From positions 1 to 64,000 of the forward strand of contig JANQNU010000015.1 of NCBI GenBank assembly GCA_028279405.1: a stretch of 64,000 nucleotides of DNA, read 5' to 3'. Numbering within the stretch: position 1 is the first letter of the stretch; the number at the start of each line of letters is the position of its first letter. This document shows positions 1 to 64,000 of the stretch, piece by piece. The translations under genes and the position numbers were made by a program. This stretch comes from Phycisphaerae bacterium. Its GTDB lineage: Bacteria > Planctomycetota > Phycisphaerae > UBA1845 > Fen-1342. The notes beneath the pieces are model-generated. The model searched no databases. It was given only the letters and a program-made list of their open reading frames with translations, and was not told where the DNA came from.

Positions 1-330
1 TCTAAGAAGCAATGGGTGGGGCGGGCGTCTCGCCCGGGCAGCAAGCTGCCGGGATGAGGCAAGCGTCTACGCCGCTTGCCCTTGCAAGAACGGCCCTAAA
101 AAGCAATTGGGTGGGGCGGGCGTCTCGCCTGGCGTTTGACCGCTCGCTCGCGCTCGCGGCTCGCATTGGTGCCCCTGGTCACACAACGAGCCCCGAGCGC
201 GAGCGAGGGGGGAGCAAGCTCCCTTTGCGAGGCCTGTGTCTACGCCACAGGCCCCAGCGCGAACCAGACACTCAATAAACGAGCCCCGAGCGCGAGCGAG
301 GGGATCAGGGGGCGTCAGACGAAGGGGCCC
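1..330. repeat. Mosaic island of palindromic repeats (left edge)
   Basis: No gene is visible; the stretch is a patchwork of short hairpins that recur through the window. Modules used in this annotation: P1, core cgagccccgagcgcgagc, often as facing inverted copies; P2, ggcgggcgagacgcccgcc; P3, ccaccccatcttggggtgg; P4, arms cactggcgg/ccgccagtg; P5, a double hairpin (stem with AGCAAGCT centre, then a stem with TCTACGC loop); P6, arms ccccagggt/accctgggg. Here are P2-like copies near 17-36 and 111-131, P5 at 37-80 and 210-253, a facing P1 pair (140-163 with 187-210) and a lone P1 at 280-303. Open frames here are by-products of the palindromes. I see nothing in 331-381. Confidence 0.85.
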
Positions 331-381
331 GTCGCTTGCGCTCCGGGCTCGTACTGGCGCCGCTGGCTCCAGTGCCAGCCA

Positions 382-2709
382 TCACTTCCGGCGTCGCTTG
401 CCGCGGGATTTCTTGGCGGCGGACCGTTTCCCGGCTGTGCGATTGCTGCGCCGTTTTTCGGTCGGCTCCGACGCTGCGCGAGTCTTACGGCTGGAGGGGG
501 CCGATTTCTTTCGGCGGTCGGCCGACATCTGTTTTCCGGCGTTGCGTGATTGCCGGCTCGGTCGCTGGAGGCTGCGCGACGGCTTGCCGCGTTTGTTCGG
601 CGGCGCGGCCGCGATGAAGTTCAGCTCCATGCGTTGCAGGTCGACGCTCGCGACCTGGACGTGCATCCGCGTTCCGATCGCGAACACCTTTCCGGTACGC
701 TGTCCGGCCAGCACGCCGCGGGTACTGTCAAAGTTCCAGCGGTCCGGCCCGAGGTCGGAGACGTGTACGAGCCCTTCGGCGAGGTGTGGCCGGATCTGCA
801 CGAAAACGCCCTTGGAGATGACGCCGGTAACGATTCCGGGGAACGTCTCGCCAACCTTGTCTTTCATGAGTTCCAACAGCAACAGCGTGTCGGCGTTGCG
901 TTCCGCTTCCTGTGCCCGTCGTTCGGTGAAGCTGGTGTGGGTGCCGATCTCGTGCAGTTCGTCACGGGGGTAGGTGTGGGCGCCGGTCGAGCGTTTGGTC
1001 CCGACGATGTGCGCTTGAAGCAGCCGGTGCACGACAAGATCGGGGTAGCGTCGGATCGGCGATGTGAAGTGGCAATAGTCTTCACTGGCCAGCGCGAAAT
1101 GGCCTTCTTCGTCTGGCGCGTAGTTCGCCGGCGCGAGGCAGCGCAGCAGCACGAAATTGACTGCGGATTCCTCGGGCTTGTCACGGACCACCTCGAGGAT
1201 CTCACGCAGCAGCGTTCGATTGAGCGTTTTTGGAAGCGTGCGGCCGAGGATGGTCTGCAACCGCAGCAGTGTTTGCTGCACGTCTTTTGACGGCGGTGGA
1301 TGGATCCGACGGAGATGCGCGACGTTCCGGTTGCGCAACGTGCGGCTCACGGCTTCGTTGGCTTCGACCATGAACATCTCGATGATCGTGTGCGAGAAAC
1401 TCGTGTCCGCCGGGCGTGCATCGATCACGTGTTCTTCGTCGTCGAGGACGATGTCCACTTCAGGCACCGAAAGAACGAGCATTCCGTCGTCCAGTCGGCG
1501 TTTGCGGATGGTCCGCGCCAGTTGATCCATGTCGCGAAGCTGCGCTACGACCTTAGCGGACAGCCCGTCCACCGTTTCGCCGTCCAGCACGCGAGTCGCT
1601 TGGTCGTACGTCAGCCGGGCGTCCGAGCGAATGATGCCGTTCACGATCTCGGTATCGCGAACCTTGCCGCTGCGGTCGTAGGTGATAAAGGCGCTCTTTA
1701 CATACCGATCTTCGTCTGGCTGCAGGCTGCAAACGCCGTTGGACAGAGTTTCGGGCAGCATTGGGATGACATGGCCGGGCAGGTACACGCTGTTGCCGCG
1801 TTCGTAGGCGGCTTCGTCAAGGCGTGAATCGGGACGAACGAAGTAGGCAACGTCGGCGATGTGGACGCCGAGACGAATATTGCCGCCGCGAAGCCGTTCG
1901 AGGGTGATGGCGTCGTCGAAGTCGCGCGCGTCGTCCGGGTCGATCGTGAGTGTGAGCAGTTTTCGGAGGTCGCGGCGCGACTTGCCGGCCCGCGGTCGGA
2001 ACGATTGGGCTGCCGCGCGCGCTTCGGCGCGAACGGACTCGTCGAACCGGTCCGGGAGGCTGTGGTGTCGCGCGACGGCGAGGATCTTGGTGCGGGTGGC
2101 CGATGGTTCGCCGAGTGACTCGATGATGACGCCTTTGGGGCGGTGCGTTGCGAGCGTAGCCTCGATCGGCTCCACGACAACCATGTCACCCGGACTGACG
2201 TTCTTGACTCGCGCGTCGACGATTTCCAATGGCGGTAGCGGTTTCCGCCCCAGCGGGCGCACGATCCAGGTTCGGCCGAGGAGCTCGATGGGCCCGACCC
2301 AGGCCGCTTCGACTCGGTCAATGATTTCGACGACGACGGCTGTGAGATCGCCGCGCCGTCCGGGTCGACCGATTCGCGCACGGACGCGGTCGCCATCGAG
2401 TGCGCCGGCGGTGTTGTGTCGCCGAACGAAGACGTCTTCATGGCCGGGTCGCTCGATGAAGCCGAAACCGCCACGGGCCCGACTGAAGCGTCCCTCGATT
2501 TCGAGTTCGGCGTTTCGTCGAGCGCCAAGCCGTCCATCCTGTCGCAGTTGGCGGTATGCGTTTCGGAAGGCAGGGTATTCGCCTTCGTCAACCCCGAGGG
2601 CGCGTGCGATCGCGCGTGGTTTGGTTGGCCTCTCGGGGTGGTCGGCGATATATTCGAGTATGGACTGTTGCCAATGATCGGGATGTATGTGGGCTTTTCG
2701 TTTCGGCAT
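382..2709 (-). CDS. rnr: Ribonuclease R (RNB-family 3'-5' exoribonuclease)
   Basis: This is a 775-residue processive, hydrolytic 3'-5' exoribonuclease that degrades structured RNA in the cytoplasm. An N-terminal winged-helix region (about residues 12-65) precedes cold-shock-type OB domains. The RNB catalytic core carries IDPDDARDFDDAI (residues 256-268), whose aspartates bind the catalytic metal. An S1 domain lies near residues 617-700 (GIVTGVISKGVFVQIRP). The last 60 or so residues are a Lys/Arg/Ser-rich tail, as in many RNase R proteins. Length and order fit the family. It is transcribed away from the ACT-domain gene across a 132 bp divergent gap. The start has only a weak ribosome-binding site. 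Confidence 0.95.
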   Translation of the reverse strand: MPKRKAHIHPDHWQQSILEYIADHPERPTKPRAIARALGVDEGEYPAFRNAYRQLRQDGRLGARRNAELEIEGRFSRARGGFGFIERPGHEDVFVRRHNTAGALDGDRVRARIGRPGRRGDLTAVVVEIIDRVEAAWVGPIELLGRTWIVRPLGRKPLPPLEIVDARVKNVSPGDMVVVEPIEATLATHRPKGVIIESLGEPSATRTKILAVARHHSLPDRFDESVRAEARAAAQSFRPRAGKSRRDLRKLLTLTIDPDDARDFDDAITLERLRGGNIRLGVHIADVAYFVRPDSRLDEAAYERGNSVYLPGHVIPMLPETLSNGVCSLQPDEDRYVKSAFITYDRSGKVRDTEIVNGIIRSDARLTYDQATRVLDGETVDGLSAKVVAQLRDMDQLARTIRKRRLDDGMLVLSVPEVDIVLDDEEHVIDARPADTSFSHTIIEMFMVEANEAVSRTLRNRNVAHLRRIHPPPSKDVQQTLLRLQTILGRTLPKTLNRTLLREILEVVRDKPEESAVNFVLLRCLAPANYAPDEEGHFALASEDYCHFTSPIRRYPDLVVHRLLQAHIVGTKRSTGAHTYPRDELHEIGTHTSFTERRAQEAERNADTLLLLELMKDKVGETFPGIVTGVISKGVFVQIRPHLAEGLVHVSDLGPDRWNFDSTRGVLAGQRTGKVFAIGTRMHVQVASVDLQRMELNFIAAAPPNKRGKPSRSLQRPSRQSRNAGKQMSADRRKKSAPSSRKTRAASEPTEKRRSNRTAGKRSAAKKSRGKRRRK

Positions 2710-2841
2710 GGAGACCCGACGTCAGTAGGAACGGGAGTGGCCGAATGATGAGCGATCAAAGGCGGCACAACTCGGGAGATCAATTATAGGTGCCGGTGGG
2801 CAGCGCTGCCAGCACGCCGCCAAGACGATGAGGAGTGGACA

Positions 2842-3312
2842 ATGGCCAACCAAGAGGTTCGTTCCGATACGCAGTTCTCCGTGTTCCTGGTGAACAAGCC
2901 CGGTATTCTGGCGCGTGTCTGCCACCATCTGGCCGAGAGTAAGATCAATATCCTCGCTTTGAGCATGATGGACTCGACGGAACACGGCGTATTGCGGCTG
3001 GTCGCGACGGATGCGAGCAAGTGTCGCGAGGCGCTTGGGTCGCTGGACCTGCCGACCACGGAAACGCCGGTGATGCTGGCGACGATGCCGAATCGTCCGG
3101 GCGCGCTGGCGGACGTGGTTGAACGGCTCTCGATCGGACGAATCAACGTCAACTATGCCTATTGCACGACGGGTTCCGCGAATGGTAAGACGATCGGCAT
3201 TTTCCGTGTATCGGATATGAAGAAGGCTCAGAAGGTGCTCTCTGAACGCAAGCCGGTGCGTAAGGAAGCGACGGTTCTGCGGACGACTGGTCGGGGCCGG
3301 GCGCGGCGTTAG
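2842..3312 (+). CDS. Tandem ACT-domain regulatory protein
   Basis: This 156-residue cytoplasmic protein is built of two ACT-like halves. The first (about residues 9-70) contains VNKPGILARVCHHLAESKIN and the second (about 75-140) TMPNRPGALADVVERLSIGR, each with the typical N/DxPG turn that opens the ligand-binding helix. ACT domains bind amino acids and act as allosteric sensors; no catalytic domain is attached, so this is probably a stand-alone sensor. The last residues are basic (RKEATVLRTTGRGRARR). The DUF2752 gene starts 4 bp after the stop, so the two are probably co-transcribed. The ligand cannot be told from sequence. Confidence 0.82.
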   Translation: MANQEVRSDTQFSVFLVNKPGILARVCHHLAESKINILALSMMDSTEHGVLRLVATDASKCREALGSLDLPTTETPVMLATMPNRPGALADVVERLSIGRINVNYAYCTTGSANGKTIGIFRVSDMKKAQKVLSERKPVRKEATVLRTTGRGRARR

Positions 3313-3316
3313 CATC

Positions 3317-3886
3317 GTGGACGACGCCCGCCCGCCGACCAATGGTGTTGAAGAGCTTCGACCGCCGCAAGTTGCCGACGGCTCGGCTGTGCCGTCGACG
3401 GTGGAGGTGGTCGATTCTGCGCGGCCGATGCTATACATGAACACCTTCGAGCGGTTTCCACGCCGCTGGTCCCTGGCGCTGCTGGTACCGGCGGTGGCGG
3501 TGCTGGGCTTGGCGACGTGGTTGACGCCGGACGCGCGCGGTTTTGGTACCCATCAGCAACTTGGTTTTGCGCCGTGCGGGTCGCTGGTGTTGACCGGATA
3601 CCCGTGTCCGACGTGCGGCATGACGACCGCGTTTTCGCTGACGATGCACGGGGCTTGGCTCCGCGCGATGTGGGTGCAGCCGGGCGGATTCGTACTCTGC
3701 TTGACGACGGCGGCGGTTGCACTGATCTGTTTGTATGCGTTCGTTGCGGGTCGCTGGCCGCCGCGGCCGCGCTGGTTGCGGATGTACTATTTTTTTTGGG
3801 GTTTATTGATCACGATTCTGGGTGGCTGGGGTTTCCGACTGGTTGCGGGTCTCGCGACCGGTGAGTATCCGATGCGCTACGCGTGA
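3317..3886 (+). CDS. DUF2752 membrane protein
   Basis: This 189-residue predicted inner-membrane protein has three hydrophobic segments (near residues 52-70, 118-138 and 153-173). The DUF2752 signature GYPCPTCGMTTAFS lies between the first two, with a CPTCG pair that could bind metal or form a disulphide. The function of the family is not established. The GTG start at 3317 follows the ACT gene closely; an internal ATG near 3431 would give a shorter protein that still contains every conserved feature, so the first 38 residues are uncertain. Confidence 0.75.
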   Translation: MDDARPPTNGVEELRPPQVADGSAVPSTVEVVDSARPMLYMNTFERFPRRWSLALLVPAVAVLGLATWLTPDARGFGTHQQLGFAPCGSLVLTGYPCPTCGMTTAFSLTMHGAWLRAMWVQPGGFVLCLTTAAVALICLYAFVAGRWPPRPRWLRMYYFFWGLLITILGGWGFRLVAGLATGEYPMRYA

Positions 3887-3982
3887 GCAACAACGGACTC
3901 GTCCGTGGCTCCGCTGCGCCGGCCGTTGGTGTTGGAGCGCAGATCTGTAGCGCGCATTGACCTTGTTGGTTTGAGAGTGACC

Positions 3983-4483
3983 ATGAATGACGTGCTGTCC
4001 GGACCGCGCCCGATCGTGACCGTTCGCGATGCGATTGCCGATGATGCGCCGTTGATCGCGGATTTCAATGCTGCGATGGCGCAGGAAACGGAAGGGCGTC
4101 CGCTCGACGCGCAACGGTTGCTGGCCGGGGTACGGGCGGTTTTCGATCACCCTGAGCGCGGTCGTTACTTGATCGCAGCTCATGGCGATCGTCCGGTCGG
4201 GCAGCTGTTGCTCACTTATGAGTGGAGTGATTGGCGGAACGCCTGTTTCTGGTGGATCCAAAGCGTGTATGTCGTGCGAGACGCCCGTGGTCAGGGGGTC
4301 TACCGCGCGTTGCACGAGCACGTCGTCGCGACCGCCAAGGCAACGCCGAACGTGTGCGGCATTCGACTGTATGTCGACAAGGCCAACCACGCAGCACAGT
4401 CGGTTTACCGAGCATTGGCGATGACGCCGGCCCATTACGATTTCTATGAGATCGATTGGGTCATCGGCGCACACACCGGGTGA
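3983..4483 (+). CDS. GNAT-family N-acetyltransferase
   Basis: This 166-residue cytoplasmic acyltransferase uses acetyl-CoA. The pyrophosphate-binding motif appears as VRDARGQGVYRAL (R/QxxGxG/A type). It is preceded by the beta-4 strand FWWIQSVYV and followed by LYVDKANHAAQSVYRALAM, the usual motif B region. The ATG at 3983 was chosen over an upstream GTG at 3905, because the translation between them (Arg-rich, no motif) looks non-coding. The substrate is unknown. No partner is encoded next to it, and 347 bp without a gene follow. Confidence 0.82.
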   Translation: MNDVLSGPRPIVTVRDAIADDAPLIADFNAAMAQETEGRPLDAQRLLAGVRAVFDHPERGRYLIAAHGDRPVGQLLLTYEWSDWRNACFWWIQSVYVVRDARGQGVYRALHEHVVATAKATPNVCGIRLYVDKANHAAQSVYRALAMTPAHYDFYEIDWVIGAHTG

Positions 4484-4830
4484 CAGGCGGCGCTGATCCT
4501 GTCGGAACGCTCGGCCCGTCAACCGAAACCGGTCACGGTCGGTTCCGGCGCGCGCCGTGTCACATCTCATTTCCGGTCCGCACCCATTTTTTTGTGGAAT
4601 TTGCGCTGGGGCGCGGGTAAGTTGCTACTGGCACGCGAGCAGAAGCTACGTTCATCTCTTCTACCCGCACATCTCGCGTGCCGGGGCGCTGCTAATGAAC
4701 AGCTCCCCAATTGGGTATCGGGTTTATTGATGATTTCATCATAGTCCGTGCAACCGGGTGTGGTTGCGCGCTGCGATTCTCGCGCGGCGGGCGGAGGCGC
4801 GACGGGTTCCAATCCGATAAGGAGGCAAGA
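4484..4830. other. Gene-free stretch upstream of the secreted protein
   Basis: No convincing reading frame is present. The last third is less GC-rich than the surroundings and probably holds the promoter of the gene at 4831. The window's P1-P6 repeat modules are absent here. Confidence 0.5.
4711..4741 (+). promoter_or_regulatory. Possible promoter with overlapping palindrome
   Basis: TTGGGT (4711-4716) and TTTCAT (4734-4739) are 17 bp apart, a poor but correctly spaced sigma-70-like pair. The second element sits inside a palindrome at 4728-4741 with arms TGATGA and TCATCA around TT, which could be an operator. It lies about 90 bp upstream of the ATG at 4831. Evidence is limited to spacing and symmetry. 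Confidence 0.28.
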
Positions 4831-5637
4831 ATGCGAACGAACACGATCACCCTAGGCACATTGTTCACGCTGCTGCTGGTTCCGGCCGCTAGCGCCGTGA
4901 CCGAGACGTTCATCAACATTTCAGGCACCGCAACGGGGCCGGGCACGATCACGGTCCAGTTGAAGGAGGCCGGCGGCAAGGTCATCGGTTCCTACGCCTA
5001 TACGGCGGCGGCCGGCGAGGATTTCGAAGACATTGCCGACGGTTTGAAAGGCCGGCCTGCGATTCCCGGGTACAAGCATCGGCGTTCTTCCAACAAGACG
5101 GAAGGCGGCATCCGCAAGTCGGTCTTCAAGGTGAAGGCTGAGCGGCGTGGCGGGGGCGATTTCACGGTCAACCTTACCGAGACGATTCCCGGGATCACCG
5201 CCGAAGAAAAGGACACCGCGTCAGCGGTTCGCACGACGGTTTTCAGCGATGCTTCGCTGCCCACCGGGACGACGCAACCGATCGACCTGATCGGCGAAGG
5301 GACGACCTGGCTCAGCGACGACATTACCGCGCTCGATTTCGGCGAAGGTGTCGAGGTCGACAGCTTTGTCGTCATCTCGGACACGTTGATGCTGGCCGAG
5401 CTAACCGTCTTGCCTGACTCGCCGACCGGACCGGAGAGCGTTGATGTTCTCGGCAACTACCTGGCGGATAACGGCCAGGTCGAGCCCGATACCTCGCTCG
5501 ACTCATCCCTGGAGCCGTTCGTGGTAACCGGGCCCTCCGTTCCTGCCGTATCCCGCACTGGCGTGATCGTTCTTGTCCTGCTGCTGGCCGTCGGCGCTGC
5601 GATCCTCATTCGTCGGCGAGCGATGCCGGCCACGTAG
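4831..5637 (+). CDS. Secreted protein with IPTL-CTERM-like C-terminal sorting tail
   Basis: This 268-residue protein starts with a Sec signal peptide (hydrophobic TLGTLFTLLLVPAASA). The C-terminus has the three-part layout of exosortase-type sorting signals: VPAVSRTG, then a hydrophobic segment (VIVLVLLLAVGAAILI), then RRR. This is close to the IPTL-CTERM pattern (I/VPTLSxxG, membrane helix, basic end). The middle (about residues 20-225) has no domain I recognise and looks beta-rich. The ATG at 4831 was chosen because AAGGAGG lies just upstream; the frame stays open further upstream but looks non-coding. If the tail is a true sorting signal, the protein would be surface-anchored or processed by an exosortase encoded elsewhere. 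Confidence 0.72.
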   Translation: MRTNTITLGTLFTLLLVPAASAVTETFINISGTATGPGTITVQLKEAGGKVIGSYAYTAAAGEDFEDIADGLKGRPAIPGYKHRRSSNKTEGGIRKSVFKVKAERRGGGDFTVNLTETIPGITAEEKDTASAVRTTVFSDASLPTGTTQPIDLIGEGTTWLSDDITALDFGEGVEVDSFVVISDTLMLAELTVLPDSPTGPESVDVLGNYLADNGQVEPDTSLDSSLEPFVVTGPSVPAVSRTGVIVLVLLLAVGAAILIRRRAMPAT

Positions 5638-5659
5638 GTCGCCGAGAAAGAACAGGGCA

Positions 5660-6130
5660 GGTGTCGCGATGGCGGGCGAGACGCCCGCCCCACCCTCAGA
5701 AGGTCCGCGCCACGGGCTTTACAAGAACGTGACCAAAACGAGCCCCGAGCGCGAGCGAGGGGTTCAAGCGACTTGGAGAGCCGGGCTGCCGTTCCGGGTT
5801 TGACCGCTCGCTTGCGCTCGCGGCTCGCACTGGTGCCCCCTGGTCACACACAAACGAGCCCCGAGCGCGAGCGAGGGGGCAAGTTCCCCTTATGTAGCCG
5901 GCGTCTACGCCGCCTGCCCTTGCAAGATCCTCAACTCACTCCGGGGTGGCACTGGCGGCTTGTCCGCCAGTGTTGGGGACGTGCGTTTGATCAAGTCGCT
6001 AGTGGATTCAGCGAATACTGGCGCGGGTGCCCCAGGGTTCTACCCTAGGGGACACATTGACTTGCTGGCCGAAACTCGTCCCCCACCCTGGAAGGGTGCG
6101 GCACCGCGCCACCGACTCTAATTGGGAGCG
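5660..6130. repeat. Mosaic island of palindromic repeats
   Basis: No gene is visible. Modules in order: P2 at 5669-5697, a lone P1 at 5739-5762, a facing P1 pair (5804-5827 with 5855-5878), a degraded P5 (5875-5918) whose TCTACGC loop is intact, P4 near 5949-5973, P6 at 6030-6051, and a P3-type hairpin near 6084-6106. The P6-spacer-P3 order recurs near 36.2 kb and 44.5 kb. The island separates two convergent genes, so some hairpins may also act in transcription termination, but no poly-T tract follows them. Confidence 0.85.
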
Positions 6131-6134
6131 CAGC

Positions 6135-6998
6135 TTACTGGGGAACGGCCGGCGCCGGATCTCCGGGCGTTACCTCGGCATTGTCGTCCGAGGGTGTTGC
6201 GTCGTCGGTCGCTGTCGGCGTCGGATTCAGCAGCGCGTCCGCGGCATTCTTTGCGCGAATCTCGTCGGGCGTCATCGCGTTCTCGGAGAACACGTCGACC
6301 CGCAAGTCGACCTGTAGCAGCTCGACGACGTCATTCTCGCGTAGCTCAGGTGCGGTGTATGCCCGATTGGTAAATGGTTCGTAAGTGGCGGCGGCGATGA
6401 CGAGCAGTCGATCGGGCTCGATACCCTCAGCGGTCAGCACCTTAGCCACCGCACGCGCCCGTTCAAAGCTCAGCTCGTAGAAGTCCGCGAAGCCGGACCC
6501 CTCCACGGGGCGCCGGCTGCAGTGTCCGCGGACCTTGATCTGCGTCAGGTGTCCGCGCAGCTTGGATGCAACGTCCACGAGCTGTTCGTGGCCCGCGGCG
6601 GATATCTCGGCAGACAGCGGCTCGAAGAGAATCTTGCCGCCTGTGATGATCTGGTCTTCGCGGCGGAGGTCGGTGACGCGTTCGTCGCGTCCCTTGACAC
6701 CCTTCTCCTTCGACTTGCTGAAGTCTTCCGGGTCGACCGGAATGATCAGCATGTCGGTCAGGTCGACGTTGCGCGGGATCTGAACCTCTTCGATGGGGAC
6801 CATTTTGACGCCGCCGATGTAGCCGAACGATTCGCGGATGGCCTGCATGAAGTCAATGAAGGTTTCGTCCTTCTTGACCTCACTCATCGCCAGCAACAGC
6901 ACGAAGAAAGTCAGCAGAAGCGTCACCATGTCACCGTAAGTGACCATCCACTCCGGCGCGCCTGCGGGCGCTTCCTTTTCCTTCTTCTTCACTGCCAT
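6135..6998 (-). CDS. motB: Flagellar motor stator protein MotB
   Basis: This 287-residue protein is the peptidoglycan-anchored half of the flagellar stator. A short basic N-terminus (KKKEKE) leads into EWMVTYGDMVTLLLTFFVLL; Asp23 in YGDM is in the place of the conserved ion-channel aspartate. A periplasmic linker follows. An OmpA-like peptidoglycan-binding domain (about residues 140-235) has the usual SFERARAVAKVL helix, but its end reads ELRENDVVELLQVDLRV rather than the common NRRVEI. The last 40 residues are a low-complexity Ala/Pro/Thr/Asp tail. It lies 54 bp downstream of motA, in the same direction. Confidence 0.88.
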   Translation of the reverse strand: MAVKKKEKEAPAGAPEWMVTYGDMVTLLLTFFVLLLAMSEVKKDETFIDFMQAIRESFGYIGGVKMVPIEEVQIPRNVDLTDMLIIPVDPEDFSKSKEKGVKGRDERVTDLRREDQIITGGKILFEPLSAEISAAGHEQLVDVASKLRGHLTQIKVRGHCSRRPVEGSGFADFYELSFERARAVAKVLTAEGIEPDRLLVIAAATYEPFTNRAYTAPELRENDVVELLQVDLRVDVFSENAMTPDEIRAKNAADALLNPTPTATDDATPSDDNAEVTPGDPAPAVPQ

Positions 6999-7052
6999 GG
7001 TCGGCCCTGCTCAGCTAGCGGACGGTGCGGACAGTCGACGCGGACCCGATCG

Positions 7053-7829
7053 TTATGTCTCCAGCTCTTCGGCGGCGACGCGTTGTTTGGGATCGAGGAA
7101 GGCCAGCAGCTTTTGCTTGACGATACGCGGGTTGTCGCCGGCCTGGATGCACATCACGCCGCGAATGATCATGACTTTGGACGAGACCTCTTCGGCACTG
7201 CGCAGCGCCAACTTGTCGGCGAGTGGCAATGCCACCATGTTGGCAACACATGACCCGTAGAACGTGGTAATCAGCGCGACGGCCATGGCCGGGCCGAGCT
7301 GCGACGCGTCTTCCATGTTCTGGAGCATGACGACCAGACCGATCAGGGTTCCGATCATGCCGAACGCCGGCGCATATTTGCCGACGGTGTCCAGGATGGC
7401 TTTGCCGTTGGCGTGTCGTTCGATCAGGGATTCGAGTTCGAGTTCCATCGCGGATTCGATGACACCGGGTTCCTGGCCGTCGATCGCCATTCGCAGTCCG
7501 CGTGTCAGAAAGTCGTCGAATTTGCCGTCCGCAAGGTGGGACTCGAGGCTCAGGATGCCATCCCGCCGAGCGATCTCAGCCAGGCTCACGATCGCCGACA
7601 TGTTCTCCAGCGAGTTGGCAGGCTTGTTGAAGATCGTTTTCATGAAGACGCTGACGAGCTTGAAGACGCGGTTCAATGGAAACGCGATCAGCGTTGCCGC
7701 AATCGTGCCGCCGATAACGACCAGGATCGAAGGGATATCGATGAACGTCGTGATAGACGTCGTCGTCATGATCGCGCCCAGCACCAGGCCCACGGCGAGA
7801 ATCAAGCCGATAACAGTTGAGATATCCAT
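7053..7829 (-). CDS. motA: Flagellar motor stator protein MotA
   Basis: This 258-residue inner-membrane protein forms the ion channel with MotB and pushes on the rotor. It begins MDISTVIGLILAVGLVLGAI and has the MotA_ExbB features: first helices near residues 4-55, a cytoplasmic loop with charged helices (about 60-150), and a second helix pair with KYAPAFGMIGTLIGLVVML and GSCVANMVALPLADKL. The ATG at 7829 was chosen because AGGGAC lies upstream and the length then matches short MotA proteins; the upstream in-frame extension is Arg-rich and unlike MotA. No other flagellar genes are in the window. Confidence 0.9.
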   Translation of the reverse strand: MDISTVIGLILAVGLVLGAIMTTTSITTFIDIPSILVVIGGTIAATLIAFPLNRVFKLVSVFMKTIFNKPANSLENMSAIVSLAEIARRDGILSLESHLADGKFDDFLTRGLRMAIDGQEPGVIESAMELELESLIERHANGKAILDTVGKYAPAFGMIGTLIGLVVMLQNMEDASQLGPAMAVALITTFYGSCVANMVALPLADKLALRSAEEVSSKVMIIRGVMCIQAGDNPRIVKQKLLAFLDPKQRVAAEELET

Positions 7830-8065
7830 TCCAAAGTCCCTGTTCGGATCGCGGAACGCGGTGCGCGCCATGCGCCGGCGCAGATTGCGCGTACCGATGA
7901 TGCCGTAGGAGTATCGTCCAGGCGGCAACCGGCGTTGAATCACGGCTACGATTGCCGCTAGGGTGTATCCTTGCGCAGTCGGCGCGCTGCCGGCCGCGGG
8001 TCTGATAAGCGTCAGTGTCAGTGATGTTCGGGGCTCGGTTTGATGCGAGCATTGGAATCAAGGGT

Positions 8066-9097
8066 ATGAGTGCGACCGAACTCGACCACGCCATGCGACG
8101 ACTGGAGTCCGGCCAGTCACTGTCGCGGACCGATGCGCGGGACCTGTTCCACCAGATCATGGAGGGGGCAGTGCCGACCGAACGGCTGATTCCGTTCTTG
8201 CGGGTGCTGGCCGAGAAGGGCGAGTGCGCGGACGAGATCGTCGGCGCGGCCGAGGCCATGCGGGCCCGTGTGACGCGCGTACGGACGCCCGCTGACCGCG
8301 TCGCGATCGATACGTGCGGCACCGGCGGCGACGGGAAGCCCACGTTCAACGTCTCGAGCGCCGTCGCGGTCGTTACCGCGGCGTGCAACGTTACGGTTGC
8401 CAAGCACGGGAACCGCAGCCACGCGCGTCCGAGCGGGTCGGCGGAAGGGCTCCGGGCGCTGGGCATTGACGTCGAAGCGGACGTTCCCGTGTTGGAGGCG
8501 TGTCTCGCGTCCTGTAATGTCGCGTTCTTGTATGCGACACGTCTGCATCCCGCCATGAAGCACGCGGCCGAGGCCCGGCGCGCCATTCGGACCCGCACGA
8601 TCTTCAATCTGGTTGGCCCCCTGACCAACCCTGCCTGCGTTGACCGGCAGTTGCTGGGTGTCAGCAGACCGGAGCACGTCGAACTCCTGTCAGAGGCTTT
8701 GCGCACGCTCGGGGCCGAGCGCGCCATGGTCGTTCATGGGGAAGTCGGCTTGTGCGATCTCAGCATCGACGGACCGACCCGGATCGCTTGCCTCGACGCC
8801 GGTCGAATCGAGTTGCGGACAGTGGACAGCCGTGATTTCGATGTCGCGCCGGCGGCGCTTGAGTCGCTCTTCATCGAATCGCCTCAGGCGAGCGCTTCGC
8901 TGATTGAGGCAATGCTGCGCGGAGCACCAGGACCGGCGCGCGAGATGGTGGTGCTCAACGCGTCGGCGGCGTTGTGGGTGGCCGGGGTCGAAAGCGACTG
9001 GCCGCGGGCCGCGGATCGTGCCCGTCGGGCGATCGACTCCGGTGACGCGTATCGCGTTCTCGAGCGCTGGCGTGCGGTCTCGAACGCTAACGCGTGA
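8066..9097 (+). CDS. trpD: Anthranilate phosphoribosyltransferase
   Basis: This 343-residue enzyme transfers phosphoribose from PRPP to anthranilate in tryptophan biosynthesis. The PRPP-binding glycine-rich motif reads DTCGTGGDGKPTFNVSSAVA. KHGNRSHARPSGSAEGLRAL and RTIFNLVGPLTNPA are the other family hallmarks. An N-terminal helical domain (about residues 1-70) binds between subunits. The ATG at 8066 has GGAATCAAGGG just upstream; a GTG at 8015 in frame is less likely. No other trp genes are nearby, so the pathway is dispersed in this genome. Confidence 0.94.
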   Translation: MSATELDHAMRRLESGQSLSRTDARDLFHQIMEGAVPTERLIPFLRVLAEKGECADEIVGAAEAMRARVTRVRTPADRVAIDTCGTGGDGKPTFNVSSAVAVVTAACNVTVAKHGNRSHARPSGSAEGLRALGIDVEADVPVLEACLASCNVAFLYATRLHPAMKHAAEARRAIRTRTIFNLVGPLTNPACVDRQLLGVSRPEHVELLSEALRTLGAERAMVVHGEVGLCDLSIDGPTRIACLDAGRIELRTVDSRDFDVAPAALESLFIESPQASASLIEAMLRGAPGPAREMVVLNASAALWVAGVESDWPRAADRARRAIDSGDAYRVLERWRAVSNANA

Positions 9098-9142
9098 CCC
9101 GACGCCATCTGTGGGGAGTATCGAAGGCCCGATATTGTGGGT

Positions 9143-9171
9143 TTGACAGCCGTGTGATTCGATTCTACACT
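9143..9171 (+). promoter_or_regulatory. Sigma-70-type promoter of the DksA-like gene
   Basis: TTGACA (9143-9148) is a perfect -35 element and lies exactly 17 bp from TACACT (9166-9171). It is the best housekeeping-type promoter I can see in the window. A short inverted repeat, CCGGT (9174-9178) with ACCGG (9184-9188) around CATTT, falls at the expected transcription start and could be an operator or a leader hairpin. The coding start is at 9253. Confidence 0.72.
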
Positions 9172-9252
9172 ACCCGGTCATTTACCGGTTCGATGCATCG
9201 TGTGTGTCCATAAGGACTTACGGAACATTTCCCCTGTCCGGGGTGATTCGCC

Positions 9253-10023
9253 GTGGCCAAGAAGAAGACGACTCGCAAGGTCAAGTCGGCAAAGAAGAGC
9301 GCTCGCAAGGCCAAGTCGGCCAAGGCCAGGTCGACAGCCGGACGAAAACGTGCCGCGACGAAGAAGACGAGCAAGTCGAAGAAAGCGGTCAAGCGCGTAA
9401 AGAAGGCGACGTCGAAATCGGCAAAGACCACCAAGACGGCCAAGAAAGCGAAGAAGAAGGTCGTCAAGAAGGCGGCGAAGGCCAAGCGTCCGACCGCGAA
9501 GAAGAAGACGACCAAGAAGGCTGGCTCGGCGAAGTCGGCTAGTCGCAAGTCGGGGTCGAGTCGACCTGCGCGGTCCACCGGTTCGGCGCGCGGCGTCGCT
9601 CCTTCGCCGGCGGCACCCGCGGCGGACAATGCCAAGAAGCTGAATGCGCGCGAGACGGAGGTTTTTCGGCAGTTGCTGCTCGAGAAGCGGGCGGAAATCG
9701 TCGGCGACATGAACACGTTGCACAGCGAAGCGATGAACACCTCCTCGGCGGCTGCCGGCGACCTGTCCTCGATGCCGATACACATGGCGGACCTGGGCAC
9801 CGACAATTTCGAGCGTGAGTTTACGCTGGGCCTGATGGAGGCGGAGCGGTCGCTCTTGCGAGAAATCGATGATGCACTCGACCGCATCCGCAAAGGTACC
9901 TATGGTCTGTGTATGGCGACCGGCCGGCCGATCGGCAAGGCGCGGCTCAAGGCGCAGCCGTGGGCGAAATATTGTTACGAGTACATGCTGCAGCAGGAAC
10001 AAGGCAGGCAGTTCCGGTATTAA
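9253..10023 (+). CDS. DksA/TraR-like regulator with histone-H1-like lysine tail
   Basis: This 256-residue protein has two parts. Residues 1-120 are extremely rich in Lys, Ala, Ser and Thr (repeats such as KKATSKSAKTTKTAKKAKKK), like bacterial histone-H1-like proteins. Residues 130-256 resemble DksA/TraR: a helical hairpin (ETEVFRQLLLEKRAEIVGDM and ERSLLREIDDALDRIRKG), then the C-terminal finger YGLCMATGRPIGKARLKAQP. DksA proteins bind the RNA polymerase secondary channel. Only one cysteine of each CxxC pair is left (C-MAT and C-YEY), so zinc binding is doubtful. The GTG start is set by the end of the upstream leader. lspA follows after 3 bp, so the two are probably co-transcribed. Confidence 0.83.
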   Translation: MAKKKTTRKVKSAKKSARKAKSAKARSTAGRKRAATKKTSKSKKAVKRVKKATSKSAKTTKTAKKAKKKVVKKAAKAKRPTAKKKTTKKAGSAKSASRKSGSSRPARSTGSARGVAPSPAAPAADNAKKLNARETEVFRQLLLEKRAEIVGDMNTLHSEAMNTSSAAAGDLSSMPIHMADLGTDNFEREFTLGLMEAERSLLREIDDALDRIRKGTYGLCMATGRPIGKARLKAQPWAKYCYEYMLQQEQGRQFRY

Positions 10024-10026
10024 TCT

Positions 10027-10917
10027 GTGACCTCCTCGATGCCACCTGATCCAACTCCCGTGAGTTCCGAAGTTCCCGGCGGCGCACCGTCGACATCCGC
10101 ATCGTCGTCGGAGTCGGCCGGGATGGCATTGCTCCATGTGCCGGCGCAGGCGCGTTTCTGGCTGATGGCAGCCGGGGGTCTGACGTTCGATCTCTGGTCG
10201 AAGGATTGGGCCTTTGGCACCCTGAAATGGGGAGAGAAGCGCGTGGTCCTGCCGCACGTGCTCGAGTTTCAGACGATGTTGAACGACGGGGCGCTCTTCG
10301 GGATCGGTTCCGGCCTCACCAGTCTGTTCTTGATCGCGTCCATGTTGGCGCTCGCGCTCGTGTTCTGGATGTTCACCCAGAGCGGTGCGAAACGTTGGGT
10401 GTTACACCTGGCACTCGGGGCGATCCTGGCCGGGGCGCTCGGCAACATGTACGACCGCGTATTCGTTCGGCTCGTGCGGTATTCGGACCATCCCGGTCGG
10501 ACTAGCGCGTTGCCGTTCTGGACGATAGACGGCGGCGATGTCGATACGGTGTTGCTCACGCGTTTTCCGGTGCAGGGCGAACCGGTCGAGAAGCGGCTCG
10601 CAAGGGCCGACGCCGCTCGGCTTGACCCGCCGGTGGGCTATGTACGCGATTTCATCAAGATCCCGACCACCTTCTGGGACCGCGAGTTATGGCCCTGGGT
10701 GTTCAACATCGCTGACACGCTGCTTGTCTGTGGCGTTGCCATTCTTGCGATCGGATTGTGGCGCGAGCAGCGTCCGATGTCCGAATCGGACGAACACGAC
10801 TTCGCACCCGCGGCGGGGTCCGAGGACGCCGACAGGTCGGTGGACGCACCGGGGGCGGCTGCCGTTCGCGAGTCAGTGGCCGACGTTCCCATTCCCCAGA
10901 AACCAAACGACGGATAA
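10027..10917 (+). CDS. lspA: Signal peptidase II (lipoprotein signal peptidase), enlarged
   Basis: This inner-membrane aspartyl protease cleaves prolipoprotein signal peptides; the many lipoproteins in this window would be substrates. The two catalytic motifs are present: GNMYDR (Asp143) and FNIAD (Asp230). They lie 87 residues apart, against fewer than 20 in E. coli LspA, so about 70 residues are inserted in the periplasmic region (PFWTIDGGDVDTVLLTRFPV onward). There is also a 40-residue Ser/Pro-rich N-terminal extension and an acidic 55-residue C-terminal tail. At 296 residues it is nearly twice the usual length. It follows the DksA-like gene with a 3 bp gap. Confidence 0.88.
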   Translation: MTSSMPPDPTPVSSEVPGGAPSTSASSSESAGMALLHVPAQARFWLMAAGGLTFDLWSKDWAFGTLKWGEKRVVLPHVLEFQTMLNDGALFGIGSGLTSLFLIASMLALALVFWMFTQSGAKRWVLHLALGAILAGALGNMYDRVFVRLVRYSDHPGRTSALPFWTIDGGDVDTVLLTRFPVQGEPVEKRLARADAARLDPPVGYVRDFIKIPTTFWDRELWPWVFNIADTLLVCGVAILAIGLWREQRPMSESDEHDFAPAAGSEDADRSVDAPGAAAVRESVADVPIPQKPNDG

Positions 10918-11286
10918 GGACCAGCGAGCATCACGAGCGCGCTGATCGTGCAGTCCATCCGCGCGCCCGCCCGGCGGCGTGGCGCGATATGGACGTTAGC
11001 CGGGGGTACGTACTCGGACCCCGATGGGCAATGGCGGCAGCTTCGCGCTGAATTTCGGGAGCGTTTGCGAACGTCCGCATCTGATTCTCTCGGGTTTCGA
11101 TGGAAGTAGCCCTGCGCGGTTCATGCGTGGCGGTTTTCTCAGACTTCGAGCGGTGTACGGGGTTTTTTGCGTGGTAGCGGCCTCGATTGTTTCTCACCAT
11201 ACCAATAGCGCGCGGCGGTCCGGGCCGGCGGGGCCCGCGTCGCATAACGAACGCCGGGCGTGATTCCAGCCGATATCGACGACGGA
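10918..11286. other. Gene-free stretch upstream of the GTPase operon
   Basis: About 370 bp with no convincing reading frame and none of the P1-P6 repeats. It should hold the promoter of the operon starting at 11287, but I cannot point to a good -35/-10 pair. A run of six T after GGGG near 11160-11168 is the only notable low-complexity feature. Confidence 0.5.
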
Positions 11287-11886
11287 ATGCACGATACCAA
11301 GGCCCAGGGAAAGATTGTCCTGCCGACGGACGACGGCGGGATCGCTCAAGCGCTCTCGCAGCTGGATGCGCAGCTCGACGAGTGGATCGGGGCGCTCCGC
11401 GACGGGGTCGCGACGATGGCAGAGGTCGCGCGCCAGCCGGCGCCCGATCTGCAGTTCCCCGAACCGGAACCGGCGCCCGAGCCGGAGCCGGTTCAGGCCG
11501 CTCCGGAGCCTGCGCCACCGGTCGAGGTCGCTCCCGAGCAGCCGGTGGTAGAGCCGGTTGCGGAAGCGCCGACCATCGAAGTGCCAGCGGTGACCGAGAC
11601 CAAGCCGGCGAAGAAGCGCGGCCGAAAGCCCGCCAAGCCGAAGACGAAACAGGCCGAGCCGGAGCCGTCGGCTGAGCCGACGCCGATCGGCGAAGGGGAA
11701 GATCCGGACGAAGCGCTGCTGGACTCGCTCGATCCGGACACCGCGAAAGCGATTCGGGTCAAACGGCGGCTGACCGGAAACAAACGCAGTGTGCGCGAGC
11801 TGCTCGATGAGCTCGAAGGGGAGAGTGGAAAGCGTCGGCGCAAGTCGTCGGAGTCCGATTCGCAGCGCAAAGGCTGGTGGAGGTAA
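11287..11886 (+). CDS. Pro/Glu-rich linker protein, first gene of the GTPase operon
   Basis: This 199-residue protein of unknown function has a short helical N-terminus (residues 10-45, GIAQALSQLDAQLDEWIGAL). A long Pro/Glu/Ala-rich disordered stretch follows (PEPEPAPEPEPVQAAPEPAP), then a basic patch KKRGRKPAKPKTKQ resembling an AT-hook. A helical C-terminus (AIRVKRRLTGNKRSVRELLD) and basic tail end the protein. It looks like a scaffold or adaptor. The coiled-coil gene starts 3 bp after the stop, and its ribosome-binding site lies in the last codons here, so the two are co-translated. The start at ATG 11287 is preferred over GTG 11260; neither has a strong ribosome-binding site. Confidence 0.7.
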   Translation: MHDTKAQGKIVLPTDDGGIAQALSQLDAQLDEWIGALRDGVATMAEVARQPAPDLQFPEPEPAPEPEPVQAAPEPAPPVEVAPEQPVVEPVAEAPTIEVPAVTETKPAKKRGRKPAKPKTKQAEPEPSAEPTPIGEGEDPDEALLDSLDPDTAKAIRVKRRLTGNKRSVRELLDELEGESGKRRRKSSESDSQRKGWWR

Positions 11887-11889
11887 GGC

Positions 11890-12876
11890 ATGGCAGCGCA
11901 ACCGACAAACGACGGACTGCCCGTCATCGACGTCGAGCGGATCGAACAGCTCAGCCGCTCGGTCATCGAGAGTATGCACACGCTGCGCCAGCTGCTCGCG
12001 GACCGGGCCGTGATCCTCGAGCAGTATCAGGCCCAGTTGGTTCAGGAGAGTCAGGAGCTCGTGGAGCGCGAGCAGGAACTGGCGGAGCAATACGAGACGC
12101 GCGACGGTGAGATGACGGAGCGCGAGCAGCGCTGCGCTCAACTCGAGCAGGAGCAAGGCGAAACGGGGCAGCAACAACGGCTCGTGCAACAGGAGCTCGA
12201 GGAGCGCGCCGGTCAGCTCGAACAGCGCGAACAGGCCGCGGCAACCATTCAGCAGGACTTGGAGCAGCGGACGCAGGCGCTTGCCGGGCAGGAAAAGCAG
12301 ATTACCGAAGTGGCAGGCCAGGTCGAGCAGCAGCGTGCCCAGCTCGAGCAAGCGCAGGCGACGTTCGCAAAACGCGAGCAGGAGGTACAGGCCCAGGCGT
12401 CCGAGTTCGAAGCGCGCGAATCCGAACTGAACGCGAAGGAACAGGATGTCGCGAGTCGCGAGACGGTGATCGTCAAGCAACAGTCGGAGCTCGAAGCGAC
12501 CGTCAAGGAAATGCAGGCGCAGCAGGCCGATCTGACCGCGCGGCAGACTGAACTGGAAACGCTGGCCAAGACACTCCAGGCGCAACAGAAGCAGGTCGAA
12601 ACGGATCGCTCGCAAATCACGTTCCTGCAGGAGGCGTGCGAAGCGAAGATGCGTGAGGTGGAATCCGCCGCAGAGAGCGTCGAGAAGCTCAAACAGCAGC
12701 TGGAGAGCGAGATTGGCCAGTTGTCGGCGGAGCAGGAGGAGCTGTTGCCCAAGTACGGCTTGACGAAGGACGAGGATGGCAAGCCGGACGGCAACTTGCC
12801 GCAGCGATCGAACGACGCCATGGAGCGGCTGAAGAAGCTACGGCGCGACGCGAAGCGCCGAGCGATTGGTTCATAG
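11890..12876 (+). CDS. Long coiled-coil protein of the GTPase operon
   Basis: This 328-residue protein is almost wholly alpha-helical coiled coil. From residue 40 to about 285 it is Glu/Gln/Ala/Leu-rich with heptad spacing (REQELAEQYETRDGEMTERE and similar). The repeated start of segments with REQ/EREQ suggests internal duplication. The ends are short and non-repetitive; the last 30 residues are basic (MERLKKLRRDAKRRAIGS). There is no signal peptide or membrane helix, so it should be cytoplasmic. GGAGG precedes the ATG by 6 bp. Its place between the linker protein and the FGE-fold protein suggests a structural arm of a multiprotein complex, which is inference. Confidence 0.78.
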   Translation: MAAQPTNDGLPVIDVERIEQLSRSVIESMHTLRQLLADRAVILEQYQAQLVQESQELVEREQELAEQYETRDGEMTEREQRCAQLEQEQGETGQQQRLVQQELEERAGQLEQREQAAATIQQDLEQRTQALAGQEKQITEVAGQVEQQRAQLEQAQATFAKREQEVQAQASEFEARESELNAKEQDVASRETVIVKQQSELEATVKEMQAQQADLTARQTELETLAKTLQAQQKQVETDRSQITFLQEACEAKMREVESAAESVEKLKQQLESEIGQLSAEQEELLPKYGLTKDEDGKPDGNLPQRSNDAMERLKKLRRDAKRRAIGS

Positions 12877-12965
12877 GGTCAGTTGGTTCGGAGTGAAGCG
12901 GCAGTCGTGTCGCGCGTGTTGTATGTCACGATGAAGTTGTTCTGGTGGATGAGGATACGAGGGTA

Positions 12966-13967
12966 ATGCCCCTGCGATTTTTGTCATCCCTGTCGAAGCT
13001 CACCGAGCGGGAGAAGCCGCAGGCGGCGGCACCGCCAACGCCGCGCCCGCAGGACGTCTACACCCATGCGCCGCCGATCGATTACAGTCAGGATCCGATC
13101 GAGCGCGCCTTCCAGATGCAGCGCTACGGAATCATCGCGAGCTGCCCGGCGGAGTGGAGCGGGCAGCCGCAATTCGCGCGATACTTCAAGCAGGCCGAAG
13201 GCATCGTCGACGACGTTTTCGCGCTCGTCCCCGAAGGCGCAGTTTCGTTGTTGATGGGACTGAATGACGAGCCCGGCGCGCCGGAAACCGATTGCAAGAC
13301 CCGCCCGTACCTGCTGTCGATCCAAGCGGTCACGAACGAGCAGTTTCAGGCGTTCGTCGACGATAACGGCTATGAGAACTACGACCTCTTTCCGCAGCAG
13401 GTCTGGGCGCACCTGATCGACTTTCGCGATCAGACCGGGCAATCGTCGCCGCGCTTCTGGCGCAACGGGCGGCACGATGCGCGCCTGGCGAAGCATCCGG
13501 TGGTGGGGATCTGCTTTTACGAGGCATTGGCGTACGCGCGCTGGGCCGGCTACCGCTTGCCGACGGAGGCGGAATGGCAGATGGCCGCGTGCTGGCAGGT
13601 CGATGGCACGGATTTGCAGGCCCGCCGGTACCCGTGGGGTGACGCGTTGGACCTCGATCGGTGCAACATCTGGTCCAGCTCGAAGGGCGGCACGGTGCCG
13701 GTCGACGCTTGTCCGGGCGGCGCCGCACCCAACGGGGTGCTGCAACTGATTGGCAACACCTGGGAGTGGGTGGATTCTGATTTCCAGTGCAAGGATGAAG
13801 ACGGCGTCGACGTCGTCGGTGAGTCGCCGCTGAAGTCGATTCGCGGCGGCGCGTTCGATACCTATTTCCCGTGGCAGGCGACGAGCACGTTTCGCACCGG
13901 GCTCGGGCACCTGGCGCGCGTGCAGAATGTAGGTTTCCGTTGTGCACTGGATATGACCGGTGACTGA
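12966..13967 (+). CDS. FGE/sulfatase-modifying-factor-fold protein without catalytic cysteines
   Basis: This 333-residue protein has a C-terminal formylglycine-generating-enzyme (SUMF1) domain, about residues 85-330. Hallmarks are HPVVGICFYEALAYARWAGY, RLPTEAEWQMAA, YPWGD, GVLQLIGNTWEWV, IRGGAF and GFRC. True FGE uses a CxxxxC pair just before GFRC; the aligned stretch here reads WQATSTFRTGLGH and has neither cysteine, so oxidation activity is unlikely. Such domains often serve as C-type-lectin-like binding modules. The N-terminal 85 residues are specific to this protein. The start at ATG 12966 has GAGGG upstream; a GTG at 12945 is possible. It lies between the coiled-coil gene (89 bp gap) and the GTPase gene. 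Confidence 0.85.
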   Translation: MPLRFLSSLSKLTEREKPQAAAPPTPRPQDVYTHAPPIDYSQDPIERAFQMQRYGIIASCPAEWSGQPQFARYFKQAEGIVDDVFALVPEGAVSLLMGLNDEPGAPETDCKTRPYLLSIQAVTNEQFQAFVDDNGYENYDLFPQQVWAHLIDFRDQTGQSSPRFWRNGRHDARLAKHPVVGICFYEALAYARWAGYRLPTEAEWQMAACWQVDGTDLQARRYPWGDALDLDRCNIWSSSKGGTVPVDACPGGAAPNGVLQLIGNTWEWVDSDFQCKDEDGVDVVGESPLKSIRGGAFDTYFPWQATSTFRTGLGHLARVQNVGFRCALDMTGD

Positions 13968-13991
13968 CCGGCTGCGTTGGGAGACTCGATC

Positions 13992-14870
13992 GTGTCCATG
14001 ATTCTCGACGGCATTATTGATTGCCTGATTTGCGATACGGAGAATCCGGCGCAACAGACCCTGTGCGTCAAATGCTCCGCACCACTCGCGCTGGTGACGA
14101 GCACGTACGGGGCGAAGCGCGATCCGCAGATCGTTACCGTCATGGGTGACAGTAACGTGGGCAAGACGGTTTACCTGGGCTTCCTGCTGGACATGCTCTC
14201 GCTGCGGGCCAACCAGTTCGAAGCCGTGCCGAAAGGTGCGTACTCCGTCGATCTGCAGCAGACCGTCATCAGCTACATGGCCTACCGGATGTTTCCGCCG
14301 AAAACGCCGGTGGAGGCCAATCAGTGGAAGTGGTCATACTACGAGATTCTGCAACGTGAGTCCGAGGCCGCCAAATATGTCGACTTGGTGACGCCGGACC
14401 TTGCAGGCGAGGCGATTGCGGCCGAGGTGGCATCGCCGTCGACGTTCCGGATCATTCAGAGTCTGCTCTACAAGTCGTCCGCGATGCTGCTGCTGGTCGA
14501 CGCGGCCCTGGCGGCGAGCGGATCTTCGCAGCCGGACTTCTTCGGGCTGAAGATGCTCAGCTACGTCGAGTCGATGTTGCCGGCGGGCAAGAAAGGGCGG
14601 ACGCTGATCGACATGCCGGTGGCGGTCGTGTTGACCAAGGCGGACTACGTGCCGGCATGCTTCGACGATCCGCGGCGCTTCGCGGAAGCGAATCTCAACC
14701 GCCTGTGGAATATGTGTGAGAGTCGATTCTCTACCGTCGAGTTCTTTGCCAGCAGCGTGATCGGGTCGCTCGCCTACGCGGCCAGTGACGAGGTCGTCAC
14801 GCCGATCCCCCTGCATACCGCTTTGTCGGGAATCCTGGAGCCGTTCGAATGGATTATCGATCAGCTGTAA
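13992..14870 (+). CDS. Zinc-ribbon P-loop GTPase (GAP1-associated type)
   Basis: This 292-residue cytoplasmic protein opens with a zinc ribbon, C11-x2-C14-x10-C25-x2-C28. It is followed by a GTPase domain with P-loop GDSNVGKT (residues 52-59), a switch-II-like DLAGE, and the guanine-specificity motif TKAD in AVVLTKADYVP. The pattern fits the GTPases found next to GAP1 proteins (double-GTPase class) rather than translation or ribosome-assembly GTPases; the class name is recalled from the literature and not checked. The GTG at 13992 was chosen because GGGAG lies upstream; TTG 13977 and ATG 13998 are alternatives. Its stop overlaps the next start (TAATG), implying translational coupling and fixed stoichiometry. 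Confidence 0.83.
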   Translation: MSMILDGIIDCLICDTENPAQQTLCVKCSAPLALVTSTYGAKRDPQIVTVMGDSNVGKTVYLGFLLDMLSLRANQFEAVPKGAYSVDLQQTVISYMAYRMFPPKTPVEANQWKWSYYEILQRESEAAKYVDLVTPDLAGEAIAAEVASPSTFRIIQSLLYKSSAMLLLVDAALAASGSSQPDFFGLKMLSYVESMLPAGKKGRTLIDMPVAVVLTKADYVPACFDDPRRFAEANLNRLWNMCESRFSTVEFFASSVIGSLAYAASDEVVTPIPLHTALSGILEPFEWIIDQL

Positions 14871-15961
14871 TGGGCCGTCCGTTGCGGGCGACCGGCACCA
14901 AGGCCAACCCGCTTGCGATCGAACAAGCGATCTACACGTCGATCCGGACGCCGCTCGGTACCGGCTACCGTATCGTGTCGGCGAGCAGCGGCTTGACGAC
15001 CGCCGAGCAGCAGGAGATCAATCGTCGCGCGCCATCCCACGGTATGCTCAGCGACGACGGCGAAGAGGCCACCGGGTTCGCTTGCTTCCGGCTGGAGAGT
15101 GGCCGGCATTGCATGCTCGACTCCTGTCATGCCGGTTTGGAGCAGACCGCGCGCGGCGGTCGACGAGTACACACTCACGCGTTCGTCTTCAGCGACACGC
15201 TGTATGAGCGGAGCGGCTTCAATCCGTTCCTGGTGATGGAGATCGGACGCCAGGAAGTTCCTGCCAACACGATCAGCAAGCCGCCGAAGACGCTGCGGGC
15301 GATCGACGCATCGCCGGATCAGCTCGCGCCGCGCGGCATCGCGGACGTCGGTTCGGTGGAGGATGCGTACCCGCTGCTGTCGTTGCTGGCGCGCGCCCTC
15401 GAGCAAGAAGATCACATCGTGTTGAATGCGGCAGCGCCGGAAGCGCTGCTGCGGATGCTGCTCGCCGCGATGCCCGCGGTGCTGCGCAACGAGCTGTCGT
15501 TCAGTTGGGGGATGCGGTGCTCTCCGGAGCGGAAGTTCCATCTGACGTTCTACGACGCGACGCCAGCCGAGTGCGAGCTGTACACCAACGATCATCAGGT
15601 CGGCATCTTCGATTGGACGCAACCGCCGGCCTGGTCGGCGGAGTCGACGTACGGCCCGTGGGTCAACTACGTCCAAAGCGAGCTGCGGCTGGGCAGCAAC
15701 GGCTATCGTAGTCTCGCGACGGCCCTGAACATGATCGAAGGCTCACACACGATTACACTTGCAGCCCGATTGGCGGCGGACATGCGCGGACTCGACGAAG
15801 CCACGCTGGAGCAGGCCAAGCGCACCCTCGAGCGCTATCAATCGATCCAATCCGAAAATCGCGTCGTCCGCGGCCTGCTCGATGAAGTCCGCGGTATGGC
15901 CCAGGAACGCATCGACCTGCTCGAGCCCGAATCCGACGAGGCCACCGACGCGGAATCCTAG
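14870..15961 (+). CDS. GAP1-like GTPase-associated protein
   Basis: This 363-residue protein has an N-terminal domain matching my recollection of GAP1-N: EQAIYTSIRTPLGTGYRIVS, then SSGLTTAEQQEINRRAPSHG, and the conserved RRVHTHAFVFS. The middle and C-terminal parts resemble the GAP1 M and C regions (SLLARALEQEDHIVLN; LLAAMPAVLRNELSFSWGMR). GAP1 proteins were described as constant partners of GTPases in NTP-dependent conflict systems; their biochemical role is not known to me. The ATG at 14870 overlaps the GTPase stop as TAATG; an in-frame ATG at 14849 would add seven residues. It is the last gene of the operon and is followed directly by a repeat island. Confidence 0.78.
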   Translation: MGRPLRATGTKANPLAIEQAIYTSIRTPLGTGYRIVSASSGLTTAEQQEINRRAPSHGMLSDDGEEATGFACFRLESGRHCMLDSCHAGLEQTARGGRRVHTHAFVFSDTLYERSGFNPFLVMEIGRQEVPANTISKPPKTLRAIDASPDQLAPRGIADVGSVEDAYPLLSLLARALEQEDHIVLNAAAPEALLRMLLAAMPAVLRNELSFSWGMRCSPERKFHLTFYDATPAECELYTNDHQVGIFDWTQPPAWSAESTYGPWVNYVQSELRLGSNGYRSLATALNMIEGSHTITLAARLAADMRGLDEATLEQAKRTLERYQSIQSENRVVRGLLDEVRGMAQERIDLLEPESDEATDAES

Positions 15962-16393
15962 CGAACGGGGAGCAAGCTCCCTTGATGAGGCCCGTGTCTA
16001 CGCCACGGGCCCCGACGCGAACCAGACGCCAAACACAACGAGCCGCGAGCGCAAGCGAGCGGGGAGCAAGCTCCCTTGATGAGGCCCGTGTCTATGCCAC
16101 GGGCCCCGACGCGAACCAGGCGCCAAACACAACGAGCCGCGAGCGCAAGCGAGCGGTCTGGGTGGCACTGGCAATGCAAAGGGGCAATGCCCCGTTGTCC
16201 GCCAGTGTAGGGAACGCGCGTTTGATGAAGTCGCTAGTGGATTCGGCGAATAATGCACAAGCGTGCCCCCTGAATACTGGTAGCAAGCTACCAGTGCCAC
16301 CCGGTGTTCATGCGAAATCCTTCACTGGTGGCTTGTCCGCCGAGGGCATCGGGGTGGACGAGACGCGGCGCGACGACGCCAGTGTTGCCAGGC
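15962..16393. repeat. Mosaic island of palindromic repeats
   Basis: No gene is visible. Two P5-P1 units stand in tandem: double hairpin 15968-16011 with P1 at 16039-16062, then double hairpin 16062-16105 with P1 at 16133-16156. A P4 variant interrupted by an extra hairpin follows (16163-16206). At 16276-16295 a perfect palindrome, actgg/ccagt around TAGCAAGCTA, is the P5 first hairpin standing alone with a different stem. The island lies between the convergent ends of the GTPase operon and the DUF1080 gene. Confidence 0.87.
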
Positions 16394-18544
16394 CTACGGC
16401 AGTCGACGGATCTTGATGTTACGGTACCAGACGCGGTCGCCGTGGTCCTGGAGTGCGATGTGTCCGCTGCGTGGACGGCCGTACTCGGGCATCTTCGAGA
16501 ACTTGCTGGCTGCGACGCGTTGCTTCCAGTCCTCGCTCCACAACTCGTACTCGACGATCTTTTCGCCGTTGAGCCAGTGCTCGACGTGCGGGCCGTTGAC
16601 GACCAGATGGACTTCGTTGAAGAACCCGACCGGGCGCGTCACGTCACGCGTTGCCGCATGAAGCGCATAGTTTGCGCCCGCCGACGTTGACGTGTTCTTG
16701 CCGTCGTAGTGCGCGCGGTTGTCGAGCACCTGCATCTCGGGGCCGGTCAGGTAGACAGCGTTCTGATCCTCGGAGACGTGGAAGAAGATGCCGCTGTTGC
16801 CGCCGGCGGAGATCCGCCAATCGAGCTTCAGCTCGAAGTTCTCGTACTCTTCTTCCGTGATAAGATCGCCCGCCGAGCCGGTCAGGACCAGACAGTTGTC
16901 GACCACTTGCCATGCTGGCGGGCAGGCGTCCTTGCGGAAGCCGCGCCAGTTGGCGGTCGTCTGACCATCGAAGAGCAGCTTCCAGCCTGCGTCGCGTTCC
17001 TGTTCGGTGAGCACATTCTGCGCCGCACGCAACGGCGGTGGTCGACGGAACCCGGGACGGTCGGTCGGAATCGCGTTGACGGTGATCCAAGACTCGGTCG
17101 TGTATGGCAGTTCGCCGGTCTCGGAGAGGCAGGGGGGCAGCAGGCGCAGGTAGACGATGCTACTTGGTTGGATTCCGTCGATTTCGAGGAACACGCTTCG
17201 GCGATCCGTGGCGACACTGGCGCCTTTGACGAACAGCGTCGATTCGGGACTTCGAATGGGCATCGGGTGTGGCTTCGTAATCGGCCACAGCTCGACGTGA
17301 TAGTCGGCTGGGTCCCAGCCGACGCGCTTGTCGAGGGCTTGCGTGAAGTCGATGCGCAGACCGTTCGTCATCACGCGCACCGAACGCATTTCGAAGACGT
17401 CGACGCCGGAGGGAGCGAGCACGGCGATTGAAAACATGCCGGGTTCGTACGCCGATTTGTTGTTGTTACTACGGCCGATGGCGAGACCGCCGCGCGGTAA
17501 TGCAATGGCGCTGTCGCGTGGGTCCAGGCCACCGATGAATCGAAACGCCGCGAAGTTGTGCTGGTCGCCGACCGGATCGAGCGCCAGGCGCAAGAGTTCG
17601 TCGGTTTCGTACACTCGGAAGAGTTGATCGCCATCGAACGGGCCACCTTGCATCGTTCGAACTGGCGTGGGCTCGGCGGAGGCCGAGTCGGCTGGCATGG
17701 GCTCGCGTGCCTTGTGCTCGGCAAGCCGCATGTGCCATTGGTCCAGTCCGCCGTAATGCGCGAAGGCCTTGTCTTTGAGGTGCCCGAAACTTCGTCGAAG
17801 GCCATCAACCAGTTGCGCTGACATCAGTGACGCCTGCAGCTTCTCGATCGCCTTCGGGTTGTCGAGCGCGCGGTCGGGTCGTTTGCGAAAGGCCGGGTGC
17901 AGGCCGGCTACCGGCGATCCGTCGCCGGGCAATCCGCGCCGCAGCGGCTTGACGATCTTTTTGACGCCGGGCGATGTTGCGAGCGATTCGTCCTTGTGGT
18001 GAAACAGCACGCCGGCCGGCACGAGTTCGAACGCATCGTCGGTGGCTTCCATATTAGGCGTCGGGATCCAGCGCAGTCGGAGCGTCTCTTCCGCGCCGGC
18101 GTCGAAATGCAAGATCCGGAACGTTTGGTACTCCAAGAGTTCGACGGCTGCCCGTTTCGGCGTTGGTCCGTGGAGACCGTCGTGGTCGATGACGCGTTCA
18201 AGGCCGATCCACAAGATCGCGCCGTCGTCGCTGGTCAGTTCGAAGTGGTAACGGCCGGGTCGCGACACGTGCAGGAATCCGCGAATCTCCGTCACGAAGC
18301 GGTCCTTGGGCGGGCCGAACCCGCCGTTCTCGGTGGTCAGATCGATTGTTGGGATCACGCGGGCCGCGTTGGGGACAATATTCGCCGGCGCCTCGACGAC
18401 GCGATTCACGCGTCGATCGCCCTCCCAGACGCGCAGCACCGCGCCTGCCCGGAAATCGTCGGCGCCCGGCTGGTCGTCGGCCAGTCCGCCGACCGACGCA
18501 TTGATACCGATGAGAAGAAATGCGGCCAAGACCGAGTAGCGCAT
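16394..18544 (-). CDS. Secreted DUF1080 (3-keto-disaccharide hydrolase-like) protein with PA14-like N-terminus
   Basis: This 716-residue exported protein has a signal peptide (YSVLAAFLLIGINASVGGLA). A PA14-like lectin domain lies at about residues 35-165 (GFLHVSRPGRYHFELTSDDG, ILWIGLERVIDHDG). A long middle region contains Gly/Asp-rich strand segments. The C-terminal DUF1080 domain (about 530-716) begins GWKLLFDGQTTANWRG and includes GNSGIFFHVSED and GHIALQDHGDRVWYRNIKI. DUF1080 has a concanavalin-like fold and is now named for 3-keto-disaccharide hydrolase. The arrangement suggests glycan binding or cleavage at the cell surface. The ATG at 18544 has GAGGA seven bases upstream; the longer frame to 18577 lacks one. 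Confidence 0.86.
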   Translation of the reverse strand: MRYSVLAAFLLIGINASVGGLADDQPGADDFRAGAVLRVWEGDRRVNRVVEAPANIVPNAARVIPTIDLTTENGGFGPPKDRFVTEIRGFLHVSRPGRYHFELTSDDGAILWIGLERVIDHDGLHGPTPKRAAVELLEYQTFRILHFDAGAEETLRLRWIPTPNMEATDDAFELVPAGVLFHHKDESLATSPGVKKIVKPLRRGLPGDGSPVAGLHPAFRKRPDRALDNPKAIEKLQASLMSAQLVDGLRRSFGHLKDKAFAHYGGLDQWHMRLAEHKAREPMPADSASAEPTPVRTMQGGPFDGDQLFRVYETDELLRLALDPVGDQHNFAAFRFIGGLDPRDSAIALPRGGLAIGRSNNNKSAYEPGMFSIAVLAPSGVDVFEMRSVRVMTNGLRIDFTQALDKRVGWDPADYHVELWPITKPHPMPIRSPESTLFVKGASVATDRRSVFLEIDGIQPSSIVYLRLLPPCLSETGELPYTTESWITVNAIPTDRPGFRRPPPLRAAQNVLTEQERDAGWKLLFDGQTTANWRGFRKDACPPAWQVVDNCLVLTGSAGDLITEEEYENFELKLDWRISAGGNSGIFFHVSEDQNAVYLTGPEMQVLDNRAHYDGKNTSTSAGANYALHAATRDVTRPVGFFNEVHLVVNGPHVEHWLNGEKIVEYELWSEDWKQRVAASKFSKMPEYGRPRSGHIALQDHGDRVWYRNIKIRRLP

Positions 18545-18604
18545 CGTGTCATCCTCGTTTCGGAGAAGCCGAGCCACTGGAACGCCGACTCATGATACGG
18601 CATC

Positions 18605-18800
18605 CGGTCGCGCGCTCCCAGACGCCTGGGCGGAGAGGGTGGCACTGGCGGCTTGTCCGCCAGTGTTTTGGATGTTCCTTTGCGGGCTGGCGCGCGCCTG
18701 CACGGTGCCCTTCCCTTCCAGGGATGGAGGATTGACAAAGAGATTCCCTCCGTCCCTCATCCCAAGATGGGGTGGGGCACCGAATGCCACTGGCAATGCA
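18605..18800. repeat. P4 and P3 repeats upstream of queD
   Basis: The gap between the divergent DUF1080 and queD genes holds a perfect P4 hairpin at about 18641-18666 and a P3 copy (AGA loop) at 18756-18777 with one stem mismatch. A remnant of the P4 variant follows near 18789-18812. I see no gene in 18545-18878. Confidence 0.78.
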
Positions 18801-18878
18801 AAGCGGCATGATCTGCCGTCGATGCACGGCCCGGTTTGGTTGTCCGCGGCCCGGGGCCGGGATAGCATCGCGGTTGCC

Positions 18879-19241
18879 ATGGAAGTATCGCTTTCCAAGA
18901 CGTTCCGGTTCGAGGCGGCCCACTTGTTGCCGACGTTCCCCGAGGGCCACAAGTGCCGTCGGCTGCACGGGCATTCGTTCCAGGTCGAGGTCCGTGTTCG
19001 CGGCACCGTCGATCCCGACAAGGGGTATCTGATCGACTACGGCGAAATCAAGGCGGCTTGCGACCCGGTTCGCGATGCGCTCGACCATCGATATCTGAAT
19101 GAGATCGAGGGGTTGGAAAACCCGACGGCCGAGATGCTGGCGCGGTGGATCTGGGACCGACTCGCGCCACGGCTGCCGATGCTCGACGCGGTCGTCGTGG
19201 ACGAGACTTGCACTTCGCGGTGCATCTACCAGGGTAGCTGA
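18879..19241 (+). CDS. queD: 6-carboxytetrahydropterin synthase (QueD family)
   Basis: This 120-residue enzyme converts dihydroneopterin triphosphate to 6-carboxytetrahydropterin in queuosine and 7-deazaguanine biosynthesis. The three zinc-binding histidines are in FEAAHLL and RLHGHSF, and the catalytic Cys is in HKCRRLHGH. YLIDYGEIKAACDPVRDALDH and NPTAEMLARWIW complete the family pattern. Length is exactly typical. The ATG at 18879 was chosen because the in-frame upstream translation comes from repeat sequence. dtd begins 1 bp after the stop, so the two are co-transcribed. Other 6-pyruvoyl-tetrahydropterin-type activities cannot be excluded. Confidence 0.9.
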   Translation: MEVSLSKTFRFEAAHLLPTFPEGHKCRRLHGHSFQVEVRVRGTVDPDKGYLIDYGEIKAACDPVRDALDHRYLNEIEGLENPTAEMLARWIWDRLAPRLPMLDAVVVDETCTSRCIYQGS

Positions 19242-19242
19242 C

Positions 19243-19692
19243 GTGCGCGCGGTCGTACAACGTGTTTCGCGTGCATCGGTGACGGTCGCCGGTGAGGTCG
19301 TCGGGCAGATCGAAGCCGGCTTGCTGGTCTACGTTGCGACGGCAGCGGACGATACGGACACGGATCTCCAGTACATCGCCGACAAGGTAGCCAACCTCCG
19401 AATCTTCCTTGACGCTGACGGGAAGATGAACCGTAGCGTGCTCGATGTCGCCGGCGGTGTCCTGGTGATCAGTGCCTTCGCGCTCTACGGCGACGCGCGC
19501 AAGGGTCGTCGACCATCCTTCATTGCGTCAGCGCCTGCGGAGACCGCGGCCCCGCGCATCGATCAGTTCGTCGAGATGATTCGGGCATACGGCCTTCCGG
19601 TCGCCACCGGCCAGTTCCGGGCTCACATGGACGTCGCTTCGGTCAATGACGGTCCGATCACGATTCTGCTCGATTCGCAGCGCGCGTTCTAA
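19243..19692 (+). CDS. dtd: D-aminoacyl-tRNA deacylase
   Basis: This 149-residue editing enzyme removes D-amino acids mischarged on tRNA. The N-terminus VRAVVQRVSRASVTVAGEVV is diagnostic. The active-site elements are GRRPSF and the NxGP-type motif in VASVNDGPITILL, which carries the cross-subunit cis-proline. The start is a GTG that follows the queD stop after one base. Length and motif spacing are normal for the family. Confidence 0.94.
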   Translation: MRAVVQRVSRASVTVAGEVVGQIEAGLLVYVATAADDTDTDLQYIADKVANLRIFLDADGKMNRSVLDVAGGVLVISAFALYGDARKGRRPSFIASAPAETAAPRIDQFVEMIRAYGLPVATGQFRAHMDVASVNDGPITILLDSQRAF

Positions 19693-19713
19693 CGACCGCG
19701 ATCCGTGAGCCGC

Positions 19714-21993
19714 CTACGGTCGGGCACGAGCAGCGTCGTGCGCGGCTTGCCAGCGTGCCTGGGCTGCCTGGGCGACCGGATGGTCGGCGTCAAGAAGGGC
19801 TGCGAGCGTGGTACTGACCTCTTCCAGGAGATCGACGGCCGCTGCCGGGCGGCCGTGTGCTACGAGGAAGCGCGCGTGCCGGTCGAGCGCCAGGGCGCGA
19901 ACGTAGTGCTCCTTCGGCAGGGTGGCGCGCACGTCGGCCGTCACTTCCGCGAAGAGCGGCTCTGCGTCATCAGGTCGCTCCGCGAAGTTCAGAAGGTCCG
20001 CCAAGTCCAGCCGCGCCTGTATGAGCGCCAACGGTTCCTGCGTTTGAGCAATCGTCCGCCGGAGGTACGACTCGGCTTGGTCCAGGTCGCCTGCGGCGCG
20101 GGCGACGCGCGATTGCATGCGGAGCGTCTGCGGATGACCGTCGGGCCAGTCTCGCGCGAGCAGGTCCGCCGCCCCCTGTGTTGCTTGTCGAGCGGTTTCG
20201 ATCTGCCCGGCCGTCAATGCCGCCTTCGCCCAGCGAAGGTAGTCCGCGGGCCGCTCGTCATCGTCGTTGTCGGCACCCATGGCCAACGCGCTTGCGCAAA
20301 GATGTCGGCCCTCATCCGTGTCGCCGGCGCCGTAGGCACAAAGACCGAGTCCGAGCTCGATGGTCGCGGGCGCAACCGGAGGCGGATCGTGCAGCGCGTT
20401 CAGCGCACGTGCGGATTGCCAGCTCTCGTAGGCCGCGGACTCATTCATGGAACGCGCTTGTGCCGTTGCGAGCGCGACCAGGCAGAGGACGCGTTCGGCG
20501 CTCTCTCGGGTTGCAGTATTCGCGCCAAGCAACGTGTCGGCTCGTCGCAGCTGTTCGATGGCGCGATCCAGATGTGCGATTCGAGCGTATCGTCCGCCGA
20601 TCCGTCGGCGCAGCATGGCTTCCAGTTGCGGATCCGCCGGCGCGAGGGAATCCACGCGCGCTGCCGCGCGGTCGAGCAACGCTCGGACCGTCGTCGCCGC
20701 CCGTAGATGGTCAGGGGCGTCGTCACTGGCAAGCGTTTCGTCGAAGAAGTCGGCGATGCGCTCGGCACGTACAGCGTTCTGAAGGGCACGATCGCGATCG
20801 GTCCGGGCGATCCCGAGCGACCAGCGCGTGACGCCGAGACCCGCGAGCACGGCCAGGCATAGCGCTGTCGTCAAGCTGACCGTCACGGTATTGCGTTGCA
20901 CGAACTTGCCGACCCGGTACGTCCAGGCATTCCGCTTGGCCCGTATCGGTCGGTTCTCGAGGACTCTTTCCAGGTCCTCGATCAGTGCTTGCACGGTTGC
21001 GTACCGCCTGCCTGAATCCGGATCGAGCGCCCGGAGCAGGATCGTGTCGACATCGCCGGCAACGAATCTGCGTGTCGTGGCGGCGGCCGCGCGTCCCAGC
21101 ACCCGGCTGGGAGCCGCCGGCGTCGCTGGTTCCGGCTGTTCTTCGGACTCCGTCGATCCGGGGAGCCGGTCGGTCAACAGTTGATAGAGCACGACACCCA
21201 GCGAGTAGACCTCGCTTGTCGGCGTCAGCGCCTCTCGGCGTTGCTGTTCGGGGCTTGCGTACGCCGGGGTGAACGCTGACCACGTCGTCTGGGTCGCGGC
21301 CTGATCGTCGTCGATTCGCGCGATGCCGAAGTCGACGAGGAACGGCGTCCCCTGCGCATCAACGAGCATATTGGCTGGCTTGAGATCGCGGTGAAGCACC
21401 AGGTTCTGATGCGCGTGCTGCACCGCGTGCGCGAATCGGCACAACAGCCGAACGCGCTCGCGTGGGCGCAGATCTTGCGCTTCGCAATAGCGATCGATCG
21501 GTACCCCGCGGATCAAGTGCATCGCGAGCCAGCCGGCGCCGCGCTCGGTGACACCGCCGTCGATGAGCCGTGCAATGTGCGGGTGGTGCAGGCGTGCGAG
21601 CGCACGCCGTTCGTTTTGGAAGCGCCGAACGAGCGCGGGCTCGGAAAGCGGCAAATGCAGCAGCTTCAGCGCCACCCGGTCGTTTGGTGCGTTCTCGGGA
21701 ACCGCCTCGTATACCGTCCCCATGCCGCCGACCGCGACGACAGCCTCCAAGCGATAGCCGCCGATGATGCTCCCCAGCGCGCGCTCGGCAAAATGGGCGG
21801 CGATTGCCGACGAGCGGCCGGGATCACCCGGCTGCAGGAAATCGTCGGGGATCTCCTGGTGTATCAGCTGCGCGAGCGCGTCGCGCACCGGCCCGTTGGG
21901 AGTTCGCTCGAGCACCTCGCATTGGTCAGCGCGCGGCGTCTCGCGGAGCGTCTCCAGCGCCGTGCGTAGCGTACGCCATTCGTCCGGGGTCAC
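19714..21993 (-). CDS. Transmembrane serine/threonine protein kinase with TPR-like C-terminus
   Basis: This 759-residue kinase has a domain at about residues 80-350: glycine loop AVVAVGGMGTVYEAV, Lys110 in VALK, HRDLKPAN with Asp203, DFG at 221-223, and APE-like YASPEQ. A single membrane helix follows near residue 400 (LTTALCLAVLAGLGV). The C-terminal half is Ala/Leu-rich helical repeats typical of TPR-type arrays in planctomycete kinases. The GTG start overlaps the sigma factor stop by 4 bp (GTGA), so the two are translationally coupled. This matches the ECF groups linked to protein kinases; phosphorylation of the sigma factor by the kinase is inference. Confidence 0.92.
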   Translation of the reverse strand: MTPDEWRTLRTALETLRETPRADQCEVLERTPNGPVRDALAQLIHQEIPDDFLQPGDPGRSSAIAAHFAERALGSIIGGYRLEAVVAVGGMGTVYEAVPENAPNDRVALKLLHLPLSEPALVRRFQNERRALARLHHPHIARLIDGGVTERGAGWLAMHLIRGVPIDRYCEAQDLRPRERVRLLCRFAHAVQHAHQNLVLHRDLKPANMLVDAQGTPFLVDFGIARIDDDQAATQTTWSAFTPAYASPEQQRREALTPTSEVYSLGVVLYQLLTDRLPGSTESEEQPEPATPAAPSRVLGRAAAATTRRFVAGDVDTILLRALDPDSGRRYATVQALIEDLERVLENRPIRAKRNAWTYRVGKFVQRNTVTVSLTTALCLAVLAGLGVTRWSLGIARTDRDRALQNAVRAERIADFFDETLASDDAPDHLRAATTVRALLDRAAARVDSLAPADPQLEAMLRRRIGGRYARIAHLDRAIEQLRRADTLLGANTATRESAERVLCLVALATAQARSMNESAAYESWQSARALNALHDPPPVAPATIELGLGLCAYGAGDTDEGRHLCASALAMGADNDDDERPADYLRWAKAALTAGQIETARQATQGAADLLARDWPDGHPQTLRMQSRVARAAGDLDQAESYLRRTIAQTQEPLALIQARLDLADLLNFAERPDDAEPLFAEVTADVRATLPKEHYVRALALDRHARFLVAHGRPAAAVDLLEEVSTTLAALLDADHPVAQAAQARWQAAHDAARARP

Positions 21994-22532
21994 GCGGTTT
22001 CTCCGTGCAGTTCGTTGTAAAGCCACTGACGCGCGGTGGCCCAACTGCGCTCGACGGTTCGCCCCGACACGTTCATCAACTGAGCGATCTCGTCCACCGG
22101 TAACCCGAGGAAGTATCGCAGGTGCACGACCTTTGCCAGGTCGGCGTCTAGCGTCTGCAGGCGTTCCAGGGCGGCGTCGAGGGCCAGCAGGTCGATGGTC
22201 TCGAACCCGACCGGTTGGACGAGTTCCTCGGACGGCTGGTCCGGCCGCACGCCGCCGCCGCGTTTGAGCGCGGCCCGTTTTCGCGCATGGTCCACCAGGA
22301 TGTTGCGCATCGTACGGGCGGCGGCCGCCAGAAATTCTCCGGGATTCATCTCCGCGGTGTTGCGGATCCGCAGGAACACCTCGTGTACGAGCGCCGTGGG
22401 CTGCAGGGTATGGTCGCGCCGCTCGCGGCCCATGTAGCGCAACGCCATCTGGCACAGCGCTCGATAAGCGGTGTCGCGCCAAGCGTGCTCGGAACCGGTG
22501 GTCGGGTCAGTTTTTTTGTCGGGAGAATCCAT
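21990..22532 (-). CDS. ECF-type RNA polymerase sigma factor
   Basis: This 180-residue sigma factor has region 2 with HTLQPTALVHEVFLRI and ARTMRNILVDHARKRAALKR, which is diagnostic for the planctomycete/acidobacterial ECF group known as TIGR02999. Region 4 is a helix-turn-helix (LPVDEIAQLMNVSGRTVERS). No anti-sigma gene is adjacent; instead the kinase gene follows with a 4 bp overlap, so regulation by phosphorylation is plausible. The start ATG lies in a stretch with TTTTTT on the plus strand, and a ribosome-binding site is not clear. Confidence 0.93.
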   Translation of the reverse strand: MDSPDKKTDPTTGSEHAWRDTAYRALCQMALRYMGRERRDHTLQPTALVHEVFLRIRNTAEMNPGEFLAAAARTMRNILVDHARKRAALKRGGGVRPDQPSEELVQPVGFETIDLLALDAALERLQTLDADLAKVVHLRYFLGLPVDEIAQLMNVSGRTVERSWATARQWLYNELHGETA

Positions 22533-22566
22533 CAGCTGCGCACTTCAGGGTACTGCGACGGTGCGG

Positions 22567-22595
22567 TTGGTCGCTCGTTGCACTTCCATTATACG
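22567..22595 (+). promoter_or_regulatory. Possible promoter of the secreted propeller protein
   Basis: TTGGTC (22567-22572) and TATACG (22590-22595) are separated by 17 bp and lie about 50 bp upstream of the ATG at 22643. Each box matches only part of the sigma-70 consensus, but spacing and position are right. Confidence 0.35.
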
Positions 22596-22642
22596 CCGCG
22601 ACTGACGCGAGCGTGGGCAGTTTTGTACAAGGAGCGAATGTG

Positions 22643-23605
22643 ATGCGCGTGTATGGATTGGTGCTTATCGGGCTGACAGTAGCGGCACCCGTGACCGCGA
22701 CGAATGCCCAGACGACGATGGCCTACGGCTGGGTCGCCGACACCTTCGGCGGAAACGACCGGGTCTATGAGATCGAATTGGAAACGGGGATTGCACGGCT
22801 GCTGGGGTTCGCTCCCGGCCGCGACCTCGACGGGGGACTGGTATTGCCCGACGGCCGCGTCATGGCCATCGACGGGTTCAATCGGGAATATTGGGAGTTG
22901 TGGCCGGAACAGACGCAACGCGGCACGCCGTTGCTCGCGGGTGTCGATGCCGGCATGGCGTATGATGAAACGACCGATACTGTTTACGCAATTTCGAGCG
23001 GGACGTTCCAGAACTTCGAATCGTCGTTTCTGTATCGCGTCAATCCGGAGACCGGGCAGACGACGTTCATTGGCGGCGACTCCGTTCACTACGCCGACGG
23101 CCTCGCGATCGATGCCAAGGGCAACGCCTACGGACTCGACCTGGTCTTTCGCAGCCGACTCTACAGCGTGAATCTCCAGAACGGACGACTGACGACGATC
23201 GCAACCGTCCGAACGGCCGGCGGCCAGGTGTTGACCGACGGCGGGGGCCTCGCGTTCGGGCCCGACGGCACGCTCTGGTTCACACAGTCACGCTCGGGTG
23301 AAATCTGGCGGCTCGATCCACAAACCGGGATCGCGACGTTCGAGTCGCGCATCGACGCGCACCAGAACGGATTTCGCTGGAACTTCCTCGCCGTTTCACC
23401 GCGGCCGCTGATCCCCGGCGACGTCAACTGCGACGGACAGGTCTCGGTGGGCGACATCAACATCTTCGTTGACGCGATGATCGACCCGGTGCTCTACGAA
23501 GAAGAATACTTCTTCTGCTACCGACGCTCCGGCGACTTCACCGGCGACCTCGTCGTTACGATCACCGACATCAACGGATTCGTCGCGGCGCTGACCGGGC
23601 TCTGA
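22643..23605 (+). CDS. Secreted beta-propeller-like protein with dockerin-type C-terminus
   Basis: This 320-residue exported protein has a signal peptide (VYGLVLIGLTVAAPVTATNA). The body has repeated strand patterns such as RVYEIELETGIARLLG, LYRVNPETGQTTFIGG and LYSVNLQNGRLTTIAT, the signature of a beta-propeller. The C-terminus (about residues 255-320) holds two calcium-loop repeats, GDVNCDGQVSVGDINIFVDA and GDFTGDLVVTITDINGFVAA, of the dockerin type. In planctomycetes such modules occur without cohesins and their role is unclear. The ATG at 22643 has AAGGAG about 8 bp upstream. Confidence 0.82.
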   Translation: MRVYGLVLIGLTVAAPVTATNAQTTMAYGWVADTFGGNDRVYEIELETGIARLLGFAPGRDLDGGLVLPDGRVMAIDGFNREYWELWPEQTQRGTPLLAGVDAGMAYDETTDTVYAISSGTFQNFESSFLYRVNPETGQTTFIGGDSVHYADGLAIDAKGNAYGLDLVFRSRLYSVNLQNGRLTTIATVRTAGGQVLTDGGGLAFGPDGTLWFTQSRSGEIWRLDPQTGIATFESRIDAHQNGFRWNFLAVSPRPLIPGDVNCDGQVSVGDINIFVDAMIDPVLYEEEYFFCYRRSGDFTGDLVVTITDINGFVAALTGL

Positions 23606-23629
23606 TAGCGGCGCCTTTCGGCTTTGCAT

Positions 23630-23662
23630 GGTGCCCCACCCCATCTTGGGGTGGGGGACCGA
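23630..23662. repeat. P3 hairpin between convergent genes
   Basis: A perfect inverted repeat with 10 bp arms CCCCACCCCA (23634-23643) and TGGGGTGGGG (23647-23656) around TCT. It sits exactly between the stop codons of two convergent genes, so a bidirectional terminator role is possible, although no T-tract follows. The same module occurs with an AGA loop at 26169-26187 and 61114-61136. Confidence 0.85.
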
Positions 23663-23672
23663 TCGACGGTAC

Positions 23673-24692
23673 TCAGCCGCCGGTGACCAGATCGACGAAG
23701 CAATTGATGTCGCCGACGGTTACCTGATCGTCTCCGCTGCAGTCGCCGGCAAGAATGTCGCATTCCGGGAACTGGGCGGCGTATGCCGCGGGATCAGTCA
23801 ACGCAAGCACGAACGGGTTGATGTCGCCAACGCTGACCACACCGTCGCAGTTGAGGTCGCCCGGCAGGATTGCGACGCGATCGTCCACGACCAGCGATGC
23901 AACATCCCAGGTATCCTCGCCTTCAATCACGCCCACCAATGTGGGCCTCGCGGTGTTCGGATTGAGCGTGTAGAAACGGGACGAGACATCGACCCCTGCG
24001 TTGGTCACTCCGCCGATGGCGGCGTACAGCGTTCCGTCGCTGGACCAGTCCAATCCGACTTCGAACGCTTGGTTGTAGCCCAGCCCGACGATGCTGCCGA
24101 CGCTGACGGTCGTGTCGTTCTCCAGGTCGAGTCGAACGAGTTCGGGAATGCCGCTGCCGCGATTGATGACGGCCCACAACTCATCGGCCGGAAAGGCAGT
24201 GCCTTCCGGAACAGTCGCGATCGCGCTGATACTGATGTTGAAGAACTCGTGGAGGTCGATGAAAGCGCCGGTGTCCGCGTCGACCTCGACCAGTCGCGAG
24301 AGAAAGCCTGCGTTGCCGATCGCAAATGCGCGGGTGCCGTCGTTCGAGAACGTCAGGCCGCCGACGGCGAAATCGCAGTAACCGACGCTGTCGATCAGGC
24401 TGGACTTTCCGTCGAGCGTGAACGTTCGCAGGCTGTTGGTGGTGACTTCGAAGTCGACGAAGCCGCTGCCGGGCCGCAGATCGATGCCGGCGTGGTTCAG
24501 GTCACCGATATTGGTGACGCGCGTCACATTGGCGGGGTCGGCACTGTCGAAACGGCCAATCGTACCGTTCGTCAGCCCCGGGACGCCGAAGAACCCGCTG
24601 TCCTCGACGACGTAAATGTCGACGCCGAACGCTGGCGCGAGCAGGCTCGCAGCCAGGATCGTCGCGGGCAGTCTCGAGATCAGTCGGCTCAT
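23673..24692 (-). CDS. Secreted beta-propeller-like protein with dockerin-type C-terminus
   Basis: This 339-residue exported protein has the signal peptide LPATILAASLLAPAFG. The body shows strand repeats (TIGRFDSADPANVTRVTNIG; LVRLDLENDTTVSVGSI; RFYTLNPNTARPTLVGVIEG) as in a propeller. The C-terminus carries GDLNCDGVVSVGDINPFVLA and GDCSGDDQVTVGDINCFVDL, two dockerin-type calcium loops. Its start overlaps the stop of the upstream gene by 4 bp (ATGA), so the pair is one transcription and translation unit. It is related in design, though not closely in sequence, to the product at 22643 on the opposite strand. Confidence 0.83.
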   Translation of the reverse strand: MSRLISRLPATILAASLLAPAFGVDIYVVEDSGFFGVPGLTNGTIGRFDSADPANVTRVTNIGDLNHAGIDLRPGSGFVDFEVTTNSLRTFTLDGKSSLIDSVGYCDFAVGGLTFSNDGTRAFAIGNAGFLSRLVEVDADTGAFIDLHEFFNISISAIATVPEGTAFPADELWAVINRGSGIPELVRLDLENDTTVSVGSIVGLGYNQAFEVGLDWSSDGTLYAAIGGVTNAGVDVSSRFYTLNPNTARPTLVGVIEGEDTWDVASLVVDDRVAILPGDLNCDGVVSVGDINPFVLALTDPAAYAAQFPECDILAGDCSGDDQVTVGDINCFVDLVTGG

Positions 24693-25765
24693 CGTGCACC
24701 TCCCGACCGGCGGGCACGGGCCGGTTCGCTGCTGGTCTGTCGATCGAGGCCGCGTTCGTCGTTGGCATTGACGCGACCGTTACGGATGGTTTCGGACGAC
24801 GTACGCGTGGATTTCGTCGGGGCGGCCGCGGGCGCTTTCGCGCGGGCTGCGGCGACGAGGGGCGCCGGTAGGTCGACCTTCTCGATGTACCGCATTTCGT
24901 CGCCGGCGAACTTGGTCGCGATCACGCTACCGTTGGTGCGATCGATCTCCTGGACGCCGGTGCTGGAAGTGACCAGCAGGTTGCCGTTGCCGAGTTCGAT
25001 GACGCCGCGAAAGCCGCTCAGTCCCGGCGGGTCGAGCGTGCGGACGTGGTTGCCGTTCATGTCGACCTCGATGAGATTCCCGGCGCTGAAGTTCGCGACG
25101 ACGATCGTGTTGGCGGACGTCAGCGTCATCTGTTGCGGAAAGTCGAAGCCGCGACTGAAGATATCCAGGAACTTTCCGTCCAGTGCATATTGTGCGATAT
25201 GTTCGCGCCCGTCTGACGTGACGAGGATTCGATCGCTCAGCACGAGCATGTCGAACGGTCCTTCGATTCCGCCGTAGCGTTCGAAGACGAAGGCATCGAC
25301 GAGCACGCCCGCCGTGTCGAAGCGGACGCACGAGTGCGCGTTGTTGCGCACCGACGGACCGGAGTTGGCGACGAGCAGCGCACCGCCCGGCAGCAGCGTG
25401 ATGCCGCGGATGTTGTCGAGCACGCTCGTGTCGCGCACGCCGTTGTTGGAGAAGATTTTGACGTACTTGCCGGCCTGGGTGAACTCGAGCACCACGTCGC
25501 GAAACTGGTCGGAGACCAGGATCGAGCCGCGGCCGGAGTCGATCGCGTTCAACGGGCGGTTGAACACGTCGAAGCCTTCGACCGTACCGGGGTCGGCGAT
25601 GTAGTCATCGTCGATCAACGTGCCGTCGAACGGGTCGAACAGCATCACGTTGTCCGTGTCGGAGTTCGGAATGAGCAGCACATCGTCGGCAGTTGCGGTG
25701 CCGCGAGCGATACTCGCGAACACGACGCAGGCAACGAGCGCCGAGCGCCTTTGATTCCTCGTCAT
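24689..25765 (-). CDS. Secreted NHL/propeller-like protein
   Basis: This 358-residue exported protein has a signal peptide (SALVACVVFASIARGTATA). Repeats such as VEGFDVFNRPLNAIDSGRG, IRGITLLPGGALLVANSG, HIAQYALDGKFLDIFSRG and GFRGVIELGNGNLLVTSS resemble NHL or SMP-30-type propeller blades. There is no dockerin; the last 50 residues are Ala/Arg/Ser-rich and probably disordered. The ATG at 25765 was chosen because AAGGAG lies upstream. The gene overlaps the dockerin-bearing gene downstream by 4 bp, so the products are likely made together. Confidence 0.8.
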   Translation of the reverse strand: MTRNQRRSALVACVVFASIARGTATADDVLLIPNSDTDNVMLFDPFDGTLIDDDYIADPGTVEGFDVFNRPLNAIDSGRGSILVSDQFRDVVLEFTQAGKYVKIFSNNGVRDTSVLDNIRGITLLPGGALLVANSGPSVRNNAHSCVRFDTAGVLVDAFVFERYGGIEGPFDMLVLSDRILVTSDGREHIAQYALDGKFLDIFSRGFDFPQQMTLTSANTIVVANFSAGNLIEVDMNGNHVRTLDPPGLSGFRGVIELGNGNLLVTSSTGVQEIDRTNGSVIATKFAGDEMRYIEKVDLPAPLVAAARAKAPAAAPTKSTRTSSETIRNGRVNANDERGLDRQTSSEPARARRSGGAR

Positions 25766-25904
25766 TGGGTTTTGATCTCCTTGTTGGGCTTCTGTTCCCG
25801 CGCGGCCGTTCGAGATCGACGCCGCGCCCCTGACGCCCACCGATCATAGCGAAGCACGCCCGCTGCGCGAAATCGGTTTGGTTGCCGCGAACGCCCGATA
25901 AGCG

Positions 25905-26195
25905 CGTGACGTGGGCAGCAAGCTCCCTCTGCGAGGCCCGTGTCTACGCATGGTGCCGCGCCGTGCGACGTCGAAAAGCGCCCATGCGAGCCCGGAGCGC
26001 AAGCGACGGGTCAATGGCGGGCGAGACGCCCGCCCCACCCTTGTTTGACGCTCGCCCCACCCTTGTTTGACGCTCGCACCACCCTTGTTTGACGCTCGCA
26101 CCACCCTTGATTGACGCTCGTCCCACGCTGGTGTCAATAGACGTCACTCGCCGGGGTAGCTTGCTCTGCCACCCCAAGATGGGGTGGGGCACCGA
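25905..26195. repeat. Mosaic island of palindromic repeats
   Basis: No gene is visible. Modules: a degraded P5 (25914-25949; the loop TCTACGC is intact but the right stem arm is lost), a P1 copy at 25987-26010, P2 at about 26014-26040, the 22 bp tandem array described separately, and a P3 hairpin with AGA loop at 26169-26187. The island separates the secreted-protein pair from a hypothetical gene on the same strand. Confidence 0.83.
26033..26120. repeat. Four tandem 22 bp repeats
   Basis: Units at 26033-26054, 26055-26076, 26077-26098 and 26099-26120 each read ccccacccttgtttgacgct plus cg with one or two changes, and a partial fifth follows to 26131. The array starts inside the right flank of a P2 hairpin, so it looks like a local amplification of the repeat boundary. 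There are no spacers, so it is not a CRISPR array. Confidence 0.9.
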
Positions 26196-27842
26196 TTACG
26201 TGTTTCCTTCGATTGCGGCGCGGAGGCGACGGGTCAGTTCGGTCTGGAACGCGAACGCGCCGTCGCCCAGCACGCCGCCCGGGGGTTCCAGCACCATGGT
26301 GCCGTTGGCATGAGTGGTCGACTCGTTTGCCATTGCGATTCGAATGACGTCCAGCGGCAGGTCGCGGGGCAGCCGCGTGGCCGAATCATACTGCGATGCG
26401 TACTTCAGCCCGGCCTGCACGTCGAATTGCCAGGTGATGGCCAGCTGATCCGCGTGCCGCCGGTACCAATCGGTCTGCTCGCGGGCTTCGCGCGCGAGCC
26501 ATTTCATGAAGATCTGCATCGGTTCCGGCGGAACGCCGTCGTGCACGCCGGTCGCGTCGATGCGCCCGGTGCTGATGAGGACGTGCTTTTGTGGCCGGCC
26601 GCCGATCAGGGAAAGGCCGAGCCGCGCCGCGTGCGGCTCATCGGCCAGCCAGCGGACGGTTTGAAGCGGGATGCATCGGCGCTGCATGTCGGCGATGTCG
26701 CGCACGACCACCAGTGCATCGTCCCAGCGATTCCAGTACTGAATTGCGTCATCGAGGGGGACGCCGCAGAGCATCGCGACCAGGTGTCGTGCGATCCGCG
26801 GCGCGATCACGTCCTCGTCGTCGAGTGCTGCGAGTCCGGGGAGATCGGTCGCCACCAATTCGCCGGTGCCGGTGGCGTGTGCGGCGCAAAGGACGTGGCC
26901 CGAGCGTTTCTCCCACGGGGTCTCGCTGGCGAAAATCGTCGCAAAGGACTCGGCGTTGGCGAATTTCTTCCAGGCGCGATTCGAGAGGATGGCGCGCTGT
27001 CCGAATTGTCCGCCGACGAAGACGCCGTACGGGAACGCGTCCTTGAGCGCGAACCCGCGGCTCATGAAGTCGGAGTATTCGACGCGGGCTGACATGAGCC
27101 CGTGCGGATCGCGTTGCTCGGTCAGTCGAATTGCCGGATCGATCGCTTGTTGGAGCAGGGAGGTGAGGCAGGCCAGATCGAGCACGATGCAGCTTCGCGC
27201 CGCGAGCGGCTGGAGGTCGCGCCATTGGATTCGCAGCTTGCGGATCCAGTCAGCGTCCAGCACGCACACCCGACCACGCGCCCGCCTCCCCAGTTTGTCG
27301 AGAGAAGTCGGGGGTTCTTCGACCCGTACGCGCACGCCGGGCACCCGGTCGACCAGGGCGGCGAGGGACGCCGGGACGATCAGTTCCGCGTTCGCGATTG
27401 GAGGGCGCTGCTGCGACCAACGCGGCACGTTTGCCAGCGGGTGGCATTTCGGGTCGCGCTCGGCGACCGGATGAAAATCGAGCTGCGCGATCCACGCGCC
27501 GTCGTTCGGCGGTGGCAGGAGCAACTGCAGATGCGTCGCGTCTTCCGGGGACAGGACCCAGCCGAGCCGTTCGGTCTCCTGCGGGTCACCCACCGCGCTC
27601 AACGCCACCGCGACTTCCGCGATCGGCTGCTCGTCGCGCAAAAACCGCGCGACGACCGGCAGTGGACGTACTCCGGACGCTTGGGTCAGTGCGGCTCGCG
27701 CCAGGTACCACTGCGCCTTGCGGCAGCGGACCGGTGCGGATTCCAGCAAGCCGCCGCCATTCCACCTCCACGGGCGTTGCGTGGCCCCCTCCGTACGCAA
27801 CGCCCCGTGTGGACCGATTTTTGTCTGATCTCGTTTGCTCAT
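26196..27842 (-). CDS. Hypothetical protein, 548 residues
   Basis: I do not recognise this family. The protein is soluble-looking, without signal peptide or membrane helix, and well balanced in composition, so it is very likely real. Trp-rich and catalytic-looking stretches include WIAQLDFHPVAERDPKCHPL, RVCVLDADWIRKLRIQWRDL and QTDWYRRHADQLAITWQFDV. A clear Gly-rich segment, FPYGVFVGGQFGQRAIL, is near residue 270. The ATG at 27842 lies 27 bp from the divergent start of the CPBP protease gene, so the two share an upstream region. Confidence 0.62.
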   Translation of the reverse strand: MSKRDQTKIGPHGALRTEGATQRPWRWNGGGLLESAPVRCRKAQWYLARAALTQASGVRPLPVVARFLRDEQPIAEVAVALSAVGDPQETERLGWVLSPEDATHLQLLLPPPNDGAWIAQLDFHPVAERDPKCHPLANVPRWSQQRPPIANAELIVPASLAALVDRVPGVRVRVEEPPTSLDKLGRRARGRVCVLDADWIRKLRIQWRDLQPLAARSCIVLDLACLTSLLQQAIDPAIRLTEQRDPHGLMSARVEYSDFMSRGFALKDAFPYGVFVGGQFGQRAILSNRAWKKFANAESFATIFASETPWEKRSGHVLCAAHATGTGELVATDLPGLAALDDEDVIAPRIARHLVAMLCGVPLDDAIQYWNRWDDALVVVRDIADMQRRCIPLQTVRWLADEPHAARLGLSLIGGRPQKHVLISTGRIDATGVHDGVPPEPMQIFMKWLAREAREQTDWYRRHADQLAITWQFDVQAGLKYASQYDSATRLPRDLPLDVIRIAMANESTTHANGTMVLEPPGGVLGDGAFAFQTELTRRLRAAIEGNT

Positions 27843-27869
27843 GAGTGTATTATCCGCCTGGACGGGCCG

Positions 27870-28898
27870 ATGACAATTGGGGCTCCCATGAAACCGCGGC
27901 AGCGGCCGTGGTCAGGGACCATGCATCGGCTCCGGAATGCGAGGTCGCGCTTGCCCGACGAACAAGTCCACGTTGATGTCAGCTCCAACGGCGACGCTGA
28001 CGAAGCGGCGCCCGCTCCGGTCGATAGCCCGTCGCGGTTCGTGCCGACGGACGATGTGCCTGCGGCGCGACCGGTTTCGGTCCAATACGCATCGGTCAGT
28101 CCCCGGGAAATGCCGCTTGTCGGACCGCGGGAGGCGATCGCCGGCGTCCTTTCCACCGCCCTGATCGGGGCGACAACCCTCATCGGGTTGAGCATCCTTT
28201 TTTTCGGTGCCTTGCGGTTGATTGCGAATACGCCGCTCGATCTCAGCTACGTTCCCGAGCCAATCTTCTGGATCGTGTTCAAATGGACCGCGGCGGCCAT
28301 GACGCTGGGCGGGCTCCTGATGCTGGCCAGATGGCAGGCGCTGCCGCTCCGAACCTACGGTATTCGCGGCGATGGGCTCCATTGGCAGGTGCTGCTGTCA
28401 GTGCCGGCGTTGCTGGGCACGTACGCCGCTATGTTCTGTATCGCGATCTTTATCCTGATGGCGACGATCGGCGGGACCGGAGCCGAGCAGGACATCCAGC
28501 ATCGGATCGACTACCTCTCGCAGTTACCGCAATTCACCGTCTTGCAGACGTTACTGATGATGAGCGCGGTGGCGTTGCACGAAGAGTTGCTGTTCCGCGG
28601 AATGCTGATTCCCTACTTGCGCGGTCTGGGCATCGGCCGCTGGGGTGCGGTCGCAGTGTCGTCCATGATCTTCGGAATTCTTCATTTCGAGCAGGGCTGG
28701 ACCGGGATCGTGCAGATTTCCTGTATCGGCGCTGTCCTGGGCAGCGTGTTCGTGTTGACGCGAAGTTTGCTGACCGTCGTACTCGCCCACTTCCTCTTCG
28801 ACTTCTTCCAGGTGCTGCTGATCCAGAGCCTGCCCCTCGACCAGCTGATTCAGGACCTGGAGGCGATGAGCGAGACCGCGGCGTTGTTTGCCGGCTGA
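27870..28898 (+). CDS. CPBP-family intramembrane metalloprotease (Abi/CaaX-like)
   Basis: This 342-residue inner-membrane protein has a disordered N-terminus of about 90 residues, followed by at least six hydrophobic helices. The CPBP motifs are present: EELLFR (first Glu at about residue 238), FGILHFEQG with a metal-ligand-type His near 273, and a last His/Asp-bearing helix, VLAHFLFDFFQVL. The family includes CaaX-type proteases and bacteriocin-immunity proteins; which role applies here is open. ATG 27870 and ATG 27888 are both possible starts; the second has a better GGGG ribosome-binding site. Confidence 0.85.
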   Translation: MTIGAPMKPRQRPWSGTMHRLRNARSRLPDEQVHVDVSSNGDADEAAPAPVDSPSRFVPTDDVPAARPVSVQYASVSPREMPLVGPREAIAGVLSTALIGATTLIGLSILFFGALRLIANTPLDLSYVPEPIFWIVFKWTAAAMTLGGLLMLARWQALPLRTYGIRGDGLHWQVLLSVPALLGTYAAMFCIAIFILMATIGGTGAEQDIQHRIDYLSQLPQFTVLQTLLMMSAVALHEELLFRGMLIPYLRGLGIGRWGAVAVSSMIFGILHFEQGWTGIVQISCIGAVLGSVFVLTRSLLTVVLAHFLFDFFQVLLIQSLPLDQLIQDLEAMSETAALFAG

Positions 28899-28959
28899 CC
28901 CGTCACCGCGCTCCTGCTGGCGCCGGTAGGGCCCGCGGCGGGCGACGTGCATGTCCCCC

Positions 28960-29140
28960 CTCAAAGAAACGAGCCCCGAGCGCTAGCGAGGGGATCAAGG
29001 TGCGCGAGATCAAGGACCCCTTGCTTGCGCTCAGGGGAGGTGCCTCACCCTTTAGGGTGGGGGACGGAAACGAGTATTCGTCAGCCCCCCATCCCCTGGA
29101 AGAGCTGGGCACCGTGGCGCGAACGCGATCTGGTCCGCTT
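28960..29140. repeat. P1 and P3-like repeats upstream of coaX
   Basis: A P1 copy at 28970-28993 is followed by a short P3-type hairpin (caccc/gggtg around TTTA) near 29045-29060. The rest of 28899-29174 shows no gene. Confidence 0.72.
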
Positions 29141-29174
29141 GCTGCCGCTGTCGGTTGCCGGGTACGATCTCGCG

Positions 29175-29960
29175 ATGGGACGACTCACACCAGCGGACAC
29201 CATTCTCGCGATCGACATCGGCAACAGTCGGGTCGGCTTTGGCATCTGGGACCAGGATGCGTTGCACGATGTTCACCGTGTCGGCGCGCTCGACGATGAG
29301 GCCATTTCCGATGCTCTCGAAGCTGCCTGGAAGGCCGCGGCGTACTCGCGCCATCGTGCGGTCGTCATCGGCAGCGTGAACGAGGCCGTGGCGCGGCGCG
29401 TGGCGATGGCGGTCGAAGACATCTGTGACATGCCGGCAGTCGTGGTGCGTGACGAGGTGCCACTGCCGATGCCAATGGGCGTCGAGTACCCGGACGAGGT
29501 CGGCGTCGACCGCGTTTGCAGCGCCGCGGCGGCCTTCGACCGCCTTCATCAGGCCTGTGCCGTCGCGTCGTTCGGTACCGCGATCACGATCGACTGTGTA
29601 TCGGCAGAGGGGATGTTTCTCGGTGGGGCGATCCTGCCTGGACTGCAGCTATCCTGCGATGCCCTACGCGAGGGCACCGCCCAGCTGCCGCGCGTCGAGA
29701 CGCAGACGCCCGAGGGCCCGTTCGGTCGTAACACTGAACAAGCGATCGTCAACGGCGTCGCCTACGGGGCCGTCGGCGCGCTACGCGAGATCGTCGAACG
29801 GTATGCCACGGAACTGGGTACATGGCCGCAACTGGTCGTCACCGGCGGGAACGCCGGGCTCGTCGCCGAGCTGTCGGATTTCGTGGACAATGTCGTGCCC
29901 GATCTCTGCCTGATCGGGATCGCACTGGCCTACCGCCAAGCTGCCGGTGAGCCGAGCTAG
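29175..29960 (+). CDS. coaX: Type III pantothenate kinase
   Basis: This 261-residue enzyme phosphorylates pantothenate in the first step of coenzyme A biosynthesis, and needs a monovalent cation. It belongs to the ASKHA fold: phosphate-1 motif AIDIGNSRVGFGIW, then GVDRVCSAAAAF, the phosphate-2 motif SFGTAITIDCVS, and GGAILPGLQLSCDAL. Length is typical. The ATG at 29175 begins just before the first motif, and the upstream frame runs through repeats. The next gene starts within a few bases of the stop. Confidence 0.92.
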   Translation: MGRLTPADTILAIDIGNSRVGFGIWDQDALHDVHRVGALDDEAISDALEAAWKAAAYSRHRAVVIGSVNEAVARRVAMAVEDICDMPAVVVRDEVPLPMPMGVEYPDEVGVDRVCSAAAAFDRLHQACAVASFGTAITIDCVSAEGMFLGGAILPGLQLSCDALREGTAQLPRVETQTPEGPFGRNTEQAIVNGVAYGAVGALREIVERYATELGTWPQLVVTGGNAGLVAELSDFVDNVVPDLCLIGIALAYRQAAGEPS

Positions 29961-29964
29961 CTCG

Positions 29965-31155
29965 ATGGCCGAATCGGTTCCGCGCGAACCCACCCGCCCG
30001 TCGACAGCCGCATACTTCCAGGTGCTGACGGCGCCGGGACCGGCTGCAATCAGCTCGATTCGTATCATCGGACCCTCCGTCTCAACATTTGTCGGCAAAC
30101 ACCTCCAGATTAACGGAACCCGTCCGCCTCGGCAGGGTCAGGGCGACCTGCAGCGCGCGACGCTGCACGACACCGACGGAGCGGCGATCGACGATGTGCT
30201 GCTCTCCTGGCATTCCGACGGCGAGCCGGACCTGCGCGTCCATCTGCACGGCAGCGTCTGGTTGACGCAACGCTGCATCGAGCTGTTGCGAGCGCTGGGG
30301 TTCACGGCAATGCCGGACGCTGACGATTCGGTCGCGCCGCTCTGGCCCGGCTGCACGCAGGTGCAGCGAGAAGCGTTTGGACTCCTGCCCGCGATGACGA
30401 CTCCAGTCGGCGTGCAGTGGCTATTGTCACAATGTGCGCAGTTGCCGTCGGCGCTGGACCGCGAGCCCGCACCCTCGTCCGATGAGCTACGTCAAATTGC
30501 CGGGCGCTTTCGGCTCGTGGATTGGTTCCGTCGATCTGCGTCTGTTTTGTTGGCCGGGCCGCCCAACGCGGGAAAGAGCACGTTGATGAATGCGCTGGTC
30601 CACGACTCGGTCTCCCTTGTGTCGCCAACGCCAGGAACGACGCGCGACTGGGTCGAGGCGCCGGGCGTCGTTCGCGGCTTTCCCGTGACCTGGACAGACA
30701 CCGCGGGTGTTCGGCCCACTTTGGCCGCCGACGGGCTCGAGGCGGAAGGCATTCGGCGAACGCGCGAACAGATCGCGGAGTCCGATGCGACGATCGTCGT
30801 GCTCGACGCGGCCCGGGATGCGCGCGACGACCGTGTCCGGTTCGTTGACGAGTATGCCGACCTCGCGCCGGCTGCGGTCGCGCTCAACAAGTCGGACCTC
30901 GTTGCACCCACCATCGCTGATGCGACTGGCATCCTGACGGCGGCACTGAACGAGCTGCCGGCAGCCTGGCGGCCTTGCGCCGTACCGATTTCGGCACGCC
31001 AACGGTCAGGCCTCGAGGCGCTGTGTGATCGCCTCCTGGAAGGGATGGGGCGTCACACTACTGAGTTGGCAGCCCCGGCTGTGTTTACCGTCCGGCAGCA
31101 GCGCCTGTTGATGACCTGGGCGGAATCCGGTCGCATCGACATGGCCGCGCTGTAA
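29965..31155 (+). CDS. MnmE/TrmE-like GTPase lacking the C-terminal cysteine motif
   Basis: This 396-residue protein is shorter than the roughly 450-residue tRNA-modifying GTPase MnmE. The N-terminal tetrahydrofolate-binding-type domain is recognisable (AAYFQVLTAPGPAAISSIRI). The G domain has GPPNAGKS, SPTPGTTRDW, DTAG and NKSD, all as in MnmE. The protein ends ESGRIDMAAL, with no Cys and no C-x-GK ending, which in MnmE carries the residue needed for uridine-34 modification. It may be an MnmE homologue with another role, or a divergent planctomycete form. ATG 29965 is used; a GTG at 29947 overlaps coaX. It probably shares a transcript with coaX. Confidence 0.8.
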   Translation: MAESVPREPTRPSTAAYFQVLTAPGPAAISSIRIIGPSVSTFVGKHLQINGTRPPRQGQGDLQRATLHDTDGAAIDDVLLSWHSDGEPDLRVHLHGSVWLTQRCIELLRALGFTAMPDADDSVAPLWPGCTQVQREAFGLLPAMTTPVGVQWLLSQCAQLPSALDREPAPSSDELRQIAGRFRLVDWFRRSASVLLAGPPNAGKSTLMNALVHDSVSLVSPTPGTTRDWVEAPGVVRGFPVTWTDTAGVRPTLAADGLEAEGIRRTREQIAESDATIVVLDAARDARDDRVRFVDEYADLAPAAVALNKSDLVAPTIADATGILTAALNELPAAWRPCAVPISARQRSGLEALCDRLLEGMGRHTTELAAPAVFTVRQQRLLMTWAESGRIDMAAL

Positions 31156-31171
31156 CGTCCCGACGGCCGGA

Positions 31172-32080
31172 TTATGACGGGAGTTCGATTCCCAGAAACG
31201 ACATGACTTGTTGCAGGTCTTCCCACACCTTACGTTTCTCGCCGGGACTTCGCAGCAGGTAGGCCGGGTGAAACGTGGGCATCAGCCGACATGGTGGGAT
31301 CTCGAGGTGCGACAGGCCCGGCGGAGGAAAATCGTACCAGTTGCCGCGGAGCTTTCCGATCGGCGCTTTGCTTGCGAGCAGCGTTTGCGACGCCGGCCGT
31401 CCAAGGGCGACGATCGCTTTCGGGCGGATGATCGCGAGCTGCCGCCAAAGGTAGGGGGAGCACGCCTCCATCTCCGTTTCCTGTGGCGTTCGATTGCCCG
31501 GCGGTCGGCACTTGACCACGTTGCAGATGTACACCTGTTCACGCGTCAGCGTCATCGCTGCGATCATCCGCGTGAGCAATTGACCGGCCATGCCGACGAA
31601 CGGTTCACCTTGACGGTCCTCGTCCGCGCCCGGTCCTTCTCCGACGAACACCAACTCCGCTCGCGGATGACCGACGCCGAAAACGGTTTGCGTGCGCTTA
31701 GCGCACAGCTCGCAATGCTCACACCCCTTCACGTGCGTCGTATCGAGACGCGCAAGTTCTGCGCGGGCTTCATCCGCGGATAGCGACTCCGTGCAGAACG
31801 GTGGCAGGCCGCGATGGTCGGGAGCGATCGGCAGTGTCGGCGCGCCGGCGGTCGTCGTTGGACGGTCGACAGCTGTCGGTGGGCGCGTCTTGACGGCCGA
31901 TCGCGGCGTGTCAGGCCGCGCCGGTGCCCCTTTCGAGGGTGGCGCCGGGGCAGCTGGTCCGTCGTCCGCTGCCATGGTCGCCTGGACGCCGACGTGTCGG
32001 ACGCCGAGCCGATGCTCGTTGCGAAACCACTGGCGCAACAACTGCGCGACTGAACTTGGGTCGTTCGATGACACGATCAC
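31172..32080 (-). CDS. Type 4 (iron-sulfur) uracil-DNA glycosylase
   Basis: This enzyme excises uracil from DNA. The catalytic domain (last 200 residues) has the family pattern throughout: CEHCELC for the iron-sulfur cluster, GEGPGADEDRQGEPFVGMAG for the active site, YICNVVKCRPPGNRTP, and FHPAYLLRSPGEKRKVW. Before it lies an Ala/Pro/Thr-rich linker of about 60 residues, and a short helix (SSVAQLLRQWFRNEHRLGV) similar to N-termini of related planctomycete proteins. The start is uncertain: GTG 32080, GTG 32074, TTG 32110 and ATG 31975 are all open. It converges with the MnmE-like gene and diverges from the phosphoesterase gene. Confidence 0.9.
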   Translation of the reverse strand: MIVSSNDPSSVAQLLRQWFRNEHRLGVRHVGVQATMAADDGPAAPAPPSKGAPARPDTPRSAVKTRPPTAVDRPTTTAGAPTLPIAPDHRGLPPFCTESLSADEARAELARLDTTHVKGCEHCELCAKRTQTVFGVGHPRAELVFVGEGPGADEDRQGEPFVGMAGQLLTRMIAAMTLTREQVYICNVVKCRPPGNRTPQETEMEACSPYLWRQLAIIRPKAIVALGRPASQTLLASKAPIGKLRGNWYDFPPPGLSHLEIPPCRLMPTFHPAYLLRSPGEKRKVWEDLQQVMSFLGIELPS

Positions 32081-32179
32081 AAGGATACGGACCTTCCCGA
32101 CCCCGAACAAGCGCGACGGGCAGCGGCATTCGGGATCGGCTGGGATGGCAAGTCAGTACGCGATAGTTCGGAGCGCGCG

Positions 32180-33496
32180 ATGAGGAGTTTGTTGGTTATC
32201 GTGGTGGCGCTCGCGGGTAGCGGGTTGCTGTCGGCGTCGGACGAGTCATTACGATGGCTGCACCCGTCACAGGGTCGGCCGGTGATCGTATCGCCGAACG
32301 GGAGCTTTGCCGTTGTTGCGCAGGTCGAGAAGCGGGCACCGATCACCCTGACATTGCGCTCGCCGCACTTTCCACGGCACGAGCAGCCGTTGCGCGTGCC
32401 GCCGGACCTCGTGGACCAGCTGATTCGAAGCGACCCGGTAACGGTCACCGTGCCGGCGGACGTGCCGGTGCAAACGTACGATCTCGTAATCAAGCAGGAC
32501 AATCGCGAAACGGTGATCCGCAATGCGGTGGCGCTGTGTCGCGACTTCGAGCGGTTCCGGGTCGTGCACCTCGCGGGATTTCATGTGGGTGACCCGACAG
32601 CTCCCCGAGCGGACGCGCGACTGGTACACGAAGTCAACCTGGTCGGGCCTGACCTGGTCGTCTGCACCGGCGACTACATCGCACCCAGCCACCCCGATCG
32701 TACAGGTGCCTGGCGCCGACTGATGGACACGTTCGCACAGCTCGATGCGCCCGTGCTGATGGCCTGTGGCGACGAAGACGCGATCGAAGACTTCAACCAG
32801 ACCTGCGCCGTCGGCGCCATCGGTATGGTCAATTACGGGCCCTTCCAGGGGATCGTGCTGTACGATCCGGGTACCACGATGGACTCGGAGCAGTTGAGCT
32901 GGATCGAGCAAGTGCTCGAGCGCGGCTCGGCAGGCGCTACGTTCATTCTTTCGCACGCGCCGGACCCTTCGCCGATCGTGGCTTGGAAACGAAAGGGCCG
33001 CCTGTCGGAGTTGCTCAGCGCGCGGCGCCAATCGATCGCATGGTTCACCGACTGGGACGCTTCCGCAACGGTTTTCGGCGAGGTCAACCTGTTGCGAACG
33101 TTGCCCGCGAGCGCCACGACGCGCAAGCAGGCGCCCGGCGTTCCGCACTTCCGGGTCGTCGATATCAACGGTGATCGGATCGTACCGTTGCCGGTCGGCG
33201 CCACGGGTTCGATTCCGGTCGGCAAGCTGCGGCTTGTCAGCCGGTCGCCCAACGACGGCACAAGTGAGAAAGTCGAGTTTACGTTCGTCAACACGCACGA
33301 GTTCCCGATCGCGGGCGCGTTGGTGACTGCCTACGTTCAGAAGCCAACCGGGGTCGCGGGTCAACTCGTACAGCCGCCGGCGTGCACCAATGCGCGCATG
33401 CGCCACGTCGCCGACTTCGGCACGTTCTGGCGTTGCCAGGCACGTGCCGACTTGCCCGCCCGGGGGTCGGTGAGCGTTATATTCGCCGCCCCCTGA
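32180..33496 (+). CDS. Secreted metallophosphoesterase-like protein, degenerate active site
   Basis: This 438-residue exported protein has a signal peptide (SLLVIVVALAGSGLLSA). The middle resembles a calcineurin-type phosphoesterase: RFRVVHLAGFHVGD stands where DxH is expected, VVCTGDYI matches GDxx, ACGDEDAI replaces GNHD/E, and FILSHAP keeps the later His. Several metal ligands therefore appear changed, so activity is doubtful. The first 130 residues look like an Ig-like beta-domain, and the C-terminal 100 residues another beta-domain. No signal-dependent partner is adjacent. Confidence 0.72.
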   Translation: MRSLLVIVVALAGSGLLSASDESLRWLHPSQGRPVIVSPNGSFAVVAQVEKRAPITLTLRSPHFPRHEQPLRVPPDLVDQLIRSDPVTVTVPADVPVQTYDLVIKQDNRETVIRNAVALCRDFERFRVVHLAGFHVGDPTAPRADARLVHEVNLVGPDLVVCTGDYIAPSHPDRTGAWRRLMDTFAQLDAPVLMACGDEDAIEDFNQTCAVGAIGMVNYGPFQGIVLYDPGTTMDSEQLSWIEQVLERGSAGATFILSHAPDPSPIVAWKRKGRLSELLSARRQSIAWFTDWDASATVFGEVNLLRTLPASATTRKQAPGVPHFRVVDINGDRIVPLPVGATGSIPVGKLRLVSRSPNDGTSEKVEFTFVNTHEFPIAGALVTAYVQKPTGVAGQLVQPPACTNARMRHVADFGTFWRCQARADLPARGSVSVIFAAP

Positions 33497-33529
33497 GTCA
33501 ACGTGTTCACGCCGCCTGCCCCAACGAGA

Positions 33530-33890
33530 GCGGTCCAGTAGCCAAAGGGTGGGGCGGGCGTCTCGCCCGCCTTCGATCTCGGGTGGCACTGGCGGCTTGT
33601 CCGGGCAGCAAGCTGCCAGGGTGAGGCAGGCGTCTACGCCGCTTGCCCCGGCAAGAACGTCCATCAACATATTAGGGTGGGGCGGGCGTCTCGCCCGCCG
33701 TCAACGGAGTTGTTCGTCTCGCGCATCTTGAACCGCTCGCTTGCGCTCGCGGCTCGTGGTGATAGGGGTCGTCGATGCGAGCCCGGAGCGCAAGCGACGG
33801 GTCTTCCCCCGCGCCCAGATGGCGTTGGGCACCGACGATGAACCAGGCTCTCGTCACAACGAGCCCCGAGCGCGAGCGAGGGGATAGCGT
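33530..33890. repeat. Mosaic island of palindromic repeats
   Basis: No gene is visible in 33497-33973. Modules: P2 at 33548-33571, a truncated P4 joined directly to a P5 double hairpin (33604-33647; one G-T wobble in the second stem), P2 at 33674-33700, a facing P1 pair (33733-33756 with 33778-33801), and a lone P1 at 33860-33883. The fusion of half a P4 to P5 shows that modules insert into or recombine with each other. Confidence 0.86.
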
Positions 33891-33973
33891 TGCGAACGAC
33901 CGTGTAACACGATGTTTGATCGGCTCCGGGAAGACCCGCTGCAGCGGCGCGGCGCCTGGCATATACTCGTGCG

Positions 33974-34438
33974 ATGCCGACCAGCTTGCCGACATCATTA
34001 CCGACGTCGCTTCCCGCGGGGCTGTTAAGCGATCCGACGCTGCACGCTGCGGTGCTCATCCTCGGGTTGGTGGTGCTGCTTGTGGTCATCAGCCGGGTCG
34101 TTTCACGGTTGCGTGAACGGGCCTATCGCGCCAGACGTCGCGGCCTGATGCGGCAACAAGAGCGAGAGTATGCGGAACAGATGCGCGAGTTGCAGACGCT
34201 GGCGGACCGCATCCTCGCGACCAGTTCGTCGGGGACGATCGCCGGGTTCGAGATCCTGCGGCAGGTCGAGGCCGTGTTCACCGACGGACACCCGTCGCCG
34301 AAGGTTGCGGTTGATGCGTTGAAGGCGATGGCGGCGCGGAAGGGGGCCAACGCGCTGATCAACTTGCGTAGTGAGCGATTGGCGACCGGTAAATGCGTCG
34401 CAAGTGGTGACGCGGTGATCGTCAAGCAGCCCGAGTAG
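33974..34438 (+). CDS. Membrane-anchored small protein with YbjQ-like C-terminus
   Basis: This 154-residue protein starts with a TSLP repeat and a single membrane helix (AAVLILGLVVLLVVISRVV). A basic/acidic coiled-coil helix follows (RRRGLMRQQEREYAEQMREL). The C-terminal 70 residues (GTIAGFEILRQVEAVFTDGH to KGANALINLRSE and GDAVIVK) remotely resemble the YbjQ/UPF0145 fold. That resemblance rests on the AxxxGANAxIxLR-type helix-strand and is weak. The N-terminal anchor would place the rest on the cytoplasmic side or outside; topology is unclear. Confidence 0.6.
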   Translation: MPTSLPTSLPTSLPAGLLSDPTLHAAVLILGLVVLLVVISRVVSRLRERAYRARRRGLMRQQEREYAEQMRELQTLADRILATSSSGTIAGFEILRQVEAVFTDGHPSPKVAVDALKAMAARKGANALINLRSERLATGKCVASGDAVIVKQPE

Positions 34439-34486
34439 ACGCTCGGATTGCAAATGGGCCGAGGCACTTGCACCGGGGGGCCGAAC

Positions 34487-35005
34487 GTGACGAAGCACAA
34501 GCCAGATTCGTCGGCAACGGTCGTCATGCGGGTTGTCGCTGGCGCGCTGCTCTTGGCCGGCGGAATGCTCGTGTGGCCGTGCGGGCGGGCAATGTTCGGC
34601 GGCACCACCAGCACACAGGACGTCACACCAGAGCAAATGTTGATCGGCGGCAGGTTGATGAGAGTGTCTTTTCCGCCGAGTTGTCGTCCGCTCGGTTTTC
34701 TACACGAGTCGTGGCTTGACGAGTATGTCGCACTGAAGATCGAGATCGACGCGAGTGAGTATCCGACTTTCATCGCGTCGTCGCCGTTCTCCGGAATAGC
34801 CCTCGATCGGGAACGCCTGTGGATCAACTCTGTGTCGTCGGATTGGTGGGATCCGGATCAACTGGAACCGTACGGCAACGTACCCGGCCAGTCGGCCTTT
34901 CGATCCGGTGCGGCGAGCGTCGGCCCCGGCGAGTATCTGAAAATCGTGGTCGATCAGCGCGACGAGCGCAAGTACATCATCTACCTCGAATACCTGAAAC
35001 CGTGA
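34487..35005 (+). CDS. Membrane-anchored protein, first of a paralogous tandem pair
   Basis: This 172-residue protein of unknown function has one N-terminal hydrophobic segment (VVMRVVAGALLLAGGMLVW). The exposed domain shares motifs with the next gene: TQDVTPEQM, ASSPFSG, WWDPDQLEP, and a C-terminal YIIYLEYLKP. The GTG at 34487 was chosen because GGGGGG lies 8 bp upstream and the length then matches the paralogue; a TTG at 34448 is also open. It could be a lipoprotein-like or membrane-tethered product of a recent duplication. Confidence 0.65.
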   Translation: MTKHKPDSSATVVMRVVAGALLLAGGMLVWPCGRAMFGGTTSTQDVTPEQMLIGGRLMRVSFPPSCRPLGFLHESWLDEYVALKIEIDASEYPTFIASSPFSGIALDRERLWINSVSSDWWDPDQLEPYGNVPGQSAFRSGAASVGPGEYLKIVVDQRDERKYIIYLEYLKP

Positions 35006-35070
35006 TTCGATCCAGCATCTTCAGTCCGATGTGGCGCGAACCGCGCCAGTCGGAAGGCGTATGACGGACG

Positions 35071-35577
35071 ATGCTGTGCTTCACACACCGAGAGAAGTGG
35101 CTCGCGGTTCTGATCTTGGCGTCCGCCGGCGTTATTGCAGGCATGGGTTGGCGTGCTACTCAGCGACTCGCCTTGGATCTGTGTCTCCCTGGAGCAAACG
35201 TTCTAACGGAGGATGTGACGCCCCGACACGTCCGACTGTGTGCCCACCTCCTGAACACTCGCTTCCCGGATACGATTCGCCCGGCTGGTGTCCAGATCGA
35301 GATTCGTGTCGGCGAGATGCACGTCCGGTTCCGGTTCGATGTGCCGGTCAAGGATCTGCCAGCGATGCTGGACGCGTCACCGTTTGCGAACGCGGCCTTT
35401 CAGCAGCAGGGAGACTGCTTTGTCGGCGGCGGGCCCGGGTGGTGGGAGGCCCAGGGAATCGAGCCGGGTGAATTTGAAGCGGCGATCATCGCAACGCCCG
35501 GTGGACAAATGGCCATCTTCATCGATCGACGCAGTCCCGCCTTCTCGACCGTGTATATTGAGAGATTGGATTTGTAG
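35071..35577 (+). CDS. Membrane-anchored protein, second of a paralogous tandem pair
   Basis: This 168-residue protein of unknown function has one N-terminal membrane segment (LAVLILASAGVIAGMGW). It matches the previous gene product at LTEDVTPRHV, DASPFANAAF, GWWEAQGIEPGEF and the C-terminal VYIERLDL, with lower identity between motifs. The conserved DVTP and SPF...WW pattern suggests one fold. The two genes are 65 bp apart and co-directional, and the acetyltransferase gene follows after 23 bp. Confidence 0.65.
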   Translation: MLCFTHREKWLAVLILASAGVIAGMGWRATQRLALDLCLPGANVLTEDVTPRHVRLCAHLLNTRFPDTIRPAGVQIEIRVGEMHVRFRFDVPVKDLPAMLDASPFANAAFQQQGDCFVGGGPGWWEAQGIEPGEFEAAIIATPGGQMAIFIDRRSPAFSTVYIERLDL

Positions 35578-35600
35578 GCATCGAGTGCGAGGATGCGGAT

Positions 35601-36038
35601 ATGACCATACGCGAGGTTGAAGCACGGGATCGTGAGGAATGGCTGCGCCTGCGCCTGGCGATCTGGCCCGAGGATAGCGCCGCCGCCCATCTCGAGCAGA
35701 TGGACGATGTCGATGGCGATGAGACCCAGATTGCACTGGTGATCGAGCGGCCGGACGGAAGACTCGGGGGATTCGTCGAGGCATCGACGCACCCGCGAGC
35801 GCTGGGCTGCGAAACGCACGACGTCGCGTACGTCGAGGGCTGGTACGTCGATGATGACCTGCGTCGGCAGGGACTTGGTAGCCGGCTAATGAGGGAAACG
35901 GAAGAGTGGGCGCGACGACGTGGCGCGCGAGAGATCGCGTCCGACACGCAGATCGAGAACGACATCAGTCTCCAGGGACACTTGCGTCTGGGCTATAAGG
36001 ACGTCGGTCGACTGATCCACTTCGCGAAGAAGCTCTGA
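35601..36038 (+). CDS. GNAT acetyltransferase of the aminoglycoside 6'-N-acetyltransferase AAC(6') type
   Basis: This 145-residue acetyltransferase resembles chromosomal AAC(6')-I enzymes along its length: an N-terminal WLRLRLAIWPED, HLEQM, the acceptor-site region GFVEASTHPRALGCET, VEGWYVDDDLRRQGLGSRLM with the acetyl-CoA loop (RRQGLG), EWARRRGAREIASDT, and a C-terminal LGYKDVGRLIHFAKKL. The ATG has GAGGATGCGGAT upstream. Environmental bacteria often carry such genes, so real resistance activity and the natural substrate are open. It is not linked to mobile elements here, only to a P-type repeat island downstream. Confidence 0.75.
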   Translation: MTIREVEARDREEWLRLRLAIWPEDSAAAHLEQMDDVDGDETQIALVIERPDGRLGGFVEASTHPRALGCETHDVAYVEGWYVDDDLRRQGLGSRLMRETEEWARRRGAREIASDTQIENDISLQGHLRLGYKDVGRLIHFAKKL

Positions 36039-36275
36039 ACCCCATGTAGGGTGCGGGACGTTCGCGGCCCGCGATGGGACCGCTTGCTTGCGCTCGCGGC
36101 TCGCACAGGCGCTCCCTGGCCACACAACGAGCCCCGAGGGCGAGCGAGGTCTCTCCCCCCACTCCAAGATGGCGTGGACGCCGGCTTGGTGCCCCAGGGT
36201 TTTACCCTGGGGGACACATTAACGTTACCGCGAGAACACGTCCCCCACCCTTAGAAGGGTGGGGGGACAGCGCGG
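36035..36275. repeat. Mosaic island of palindromic repeats
   Basis: No gene is visible in 36039-36423. Modules: a facing P1 pair (36080-36103 with about 36128-36150), a P3 remnant near 36160-36175, a perfect P6 hairpin (arms 36192-36200 and 36204-36212, loop TTT), and a P3-type hairpin (cccaccct/agggtggg) near 36244-36267. P6 and P3 are about 30 bp apart, as at 6.0 kb and 44.5 kb. Confidence 0.83.
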
Positions 36276-36423
36276 CCAGCGAGCGGTCAATGTGCGCGAG
36301 ACGCCGAGATGGCCCACTTACCAGCCGCTCGATGATGGGCGACGGTAGGCGCGGATCAACGTATAATGGCGGCATCGAGCGCGGGCGCGTTCGTCGAATC
36401 GTCGTTCGCAAAGGAGTGGATGC

Positions 36424-37020
36424 GTGGCGCAGGAATGGAAGCTACCGCGGCCCGGCGTGCAGTGCCGACAGTGCGCGCGAGAGTTCACGCATGAGGAGGC
36501 GTTCACCGCGGTCATCGTCGAAGCACCGGAAGGCTTCGAACGCTGCGACTTCTGTACGGATTGCGGCGTGCCCGAGGCAGTAACTCCCATCGGACACTGG
36601 ATCGCGAAGCGCCCCGCGCCGGTCGTGAAGAAAGCGCAGCCGTTCGATCGCGACGCGATCCTCGGGTTCTTTCGTACGCTCGGCGACGTCGCGGAACCCG
36701 AGAAGCGTCAGTTTCGGTTCGTCCTGGCGCTTCTGCTCTGGCGGAAGAAGGTGTTGCGGTTCGACAGCGCCGATGAGCGCGACGGCGACGAGGTCTGGGT
36801 GTTCGTCGAGCCCGGTTCCAGTGGGCGGCACGCGGTTCCCAAGCCGGAGTTGGACGAGGATCAAGTCGAGCGCCTGAGCGCGCAGCTGGAGGACCTGCTC
36901 GCGCACGGCGAGGTTGCCGACAATGTCGACGAGGCAAGTGCGCCTGGCAGTGTCAGCGATGCGGTTGTGTCATCGACGATCGCGAATGGGGACACGACGG
37001 CGACGGAGGAGCGGGAATGA
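36424..37020 (+). CDS. Hypothetical protein with N-terminal CxxC zinc-finger-like pairs
   Basis: This 198-residue soluble protein has two N-terminal cysteine pairs, VQCRQCAREF and CDFCTDCG, spaced like a zinc ribbon (about residues 13-50). A conserved-looking helical block follows (LGFFRTLGDVAEPEKRQFRF and LALLLWRKKVLRF), then an acidic C-terminus (LDEDQVERLSAQLEDLL, then a Ser/Thr/Glu tail). I do not recognise the family. The GTG start follows AAGGAG. The stop overlaps the RidA start as ATGA, so the two are translated together. Confidence 0.68.
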   Translation: MAQEWKLPRPGVQCRQCAREFTHEEAFTAVIVEAPEGFERCDFCTDCGVPEAVTPIGHWIAKRPAPVVKKAQPFDRDAILGFFRTLGDVAEPEKRQFRFVLALLLWRKKVLRFDSADERDGDEVWVFVEPGSSGRHAVPKPELDEDQVERLSAQLEDLLAHGEVADNVDEASAPGSVSDAVVSSTIANGDTTATEERE

Positions 37021-37445
37021 GTACGCGGATCGACAGTGAGCGTGCGCCGGAGCCGGTGGGGGCGTACCCGCACGCGCGGCGGGTGGGGGACCTGCTCTTC
37101 CTGTCGGGGCTGGGCCCGCGTCAGCGCGGCGCCAGCGCGATTCCCGGGGTGACGCTCGATGCCGGTGGTCGGATCGTCGATTACGACATCGCGGCCCAGT
37201 GTCGTTCGGTGTTCGACAACGTTCGACTGGTCCTGGAGGAGGCCGGGGCATCGTGGAGTGACATCATCGACGTCACGGTGTTTCTGACCAACATGAAGGA
37301 TGACTTCGCGACGTACAACGAGTTGTATGCGGAGTACTTTGCCGGACCGGGCAAACCCAACCCGACACGGACGACGCTGGAGATCAATTGCCTGCCGACG
37401 CCGATCGCGATCGAATTGAAGGTGATCGCGGCAATTGGGGCCTGA
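37017..37445 (+). CDS. RidA/YjgF-family imine/enamine deaminase
   Basis: This 142-residue cytoplasmic enzyme probably deaminates reactive imines or enamines, as RidA does for 2-aminoacrylate. Family hallmarks are GAYPHARRVGDLLFLSG, a QCRSVFDNVRLVLEEAG helix, VFLTNMKD, and the active-site arginine in PNPTRTTLEI with CLPTPIAIELKVIA. The longer N-terminal part (RQRGASAIPGVTL) is closer to 2-aminomuconate-deaminase-like members. The start overlaps the upstream hypothetical gene by 4 bp. The native substrate is uncertain. Confidence 0.87.
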   Translation: MSTRIDSERAPEPVGAYPHARRVGDLLFLSGLGPRQRGASAIPGVTLDAGGRIVDYDIAAQCRSVFDNVRLVLEEAGASWSDIIDVTVFLTNMKDDFATYNELYAEYFAGPGKPNPTRTTLEINCLPTPIAIELKVIAAIGA

Positions 37446-37493
37446 GCGGGCGGTGTTCGAGCTGACGAACGGTCCGATTTAGCGAAAATCGTA

Positions 37494-37523
37494 TTGAAAC
37501 CGATTCGCGGGGTCGTTAATAAT
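37494..37523 (+). promoter_or_regulatory. Promoter-like sequence upstream of the RTX giant
   Basis: TTGAAA (37494-37499) and AATAAT (37518-37523) are 18 bp apart and each differs from consensus at one or two positions. They stand in an AT-rich spot that is unusual for this genome, about 155 bp upstream of the ATG at 37679. A small inverted repeat (catgga/tccatg, 37537-37552) follows just downstream of the expected start point and could be an operator. Confidence 0.45.
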
Positions 37524-37678
37524 GCCTTTACAGCGGCATGGAATGTTCCATGTTCGAGCGAGTGAAGGGCGTTATTCACCGCACATCTTTGCGCTCTTCG
37601 TAATCCTGTACTTCTTCTCCGACCGGGAAGAGGGGTTTCCCGCACACCCTCGTCCACAGAAGGCAAGGAGCGCGCGCA

Positions 37679-40600
37679 ATGTCACATCTTTCGATCCGGG
37701 TACGAAGATGGTCTATCTTGATTTTCGGGGCGACGTTCGGGATGGCGCCGGTGATGTGTACACCGATGCCGGGGAACGTTGCCGAGAACGCTGACGACAC
37801 GTCGGAGCGCTCGAGCGCACCGGTCAACCCTACGTACAAGCCTCGCGGCGCCACGGATGACGGGGCGCAGGCAAGCAACGATGTTTCACGTGAAACGGCG
37901 TTGTTGGATGTTGCGGATGATCCGGGTGCTGCGGGCACATTGAACGGAATTGACGCCGGCGCGGGTTGTGCGATCGGCAGCGGCAGCGCGGTGTCTGCGG
38001 GATTCGAGCGGGGGATGAGCGTTCGCGAGCGGTTTGAGTACATCCACGCGCAGATCGAGCCTGGTATTGAGACGGGCGTCAGCGCTTTCATCGACGCCAA
38101 CGACATCCTGCAGGTCAGCGGTACTGCGGGCAGCGACAGTATCGGACTGCGACTGCAGGCGGGGAACCCGTCGATCATTGAGGTGCGGGTGCCGTTCACG
38201 GGGACGGGGTCGGTGACGCCGTTCTTTGTGAGCGACATTGTCGCGATCAACGTGAACACGGGGCTGGGCGCGGACTTCGTGGTGCTGGACGACTCGCAAG
38301 GCGAGGTCGGGACGCTGGTGCCGACCACGATCGATACCGGCGGTGAGCTGGACGTCGTGGTCGGTCGGACGGGGTCGCTGACGGTGGACGACGTGCTGGA
38401 TCTGCTCGACATCGCGCAGACGGCCGGCGATCTTGCTGACGATGCGAACGCGATTCACCTGCTCGCGGGCTCGATCCAGGTGACGACCGGCGGCGGTAAC
38501 CTGATCGACAACGCGGCGTTGCTGGTGGACCAGGCGCGGACTTCGTTCGTGGAGCCGGGGGCGAACTACATCAGCGACGTGAATGATCAGTTGATCCAAA
38601 TCGGTGCCCAGCGGGTAATCGACATTCGCGACCAACTCATCGCGGCGGCGACCGATCTGACCCAGGACGCGCACTTCGATCTGTCCGAACCGGGGCAGCA
38701 GTTGATGAATGATGCGGAGAATCAACTGATGGCCGACGCCCAGGCGCTCGCGGACGACGCGCAAAACAACCTCGAAGCGTCAGCCACCCTGCTGATCGAT
38801 CGCGCTTCGCAGGAGTTTGCGGACACCGAAGCGATGATGTTCATGCAGACGGTCGAGGATCTGACGAACCAGATCGTGGCGCTGGCGGACATGTGTCCGG
38901 ACGAGCCGGACGAGCCGCCGAAGGCGATCCTGTTCTGCCCCGAGCCCACGGCGCAGGAGCTGGTGGATTGCCTCGAAACCGAGATCAAACGCTTCGCTTG
39001 TCTCGCGGAACTCTGCGAGTTCGAAGCGGACGGTGTCGCGAACCTCGGCGATGACGTGGTTGCCGACGGGGAGGCGCTGGACGCACTCGGCGGGGACATC
39101 ATTCTACACGGCGACAGCATGGTCGCCGACGCCGAGGCGTTCGTGATCACCGCGAACAACCTGCTCGCAATGTCGGAACTGTTCGTTGCCCAACTCGAAA
39201 TGGAGCTGGGCAGTACCGCCGATGCCTTCGATACGCGGGCCGACACCGACTTCATCGGACCCGGTGCCGCGCTCGAGACGCAGGCGGCCACCGACGTGGT
39301 GGCACTGGCGTCGACGCTCGAGGCCGACGCGAGTCAATTGGAACAGGATGCCGAGCAGATCGTGCAGATGATCTCCGCGATCCTCAGCGACCCGATCGTG
39401 GTCGGTGGTGGCGGCGCATGTGCCGGAATTATCACCACGAACACGATCATCGGTGGCAGCGGTGCGGACGTTTTGCTCGGAACGACGGCAAACGACCGCA
39501 TCGAGGGTCAGGACGGGCTCGACCTGCTGATCGGTGCGCCCGGCGACGACATCCTCATCGGCGGCCCCGGTGTCGACATCATCTTCGGCGGCCCGGGAAC
39601 CAACGACATTCAGGGCGGCGACGCGCTCGATATCCTCATCGGCGGCAATGACGTCGACTGCATCGCCGGCGAGGCCGGTCTCGACCTGCTGTTCGGTCGC
39701 GAAGGCGACGACGAACTCGACGGTGGGCTCGATATCGACCTGCTGATCGCCGGTCCAGGCGACGATACCGGAGACGGCAACGACGGCATTGACGTGATCT
39801 TTGGCGGACCAGGCAACGACGACATGCGCGGCGGAAACTGCATCGACGTCGTCTTCGGCGGTGACGGCGACGATACCGTCGTCGGTAACGCAGGCCAGTT
39901 GTTGTCGATCGGCACTGTCTCGCTCGACCTCGGCGACGTGCTCTTCGGCGGCATCGGCGATGACGACATGTTCGGCGACGAAGACGACGGTACCGGGGAC
40001 GGTATCGATGTCATGTTCGGACAGGACGGCATGGACGAGATGTTCGGCGGCAACGGCGGCGACTTCACCGCCGGCAGCTTTACGCTCAAGATCGGCAACG
40101 TCATGTTCGGCGGCGCCGGCAACGATACCATCGACAGCCGCGACGGAATCTGCGTCCTCTTCGGCGGAACCGAAGACGATACGATCACCGCCGGCATCGG
40201 TGACACCATCTCGTTCTCGAGCGGCAGCTTCATGCTCGAGTTCGGCGACATCATCTTCGGCAACCCCGGCAACGACACCATCAATGGCGACGATCCCGGC
40301 GGTACCGAACGCGATATCGACCTGATCTTTGCCGGCACCGGCGACGACGTCGTCAATGCCTTCGACGGTGGCAACATCACCATCGGCTCCTTCCAGCTCA
40401 TGCTCGGCAACCTGGTCTTCGGCCGCGACGGTGACGACAACATTACCGCTGAGGACGGTATCGATCTGATCTTCGGCGGCAACGACAACGATACCATCCA
40501 GGCCGGCGACGGCGCGATCATCACCGTCAGCAGCGGGAGCTTCATGATCAACTTCGGGGACCTGCTCTTCGGCGGGACCGGCAACGACGTTATCCACGGT

Positions 40601-43600
40601 GACGCACCGGCCGACCCCGGCGACGGCATGGACGACGGCATCGACATCATCTTCGGTGGAACCGGCGACGACCAGGTCTACAGCGGTAGCGGCGGATTGG
40701 TCGACTTCGGCGGTACCGTCCAGTTCACCTTCGGTGCGCTGATCTTCGGTAACCCGGGCAACGACACGCTGATCGCGGACTATCTGGTACCCACCGTGCC
40801 CGAAGAAGGCATCGACCTGATCTTCGGCGCCGCCGGCGACGACATCATCAACGGCGGACCGGGCTCGACCATTCAGATTGGTACCTCGCCGAACCAGGTG
40901 CTCATCGACTTCGGTGGTTTGCTCTTCGGCGGTGTCGATAACGATACCATCGACGGTGGCGACGACATGGACCTCGTCTTCTGCGGCCGTGGTGACGATA
41001 CCGCGCGGACCTTCGACGGGATCGATCTGGCGTTCGGCAGTCCGGGCGAAGATAACATCATCGGTGAAGATGGTGGGCAGATCATCATTCCCATCATGGG
41101 CGTGCCGACCCCCATTCCGCTCGGAAACATCTTCTTCGGCGGAGATGATAACGACAGGATCACAAGCGAAGGCCGACTGCTGATCGATATCGATCTGCTC
41201 TTCGGGAACGAATGCGACGACATCATTCGCGCCGGAAGCGGACTGCTCGATCTCAACTTCGGCAACCGCGGCAACGATACGATCTTTGGTGAGGAGTCGT
41301 TCGACCTGACGTTCGGCAATCGTGGCGATGACACGATCGACGCCGGACCCGGAATCTTCGACCTCACGTTCGGCAACCGCGGCGACGATACTATCCGCGG
41401 CAACAACGGCCCCGACCTGATCTTCGGCAACAGCGGCGCCGACGACATCGACGGCGGAAACGGACTGATCGATCTGCTCTTCGGCAACACCGAGCCGGAC
41501 ATCATTCGCGGCGGGGCCGGATTGAACATCATGTTCGGCAACCGCGGCGGCGACCTGATCATCGGCGGCGGCGGGCTCGACATCGCGTTCGGCAATCGCG
41601 GCAACGACGACATCGATGGCGGTCCGGGGCTCGATATCCTCTTCGGCAACCGCGATAACGACGTCGTCAACGGTAACGACGGCCTCGACCTCGTTTTTGG
41701 TAATCGCGGCAACGATGACGTCCTTGGCGGAAACGGGCTCGACCTGCTGTTCGGTGGCGACAACGATGACTGGCTCTTCGGTCAGAACGATCTCGACCTG
41801 ATGTTCGGTGGCGCCGGTGCCGACAAGCTCTTCGGCGGGCCGGGCACGGGGCTGTTCTTCGGTGGCAGCGGAAACGACATCCTGATCGGTGACACCGCCC
41901 TCGACCTGCTCTTCGGCGGTCGCAACAACGACTGGATCGCCGCCGGCGGTGGTACCGACATCGCGTTTGGTAACCGGGACAACGATACCATCTCCGGCCA
42001 GGGCGGAACCGACTTCCTCTTCGGTAACCGTGGCAACGATGATATCGACGGCGGACCGGGGCGTGACTTCGTGTTCGGCAATCGCGGTGAAGACCGCTTG
42101 CTGAGCAACACCGGTCGCGACTTCATGTTCGGCAACCGCGACAACGACTTCCTCAGGAGCGGTTCCGACGGGAGTGAGCGCGACTACCTCTTCGGCAACC
42201 GTCACGACGATATCCTGCACGGCTGCAACAACGACGACAAGCTCTACGGCGGCCTGGGCAGTGATACCAAGGATCAGGACAACTGCGCCAACTTCACTTT
42301 CGCCGGTCCGGGGAACTGTGCCTCGATCAGCGGAACGGTGCGGCAGGACATCGACGGAAACGGCAGTGGCGACGTGGGGATGCCCGGCGTTACCGTCTAC
42401 CTCGACTTGAACAACAACGGTGTTCTCAATGGCGGTGAGCCCACCACGGTCACCATCAACGATAACCCCGATACCCACGAGGACGAGGCCGGCTTCTACC
42501 AGTTCACGAACCTGGCGCCGGGCAATTACGTCGTCCGGCAGGTTGTACCGGTCGGATTGGTGCAGACGTCGCCGGCGGGCGGTCATAGCGTGGGTCTCGG
42601 TAACTTCACGCGCGCCACCGGTCGCGACTTCGTCAACTTCGACAACTGCACGCCGGTGGAAAACGCTGCGGGAATTCTCTCGTGCGAGATGTGCGAGTGC
42701 CAGCAGGGCTTTGAGCCGGTGCTCGTCGAAGTCATCGAGATGCGCTGCCCGGACGGTTCGCCGTGCCAGAGCGACGGTGAGTGCAGTTGTGGCGGTTGCG
42801 TGCCGATGGTCGTCGATCGGCGTTGCGAGTGCCGACCCATTCAGGGTGGTGCTTGCTCGCATGGTGAACCGGCGTACGTCGGTCAAGGCGGGATCATCCC
42901 GGACAGCACCGGCGGCCCTGGCGTTCCGTTGACGACGGCGATTTCCGTACCGGACAGTTTCCTGATCACGCACGTCAGCGTGTCGCTGAACGGTCTGGAT
43001 CATACGCGGGTCGGCGACCTGTCGGCGGTTGTCACGAGCCCGATGGGGACCAATGCGACGCTCTTCTTCCGGGTCGGTCGTTTCGGCAGCGGAACGGGTG
43101 ACACGAGTGCGTATTGCGGTGTCTACGGATTCGACACGCGCAGCATGCGTGATCTGTGGGCGGAAGCGCAAAGTACGCTGGCCGACCTGTGCGTCGCGTC
43201 GGATTGTTACTTCCCGACCGATCCGGACTCGGCGCAGCCGAACAATTCGCTGGCGGCCTTTAACGGTGAGAACGCCAATGGCAAGTGGGTCCTGCGAATT
43301 GTTGACCACGCGCGGCTGTTTGATGGCGCGCTGCAAAGCTGGACCCTCAACTTCAATGGTGTCTTGCTCGAGCCGGAAGGCGCAGCCGTGCCGCGCAAGG
43401 TGACGGTGATGTTGTCAAGCGGTTCAGATGATGAGGTTCCGGGCCCTGTCGAGGTGATCCCCGACGCGGAAGGACTCGCACCTGACACGACTTCGTCGCT
43501 CGAGGGTGCGGTTGAGGATCCCGTTCCGGCGCAGGTGGAGCCGTTGATCGATCTGGGTGCGGGACCGCCGAACGATCCGTTGCGGGCGAACGAGGTCCGA

Positions 43601-44413
43601 CGGAATCGGTATGTGGCCTTCGTTCCGAACAACGAGCGGGTCGTGGCGTTCTCGATTCTGATTCCGCCGTGCCGGACGGCGTGGATCGACCGGCCGCAAC
43701 TGTTGTCGTATAACGGCCGCGACTTCGCGTGGGTCGCGAATGTCGTCGACAACCCGGTTTACCGCGTATGGACCGAGGAGGTGGTGCACGTGCGCGGTTG
43801 CGTGATCATTCCGGAGCGTGATTACCGGATCGCGGCGGTCGACCGTGCGGCACGGTTCAGCAATGACTTGACGGTCGCGACGGTGACGCCGTGGGGTGAT
43901 GTCGCAGGTCCGCAGAACGGCGGGGTGTTCTCGCCGCCGGACGGTGTCGTGAACCAGTTGGACATTCGCGCGATTCGTGCCGCGATCAACGGCGACCCCA
44001 ACGCGCCGCCGGTGATGTGGGTCGATCTGGCGCCGATTTCGCCGGACTATGTGCCGGATCAGCAGGATCTGCAGGCTGTGCAGAGCGCGCTGTCCGGGAT
44101 CGCGTATCCGCCGGATGAGTTCGGAATCCGGGATATCGTGCAGTGCAACCTTGCCGACGTGTGTAACGCGACGTGCGGCGACTCGAACTGCGATGGCGTG
44201 GTGACGGTCGGCGACATCAACTTCTTCGTGTCTGCGGTCGTGCAAGGCGAGCCCGCGTGGTCGGCGTTGTTCCCTGGCGAGGATCCGCCGTGCGACTTCG
44301 TGTGTGCCAACGATACCAACGGCGATGGCCTGGTGTCGGTCGGCGACATTAACGCGTTCGTGGCTGCGGTTGTGTCTGGCGTGCCGTGCGGCTTCGACCC
44401 GACGGTTCCGTAG
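37679..44413 (+). CDS. Giant RTX-repeat surface protein with SdrD-like, P-domain and dockerin modules
   Basis: This 2,244-residue protein has a basic N-terminus and hydrophobic export segment (WSILIFGATFGMAPVM). Residues 190-580 are partly helical. Residues about 590-1540 are calcium-binding RTX nonapeptides (GGxGxDxUx), for example GGPGVDIIFGGPGTNDIQGG, becoming a strict 18-residue period after about 1190. An SdrD-type domain lies at 1544-1655 (DIDGNGSGDVGMPGVTVYLD). A Cys-rich stretch and a proprotein-convertase P domain (about 1725-1895, ENANGKWVLRIVDHARLFDG) follow. Two dockerin-type loops end the protein (SNCDGVVTVGDINFFVSA; GDGLVSVGDINAFVAA). AAGGAG precedes the ATG. No type I secretion genes are nearby. 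It is probably a calcium-stabilised cell-surface or matrix protein. Confidence 0.9.
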   Translation: MSHLSIRVRRWSILIFGATFGMAPVMCTPMPGNVAENADDTSERSSAPVNPTYKPRGATDDGAQASNDVSRETALLDVADDPGAAGTLNGIDAGAGCAIGSGSAVSAGFERGMSVRERFEYIHAQIEPGIETGVSAFIDANDILQVSGTAGSDSIGLRLQAGNPSIIEVRVPFTGTGSVTPFFVSDIVAINVNTGLGADFVVLDDSQGEVGTLVPTTIDTGGELDVVVGRTGSLTVDDVLDLLDIAQTAGDLADDANAIHLLAGSIQVTTGGGNLIDNAALLVDQARTSFVEPGANYISDVNDQLIQIGAQRVIDIRDQLIAAATDLTQDAHFDLSEPGQQLMNDAENQLMADAQALADDAQNNLEASATLLIDRASQEFADTEAMMFMQTVEDLTNQIVALADMCPDEPDEPPKAILFCPEPTAQELVDCLETEIKRFACLAELCEFEADGVANLGDDVVADGEALDALGGDIILHGDSMVADAEAFVITANNLLAMSELFVAQLEMELGSTADAFDTRADTDFIGPGAALETQAATDVVALASTLEADASQLEQDAEQIVQMISAILSDPIVVGGGGACAGIITTNTIIGGSGADVLLGTTANDRIEGQDGLDLLIGAPGDDILIGGPGVDIIFGGPGTNDIQGGDALDILIGGNDVDCIAGEAGLDLLFGREGDDELDGGLDIDLLIAGPGDDTGDGNDGIDVIFGGPGNDDMRGGNCIDVVFGGDGDDTVVGNAGQLLSIGTVSLDLGDVLFGGIGDDDMFGDEDDGTGDGIDVMFGQDGMDEMFGGNGGDFTAGSFTLKIGNVMFGGAGNDTIDSRDGICVLFGGTEDDTITAGIGDTISFSSGSFMLEFGDIIFGNPGNDTINGDDPGGTERDIDLIFAGTGDDVVNAFDGGNITIGSFQLMLGNLVFGRDGDDNITAEDGIDLIFGGNDNDTIQAGDGAIITVSSGSFMINFGDLLFGGTGNDVIHGDAPADPGDGMDDGIDIIFGGTGDDQVYSGSGGLVDFGGTVQFTFGALIFGNPGNDTLIADYLVPTVPEEGIDLIFGAAGDDIINGGPGSTIQIGTSPNQVLIDFGGLLFGGVDNDTIDGGDDMDLVFCGRGDDTARTFDGIDLAFGSPGEDNIIGEDGGQIIIPIMGVPTPIPLGNIFFGGDDNDRITSEGRLLIDIDLLFGNECDDIIRAGSGLLDLNFGNRGNDTIFGEESFDLTFGNRGDDTIDAGPGIFDLTFGNRGDDTIRGNNGPDLIFGNSGADDIDGGNGLIDLLFGNTEPDIIRGGAGLNIMFGNRGGDLIIGGGGLDIAFGNRGNDDIDGGPGLDILFGNRDNDVVNGNDGLDLVFGNRGNDDVLGGNGLDLLFGGDNDDWLFGQNDLDLMFGGAGADKLFGGPGTGLFFGGSGNDILIGDTALDLLFGGRNNDWIAAGGGTDIAFGNRDNDTISGQGGTDFLFGNRGNDDIDGGPGRDFVFGNRGEDRLLSNTGRDFMFGNRDNDFLRSGSDGSERDYLFGNRHDDILHGCNNDDKLYGGLGSDTKDQDNCANFTFAGPGNCASISGTVRQDIDGNGSGDVGMPGVTVYLDLNNNGVLNGGEPTTVTINDNPDTHEDEAGFYQFTNLAPGNYVVRQVVPVGLVQTSPAGGHSVGLGNFTRATGRDFVNFDNCTPVENAAGILSCEMCECQQGFEPVLVEVIEMRCPDGSPCQSDGECSCGGCVPMVVDRRCECRPIQGGACSHGEPAYVGQGGIIPDSTGGPGVPLTTAISVPDSFLITHVSVSLNGLDHTRVGDLSAVVTSPMGTNATLFFRVGRFGSGTGDTSAYCGVYGFDTRSMRDLWAEAQSTLADLCVASDCYFPTDPDSAQPNNSLAAFNGENANGKWVLRIVDHARLFDGALQSWTLNFNGVLLEPEGAAVPRKVTVMLSSGSDDEVPGPVEVIPDAEGLAPDTTSSLEGAVEDPVPAQVEPLIDLGAGPPNDPLRANEVRRNRYVAFVPNNERVVAFSILIPPCRTAWIDRPQLLSYNGRDFAWVANVVDNPVYRVWTEEVVHVRGCVIIPERDYRIAAVDRAARFSNDLTVATVTPWGDVAGPQNGGVFSPPDGVVNQLDIRAIRAAINGDPNAPPVMWVDLAPISPDYVPDQQDLQAVQSALSGIAYPPDEFGIRDIVQCNLADVCNATCGDSNCDGVVTVGDINFFVSAVVQGEPAWSALFPGEDPPCDFVCANDTNGDGLVSVGDINAFVAAVVSGVPCGFDPTVP
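41258..42190 (+). repeat. About 17 coding tandem repeats of 54 bp (18 residues)
   Basis: Within the RTX protein, units begin FGNRGND and end xGLDLx, as in FGNRGNDDIDGGPGLDIL. Fourteen of the 17 units are exactly 18 residues, two have 19 and one has 21. Each unit is two RTX nonapeptides in which the first GG is replaced by FGNR, so one face of the parallel beta-roll would carry a ladder of Asn/Arg. DNA identity between units is moderate, so the array is old rather than newly expanded. Confidence 0.88.
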
Positions 44414-44439
44414 TCTTAGCCGATGCTTTGAAAGGTGTG

Positions 44440-44795
44440 GGTGCCCCGGGGTTTCGGCCCTGGGGGGCTCATCGGCTTGGCGAGCATAACGAGTCCCCTA
44501 CCCCGAAGGGGTGGGGCACCCTCGCCGATCACAGCGCGGGCCCGGCATGGAGGTCCGCACAGACACGGCATTGGTGCCTTACCCCATCTTGGGGTGGGGG
44601 ACGGAAAGGAATGGTTGGTCAGTCCCCCATCCCTAGAAGGGATGGGGCATCATGCGCCCCGTGATCCCCTTGCTTGCGCGCGCGGCTCGTTGTGTTCGAT
44701 ACTTGGTGGGTCGGTCCGGAGCCAGTGGTGTCAATGCGAGCCGCGAGCGCAAGCGAGCGGTCCATGGCGGGCGAGACGCTCGTCCCACCCTGTAA
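44440..44795. repeat. Mosaic island of palindromic repeats
   Basis: No gene is visible in 44414-44800. Modules: a diverged P6 (44443-44466) followed about 30 bp later by a P3-type hairpin near 44501-44519, a P3 at 44581-44595, another P3-type hairpin (catccct/agggatg) near 44625-44645, a facing P1 pair (about 44666-44689 with 44737-44760), and P2 at 44764-44791. It lies between the convergent ends of the RTX gene and a small membrane-protein gene. Confidence 0.85.
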
Positions 44796-44800
44796 CGCGG

Positions 44801-45004
44801 CTAGTCGTCGTATTCGTCGTCGTCATCGTCTTCGAGGTCGTCCTCGTCGTCGCTTTCTGCGGCTCGTTCGCGGACGCGGGCGAGCAGATTGCCATACTCG
44901 GTCATCATGTTCGTGGTGACTTCGGTCATCGACCCGGTGCCATGGAGCAGTAGCAGGGCACCGACGAAGGCAGTAAAGAGAATGATGGCGATCGTAGGCG
45001 TCAT
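44801..45004 (-). CDS. Small membrane protein with acidic tail
   Basis: This 67-residue protein is short but plausible: one membrane helix (TPTIAIILFTAFVGALLLLH) is followed by a polar region (TNMMTEYGNLLARVRERAAE) and a strongly acidic end (DDEDDLEDDDDDEYDD). The ATG at 45004 has CCGGAA upstream; a longer start at 45055 adds a Pro/Arg-rich stretch that looks untranslated. The function is unknown. It is isolated, between the repeat island and a gene-free stretch. The low-complexity Asp run is the main reason for caution. Confidence 0.5.
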   Translation of the reverse strand: MTPTIAIILFTAFVGALLLLHGTGSMTEVTTNMMTEYGNLLARVRERAAESDDEDDLEDDDDDEYDD

Positions 45005-45314
45005 GGGCGGATTCCGGTGGCGGTTGGCCGGGTTCGGGCGGAATCCGTTCCGCAAGACTCTCCAGGGGACAGGGCGGCAAGTTATCGCGGAGTGCTATCG
45101 GTTTGATGGGTCTGCGGTTTGAGTAGCCGGTGCTATTCGGCCGCGGGCGGGTCGGAGGGGGGAGTTGTGGGGCCAATAATCACCACAACTGGTTGCGGTT
45201 CGGCGGGGGCTGGACTACGATGGACGTTCTGCAGAAGGTCGAAATTGGCGGCGAGGACCGCGCGCCGGCATCAGGTGCGCAACAAACTGCGGCATTCCAG
45301 ATAAAGGACGGTAC
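45005..45314. other. Gene-free stretch upstream of apt
   Basis: No convincing frame. TTGCGG (45193-45198) and TACGAT (45216-45221), 17 bp apart, form a weak candidate promoter about 95 bp before the apt start. P1-P6 repeats are absent. Confidence 0.4.
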
Positions 45315-45881
45315 GTGTCAGGAACGATTACGCGGCCCGGCGCTGCGGACCCAGCGACAGCGCATGCGGGCGACCTCCCGCGCTTCATTCGCGACATTCC
45401 GGACTTCCCGAAGCCGGGAATTGTTTTCAAGGACATCACCCCGCTGCTCGCGGACGCCTCGGCGCTGGCCCTCGCGGTTGAGCTGATGGTGCAGCCGTTT
45501 CGACGGCGCGGCATCGATATCGTTGCCGGTGCGGAGTCGCGCGGGTTCATCTTCGGCACCGCGGCCGCGAAGGCGTTGTCGGTGGGGTTCGTTCCAATCC
45601 GGAAGCCGGGGAAGCTCCCGTCGGAGACGCGCCGGCACGAATATGCCCTGGAGTATGGGACGGACGCGCTGGAGATTCATGCGGACGCGCTGGGCCCGGG
45701 CAACACTGTTTTGTTGGTCGATGATGTGCTGGCTACGGGTGGTACGATGTCGGCATGTTGCGAGTTGATTACGGGGCTGGGTGCTCGTCTCGAGGCGATC
45801 GCGGTGCTCATCGAGTTATCAGACCTTGGCGGGCGTTCAAAATTGCCGGCGTGTCCGGTTCACAGCGTCGTCCGGTATTAA
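45315..45881 (+). CDS. apt: Adenine phosphoribosyltransferase
   Basis: This 188-residue cytoplasmic enzyme salvages adenine to AMP with PRPP. It has IRDIPDFPKPGIVFKDITPL at the N-terminus, AGAESRGFIFGTAAAKAL, VGFVPIRKPGKLP, the EYALEYGTDALEIH strand, and the PRPP-binding loop VLLVDDVLATGGTM. The GTG start follows AAAGGACGG. A 20-residue N-terminal extension before IRDIPDF is longer than usual. It is a single-gene unit. Confidence 0.95.
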   Translation: MSGTITRPGAADPATAHAGDLPRFIRDIPDFPKPGIVFKDITPLLADASALALAVELMVQPFRRRGIDIVAGAESRGFIFGTAAAKALSVGFVPIRKPGKLPSETRRHEYALEYGTDALEIHADALGPGNTVLLVDDVLATGGTMSACCELITGLGARLEAIAVLIELSDLGGRSKLPACPVHSVVRY

Positions 45882-46050
45882 GTGACGCGGGTGGCGCCGG
45901 GCCATATAACTTGCGATGGATGCAGGTGTTAGGCAATTTTTTCGGCGCCAGGGCGGCGAGACACTGTTGTAGAGTTGAACGCGTCGGAACAATAGGTTGT
46001 GAACGGGAGCAAAGCCGTTGCGGGCGCGGCTCCATGGCAAGGAGAGTCGG

Positions 46051-46566
46051 ATGCGGGTTGTATCGGCTTATCGATGGCTGGCGTTGGCGGCGTTGATGAC
46101 GACGTCTGGGGGCTGCACGATTCCCCTGGACCTGTTCAATCCGGCGCTGTTCGGGCAACTCGGCTTGGACCCGAACACTCTTCGTCCGCCGACCGGGAGC
46201 CTGATCGTGTTCTTCGAGAACAATACGGAGCTGCCCGTGGCCTTTTTCGCGTACGAGTCGGTGAACCCGGCTGATCTGACGCAGGACACGCGCAACTTTG
46301 TTGTGCAGGTCGATCCGAACGAGTCGCGCAACGAGGTGCTGGAGTGTCCGGTACAGTTGATCTCGCTGGGGACGGTCGACCAGGAAGGCGGCGTGGGCAC
46401 TGTCGGTGCTACTGTGCTGACCGACGGCGGTCAGATGGATGTTGAGTATACGGGGGTCGCGTTGGAGTCGGGTGTAACGTATCGATGCGGCGACGTCATT
46501 GCGGTCAGTCTGAATGACGCGGGCGGTGTTTTTACCTTGGCTGTTCGGATTCTGCCGGGTCGCTAG
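46051..46566 (+). CDS. Lipoprotein, first of a paralogous pair
   Basis: This 171-residue predicted lipoprotein has a signal peptide ending LMTTSGGC, a good lipobox. The mature part is beta-rich: NTELPVAFFAYESVNPADLT, then ECPVQLISLGTVDQEG, then GVALESGVTYRCGDVIAVSL. The two later cysteines are also present in the next gene product and may form a disulphide. The ATG at 46051 has AAGGAGAG upstream. Function is unknown. The gene begins a run of five co-directional genes for secreted products. Confidence 0.78.
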   Translation: MRVVSAYRWLALAALMTTSGGCTIPLDLFNPALFGQLGLDPNTLRPPTGSLIVFFENNTELPVAFFAYESVNPADLTQDTRNFVVQVDPNESRNEVLECPVQLISLGTVDQEGGVGTVGATVLTDGGQMDVEYTGVALESGVTYRCGDVIAVSLNDAGGVFTLAVRILPGR

Positions 46567-46582
46567 CGAGGAGAGACGCGAG

Positions 46583-47116
46583 ATGGAAGTTCGACGTCTG
46601 TCGTTTGGGTTCGTGCTGGCCGCGTCGCTCGGCCTGTGCGGCGGCTGTTTCAACCCGCTTTCGATCTTCGACGAGAACTTTCTGTCGACGGTCGGGCTTG
46701 GTGGCTCGCAGGCGGCGACGTTGCCCGGCGATGCGCCGGCGATCCTGGTCGGTGTGGAGAACCGCACCGGCGAGCAGATCGAGGCAACGGTCAGTTTCCG
46801 GGACGCGTCGGGCAGCTTCGACACCTTCACGGCGACTGTCGCTCCCGGGGACAAGACGGCGCAGGCGGTGCTTTGCCCGGTCAACGAGATTACGCTCGGA
46901 GACATCGGCGATCTTGCCAGTACGGGCGTGATTGTCCGTTTGGGGAACGGCACGCAGGCGGATCCGTTCATCGAGGTCGAACCGTTCGGAATTCTGCTGA
47001 AGACCGGCGTGAACTATGATTGCGGCGATTCTCTCACCTTTACTGTCTCGCCTTCGTCGGAGACGCGTTCGGGGTTCCGGACGTTCGTCTTCGTTCAGCG
47101 AGCACCGGAGCAATAA
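46583..47116 (+). CDS. Lipoprotein, second of a paralogous pair
   Basis: This 177-residue predicted lipoprotein has lipobox LGLCGGC. It shares the layout of the previous product: VENRTGEQIEATVSFRD, then VLCPVNEITLGDIGDL, then GILLKTGVNYDCGDSLTFTV, with the two mature cysteines in matching places. The start has GAGGAGAG upstream and lies 16 bp after the previous stop. Both proteins are probably anchored in the same membrane and bind a similar ligand, which cannot be named. Confidence 0.78.
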   Translation: MEVRRLSFGFVLAASLGLCGGCFNPLSIFDENFLSTVGLGGSQAATLPGDAPAILVGVENRTGEQIEATVSFRDASGSFDTFTATVAPGDKTAQAVLCPVNEITLGDIGDLASTGVIVRLGNGTQADPFIEVEPFGILLKTGVNYDCGDSLTFTVSPSSETRSGFRTFVFVQRAPEQ

Positions 47117-47149
47117 AGCATGTCGCGAGGGATTCTGGCGAGGTACGCG

Positions 47150-49978
47150 ATGAGCTTACGGCGATTGGCAATGACGACCGTTGCGGGGCTGCTGCTGGCG
47201 CTCCAGTTCGGTTGTCCGACGGGCGCGACGAATCCGACGGAGTTCCTGGCCGGTTCGACCGGCGACGCCACCCGGATCGGGACGACGGCAGATGTCGACG
47301 TGCTTTCGCCGGTCAGTGATTTGTCGATCACGGGCGGGACGCCGGTCGAGGTCAACTGGCGGGCGGTTGCGACGACGCGCCTGGCGGTGATCGACATTTT
47401 CGTCGACGTCGATCAGGACCCGGACAACGGGAACGAAATCATCGCGGCCAACAATCAGTCGCTCGATATGAACTCGACGGTGATCGATACCACGCAGCTC
47501 GCTGCCGGCGACTATTTCGTCGGTGTTCGGCTGGAGGAGTTCGGGGCGGTCAGTGCGGCGGGATACGCCACCGGCCGCGTGACGATCAATCAACGCACGG
47601 ATCTGTTCTTTACCTCGCCGCGTGGAAACTTCGTGTTCGATCGGTCCTTGCGGGTCAATCCACGTTTCGACGTGGCCTGGTCCCTGGACGACCCGGACAG
47701 CATCGTTTCGATCGAAGTGTTCCTGGATCCGGATGAGACGCCGAATGGAAATGAAGTGTTGTTGCGCGAGAGCAACTCACAGACCGGCGACAGTTTCGTG
47801 TTTGACTTCCCCACGAGCAGCTTCGAGCCTGGGACGTACCGCATCCTCGCGCTGGTGAGCGATGGGGTGGATCAGTTCCCGTTCTACGCACCGGGGTCGA
47901 TTCGGCTGCGCTCACGGTTGTCGGGGGTGTTCGATCTGCGCGACCTGGAGTTGCCGGGCCATCCGCTTTCCGGGGCGAAGTTCGAAGGATTCAATCCGCG
48001 TGACAATGCGGGAAGTTTCGTCGGTACGCTGCGCGATTTCGACAACGATGGCTTCGAGGACTTCGTGATTCTGTCGCAGTTCGGCAAGCCGCGAAACATC
48101 AGCAACGTCCAGCGTTCGGGTGCCGGTGAGGCCTACATCGCATATGGCCGGGCGCGGCGTTTCAACGGCGCCATCAACCTGAATTCGACCGGTACGTTGT
48201 TCCGTGGCGAGATTATTACTGGCGTTCCGGCTGTGGACGACCCGATCCGACCGAGCCGCGGAATTACGAGTGTGGCGGCGTTGGCCGACTGGGATGGCGA
48301 CGGGTTCCGTGAGATCGCCTGGGGCGTCCCCTTTACGGACTCGACCGCGGTCAATCGGCTGGATAGTTTCGGCTATTTCCGTTCGGGCTGCGTTGTGATT
48401 TCGGCGAGCATCGACTTCCGGCCCGACATCGGCAATCCGGGTCGTGCTGTGCTGAACCTGGCCAACTTTGGTGCCATTCAGGATGCTCCACCGTCGGAAA
48501 CACCCTGTGTTGAGGGCTTTGCCGGACCGAAGGCGCCGATTTCTCCGGGCGCATTCACCTATTTCTTCCGCCATAACTCTGTCGGTGGACAGGGCGCTCC
48601 GGGAAGTGCGCTGACCGCGCGTGGTACTTTGGGCTGCCGCATTTCGAGCAATGAGTTTGGAGACGGCTTTGGGGAAACCGTTTCGGCGTTCGAGTTCCGC
48701 GGAATTCTGATGTCGGCACCGGGGCGTGACCCGGCGCTTTGCACACGCAGCAATATCGGTAACACGTTGCCCGGCGCGGGCGTCGTGACGGTCTACTACA
48801 GTGATGACGATTCGGCGACTTACTTGTGGGCGCCGGACTTCGCGCCGCCGGGCAATGACACTTATCCGGGCTTGTCTGTGAATCTGGCCGTCAATGCGAT
48901 TCCGCATGCCGGTCCGAACTACTACATCGCGCATGACAATCGCGTGTTCCCGGGTCAGGTGACGACGCTACTCTCGGACAATACGGACAATTGTGGCTAC
49001 GACGCCTCGAACGACGCGACGCCGTGCGTTTACTTCGACACGCCGGGACCAAACTTGCGCAACTCGGCGCGGATCTACGGCGGCTTCAACGGCGCGCGGA
49101 TCAGCGGAGCGGTGAGCGTGCCTGACTTCAACACGGACGGCTTGCAGGACATCCTGGTTGGCAGTCCGCTGAGCAATGATGGTGCGGGTTCGTGCTTTGT
49201 CGTGTTTGGCCGCCTTCCTGACTTGATGCTGGATGGCGAGTTGGCGGTCGAGGAGTTGGGGTTGCCGGTGAACTCGCCGAATGTCGGCGGGGCGCGGATC
49301 TTTGATGGTGTGCGGATCGTCGGTGAGCCGGGCGAACGTCTGGGTCAGTCGCAGGATTCGGTAGGCGACTTCAACGGCGACGGTATCTTCGACATCGGGA
49401 TCGGCTCGCCGCTGTTGAACAATCGACAGGGTGGGGCGGCGGTGTTCTTCGGTTCGCGCGAGGTCATCAATCTGACAGAAGACGAGATCCCGTTCGGGGA
49501 GATTGCCGATCGTGGTCTTGGCATCGTGTTCGTCGGCGAGACCGAGGGCGATCTGGCCGGTGCGCGAATTCGATCGGCTGGCGACGTCGACCAGGACGGT
49601 CTGGATGACATTCTGATCGCGGCACCGAATCGCTCCGTACGGCTGGACATCGACCTCGACGGCGAGATTGAGATCGATCGTCAGGAATGCGGCGTGGTGT
49701 ATCTGATCTACGGTTCATCGGATCTGCGCGGGACGATCGAGCTTTCACAGGTCGGCACGGAGCAGTTGCCGGGTGCCGTGTTTGTCGGTGCAGCGAGTTC
49801 GAACTTCCTGGGTGCGGGACTGGGGCTTCAGGGCGACCGTAGCAACGGCATCTCGACGGCAGGCGATGTCGACGGCGACGGGAATGACGATCTCCTGATC
49901 AGCTCGGTTTCCGCGGCGCCGCGTGGCGGGCGGGTCGAGGCCGGCGAGGTGTACTTGATTTACGGAACGGGAGACTAG
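47150..49978 (+). CDS. FG-GAP repeat lipoprotein
   Basis: This 942-residue predicted lipoprotein has a signal ending LLALQFGC. Two Ig/cadherin-like N-terminal domains (about residues 40-270) are followed by integrin-alpha-like FG-GAP blades: RDFDNDGFEDFVILSQFG, ADWDGDGFREIAWGVPF, PDFNTDGLQDILVGSP, GDFNGDGIFDIGIGSPLLN, GDVDQDGLDDILIAAP and GDVDGDGNDDLLISS. Each has a DxDxDGxxD calcium loop, and together they form a seven-bladed-type propeller. The ATG at 47150 gives a normal lipoprotein signal and has GAGG upstream; ATG 47120 is also possible. Likely a surface adhesin or matrix-binding protein. Confidence 0.85.
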   Translation: MSLRRLAMTTVAGLLLALQFGCPTGATNPTEFLAGSTGDATRIGTTADVDVLSPVSDLSITGGTPVEVNWRAVATTRLAVIDIFVDVDQDPDNGNEIIAANNQSLDMNSTVIDTTQLAAGDYFVGVRLEEFGAVSAAGYATGRVTINQRTDLFFTSPRGNFVFDRSLRVNPRFDVAWSLDDPDSIVSIEVFLDPDETPNGNEVLLRESNSQTGDSFVFDFPTSSFEPGTYRILALVSDGVDQFPFYAPGSIRLRSRLSGVFDLRDLELPGHPLSGAKFEGFNPRDNAGSFVGTLRDFDNDGFEDFVILSQFGKPRNISNVQRSGAGEAYIAYGRARRFNGAINLNSTGTLFRGEIITGVPAVDDPIRPSRGITSVAALADWDGDGFREIAWGVPFTDSTAVNRLDSFGYFRSGCVVISASIDFRPDIGNPGRAVLNLANFGAIQDAPPSETPCVEGFAGPKAPISPGAFTYFFRHNSVGGQGAPGSALTARGTLGCRISSNEFGDGFGETVSAFEFRGILMSAPGRDPALCTRSNIGNTLPGAGVVTVYYSDDDSATYLWAPDFAPPGNDTYPGLSVNLAVNAIPHAGPNYYIAHDNRVFPGQVTTLLSDNTDNCGYDASNDATPCVYFDTPGPNLRNSARIYGGFNGARISGAVSVPDFNTDGLQDILVGSPLSNDGAGSCFVVFGRLPDLMLDGELAVEELGLPVNSPNVGGARIFDGVRIVGEPGERLGQSQDSVGDFNGDGIFDIGIGSPLLNNRQGGAAVFFGSREVINLTEDEIPFGEIADRGLGIVFVGETEGDLAGARIRSAGDVDQDGLDDILIAAPNRSVRLDIDLDGEIEIDRQECGVVYLIYGSSDLRGTIELSQVGTEQLPGAVFVGAASSNFLGAGLGLQGDRSNGISTAGDVDGDGNDDLLISSVSAAPRGGRVEAGEVYLIYGTGD

Positions 49979-49984
49979 GTCGTG

Positions 49985-50833
49985 ATGCGATCCGTTTTCG
50001 TCGGTGGTTCGGTTCTGTTGCTTGGCGTTGCCTGTTTCACCGCGGGCTGCATCGGGACGATAGGCGAAACCAATGGGTTCGTGACGCTGGTCGAGGATCT
50101 GCTCAACGTCCCCATTGGTGGTGACGGTGGCGACGGCGGCGGCGGTGGCGGCGGCGGCGGCGCTGAGGACGTAGCCTTCCGGCGGGATATGTCGCTTACG
50201 CTGGCCAACAATGCGGCCGGAGCGGACTTGAATGTCTGGTTGGCGGCATGGGTCGAGGCGAGCAGCATTCGTTCGGCGGAGCAGCAGGACGCCCTGATTG
50301 ACGCTGGTTACGTTCAACTCCAGCGAGAAGTGACGTTGGGTGTGCTTTCGCTCCCGGCGGGCACGTTCGTGCTGGCGGGTCCGGGTGCGGGAGGTGCACG
50401 TCGGGTCGTTGTTCCGAGTGCGCAGCCGGGCGCGAACCCCTTGGTGGGCAACGTCACCTTGGCTGCCGGGACGGCGCTGACGGAGCAGTTGACGATCATG
50501 ACGCCGGACCGGATTCTGTTTTTCACGGAGCCGCCGGTTTCGTGCGAAAGCGTGGCATTCTTCTTCACGCGCGATGGCGAGATTCTGGATAGCCCGGCAC
50601 TTTCGCAGGGTGGCGACGAGGAATTCGAAGGCGCCAATTTCCGACTGGGTCGTAAGACCTATGCGCAGATCAGCGCTTACATCTGCGACCCCTTCGATCC
50701 CGGCCTGGCGTTGCTCCAAGGCGGCGGCGTAGCGGAGTCGAATCAGTACCGCGAGGGTGACGCGATCCGGGTCGATTTCTTCCTGGATGCGCGGGTCACG
50801 GGCTTTGGTGCGATGGTGGAAATCGGCGGTTGA
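49985..50833 (+). CDS. Lipoprotein with polyglycine linker
   Basis: This 282-residue predicted lipoprotein has the signal end CFTAGC. A hydrophobic stretch and then GGDGGDGGGGGGGGG (about residues 46-60) separate the anchor from a globular domain of unknown family. The domain has a helical start (VWLAAWVEASSIRSAEQQDA) and mixed strands (VTLAAGTALTEQLTIMTPDR), with Cys residues in VSCESVAFFF and YICDPFDP. It starts 6 bp after the FG-GAP gene and is probably co-transcribed. The polyglycine tract makes it prone to length variation. Confidence 0.75.
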   Translation: MRSVFVGGSVLLLGVACFTAGCIGTIGETNGFVTLVEDLLNVPIGGDGGDGGGGGGGGGAEDVAFRRDMSLTLANNAAGADLNVWLAAWVEASSIRSAEQQDALIDAGYVQLQREVTLGVLSLPAGTFVLAGPGAGGARRVVVPSAQPGANPLVGNVTLAAGTALTEQLTIMTPDRILFFTEPPVSCESVAFFFTRDGEILDSPALSQGGDEEFEGANFRLGRKTYAQISAYICDPFDPGLALLQGGGVAESNQYREGDAIRVDFFLDARVTGFGAMVEIGG

Positions 50834-50863
50834 TGCGGCCGACAGTGATGATGAGGATTTGAG

Positions 50864-52294
50864 ATGATGCGAAGAACGATTTTGCTCCTTTCGTGCTGGA
50901 GTGTGGGGTTCCTCGCGGCCGCTGCGCAGGCGCAACCGGACAACGAAGCGCCCCCGCAGATTGCGGACATTACGTGGCAGCGTGTGCCGTTCGATCAGGT
51001 TGTGGCCATTGCCTTTGATCCAGCTACGGACGTTGCGGAAGAAGGGGATACGCTGATCGCGACGTTGCTGATCACGGATCCGGACTGGGGTCCGCTGGTC
51101 GAGGATCCCGAGGGTATCCTTTATCGCGTAGAGATCGGGGATGCGGGCTCGGCTGCGTTTCCGTCGCCGGAACCGCCGCCTTTCACCGGACCTAACGTGA
51201 CATTCCCGGGTTTCGTGCCCGAGGAAGCGATCGCGCCTCCGGCGAATGCCTCCGACTTGATGTTGGGGCTCGCATTCACGGTTCCGGAGTTTGTCGGGCG
51301 AAATCAGGGGCGTTTGCGTGGCCTGCTGAATTTCGACGTTCGGTATTCGTTTACGTTTGAGGTAGTGAACGACGAGCCGGATGAGGGTGTCCCCGTTTTT
51401 GGAACCGCCATCGAGTTTATCAGCGTCATCGAGAATCCGGCTTTCCGCGGTCCCAATCCGCGTGCGTTTGCGGATGCCGGCGGCGATCAGGTTGTTGTCG
51501 CCGGTTCGATCGTGACGCTGGATGGCAGCCAGACGTTCGACGGGTTTAACATCGGTTTTGACCCGAATGATCCGAATGTTTTTGAGAAGGACGACATTAC
51601 CTTTACCTGGGAGTGGCTCTCCGGTCCGACGCGCGTCGACCCGTCGATTCCCGATCCGGAAGATTTCCCCGAGATCGCTCAGGTAACGTTGACGCAGGTT
51701 GGCACGTACGTCTATCGGTTGCTGGCGGACGACAACGCCAACCCGGAGCCGACGTCGGACACGGTTTTGATTGAAGTGGTCTCGTCGATTCCGGAGAACG
51801 ATGCTCCGCGGGCGGCGATCACCAGCCCCACCACGACGATCGTCGTGGGCGACATCATCCGTCTCGACGGAACGGGTTCGACGGATCCAAACGGTGATCC
51901 GCTTTCGTTCCGCTGGATCCAGACGGATGAAGTGGGGCAGTTGCTGGCGGTGGACCTGGCGCGCGAGATCTTCCAGCCTTTGGGCGGGATCGAATCGCCG
52001 GTGTCGCAGTGGCAGGCGGTCACGGCTGGTGAGTTCTTCTTCCGGCTGCTGGTCGACGACGGCCAGTTGAGCGACACCGCGACCGTCGTTGTTCAGGTGG
52101 TCGAGGCCAGTGGCTCGTCGATCGATGCTGGCGGCGGAAACGCTCAGGCCCGCGACGACGGTTCGGACGCCAACGCCGGCAATGATGAGACCGGTGCGGA
52201 TGCCCCGGCTCCTGCGGTCGGCTGTGGTGCTGGGCTTGGACCGGCACTTCTCGCACCGATGGGTCTGTGGTTCATGCGGCGGAGGCGCCCGTAG
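50864..52294 (+). CDS. Secreted PKD-like protein with Cys-containing CTERM-type tail
   Basis: This 476-residue exported protein has a signal peptide ending AAAAQA. PKD/Ig-like domains are at about residues 200-310 (RAFADAGGDQVVVAGSIVTL) and 315-425 (DGTGSTDPNGDPLSFRWIQT; FFFRLLVDDGQLSDTATVVV). A Gly/Asp/Asn-rich linker leads to the C-terminus VGCGAGLGPALLAPMGLWFM followed by RRRR. A small-residue/Cys motif, a membrane helix and a basic cluster form a sorting signal like MYXO-CTERM or related types. The start is one of two adjacent ATG codons, with GAGGAT upstream. It is the last gene of the surface-protein run. Confidence 0.8.
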   Translation: MMRRTILLLSCWSVGFLAAAAQAQPDNEAPPQIADITWQRVPFDQVVAIAFDPATDVAEEGDTLIATLLITDPDWGPLVEDPEGILYRVEIGDAGSAAFPSPEPPPFTGPNVTFPGFVPEEAIAPPANASDLMLGLAFTVPEFVGRNQGRLRGLLNFDVRYSFTFEVVNDEPDEGVPVFGTAIEFISVIENPAFRGPNPRAFADAGGDQVVVAGSIVTLDGSQTFDGFNIGFDPNDPNVFEKDDITFTWEWLSGPTRVDPSIPDPEDFPEIAQVTLTQVGTYVYRLLADDNANPEPTSDTVLIEVVSSIPENDAPRAAITSPTTTIVVGDIIRLDGTGSTDPNGDPLSFRWIQTDEVGQLLAVDLAREIFQPLGGIESPVSQWQAVTAGEFFFRLLVDDGQLSDTATVVVQVVEASGSSIDAGGGNAQARDDGSDANAGNDETGADAPAPAVGCGAGLGPALLAPMGLWFMRRRRP

Positions 52295-52516
52295 CGCGAC
52301 AATGCGGTCGCATGGCGGCCTGGTGCGGAAAAAACAGGAGTACGATCGGCCCGTGTGGATCTCCCGCGCGGGCCGTTTTCATACGGTCGGCGAGCGGCTG
52401 GTTTCGACGTATCCAGTCGACGGGCGGGTTGTTGGTGACCTTCTTCGAATCCGGTTGGACGCGCTTGCCTGACGCGGCGGGATCGATGATGCTGGGCCGT
52501 TACGAAGGAGGTGATG

Positions 52517-53422
52517 GTGCAGGACCGTGGACACTTGATGACCGAGTTGCGGAATGAGAAGTCGCGACGGATCGACCGGATGTCGATCGGCGAGGCGGTC
52601 GCGATGATCACCGCGGAGGACGCGACCGTTCCGGCAGCGGTGTCTGCGGCGCACCCGGAGATTTGTCGAGCGATTGACCTGGTGACGTCGGCGTTCGAGG
52701 CTGGTGGACGTCTGATCTACGTCGGCGCGGGCACTAGTGGGCGGCTCGGCGTGCTGGATGCGTCAGAGTGTCCGCCGACATTCCTTTCGGACCCGCGGAT
52801 GGTGCAGGGCGTGATCGCCGGCGGCTGGGAGGCGCTACGCAAAGCGGTGGAGGGGGCTGAGGACCTTCCCGAGGATGGTGCGCGGGCAATTGATGAGCAC
52901 GCGGTCGGCCCGGCTGACGTCGTTTTCGGTATTGCGACGGGAGGCACGACCCCGTTCGTGCACGGTGCGTTGGCGCGTGCCCGAGAGTGCGGTGCGAAGA
53001 CGGTGTTCTTCGCTTGCGTGCGCAAGGAGGATGTTCCGGACGACGCGGACGTCTCGATTCGCGTCCTGGTCGGTCCGGAGGTCATCACCGGAAGTACCCG
53101 CATGAAAGCCGGCACGGCAACCAAGCTGGTTCTGAACATGGTGACGACGATCAGCATGGTGCGGATCGGCAAGGTGTACGAGAACCTGATGGTGGACGTG
53201 AACACGCGTGCCAATCGAAAGCTCGTGGATCGTGGTGAGCGGATTCTGATGACATTGACGGGCCTGGAGCGTTCCGTGGCCGGGCAGCTGTTAGAAGCGG
53301 CTGAAGGGCAGGTGAAGACGGCGCTCGTGATGCACGAGAAGCAGGTGGGACGATCGGACGCTGAGGCGCTGTTGCGTTCTCATCATGGCCAGCTGGCGCA
53401 GATCCTCGGGCGGCCGGCGTGA
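52517..53422 (+). CDS. murQ: N-acetylmuramic acid 6-phosphate etherase
   Basis: This 301-residue enzyme splits MurNAc-6-phosphate into GlcNAc-6-phosphate and D-lactate in peptidoglycan recycling. SIS-domain hallmarks are GGRLIYVGAGTSGRLGVLDA with ECPPTF, GIATGGTTPFVHGAL, and GSTRMKAGTATKLVLNMVTT; NTRANRKLVDRGERIL is typical of MurQ. An extended Shine-Dalgarno sequence (aaggaggtgat, 52505-52515) sits directly before the start. This favours GTG 52517, although GTG 52511 and ATG 52514 are in frame. The symporter start overlaps the stop (TGATG). Confidence 0.93.
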   Translation: MQDRGHLMTELRNEKSRRIDRMSIGEAVAMITAEDATVPAAVSAAHPEICRAIDLVTSAFEAGGRLIYVGAGTSGRLGVLDASECPPTFLSDPRMVQGVIAGGWEALRKAVEGAEDLPEDGARAIDEHAVGPADVVFGIATGGTTPFVHGALARARECGAKTVFFACVRKEDVPDDADVSIRVLVGPEVITGSTRMKAGTATKLVLNMVTTISMVRIGKVYENLMVDVNTRANRKLVDRGERILMTLTGLERSVAGQLLEAAEGQVKTALVMHEKQVGRSDAEALLRSHHGQLAQILGRPA

Positions 53423-55233
53423 TGGCGCTGGCGGCGGGCTCGCTCAGTAGCCATTTTACGACGCTCGATTGGGTGATCGTGGGCGCTTACCTGGCGCTGA
53501 CCACTGTGATCGGCGCGACGTTGGCGGGCAAGCAGGCAACGATTCGCGACTTTTTCCTCGGAGGGCGCAAGCTCCCGTGGTTCGCGGTGTCGGGTTCGAT
53601 CATCGCCACCGAGATCAGTGCGCTGACGTTCATTAGCGTGCCGTCCGTGGTCTTCCGGCCGGGGGGCAACTTCACCTACTTGCAGCTTGGCGTCTTCGGA
53701 TCGTTTTTTGCCCGGCTGATCGTCGGTTATGTGCTCGTTCCGCAGTACTACAAGCGCGAGATCTACAGCCCGTACGACTACATGGGCCATCGGCTCGGGG
53801 CCGGCGTTCGGCCGATGACGACCGTACTGTTCGCGCTGTCGAGCTTGCTGGCCCAATCGGCACGCGTCTATCTGACAGCCGAGGTGTTGCTGGTCGTGAT
53901 GCACGACCAGCTGACCGGGCTGAGCAGCCAGTTCGGTCTCAACCCGCTGGCGTGGGCGATCGTATTGATCGGGCTGGTATCGGTGACCTGGACGCTAATC
54001 GGCGGTATCTCGACGGTCATCTGGACGGACCTGATGCTGTTCATCGTGTTTCTGCTCGGCGCTGGGATCGCGCTCGTGACGGTGATCCTGTCGCTCGATC
54101 AGGGAGTTGCCGACTTCGTCCGAATGGGCTGGCAGGCGAAGGACAGCGGGCCGTGGGGTAAGTTCACTTTCTTTGACTTCGACGCCGACCCTCGCCGGGC
54201 GTACACCATCTGGACGGCTGTGATTGCCAGCACGTGGGGCGGGCTGGGGGCTTACGGTACGGACCAGTTGCTGGCGCAGCGGATCTTCTGCTGCCGGGGC
54301 GAGCGACAGGCGCGGTGGGCGATCATCAGCAGTGCGGTTGGGCAGGTCGTGACCGCCACGGTCATGCTTGTCGGCGTCGGTTTGTACGCCTACTACCGCC
54401 AGCGTCCGTTGACCGGCGAGGCGGCCGAGGTTGTCGCCGCCAACACGGACCGTGTTTTTCCGGTTTTCATCGTGCAGGAGATCAAGCCCGGCTGGACGGG
54501 TTTGATCATTGCGGGCGTATTTGCCGCGGCGATCTCCAGCATGACCAGCATTCTGGCAGCGTTGAGCCAGACGGTGATGAGTGCGTTCTATGCACCGGTA
54601 GCGCGGCTGCTCGGCCGCAGTGGCGACCCGAGCGACGACGGGAGCGGGGGCCAGTCGGTGCTGCTCGGACGCGTGCTGGTCGTCTTCTGGGGCGTCGTCA
54701 TGTGTTTCATGGCGTACGTGGCGTCCGAAATCAAGGAGCAGTACAAGTCGATCCTGGACCTTGGCCTCGCGATGGCGGGGATCGCCGGCGGAGCGCTGTT
54801 GGCCGGGTTCGCGCTTTCGTTCCTGCCGTTACGGATTGACGGACGCGGCTTCCTCTATTCCGGACCGTTGTCTGTACTCTGTGTGTTCGCGCTCATCTGG
54901 CATGAACAGTGGGCGTTTCAAACCTGCACGATCCTGGCGATCGTGCTCATTCTCTGCTGGGTTGGACATCTACTGCTCGGTGGAGGTGCGGCACCCGCGG
55001 TAGACGATGGATCGCGCAACGGGATCCGGTCGGGCATTCAGACGTTGCTGTTGCTCGTGGGGATCGGCCTGATGTTTGCGATCCAGAAGTACGGTTATTG
55101 GGATGGCGCGCCTGGTGGCGACGGAGAGCCGGCCAAGGAGACGATCGCTTGGCCGTGGTACATTCCGATCGGCAGCACGATCGCGTTCCTGTGGGGCTAC
55201 TGGCTGGCGCGGCCGGCACGCCGCCCGGTTTGA
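53422..55233 (+). CDS. Sodium:solute symporter (SSS family)
   Basis: This 603-residue inner-membrane transporter has about 13 hydrophobic helices. The family signatures are FFLGGRKLPWFAVSGSIIAT with EISALTFI, then GGISTVIWTDLMLFIVFLLG, QLLAQRIFCCRGERQARWAI (the DQ/NQQxxQR region) and FAAAISSMTSILAALSQTVM. The substrate is not predictable from sequence. Overlap with murQ suggests an amino sugar or a muropeptide-derived sugar, which is inference. The glycosyltransferase gene follows after 14 bp. Confidence 0.87.
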   Translation: MALAAGSLSSHFTTLDWVIVGAYLALTTVIGATLAGKQATIRDFFLGGRKLPWFAVSGSIIATEISALTFISVPSVVFRPGGNFTYLQLGVFGSFFARLIVGYVLVPQYYKREIYSPYDYMGHRLGAGVRPMTTVLFALSSLLAQSARVYLTAEVLLVVMHDQLTGLSSQFGLNPLAWAIVLIGLVSVTWTLIGGISTVIWTDLMLFIVFLLGAGIALVTVILSLDQGVADFVRMGWQAKDSGPWGKFTFFDFDADPRRAYTIWTAVIASTWGGLGAYGTDQLLAQRIFCCRGERQARWAIISSAVGQVVTATVMLVGVGLYAYYRQRPLTGEAAEVVAANTDRVFPVFIVQEIKPGWTGLIIAGVFAAAISSMTSILAALSQTVMSAFYAPVARLLGRSGDPSDDGSGGQSVLLGRVLVVFWGVVMCFMAYVASEIKEQYKSILDLGLAMAGIAGGALLAGFALSFLPLRIDGRGFLYSGPLSVLCVFALIWHEQWAFQTCTILAIVLILCWVGHLLLGGGAAPAVDDGSRNGIRSGIQTLLLLVGIGLMFAIQKYGYWDGAPGGDGEPAKETIAWPWYIPIGSTIAFLWGYWLARPARRPV

Positions 55234-55247
55234 CGGCGGAGACGATC

Positions 55248-56639
55248 ATGACGGAGCGATCGGCGACGCCGAGTGACCCGACGCGTGACGTGTCGAAGCC
55301 CGGACCCCGATACGAGAAATGGCTGATTCTGGCGATCCTGGCGCTGGCCCTGGCGCTGCGGCTCGGGCACGCGTGCACAGCGGTTGTGACGCCGGCGTCG
55401 GACTTTCTCGGGTACGAGAAGCGGGCGCTGCACTGGCTCGAGGACGGCGAGTTCGGCTGGCCCAACAGCCGGGCCTACCGGACGCCCGGATACCCGGCGT
55501 TTCTCGCAGTGCTGTTCTGGAGCGGAATTCCAGCACGCTTCGCGCACGCGGGGATTGGCGTGGTGTCGGTGCTGTTGCTGTATTGGTGGGTTCGTAAACG
55601 GACGGCGCGCATCGCACCGGCGGCGATCGCGGCACTGCTGCTGGCTTGCTCTCCGACGGCGATTGTGTACACCTCGTTGTCCGCCACCGAGAACCTCGCG
55701 ACCCCGCTCGCGTTGGCGGCGATGTTGCTCGCCAGCAGTACGCGCATCATGGCCCAGGCAGGCGCTGGAATCGTCAGCACCGCGCTCGTGCTCGTGCGAC
55801 CGGCCGGGGTTCTTCTGGTCCCGGGGCTGTTGCTCGCGAGCGTCCTGGCCGGTCGACGAAACTGGGGCCGTTCGCTGGTGCTCCTGATCGCTTTCGGCGC
55901 GTCGCTGGCGCCGTGGTTCTGGTACACGCATCGCAGCGGCCTGGGCATCACGCTCTCGACGGCCGGTCCGGTCAACCTGTGGATGGGAAACGGACCACAT
56001 GCGCGCGACGGGGGCTATCATCGCAAGTGTCAGGACGCACCGACGCGTGATGAGGCGGCGAGTGCCGCCTACTACAAGGAACGCGCGATTGATTGGGTGC
56101 GCGAGAATCCAGGGCGCTACCTGCGGCTTGTCGGCGTGCGGCTTGCACGGCTGATGGGGTTCCGGCCCGACATCTGGGCGGTCTACTACTACTTTGCGAA
56201 TGAGACGACCGATGCGGCGATGCGCCACCGACTGCTCAAGCAACCGGTCGACGATGCGGTGCGCGTCGAGGCGCGCCGGCAGCAGCAGGAGGCCGAACTG
56301 ATTCTGGTCCGTTTTCGCTATCTGTCACGGCCGCTCCTGATGGCGGGTCTGCTGCTGGCGCTGGTCGCACTTCGCCGGCATGCGTGGCTGACGCTGCCAT
56401 ACGGGTCGTACATCCTGGGGATCGCGGCGACGTTCGTGGCTGAGCGATTTCGGGAGCTGACCAACCCGCTGGAATGCGCGCTGATCGCGTTGCTGCTCAG
56501 TGACGTCCTGGTCGGCACGCGAACCCTACCCGGCAACCGGTTGGCCAAGGCGGTTGTCCTGGGGCTGACCGTCCTGGCGAGTTCGATCGTCGTCCGCAAG
56601 GAATGGGACGTTCCCTTCTATCGATTGGTCGTGAACTGA
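55248..56639 (+). CDS. GT-C-type membrane glycosyltransferase (PMT_2/ArnT-like)
   Basis: This 463-residue protein has about ten membrane helices. The first loop has the family pattern FLGYEKRALHWLEDGEFGWP and YRTPGYPAFLAVLFW, typical of dolichyl- or undecaprenyl-phosphate-sugar-dependent enzymes (GT39/GT83-like). The catalytic acid would be in the SDFLGYE segment. The C-terminal region has an Arg-rich loop and FVAERFRELTNPLECALIA. The ATG at 55248 has GGAGA 7 bp upstream; the longer frame overlaps the symporter gene. Likely adds sugar to a lipid or surface glycan; the acceptor is unknown. Confidence 0.77.
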   Translation: MTERSATPSDPTRDVSKPGPRYEKWLILAILALALALRLGHACTAVVTPASDFLGYEKRALHWLEDGEFGWPNSRAYRTPGYPAFLAVLFWSGIPARFAHAGIGVVSVLLLYWWVRKRTARIAPAAIAALLLACSPTAIVYTSLSATENLATPLALAAMLLASSTRIMAQAGAGIVSTALVLVRPAGVLLVPGLLLASVLAGRRNWGRSLVLLIAFGASLAPWFWYTHRSGLGITLSTAGPVNLWMGNGPHARDGGYHRKCQDAPTRDEAASAAYYKERAIDWVRENPGRYLRLVGVRLARLMGFRPDIWAVYYYFANETTDAAMRHRLLKQPVDDAVRVEARRQQQEAELILVRFRYLSRPLLMAGLLLALVALRRHAWLTLPYGSYILGIAATFVAERFRELTNPLECALIALLLSDVLVGTRTLPGNRLAKAVVLGLTVLASSIVVRKEWDVPFYRLVVN

Positions 56640-56705
56640 GCGCTTTGACGGAGTCTACCTGCGAAGGCCCGGATTCCAGACTTCAAGGTGCATCTGGAGG
56701 ATGAG

Positions 56706-58364
56706 ATGAGCGGTGGCGTGTCGCACCGGCCCGGCTGCTGTCGGTTGCGCCGTGCGTTTCTGCTGGTGTGCGGCGTCGGATTCGCGATGGGTTTCGGGGG
56801 CATTCCGTCTCTGGCGGCCGCGGATGCGCCGGCCCCGGAGGACGAGCGCGTCATTTCGGCTGATGTCGTGGTCTACGGCGGCACCTCCGGCGGCGTGATT
56901 GCAGCGGTCAAGGCGCGGCGCATGGGGCGGTCGGCCGTGCTGATCGAGCCCGGTCGGCATCTTGGTGGGATGTCCGCGAGTGGGCTCGGTAACACCGATA
57001 TCGGGAACAAGCAAGCCATCGGCGGCATGGCGCGGGACTTCTACCGACGGGTTGGGAAGCACTACGGGGAGGCCGAGGCCTGGCGCTTCGAGCCCCATGT
57101 GGCCGAAAGCGTGTTCGACGAGTTGGTTCGTCGCGCCGACGTGCGGGTGATCCGCGAGGACGCGCTGGCGCGGGGCCGCGGGGTGCGCAAGAAAGACGCA
57201 ACGATCACCGAGATCCGATTGGTCTCGGGGCTCACGATTCGCGGTCGGATGTTCATCGATGCCAGCTATGAAGGCGACTTGCTCGCGGAGGCGGGCGTGT
57301 CGTACGTGATTGGTCGCGAAGCCAACACAACGTACGCCGAGACGCTCAATGGCGTGCAGGTCCGCCACGCGACCCATCATCAATTCGTCAAGCCGATCGA
57401 CCCATATGTCATTCCGGGGAATCCCGCCAGCGGTTTATTGCCGGGTATCGGTAACGACGGCCCGGGGCGCGAGGGTGTCGGCGATCGGCGGATCCAGGCG
57501 TATTGCTACCGGCTTTGCGCGACGAATGATCCGGCCAATCGACGACCGTGGCCGAAGCCGGCGGACTATGACCCGTTGCTCTACGAGTTGCTGCTCCGCA
57601 ACTTCGAGGCCGGCGACGAGCGGATTCCCTGGCACCCGGTTCCGATGCCGAATCAAAAGACCGACTCCAACAACAACCATGCGGTGTCGACCGACTTCAT
57701 CGGGATGAACTACGCGTATCCCGAGGGTAACGATATCGTTCGGGAGCGGATTCGGGCGGAGCATGAGCGGTATCAGAAGGGTTTGATGTGGACCCTGGCA
57801 AACAATCCGCGCGTGCCGAAGAAGGTGCGGGCGCACTTCCAGGAATGGGGCCTGGCGCGGGACGAGTTCGTGGATAACGACAACTGGCCGCATCAGCTGT
57901 ACGTGCGCGAAGCCAGACGGATGGTATCGTCTTACGTGATGACGCAGGCTGACTGTCAGCACGAGCGGCGGGCAGCGGACGCTGTCGGCCTCGCAGCGTA
58001 CACCATGGACTCGCACAACGTGCAGCGGTATGTCAACGCCGCGGGGTACGTTCGGAACGAGGGTGATGTACAGGTCGGCGGATTCGATCCGTATCCGATT
58101 TCGTATCGAGCGATCGTGCCGCGGGCGAGTGAGTGTACGAACCTGCTGGTTCCGGTGTGCCTGAGCGCTTCTCACATCGCGTATGGCTCGATTCGAATGG
58201 AGCCGGTGTTTATGGTCCTGGGCGAGTCGGCGGCGATCGCGGCCGTGCAGGCGATCGAGGAGCATGTCGGCGTGCAGGCGATCGACTATGGGCGGTTACG
58301 GAAGCGGCTGCTGGCGGACGGAGTCGTTCTGGCTTGGAAGGAGGCGCCCGCGGACGGGCGCTGA
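56706..58364 (+). CDS. Secreted FAD-dependent oxidoreductase (FAD_oxidored family)
   Basis: This 552-residue protein has a signal peptide (RAFLLVCGVGFAMGFGGIPS) followed at once by the dinucleotide-binding fold VVVYGGTSGGVIAAVKARRM and the family motif LIEPGRHLGGMSASGLG. Other conserved blocks are FIDASYEGDLLAEAGVSYVI, IQAYCYRLCATNDPANR and LLVPVCLSASHIAYGSIRME, the usual C-terminal FAD contact. These enzymes are common in planctomycetes beside sugar-handling genes; the substrate is not known. The ATG at 56706 has GGAGG 6 bp upstream. It lies 66 bp after the glycosyltransferase gene. Confidence 0.85.
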   Translation: MSGGVSHRPGCCRLRRAFLLVCGVGFAMGFGGIPSLAAADAPAPEDERVISADVVVYGGTSGGVIAAVKARRMGRSAVLIEPGRHLGGMSASGLGNTDIGNKQAIGGMARDFYRRVGKHYGEAEAWRFEPHVAESVFDELVRRADVRVIREDALARGRGVRKKDATITEIRLVSGLTIRGRMFIDASYEGDLLAEAGVSYVIGREANTTYAETLNGVQVRHATHHQFVKPIDPYVIPGNPASGLLPGIGNDGPGREGVGDRRIQAYCYRLCATNDPANRRPWPKPADYDPLLYELLLRNFEAGDERIPWHPVPMPNQKTDSNNNHAVSTDFIGMNYAYPEGNDIVRERIRAEHERYQKGLMWTLANNPRVPKKVRAHFQEWGLARDEFVDNDNWPHQLYVREARRMVSSYVMTQADCQHERRAADAVGLAAYTMDSHNVQRYVNAAGYVRNEGDVQVGGFDPYPISYRAIVPRASECTNLLVPVCLSASHIAYGSIRMEPVFMVLGESAAIAAVQAIEEHVGVQAIDYGRLRKRLLADGVVLAWKEAPADGR

Positions 58365-58461
58365 GCGTACCGCATGGCACGTCGGCGTGCGGTACTTATA
58401 ATGAGCGTTTCCGTCGGTCGTGCGCCGTCGGTCGTCTACGAGCCCTGTTGCCGAAAGCGTC

Positions 58462-60081
58462 ATGCGCCTCGTTCGAATCTCGCTGGCCACCAAGTACCGC
58501 ATTCTCTTCGGGCTGGCCGTCCTGCTGATCATCGCGGCGGCGTTGTCGTTCCCGTGGTTTTACGTCGAGGCGATGGTGCAGGAACCGCCGTTTCGGGAGG
58601 CGAAGCGCGCTGCGGACGACTATTTCCAGCATGTCCTGGCGCTCCCGGACGCGCAGCCGCCGGCTGCCCACGAAGACCTCTACTCGGATGAGCGACAGAC
58701 GACGGGCAGGCCCCGGTTCGTGCGGTATACGTTTGACGCGGACGACCCGCACTCCATGCTGGTCGCTGGGCCGGAGGATCCGTTCATCGCGCGGTCGTTG
58801 ATCGACTTTGCTCGGCGGCACGATCGCGACACGCGATACCGGTTGATCGAGGATGAGGATGAGGATGAGGACGGGAACAAGGGTACGCTGCGTTTTCACT
58901 ACGCGCGCGCTGTTCGGGTCACCAAGAGTTGTCTGACGTGTCATAGTGAGGGGAGTGCCGGCCGGCCGTTTCGCGAGAATCAGTTGGCGGGGATCATCAC
59001 CTTGTCGCTGCCGGCGGAGCGAATGCGACGAGCGTTGGTGTTCAACCGGGCGGTGTTGATCGCCGCGGGCGCGTTGGCCGGCATTCTGGCGATTCTCGTG
59101 TTTTACCTCATTACGCAGCGGTACATCCTGTCGCCGATCCATGAGTTGCGGTCGGTCGCGATGCGCGTCGCGGATGGTGACCTGGGTGTTCGGTCGACGC
59201 TCGAGACCGGCGACGAGTTCGAGCAGCTCTCGGATACTTTGAACGTGATGCTCGAGCGACTGCGGATTCAGCAGGATGAGTTGCGGAATGCGAACCGTCT
59301 GTTGGACGAGAAGCTGGGTCAGATGGCCGAGAGCAACGTTGCGTTGTACGAGGCGAATCGGATCAAGAGCGATTTCCTGGCGAATGTCTCGCACGAGCTG
59401 CGGACGCCGTTGACGAGCATTATTGGATTTGCGGAGCTGTTGCGCGAATCGCCGCCGGACGAGCGGGCAAAGGTCGAGCGGTTTTCGGAGAACATTCTGA
59501 TCTCCGGGCGAATTCTGCTGGAGATTATCAACGACCTGCTGGATCTCGCGAAGATTGAGGCCGGGAAAGTCGAGCTACACATCGAGCCGGTCGATATCGG
59601 CGAGCTGTGCGCAACGCTGATCGACTTTACGCGCCCGTTGGCGGATCAGAAGATGTTGCGGCACGAGTTTCGGGTGCAAGGTACGCTGCCAACGCCGACG
59701 ACCGATCGCGGCAAGCTGCGGCAAATCCTTTTCAATCTGCTCTCCAATGCCATCAAGTTCACGCCGACACATGGCCGTGTCGTGATGACGGCGGAGCCCG
59801 GACCGGACGGTGGCGTGCGGATCGCGGTCCAGGACAACGGGCCGGGTATCGCATCCGAAGCGCAGCAGATGATCTTCGAGAAGTTTCGGCAGATGGATCA
59901 GTCGAAGACGCGTGAGCAGGGCGGCACCGGGCTCGGACTCGCGATCGCGCGCGAGCTGACGACGATGCTTGGCGGCGAGATCGGGGTCATCAGCGCCCCG
60001 AACGAAGGAGCGACTTTCTGGGTCACGCTGCCCGCCAGCGCGCCGCGCGAGTCTGAACGGCCTGCTGTTTCGCTGGTGTAA
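58462..60081 (+). CDS. Haem-sensor (DUF3365-like) histidine kinase
   Basis: This 539-residue membrane kinase has helices near residues 13-30 and 195-215 flanking an extracytoplasmic domain that carries a c-type haem motif, CLTCH (Cys157, Cys160, His161), as in DUF3365/Tll0287 sensors. A HAMP domain follows (ITQRYILSPIHELRSVAMRV), then HisKA with NVSHELRTPLTS (phospho-acceptor His311), and HATPase_c with N, G1 and G2 boxes (LFNLLSNAIKF, DNGPGIA, GGTGLGLAIA). It probably senses redox state or a gas ligand. No response regulator is adjacent. ATG 58462 starts just before the first helix. The stop overlaps the methyltransferase start (TAATG). Confidence 0.88.
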   Translation: MRLVRISLATKYRILFGLAVLLIIAAALSFPWFYVEAMVQEPPFREAKRAADDYFQHVLALPDAQPPAAHEDLYSDERQTTGRPRFVRYTFDADDPHSMLVAGPEDPFIARSLIDFARRHDRDTRYRLIEDEDEDEDGNKGTLRFHYARAVRVTKSCLTCHSEGSAGRPFRENQLAGIITLSLPAERMRRALVFNRAVLIAAGALAGILAILVFYLITQRYILSPIHELRSVAMRVADGDLGVRSTLETGDEFEQLSDTLNVMLERLRIQQDELRNANRLLDEKLGQMAESNVALYEANRIKSDFLANVSHELRTPLTSIIGFAELLRESPPDERAKVERFSENILISGRILLEIINDLLDLAKIEAGKVELHIEPVDIGELCATLIDFTRPLADQKMLRHEFRVQGTLPTPTTDRGKLRQILFNLLSNAIKFTPTHGRVVMTAEPGPDGGVRIAVQDNGPGIASEAQQMIFEKFRQMDQSKTREQGGTGLGLAIARELTTMLGGEIGVISAPNEGATFWVTLPASAPRESERPAVSLV

Positions 60082-60923
60082 TGGGACCGGGAGGTGCGCC
60101 CATGCAAGGTCGATCGAGCGCTGACGACACGCCGCAAGCCGGCTGGGATCCAGTGCAGTATGGCAAGTATGCCGCCGAGCGCTTCCGGCCCGCGATGGAC
60201 CTGTTGCGACAAGTGCCGCTGGCTACGGCGCGAGTTGTCGTCGATCTGGGTTGCGGGACCGGAGAGCTGACGCGAATCATGGCACAGCGCTGGCCGTCGG
60301 CGAAGGTGATCGGAATCGATCGGTCGCGCGAGATGCTGGATCGTGCCCGGGCTGCGGGGCTCGACGCGGTTCAGTGGTGCACCGGAGATATCGCGGATTG
60401 GGTGCCCGATCAGCCGTGCGATCTGATCTACGCCAACGCATCGCTACAGTGGCTCGAGGATCACCGGACGCTTTTCCCGCGGCTGTTGACGTACGTGTCC
60501 GCCGGCGGATTCCTCGCAGTGCAGATGCCGCTGAGCTGGGGTGCGCCATCCCATCGGCTGATGCGCGAAACGCTCAACGACGGAGGGCCCGGCGGTGCGC
60601 CGCTGGGGACCGAAGGCCTGCGCCGACTGGCGGCGCGCGAGTGGGTTGAATCAGCGCCGGCGTACCACGAGCTGCTCGCTCCGGGAACGCGGCATCTGGA
60701 CATCTGGGAAACGACGTATCTGCACATCCTCGAAGGCCCCGATCCTGTGCTGGAGTGGGTTCGCGGAACGGGCCTGCGGCCGATCCTCGAAGGCTTGGTC
60801 GACGACGAACGTGCAACATTCCTTGCTGCGTATCGTTCCCGGCTACGCACGGCCTACCCGCCGACCGCGGACGGTCGAACCTTGTTTCCGTTTCGGCGGC
60901 TGTTCATCGTCGCTGGCGTGTGA
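60081..60923 (+). CDS. Trans-aconitate 2-methyltransferase-like SAM methyltransferase
   Basis: This 280-residue cytoplasmic enzyme has WDPVQYGKYAAERFRPAMDL, LATARVVVDLGCGTGELTRI (SAM motif I), RWPSAKVIGIDRSREMLDRA (motif II), DLIYANASLQWLEDHRTLFP and MPLSWGAPSHRLMRETLND. This is the Tam family layout from end to end; Tam methylates trans-aconitate, which otherwise inhibits aconitase. The ATG overlaps the kinase stop, so the two are co-translated; why a kinase and a Tam are coupled is not clear. Assignment of exact substrate is by family only. Confidence 0.85.
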   Translation: MGPGGAPMQGRSSADDTPQAGWDPVQYGKYAAERFRPAMDLLRQVPLATARVVVDLGCGTGELTRIMAQRWPSAKVIGIDRSREMLDRARAAGLDAVQWCTGDIADWVPDQPCDLIYANASLQWLEDHRTLFPRLLTYVSAGGFLAVQMPLSWGAPSHRLMRETLNDGGPGGAPLGTEGLRRLAAREWVESAPAYHELLAPGTRHLDIWETTYLHILEGPDPVLEWVRGTGLRPILEGLVDDERATFLAAYRSRLRTAYPPTADGRTLFPFRRLFIVAGV

Positions 60924-60929
60924 GAGGCG

Positions 60930-61200
60930 TTGGCGGGTGAGACGCGCGACCCGCCTAGCGAGACGTTTGGCCACCCTGTGAGACGCGACTACGAGCCCGG
61001 AGCGCAGGCGACGGGTTCTTCGTCGCGCGCACCTTGATCCCCTCGCTCGCGCTCGGGGCTCGTTGTGTTGAGTTGTTTGGTTCGTGCTGGTGATAGGGGA
61101 CCGATGGAAACATCCCCACCCCAAGATGGGGTGGGGCACCGACAATCGGTCCGCTCCACGACGACGAGTTCCGAGCGCACGCGAGGGGGGCCGGCTCAGG
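60930..61200. repeat. Mosaic island of palindromic repeats
   Basis: No gene is visible. Modules: a degraded P2 near 60932-60957, P1 arms in reversed arrangement (60992-61015 with 61037-61060), a perfect P3 hairpin with 10 bp arms (61114-61123 and 61127-61136, loop AGA), and a degraded P1 near 61160-61186. The island lies between convergent gene ends, like those at 5.7, 16.0 and 44.5 kb. Confidence 0.82.
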
Positions 61201-61203
61201 TGA

Positions 61204-63657
61204 CTAGCGGCTTCGCACGAGTCTTGCCGAGGCCCAGTTGACGGACACGTCCGGCGGTGTGTTCTCACGCTGCTCGACCCCGAGCGTGATCGTGCCGGCG
61301 TCGTCGGGCAGCGTGATGCTGAGCGGCACATCGACCGCATCGCGGGTCAGCAGTCGACGATGGATCTCGCGCCCGTCCACGCTGACGACCACATCGACCG
61401 CGGCGTCCTGGGCCAGCGGAGTGCCGTTGGTCTGCTCCGCCAGGCAGAGCGTGGACTCGAGTCGCGTGAATCCTGGTGGCAAGTCGAACGTCAGCGCGCA
61501 GCCGGCGCGCAGGCCGATGCCGCGCAGGTGCGTCTTGGTACCCGTTCGCAGGCGGCCACCACCGACCTCCCGGTCGAGGCGGTAACAGTCCGGACCCGGA
61601 TTGTCAGTCGGCTTGAGCCGGCTGACGTGCAGGATCCCGAACGTGGACATGCGTTCGATCTGCGACGGTTCGCGGTACTCGCCGTCTTCGCGGATTCGAA
61701 ACACCAGGTACGGAGAGTTGTCGCAGTCTTCGAACGTCGTACAGGGATAGACCAGTTCCGCAAACTCCGGCGCGCGAGCGAGTTGGCGGCGAAGCGGGCG
61801 GTGTCCGCGATCGCAGATCACATATTTGGCCCGAAAGTGAGTCTTGATATCGGCGAGCGAAATGCGGATCTGCTCCGTTCGCTGCGTACCATCCGGTGTC
61901 GTGATCTCGACGTTGGCGTTGGTTGGTGCCTGACCGCGCGTGATCTTGACGAACCGCTCCCACAGCGCGGGCTGGCGTGCGTGCGTGAACTTCGGATCGA
62001 GCCCGACGATGTAGTAGTTGTGGTGGTTGTGATAAAAGAACAGGCCGAACTCGTCCCAGTCGTCGGTGAAGATGATGTCTCCAGGCTGCGAGTCACGTTC
62101 GATGAAGGCCAGGGCATCACGTACGGACTTCACGTCGTACGTGCAACGGACGTCGCGTTGTACGCCGCGGAGGTTCGGGCCGGCAACGAGCGTGGCCGTG
62201 CCGACGAACGCAACGCCGAAGATCATTACAACGCCGACGCTACGAATGGTTTGCCCCCAACCGCGGCGCAAGAACAACTCGCGTATGACAAGAAAGGCAA
62301 CGTATGCACTGGCCGCGATTATCAGAGAGGGGTCTCCGACGATTACACGGGTCAACGCGACCCAGTCTCGTTCGCCCGGGCGAACACCCCAATCGGCCAG
62401 GAAACGGAAAGCGTTGACCACGGAGGCGATCCCGACGGCCACGATGGTCAGGAGCGTCGCGGTGCGAACGAACATCGTGAGGTTCGGCTCTTCCGCCGTG
62501 TCGGGGCGGTGCCACCATTCACTCACCTTGGCGAGGACCGGGGCGAGCATGTAGCCGGACGAGAGCAGCGCGAACATGGGCCAATACTCGATGAAACGAC
62601 GGGCCTTGCAGGTCAATAGCAGGAAGATGAAGCTGAGCACCAGCAGGGCCGTCTCCTGGCCATTCAGCCGTGGCCCGCTCCGCAGGCGGACGACGAGCGC
62701 GACGACCCAGATCCCGAAGAGCGGGCCGGTCATCCCCATGAACCACCACAGGTTCTCGTATGGCTTCCATTCACGCCCGACGGCGATGTCGGGCGTCAAG
62801 CCGGAGCCGAACACCTGTAGCAGCAAGAATTCGTACATTCCGCGCACGTAAGGGTATGTGAAGACCCCCACGGCCCACCCGCCGACCGCTAGCAGCACCA
62901 TCTTCCATGGAAACTCCCGGTCTTCGCGCGGGCCGAACAACAGACAGAAGGAGTAGACCGCAACCAGAACGGGCGAGAACATCACCGCGCCGAGATATAA
63001 GTGGCCGTACAGTGCGATAACGACCGCCGACCAGACGTAGCGTCGTTTGAACATCAGTAAAAGAATCGCGAGCATGAACATCAGCGACGGGGCAATCGCC
63101 CGGACGTAGGCGTGTCGTTGGAAGAACTGGCTGGGAAGAACCAGGAACGCGATCAACCACAGCCAGCGCCAGCGGACGCCGGCGTGCATCAGCAGCAGGT
63201 TGTAGAGCGTGAGGATCGCTCCGAAGAATGCGCAGATGCCCCAGCGCCCGCCGGTCGCGAAATCGCCGGTGGTCCAGTAGCCGGCGTACACGAACGGCAT
63301 CAGCAGGACGTGGAAGCCGTAGTGGTGGCTGACGAAGTCATGGCCGGCGTTGGTGAAGTAGGCGTATTGCAGCCATGGAAACTGGCCGACCAGTCCGACC
63401 TGCGGCAATAGCGCGGCCATTTTGATGTGGTACCAGGAGTCATGGGCCGGGACACCGACGTAGTCGCCGTTGATCGTTCCGGTGCCGCTGTAGAAGAACT
63501 GCATCAGGCAGAAGCCGGCGATGAACACCACGATGGATTCGATCCAGCGCCACACCGCGGTGTCCGACGCGGAGCCGGGGGCATGCGGTGTCGGGATCGA
63601 TCGGGTCATCGTGTTGCGTCCGTGCGGAGAGTCCGTCTGCGTCAGGAAGGCCAGCAT
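61204..63657 (-). CDS. Large polytopic membrane protein with NPCBM-like C-terminal domain
   Basis: This 817-residue protein has about ten to twelve helices in residues 35-500, then a long extracytoplasmic part. The first loop (YVGVPAHDSWYHIKMAALLP; LQYAYFTNAGHDFVSHHYGF) resembles GT-C glycosyltransferases. A soluble segment (about 505-680) contains GDIIFTDDWDEFGLFFYHNH. The final 130 residues resemble the NPCBM sugar-binding fold (GIGLRAGCALTFDLPPGFTR; VDVVVSVDGREIHRRLLTRD). It probably glycosylates surface polymers and holds sugars. ATG 63657 has GGAG 7 bp upstream; ATG 63609 is an alternative start. Confidence 0.78.
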   Translation of the reverse strand: MLAFLTQTDSPHGRNTMTRSIPTPHAPGSASDTAVWRWIESIVVFIAGFCLMQFFYSGTGTINGDYVGVPAHDSWYHIKMAALLPQVGLVGQFPWLQYAYFTNAGHDFVSHHYGFHVLLMPFVYAGYWTTGDFATGGRWGICAFFGAILTLYNLLLMHAGVRWRWLWLIAFLVLPSQFFQRHAYVRAIAPSLMFMLAILLLMFKRRYVWSAVVIALYGHLYLGAVMFSPVLVAVYSFCLLFGPREDREFPWKMVLLAVGGWAVGVFTYPYVRGMYEFLLLQVFGSGLTPDIAVGREWKPYENLWWFMGMTGPLFGIWVVALVVRLRSGPRLNGQETALLVLSFIFLLLTCKARRFIEYWPMFALLSSGYMLAPVLAKVSEWWHRPDTAEEPNLTMFVRTATLLTIVAVGIASVVNAFRFLADWGVRPGERDWVALTRVIVGDPSLIIAASAYVAFLVIRELFLRRGWGQTIRSVGVVMIFGVAFVGTATLVAGPNLRGVQRDVRCTYDVKSVRDALAFIERDSQPGDIIFTDDWDEFGLFFYHNHHNYYIVGLDPKFTHARQPALWERFVKITRGQAPTNANVEITTPDGTQRTEQIRISLADIKTHFRAKYVICDRGHRPLRRQLARAPEFAELVYPCTTFEDCDNSPYLVFRIREDGEYREPSQIERMSTFGILHVSRLKPTDNPGPDCYRLDREVGGGRLRTGTKTHLRGIGLRAGCALTFDLPPGFTRLESTLCLAEQTNGTPLAQDAAVDVVVSVDGREIHRRLLTRDAVDVPLSITLPDDAGTITLGVEQRENTPPDVSVNWASARLVRSR

Positions 63658-63841
63658 GACCAGCTCCAGGGTTGGCAGTATACGTTGTTTCGATTGAGCC
63701 CGTGAGTCCCGCGACGAGGGGGACCGTGCGGCGGGCGCATTAACCCGGCCGCACGATCCATCACGGGGTTTCCGTGGTCTTGCCGAAAGACGCCAGGCGA
63801 GCACTGTGCGGATGACCCGCCCGGCGTCGTCGGACCCGAGG

Positions 63842-64000
63842 TCAGAAGTTGGCGTTGCCGTTCATGACACCGTTGTCGTTCCCGTTGGCGGGGCCGTTAT
63901 CGTTGCCATTCGCGGCGTTGTCGTTCATGTTGCCGGCACCGTTGTCGTTGCCGTTTCCGCCGTTGAAGTTCCCGTTGCAGATGTTGGCGGAGCAGTCGAG
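63842..64000 (-). CDS. Asn/Gly-rich protein, 3' part only (window edge)
   Basis: On the minus strand the last 52 codons before a TGA stop (63842-63844) read in frame to the window edge: a cysteine pair (LDCSANICNG), then Asn/Gly/Asp repeats such as GNFNGGNGNDNGAGNMNDN, ending VMNGNANF. Half of the residues are Asn or Gly in an NGNDNG rhythm. The start lies beyond the window. The frame is coding-like because Asn codons are almost all AAC. The product is unknown; such tails are common in secreted planctomycete proteins. Confidence 0.6.
   Translation of the reverse strand, partial: LDCSANICNGNFNGGNGNDNGAGNMNDNAANGNDNGPANGNDNGVMNGNANF

What the first reader, a model, noticed from the sequence alone, without database searches (positions are those of the whole stretch)
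11287..15961. Five-gene GTPase/GAP1 operon resembling NTP-dependent conflict systems
Seen directly: five co-directional genes with short gaps, and a TAATG overlap between the zinc-ribbon GTPase (P-loop GDSNVGKT, TKAD) and the last gene. That last protein carries the GAP1-N-like signature (EQAIYTSIRTPLGTGYRIVS, RRVHTHAFVFS). From the literature as I recall it, GAP1 proteins pair with such GTPases and with FGE-fold (FGS) domains in GTPase-centred conflict systems. The added Pro/Glu linker protein and 328-residue coiled coil would make a large complex of sensor (FGE fold), switch (GTPase) and scaffold. No toxin or nuclease gene is visible, so either the effector lies elsewhere or the system signals in another way.
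Basis: partly seen in the sequence, partly recalled or inferred. Interest (0 to 1): 0.8.

Follow-up and report, generated by a model that had tools for sequence, protein, structure and literature searches.

The report
GTPase switch with coiled-coil scaffolds
Five neighbouring genes in a planctomycete bacterium encode a GTPase, a likely regulator of it whose predicted shape resembles regulators of membrane traffic in our own cells, an inactive enzyme-like protein and two scaffold proteins; the set is conserved across a bacterial order and looks like a cell-organising switch rather than a weapon.

Summary
The five genes are real. The last two are a DO-GTPase and a GAP1-N2 protein (Pfam, above cut-off), so this belongs to the GTPase-centred systems of Kaur et al. 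2020, who already mention planctomycete GAP1-N2 systems with FGE-fold (FGS) proteins. The conflict-system reading is weaker. FGE-GTPase-GAP1 occurs together in all 80 fetched relatives (Phycisphaerae, Pirellulales), so the FGE protein is core, not a variable effector. It lacks the FGE cysteines. There is no FNIII component, effector gene or defence island, and the GTPase is slightly more conserved than TrpD. The two upstream genes are undescribed scaffolds. B is a coiled coil with a near-invariant C-terminal tail. A has a conserved C-terminal module and basic WW/WF tail; the same module ends a divergently encoded 820-1,670-residue coiled-coil protein in 24 relatives. Pirellulales prefix the triad with a REC-DUF4388 regulator, an FHA coiled-coil protein and a second coiled-coil protein. 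AlphaFold gives the GTPase a Ras/Rag/YcjX-like fold and GAP1 a longin-plus-DENN-like fold (best hits DENND10, DENND1A/B), with an invariant Arg in the longin part. I favour a GTPase switch controlling coiled-coil scaffold assembly or tethering; moderate confidence.

The parts
11287..11886 (+). Gene A: scaffold protein, short form; N-terminal helix, Pro/Ala/Glu-rich linker, conserved C-terminal module (about residues 142-180, DEALLDSLDPDTAKAIRVKRRL...KSVRELLDEL) and C-terminal KGWWR
   Evidence: module HMM built from short forms finds 26 loci with short and 24 loci with giant (824-1670 aa, - strand) proteins at E<1e-3 among 17,446 ORFs, nearly all at the C-terminus
11890..12876 (+). Gene B: 328-aa coiled coil with near-invariant C-terminal tail (consensus ERFQKLCRDAKRKAIG; here MERLKKLRRDAKRRAIGS)
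   Evidence: tail HMM hits 65 of 80 loci, all at the extreme C-terminus; SMC-like coiled-coil matches
12966..13967 (+). Gene C: FGE/EgtB-like C-type-lectin-fold protein without the FGE cysteines (RGGAFDTYFPWQ)
   Evidence: PF03781 1.7e-39; nearest solved EgtB, OvsA, SUMF2, FGE; conserved D298, Y300, F301, Q304 in place of C-x4-C
13992..14870 (+). Gene D: DO-GTPase with one N-terminal zinc ribbon; P-loop G52xxNxGKT, DxAGE (D136-E140), KAD (K216-D218)
   Evidence: DO-GTPase1/2 above cut-off; 67-sequence alignment; AF2 pLDDT 88, small-GTPase fold
14849..15961 (+). Gene E: GAP1-N2 protein (likely start 14849, alternative 14870); longin-like (about 16-155, numbered from the 14870 start), alpha/beta (163-248) and helical (262-362) parts; invariant E91, R95, R206, R221
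   Evidence: PF20013 8.9e-14, in 72 of 73 aligned sequences; AF2 pLDDT 92.6; DENN/longin/TagF matches; conservation

Best explanation
The operon encodes a cytoplasmic GTPase-controlled scaffold. D is a Ras/Rag-type molecular switch. E is its dedicated regulator (GAP, GEF or both), gripping it with a longin-plus-DENN-like module and probably inserting invariant Arg95 as a catalytic finger. C is a catalytically dead FGE-fold core subunit that binds a ligand or a partner's tail. A and B are extended scaffolds whose coiled-coil or linker middle is free to vary in length, while the conserved C-terminal modules dock to the C-D-E core (or to the membrane). GTP loading would switch docking on and off and so place or assemble the scaffold in the cell, as golgins are placed by Arl1 or polarity proteins by MglA. 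In Pirellulales the same core takes input from a REC-DUF4388 response regulator and an FHA protein. Shown: the genes, their conservation, folds as models, invariant residues, the link between A and the giant coiled coils. Inferred: binding, GAP/GEF activity, docking, scaffold or tether function.
For: C-D-E co-directional in 80/80 loci where contigs allow. A-B-C-D-E order in 14 or more of 20 further loci. B tail in 65 loci; A module shared by 26 loci with short and 24 loci with giant proteins. Pirellulales REC-DUF4388 / FHA-coil / coil / C-D-E operon. AF2 of E: DENND10 Z 8.8 over 262 residues, DENND1A:Rab35 8.4, DENND1B:Rab35 7.5, TagF 7.0, GATOR1 and FLCN-FNIP2 5.8-6.0, first unrelated row about Z 5.3. 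AF2 of D: Gtr1/Rag Z 14.8, YcjX about 14 with the widest coverage. R95 and E91 invariant in 73/73; longin GAPs use an Arg finger from the longin domain (SMCR8 Arg147, PMC8213707). No hydrophobic segment long enough for a membrane span. No recurrent effector.
Against: No experiment. E's DENN similarity is structural only: no sequence-level match to longin/DENN chains, and rmsd is 6-7 A. The complex was not modelled. Patchy presence within the order (29 of 61 genomes) shows it is dispensable. Short A has no coiled coil, which fits a tether less well. Pirellulales tails are not detectably homologous to A/B tails. Tubulin, HSP70 and other GAP1-N2 themes suggest the family does several jobs.
Confidence: 0.45

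Rival explanations
1. Conflict (anti-invader) system as proposed by Kaur et al. for DO-GTPase/GAP1: invasion is sensed, the GTPase-GAP1 pair sets a threshold, and the FGE-fold protein acts as a non-enzymatic effector that sequesters or walls off the invader together with the coiled coils.
For: Core pair matches the described family, and GAP1-N2 systems with FGS domains are reported in planctomycetes (PMC7159879). GAP1 evolves fast (17-35% identity) while the GTPase stays at 48-70% in Phycisphaerae. Presence in the order is patchy.
Against: FGE is invariant rather than variable; no FNIII, TM, SLATT, peptidase or nuclease partner; flanks mostly metabolic; GTPase tree mostly follows families; no experimental defence data found for any GAP1-N2 system.
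Confidence: 0.28
2. Envelope or membrane stress module comparable to YcjX with the Psp system: the GTPase responds to membrane damage and recruits coiled-coil proteins to the membrane.
For: YcjX is the structural match with the widest coverage of D (227-232 residues, Z about 14). DO-GTPase family proteins occur in Psp operons and are predicted to act in membrane-related stress (PMC11237479). A and B end in basic or aromatic-basic tails that could touch membrane.
Against: No PspA/B/C or other Psp gene in the operon; no TM segment; FGE and GAP1 have no counterpart in Psp.
Confidence: 0.12
3. A regulatory module like the TagF-Fha control of type VI secretion, here governing some other machine: the longin-type protein holds or releases an FHA scaffold.
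For: GAP1 model resembles TagF (9t0n, Z 7.0); the Pirellulales operon has an FHA protein; TagF directly binds Fha (PMC5995506).
Against: Profile comparison of GAP1 and TagF gives no support (probability 0.6%); T6SS has no GTPase; FHA is absent from the window's operon.
Confidence: 0.05

Closest known systems
DO-GTPase / GAP1-N2 GTPase-centred systems (Kaur et al. 2020, PMC7159879)
   Same: DO-GTPase with N-terminal zinc ribbon, GAP1 gene directly downstream, GAP1-N2 subtype, FGE-fold (FGS) partner already noted in planctomycetes.
   Different: FGE partner invariant instead of a variable effector; no FNIII protein, no second GTPase, no TM or effector gene; two scaffold proteins with conserved C-terminal modules and the Pirellulales REC-DUF4388/FHA inputs are not mentioned in the text read; the longin/DENN-like fold is not mentioned there.
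Longin-DENN regulators of small GTPases (DENND1/10, FLCN-FNIP, C9orf72-SMCR8, GATOR1)
   Same: Predicted fold of GAP1 matches over most of its length; partner is a small GTPase; conserved Arg in the longin-like part.
   Different: No sequence homology detected; eukaryotic proteins act on Rab/Rag/Arf; activity on D untested; the DENN module has been described as eukaryotic (PMC3521125).
MglA-MglB polarity switch
   Same: Bacterial Ras-like GTPase with a dedicated regulator of the roadblock/longin class, placing proteins in the cell.
   Different: MglB is a small roadblock protein, no FGE or scaffold operon; D is a different family (MglA 3t1t_A only Foldseek rank 15).
Golgins (Arl1-GRIP coiled-coil tethers, PMC4707255)
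   Same: Long, length-variable coiled coil with a conserved C-terminal anchoring module alongside a small GTPase.
   Different: Analogy only; no sequence link, and the short form of A lacks the coil.
SUMF2 / FGE / EgtB
   Same: Same domain family (Pfam FGE-sulfatase); SUMF2 is also an inactive paralogue (own knowledge).
   Different: Lacks FGE cysteines and EgtB's iron-binding N-terminal domain; in a GTPase operon.

Membership tests
DO-GTPase/GAP1-N2 system | GTPase of the DO-GTPase family with conserved Glu in the Walker B/G3 motif | tested here: met
   PF19975 33.7 and PF19993 31.1 bits, cut-offs 27; E140 invariant in 67/67
DO-GTPase/GAP1-N2 system | GAP1 with N2-type N-terminal domain, encoded next to the GTPase | tested here: met
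   PF20013 52.1 bits; 72 of 73 aligned sequences; adjacent in 78 of 80 loci, the other two cut by the contig end
DO-GTPase/GAP1-N2 system | GAP1-M and GAP1-C domains | tested here: inconclusive
   No match over Pfam cut-off; GAP1-M at E 0.036 in 2 of 73; the model does show three parts
DO-GTPase/GAP1-N2 system | FNIII-repeat protein in the operon | tested here: not met
   No FN3 match in the five proteins and none among the 25 most frequent families of 100 sampled neighbours
DO-GTPase/GAP1-N2 system | Variable effector component | tested here: not met
   FGE gene present in 80/80 loci; no other effector-like family recurs
DO-GTPase/GAP1-N2 system | Role in biological conflict | not testable with these tools
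   Needs phage or plasmid challenge
Active formylglycine-generating enzyme | Catalytic cysteine pair in the C-terminal RGGSxxCxxxxC region | tested here: not met
   Window reads RGGAFDTYFPWQ; no Cys pair at these positions in the relatives shown or in the alignment to 6s07
EgtB/OvoA-type sulfoxide synthase | N-terminal DinB-like iron-binding domain | tested here: not met
   Pfam finds only FGE-sulfatase 104-327; EgtB model 103 bits against a cut-off of 360
Longin-DENN protein | Longin plus DENN fold | tested here: inconclusive
   AF2 model pLDDT 92.6; DENND10 Z 8.8 over 262 aa, rmsd 6.9, DENND1A/B 8.4/7.5; no sequence match
Longin-DENN protein | GAP or GEF activity on the partner GTPase | not testable with these tools
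   Only indirect: invariant R95 and adjacency to the GTPase
TagF | Sequence homology to TagF_N (PF09867) | tested here: not met
   Not found in the Pfam scan of 73 GAP1 sequences; hhalign probability 0.6%

The most novel reading that the evidence does not exclude
Planctomycetes use a bacterial DENN-like regulator with a Rag/Arf-like GTPase to place long coiled-coil tethers, a prokaryotic system comparable to the GTPase, DENN and golgin logic of eukaryotic membrane traffic; the DENN-type module would then predate eukaryotes or have arisen twice.
Probability: 0.18. Interest if true: 0.9.

Novelty: new variant of a known kind. Interest (0 to 1): 0.6.

Why it matters
GAP1 proteins were named for an unknown function, and the systems were filed as conflict systems from gene neighbourhoods alone. 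A longin/DENN-like predicted fold with an invariant arginine turns this into a directly testable claim: GAP1 is a GAP or GEF of its neighbouring GTPase. The invariant FGE-GTPase-GAP1 triad with two scaffold proteins argues that at least this branch organises the cell rather than kills invaders. Planctomycetes have elaborate membranes and unusual cell division (own knowledge), so a conserved GTPase-scaffold module there bears on how a bacterium might organise its interior, and on where the DENN module, so far described as eukaryotic, came from.

Tried and rejected
Active FGE: rejected, cysteines absent. TagF homology: hhalign 0.6% (a first run, used wrongly oriented sequences and was discarded). 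Defence island: 100 sampled neighbour ORFs gave only scattered PADLOC matches, e.g. one type IIG enzyme, a few mads genes and kinase-type hits. FNIII partner: not seen. Co-occurrence with type IV pili or flagella: uninformative, since PilT is in 61/61 and flagellin in 59/61 relatives. DUF4388 regulator as a general partner: rejected for this order (1 of 61). Solved-structure sequence searches with GAP1 returned only helical designs and weak helical matches, and with the GTPase only zinc fingers. Promoter and terminator scans no better than shuffles. No Rfam match in the window. Homology of the Pirellulales scaffold tails to A and B: not supported by profile search, so kept as analogy.
Full report
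WHAT IS THERE. Five co-directional ORFs occupy 11287-15961, bounded upstream by lspA (10027-10917) with a 369-base gap and downstream by a convergent gene (16394-18577, PA14/3-keto-disaccharide hydrolase). Pfam: C is FGE-sulfatase (1.7e-39), D is DO-GTPase1/2 (3.1e-8, 2.3e-7, above cut-off), E is GAP1-N2 (8.9e-14). A has no domain match; B is coiled coil with weak SMC-like matches. PADLOC recognises none of C, D, E. The genome has one copy. Many relatives start GAP1 at the equivalent of 14849 (22-nt overlap with the GTPase), not 14870.

PRIOR ART. Kaur et al. 2020 (PMC7159879) described DO-GTPases, GAP1 and its N1/N2 subtypes, and stated that some planctomycete GAP1-N2 systems carry FGS (FGE-fold) 'effectors'. 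Their text does not mention longin, DENN, roadblock or TagF, nor the two scaffold genes in the passages read; their supplements could not be read. In the held library only two papers use their terms.

CONSERVATION. A GAP1 search hit 30 of 61 genomes, a GTPase profile 29 of 61, and only 9 of 392 genomes sampled across the phylum (the query genome included), the rest at much lower scores. In 20 loci read in full, A-B-C-D-E stand in this order in at least 14. In 80 named loci (nearly all Phycisphaerae MAGs, seven Pirellulales-type including Rhodopirellula and Stieleria) C-D-E are adjacent and co-directional in all, E missing only in two truncated contigs. Identity to the window over 20 relatives: D 54-69%, C 45-56%, B 20-36%, E 22-34%. 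The neighbouring TrpD gives 32-66%, mostly 43-66%, over the same genomes, so the GTPase is slightly more conserved than an ordinary enzyme. Its tree needs 8 family changes (least possible 6, shuffled mean 20): mostly vertical, with some transfers or duplications. Absence from half of the order, including many genomes over 90% complete, means loss or dispensability.

SCAFFOLD GENES. B ends in a near-invariant tail; an HMM of it finds 65 loci, all at the extreme C-terminus. A was called a linker protein, but it has a conserved N-terminal helix (LDxxLxxW), a variable Pro/Ala/Glu stretch, a 36-40-residue C-terminal module and usually a WW/WF-basic end. An HMM made only from short A proteins finds, among 17,446 ORFs, 26 loci with short proteins and 24 loci where a minus-strand ORF of 824-1670 residues upstream of B carries the module at its C-terminus. 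So the same gene exists as a short linker form and as a giant coiled coil encoded divergently. In Pirellulales the triad is preceded by a REC-DUF4388 regulator, an FHA coiled-coil protein (FHA 1.1e-10) and a short coiled-coil protein. Their tails look similar by eye, but no profile match was found, so I treat them as analogous only. No other gene family recurs around the triad. A hundred sampled neighbours are mostly metabolic, without FN3 or effector families among the frequent ones and with only scattered defence matches.

FGE-FOLD PROTEIN. Nearest solved relatives are EgtB, OvsA, SUMF2 and FGE. Where FGE has RGGSFLC....C the window has RGGAFDTYFPWQ; D298, Y300 and F301 are conserved and no cysteine pair is present. 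It lacks EgtB's N-terminal domain. It is therefore a non-catalytic core subunit with a conserved pocket, invariant in the operon, unlike a variable effector.

STRUCTURES. D (67-sequence alignment, pLDDT 88) is a small-GTPase fold: Gtr1/Rag Z 14.8, Rap, Arl, Rab similar, YcjX about Z 14 with the widest coverage. E (73 sequences, pLDDT 92.6) gives a consistent list: DENND10 8.8 (262 aa), DENND1A:Rab35 8.4, DENND1B:Rab35 7.5, TagF 7.0, GATOR1-KICSTOR chains 6.0, FLCN-FNIP2 5.8, an Asgard longin 5.8, Ykt6 5.7, VAMP7 5.4; the first unrelated row is about 5.3. The longin part is the firmer match; the DENN part rests on DENND1/10 and a 6-7 A rmsd. There is no sequence-level link, and the tool's own caution for Z near 8 applies. 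Among 73 sequences E91, R95, R206 and R221 are invariant; R95 lies in the loop between strands 80-90 and 98-107 of the longin-like part. In C9orf72-SMCR8 the longin domain supplies Arg147 as the catalytic finger, and the same is proposed for FLCN and NPRL2 (PMC8213707). That R95 does this is an inference; no residue-level superposition was available.

MECHANISM. My best reading: D is a switch; E is its regulator; C is an inert core or receptor domain; A and B are extended scaffolds whose conserved ends dock to the core or membrane while their length varies. GTP-dependent docking would assemble or place the scaffold. In Pirellulales, phosphorylation signals (REC, FHA) feed the same core. This works like MglA-type polarity switches or, more loosely, Arl1-golgin tethering; membership in those families is not claimed. 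Kaur et al. themselves noted that GAP1-N2 themes point to regulated assembly of cytoskeleton-like complexes, which fits.

VERDICT. Real, a member of a described family, but a distinct and better-defined variant whose conflict role is doubtful. The longin/DENN-like fold of GAP1 is the most valuable lead.

Noticed in passing
window 15960-16156 and further places in the window: Two tandem 94-base units just after the operon contain GAGCCGCGAGCGCAAGCGAGCGG, a dispersed repeat with 58 exact copies in the genome (reversed control 0) and 15 exact or near copies in the window.
   Followed up: partly
L161:3661-5316, L163, L165, L168 equivalents: Pirellulales operons start with a REC-DUF4388 (PATAN-type) response regulator overlapping the FHA coiled-coil gene; DUF4388 is almost absent from the window's own order (1 of 61).
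   Followed up: partly
L050:5701-6792 (-): A GAP1-N2 relative in one genome of the order (G057) that has no match to this GTPase family; its own partner was not examined.
   Followed up: no
L145 (same contig as L080): Second, divergent C-D-E copy (GTPase 53% identical) without A or B in a genome that also has the full operon.
   Followed up: no
window 9253-10023: DksA/TraR-type zinc-finger protein with a long Lys/Ala-rich, histone-like N-terminal tail.
   Followed up: no
window 41214-41754: Long arrays of 27-111-base repeats that read like Gly-Asn-Asp calcium-binding (RTX-like) repeats by eye.
   Followed up: no
window 19714-22482 (-): Ser/Thr kinase with TPRs 4 kb from the operon; of interest given the FHA protein in Pirellulales, but no conserved linkage was seen.
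   Followed up: no
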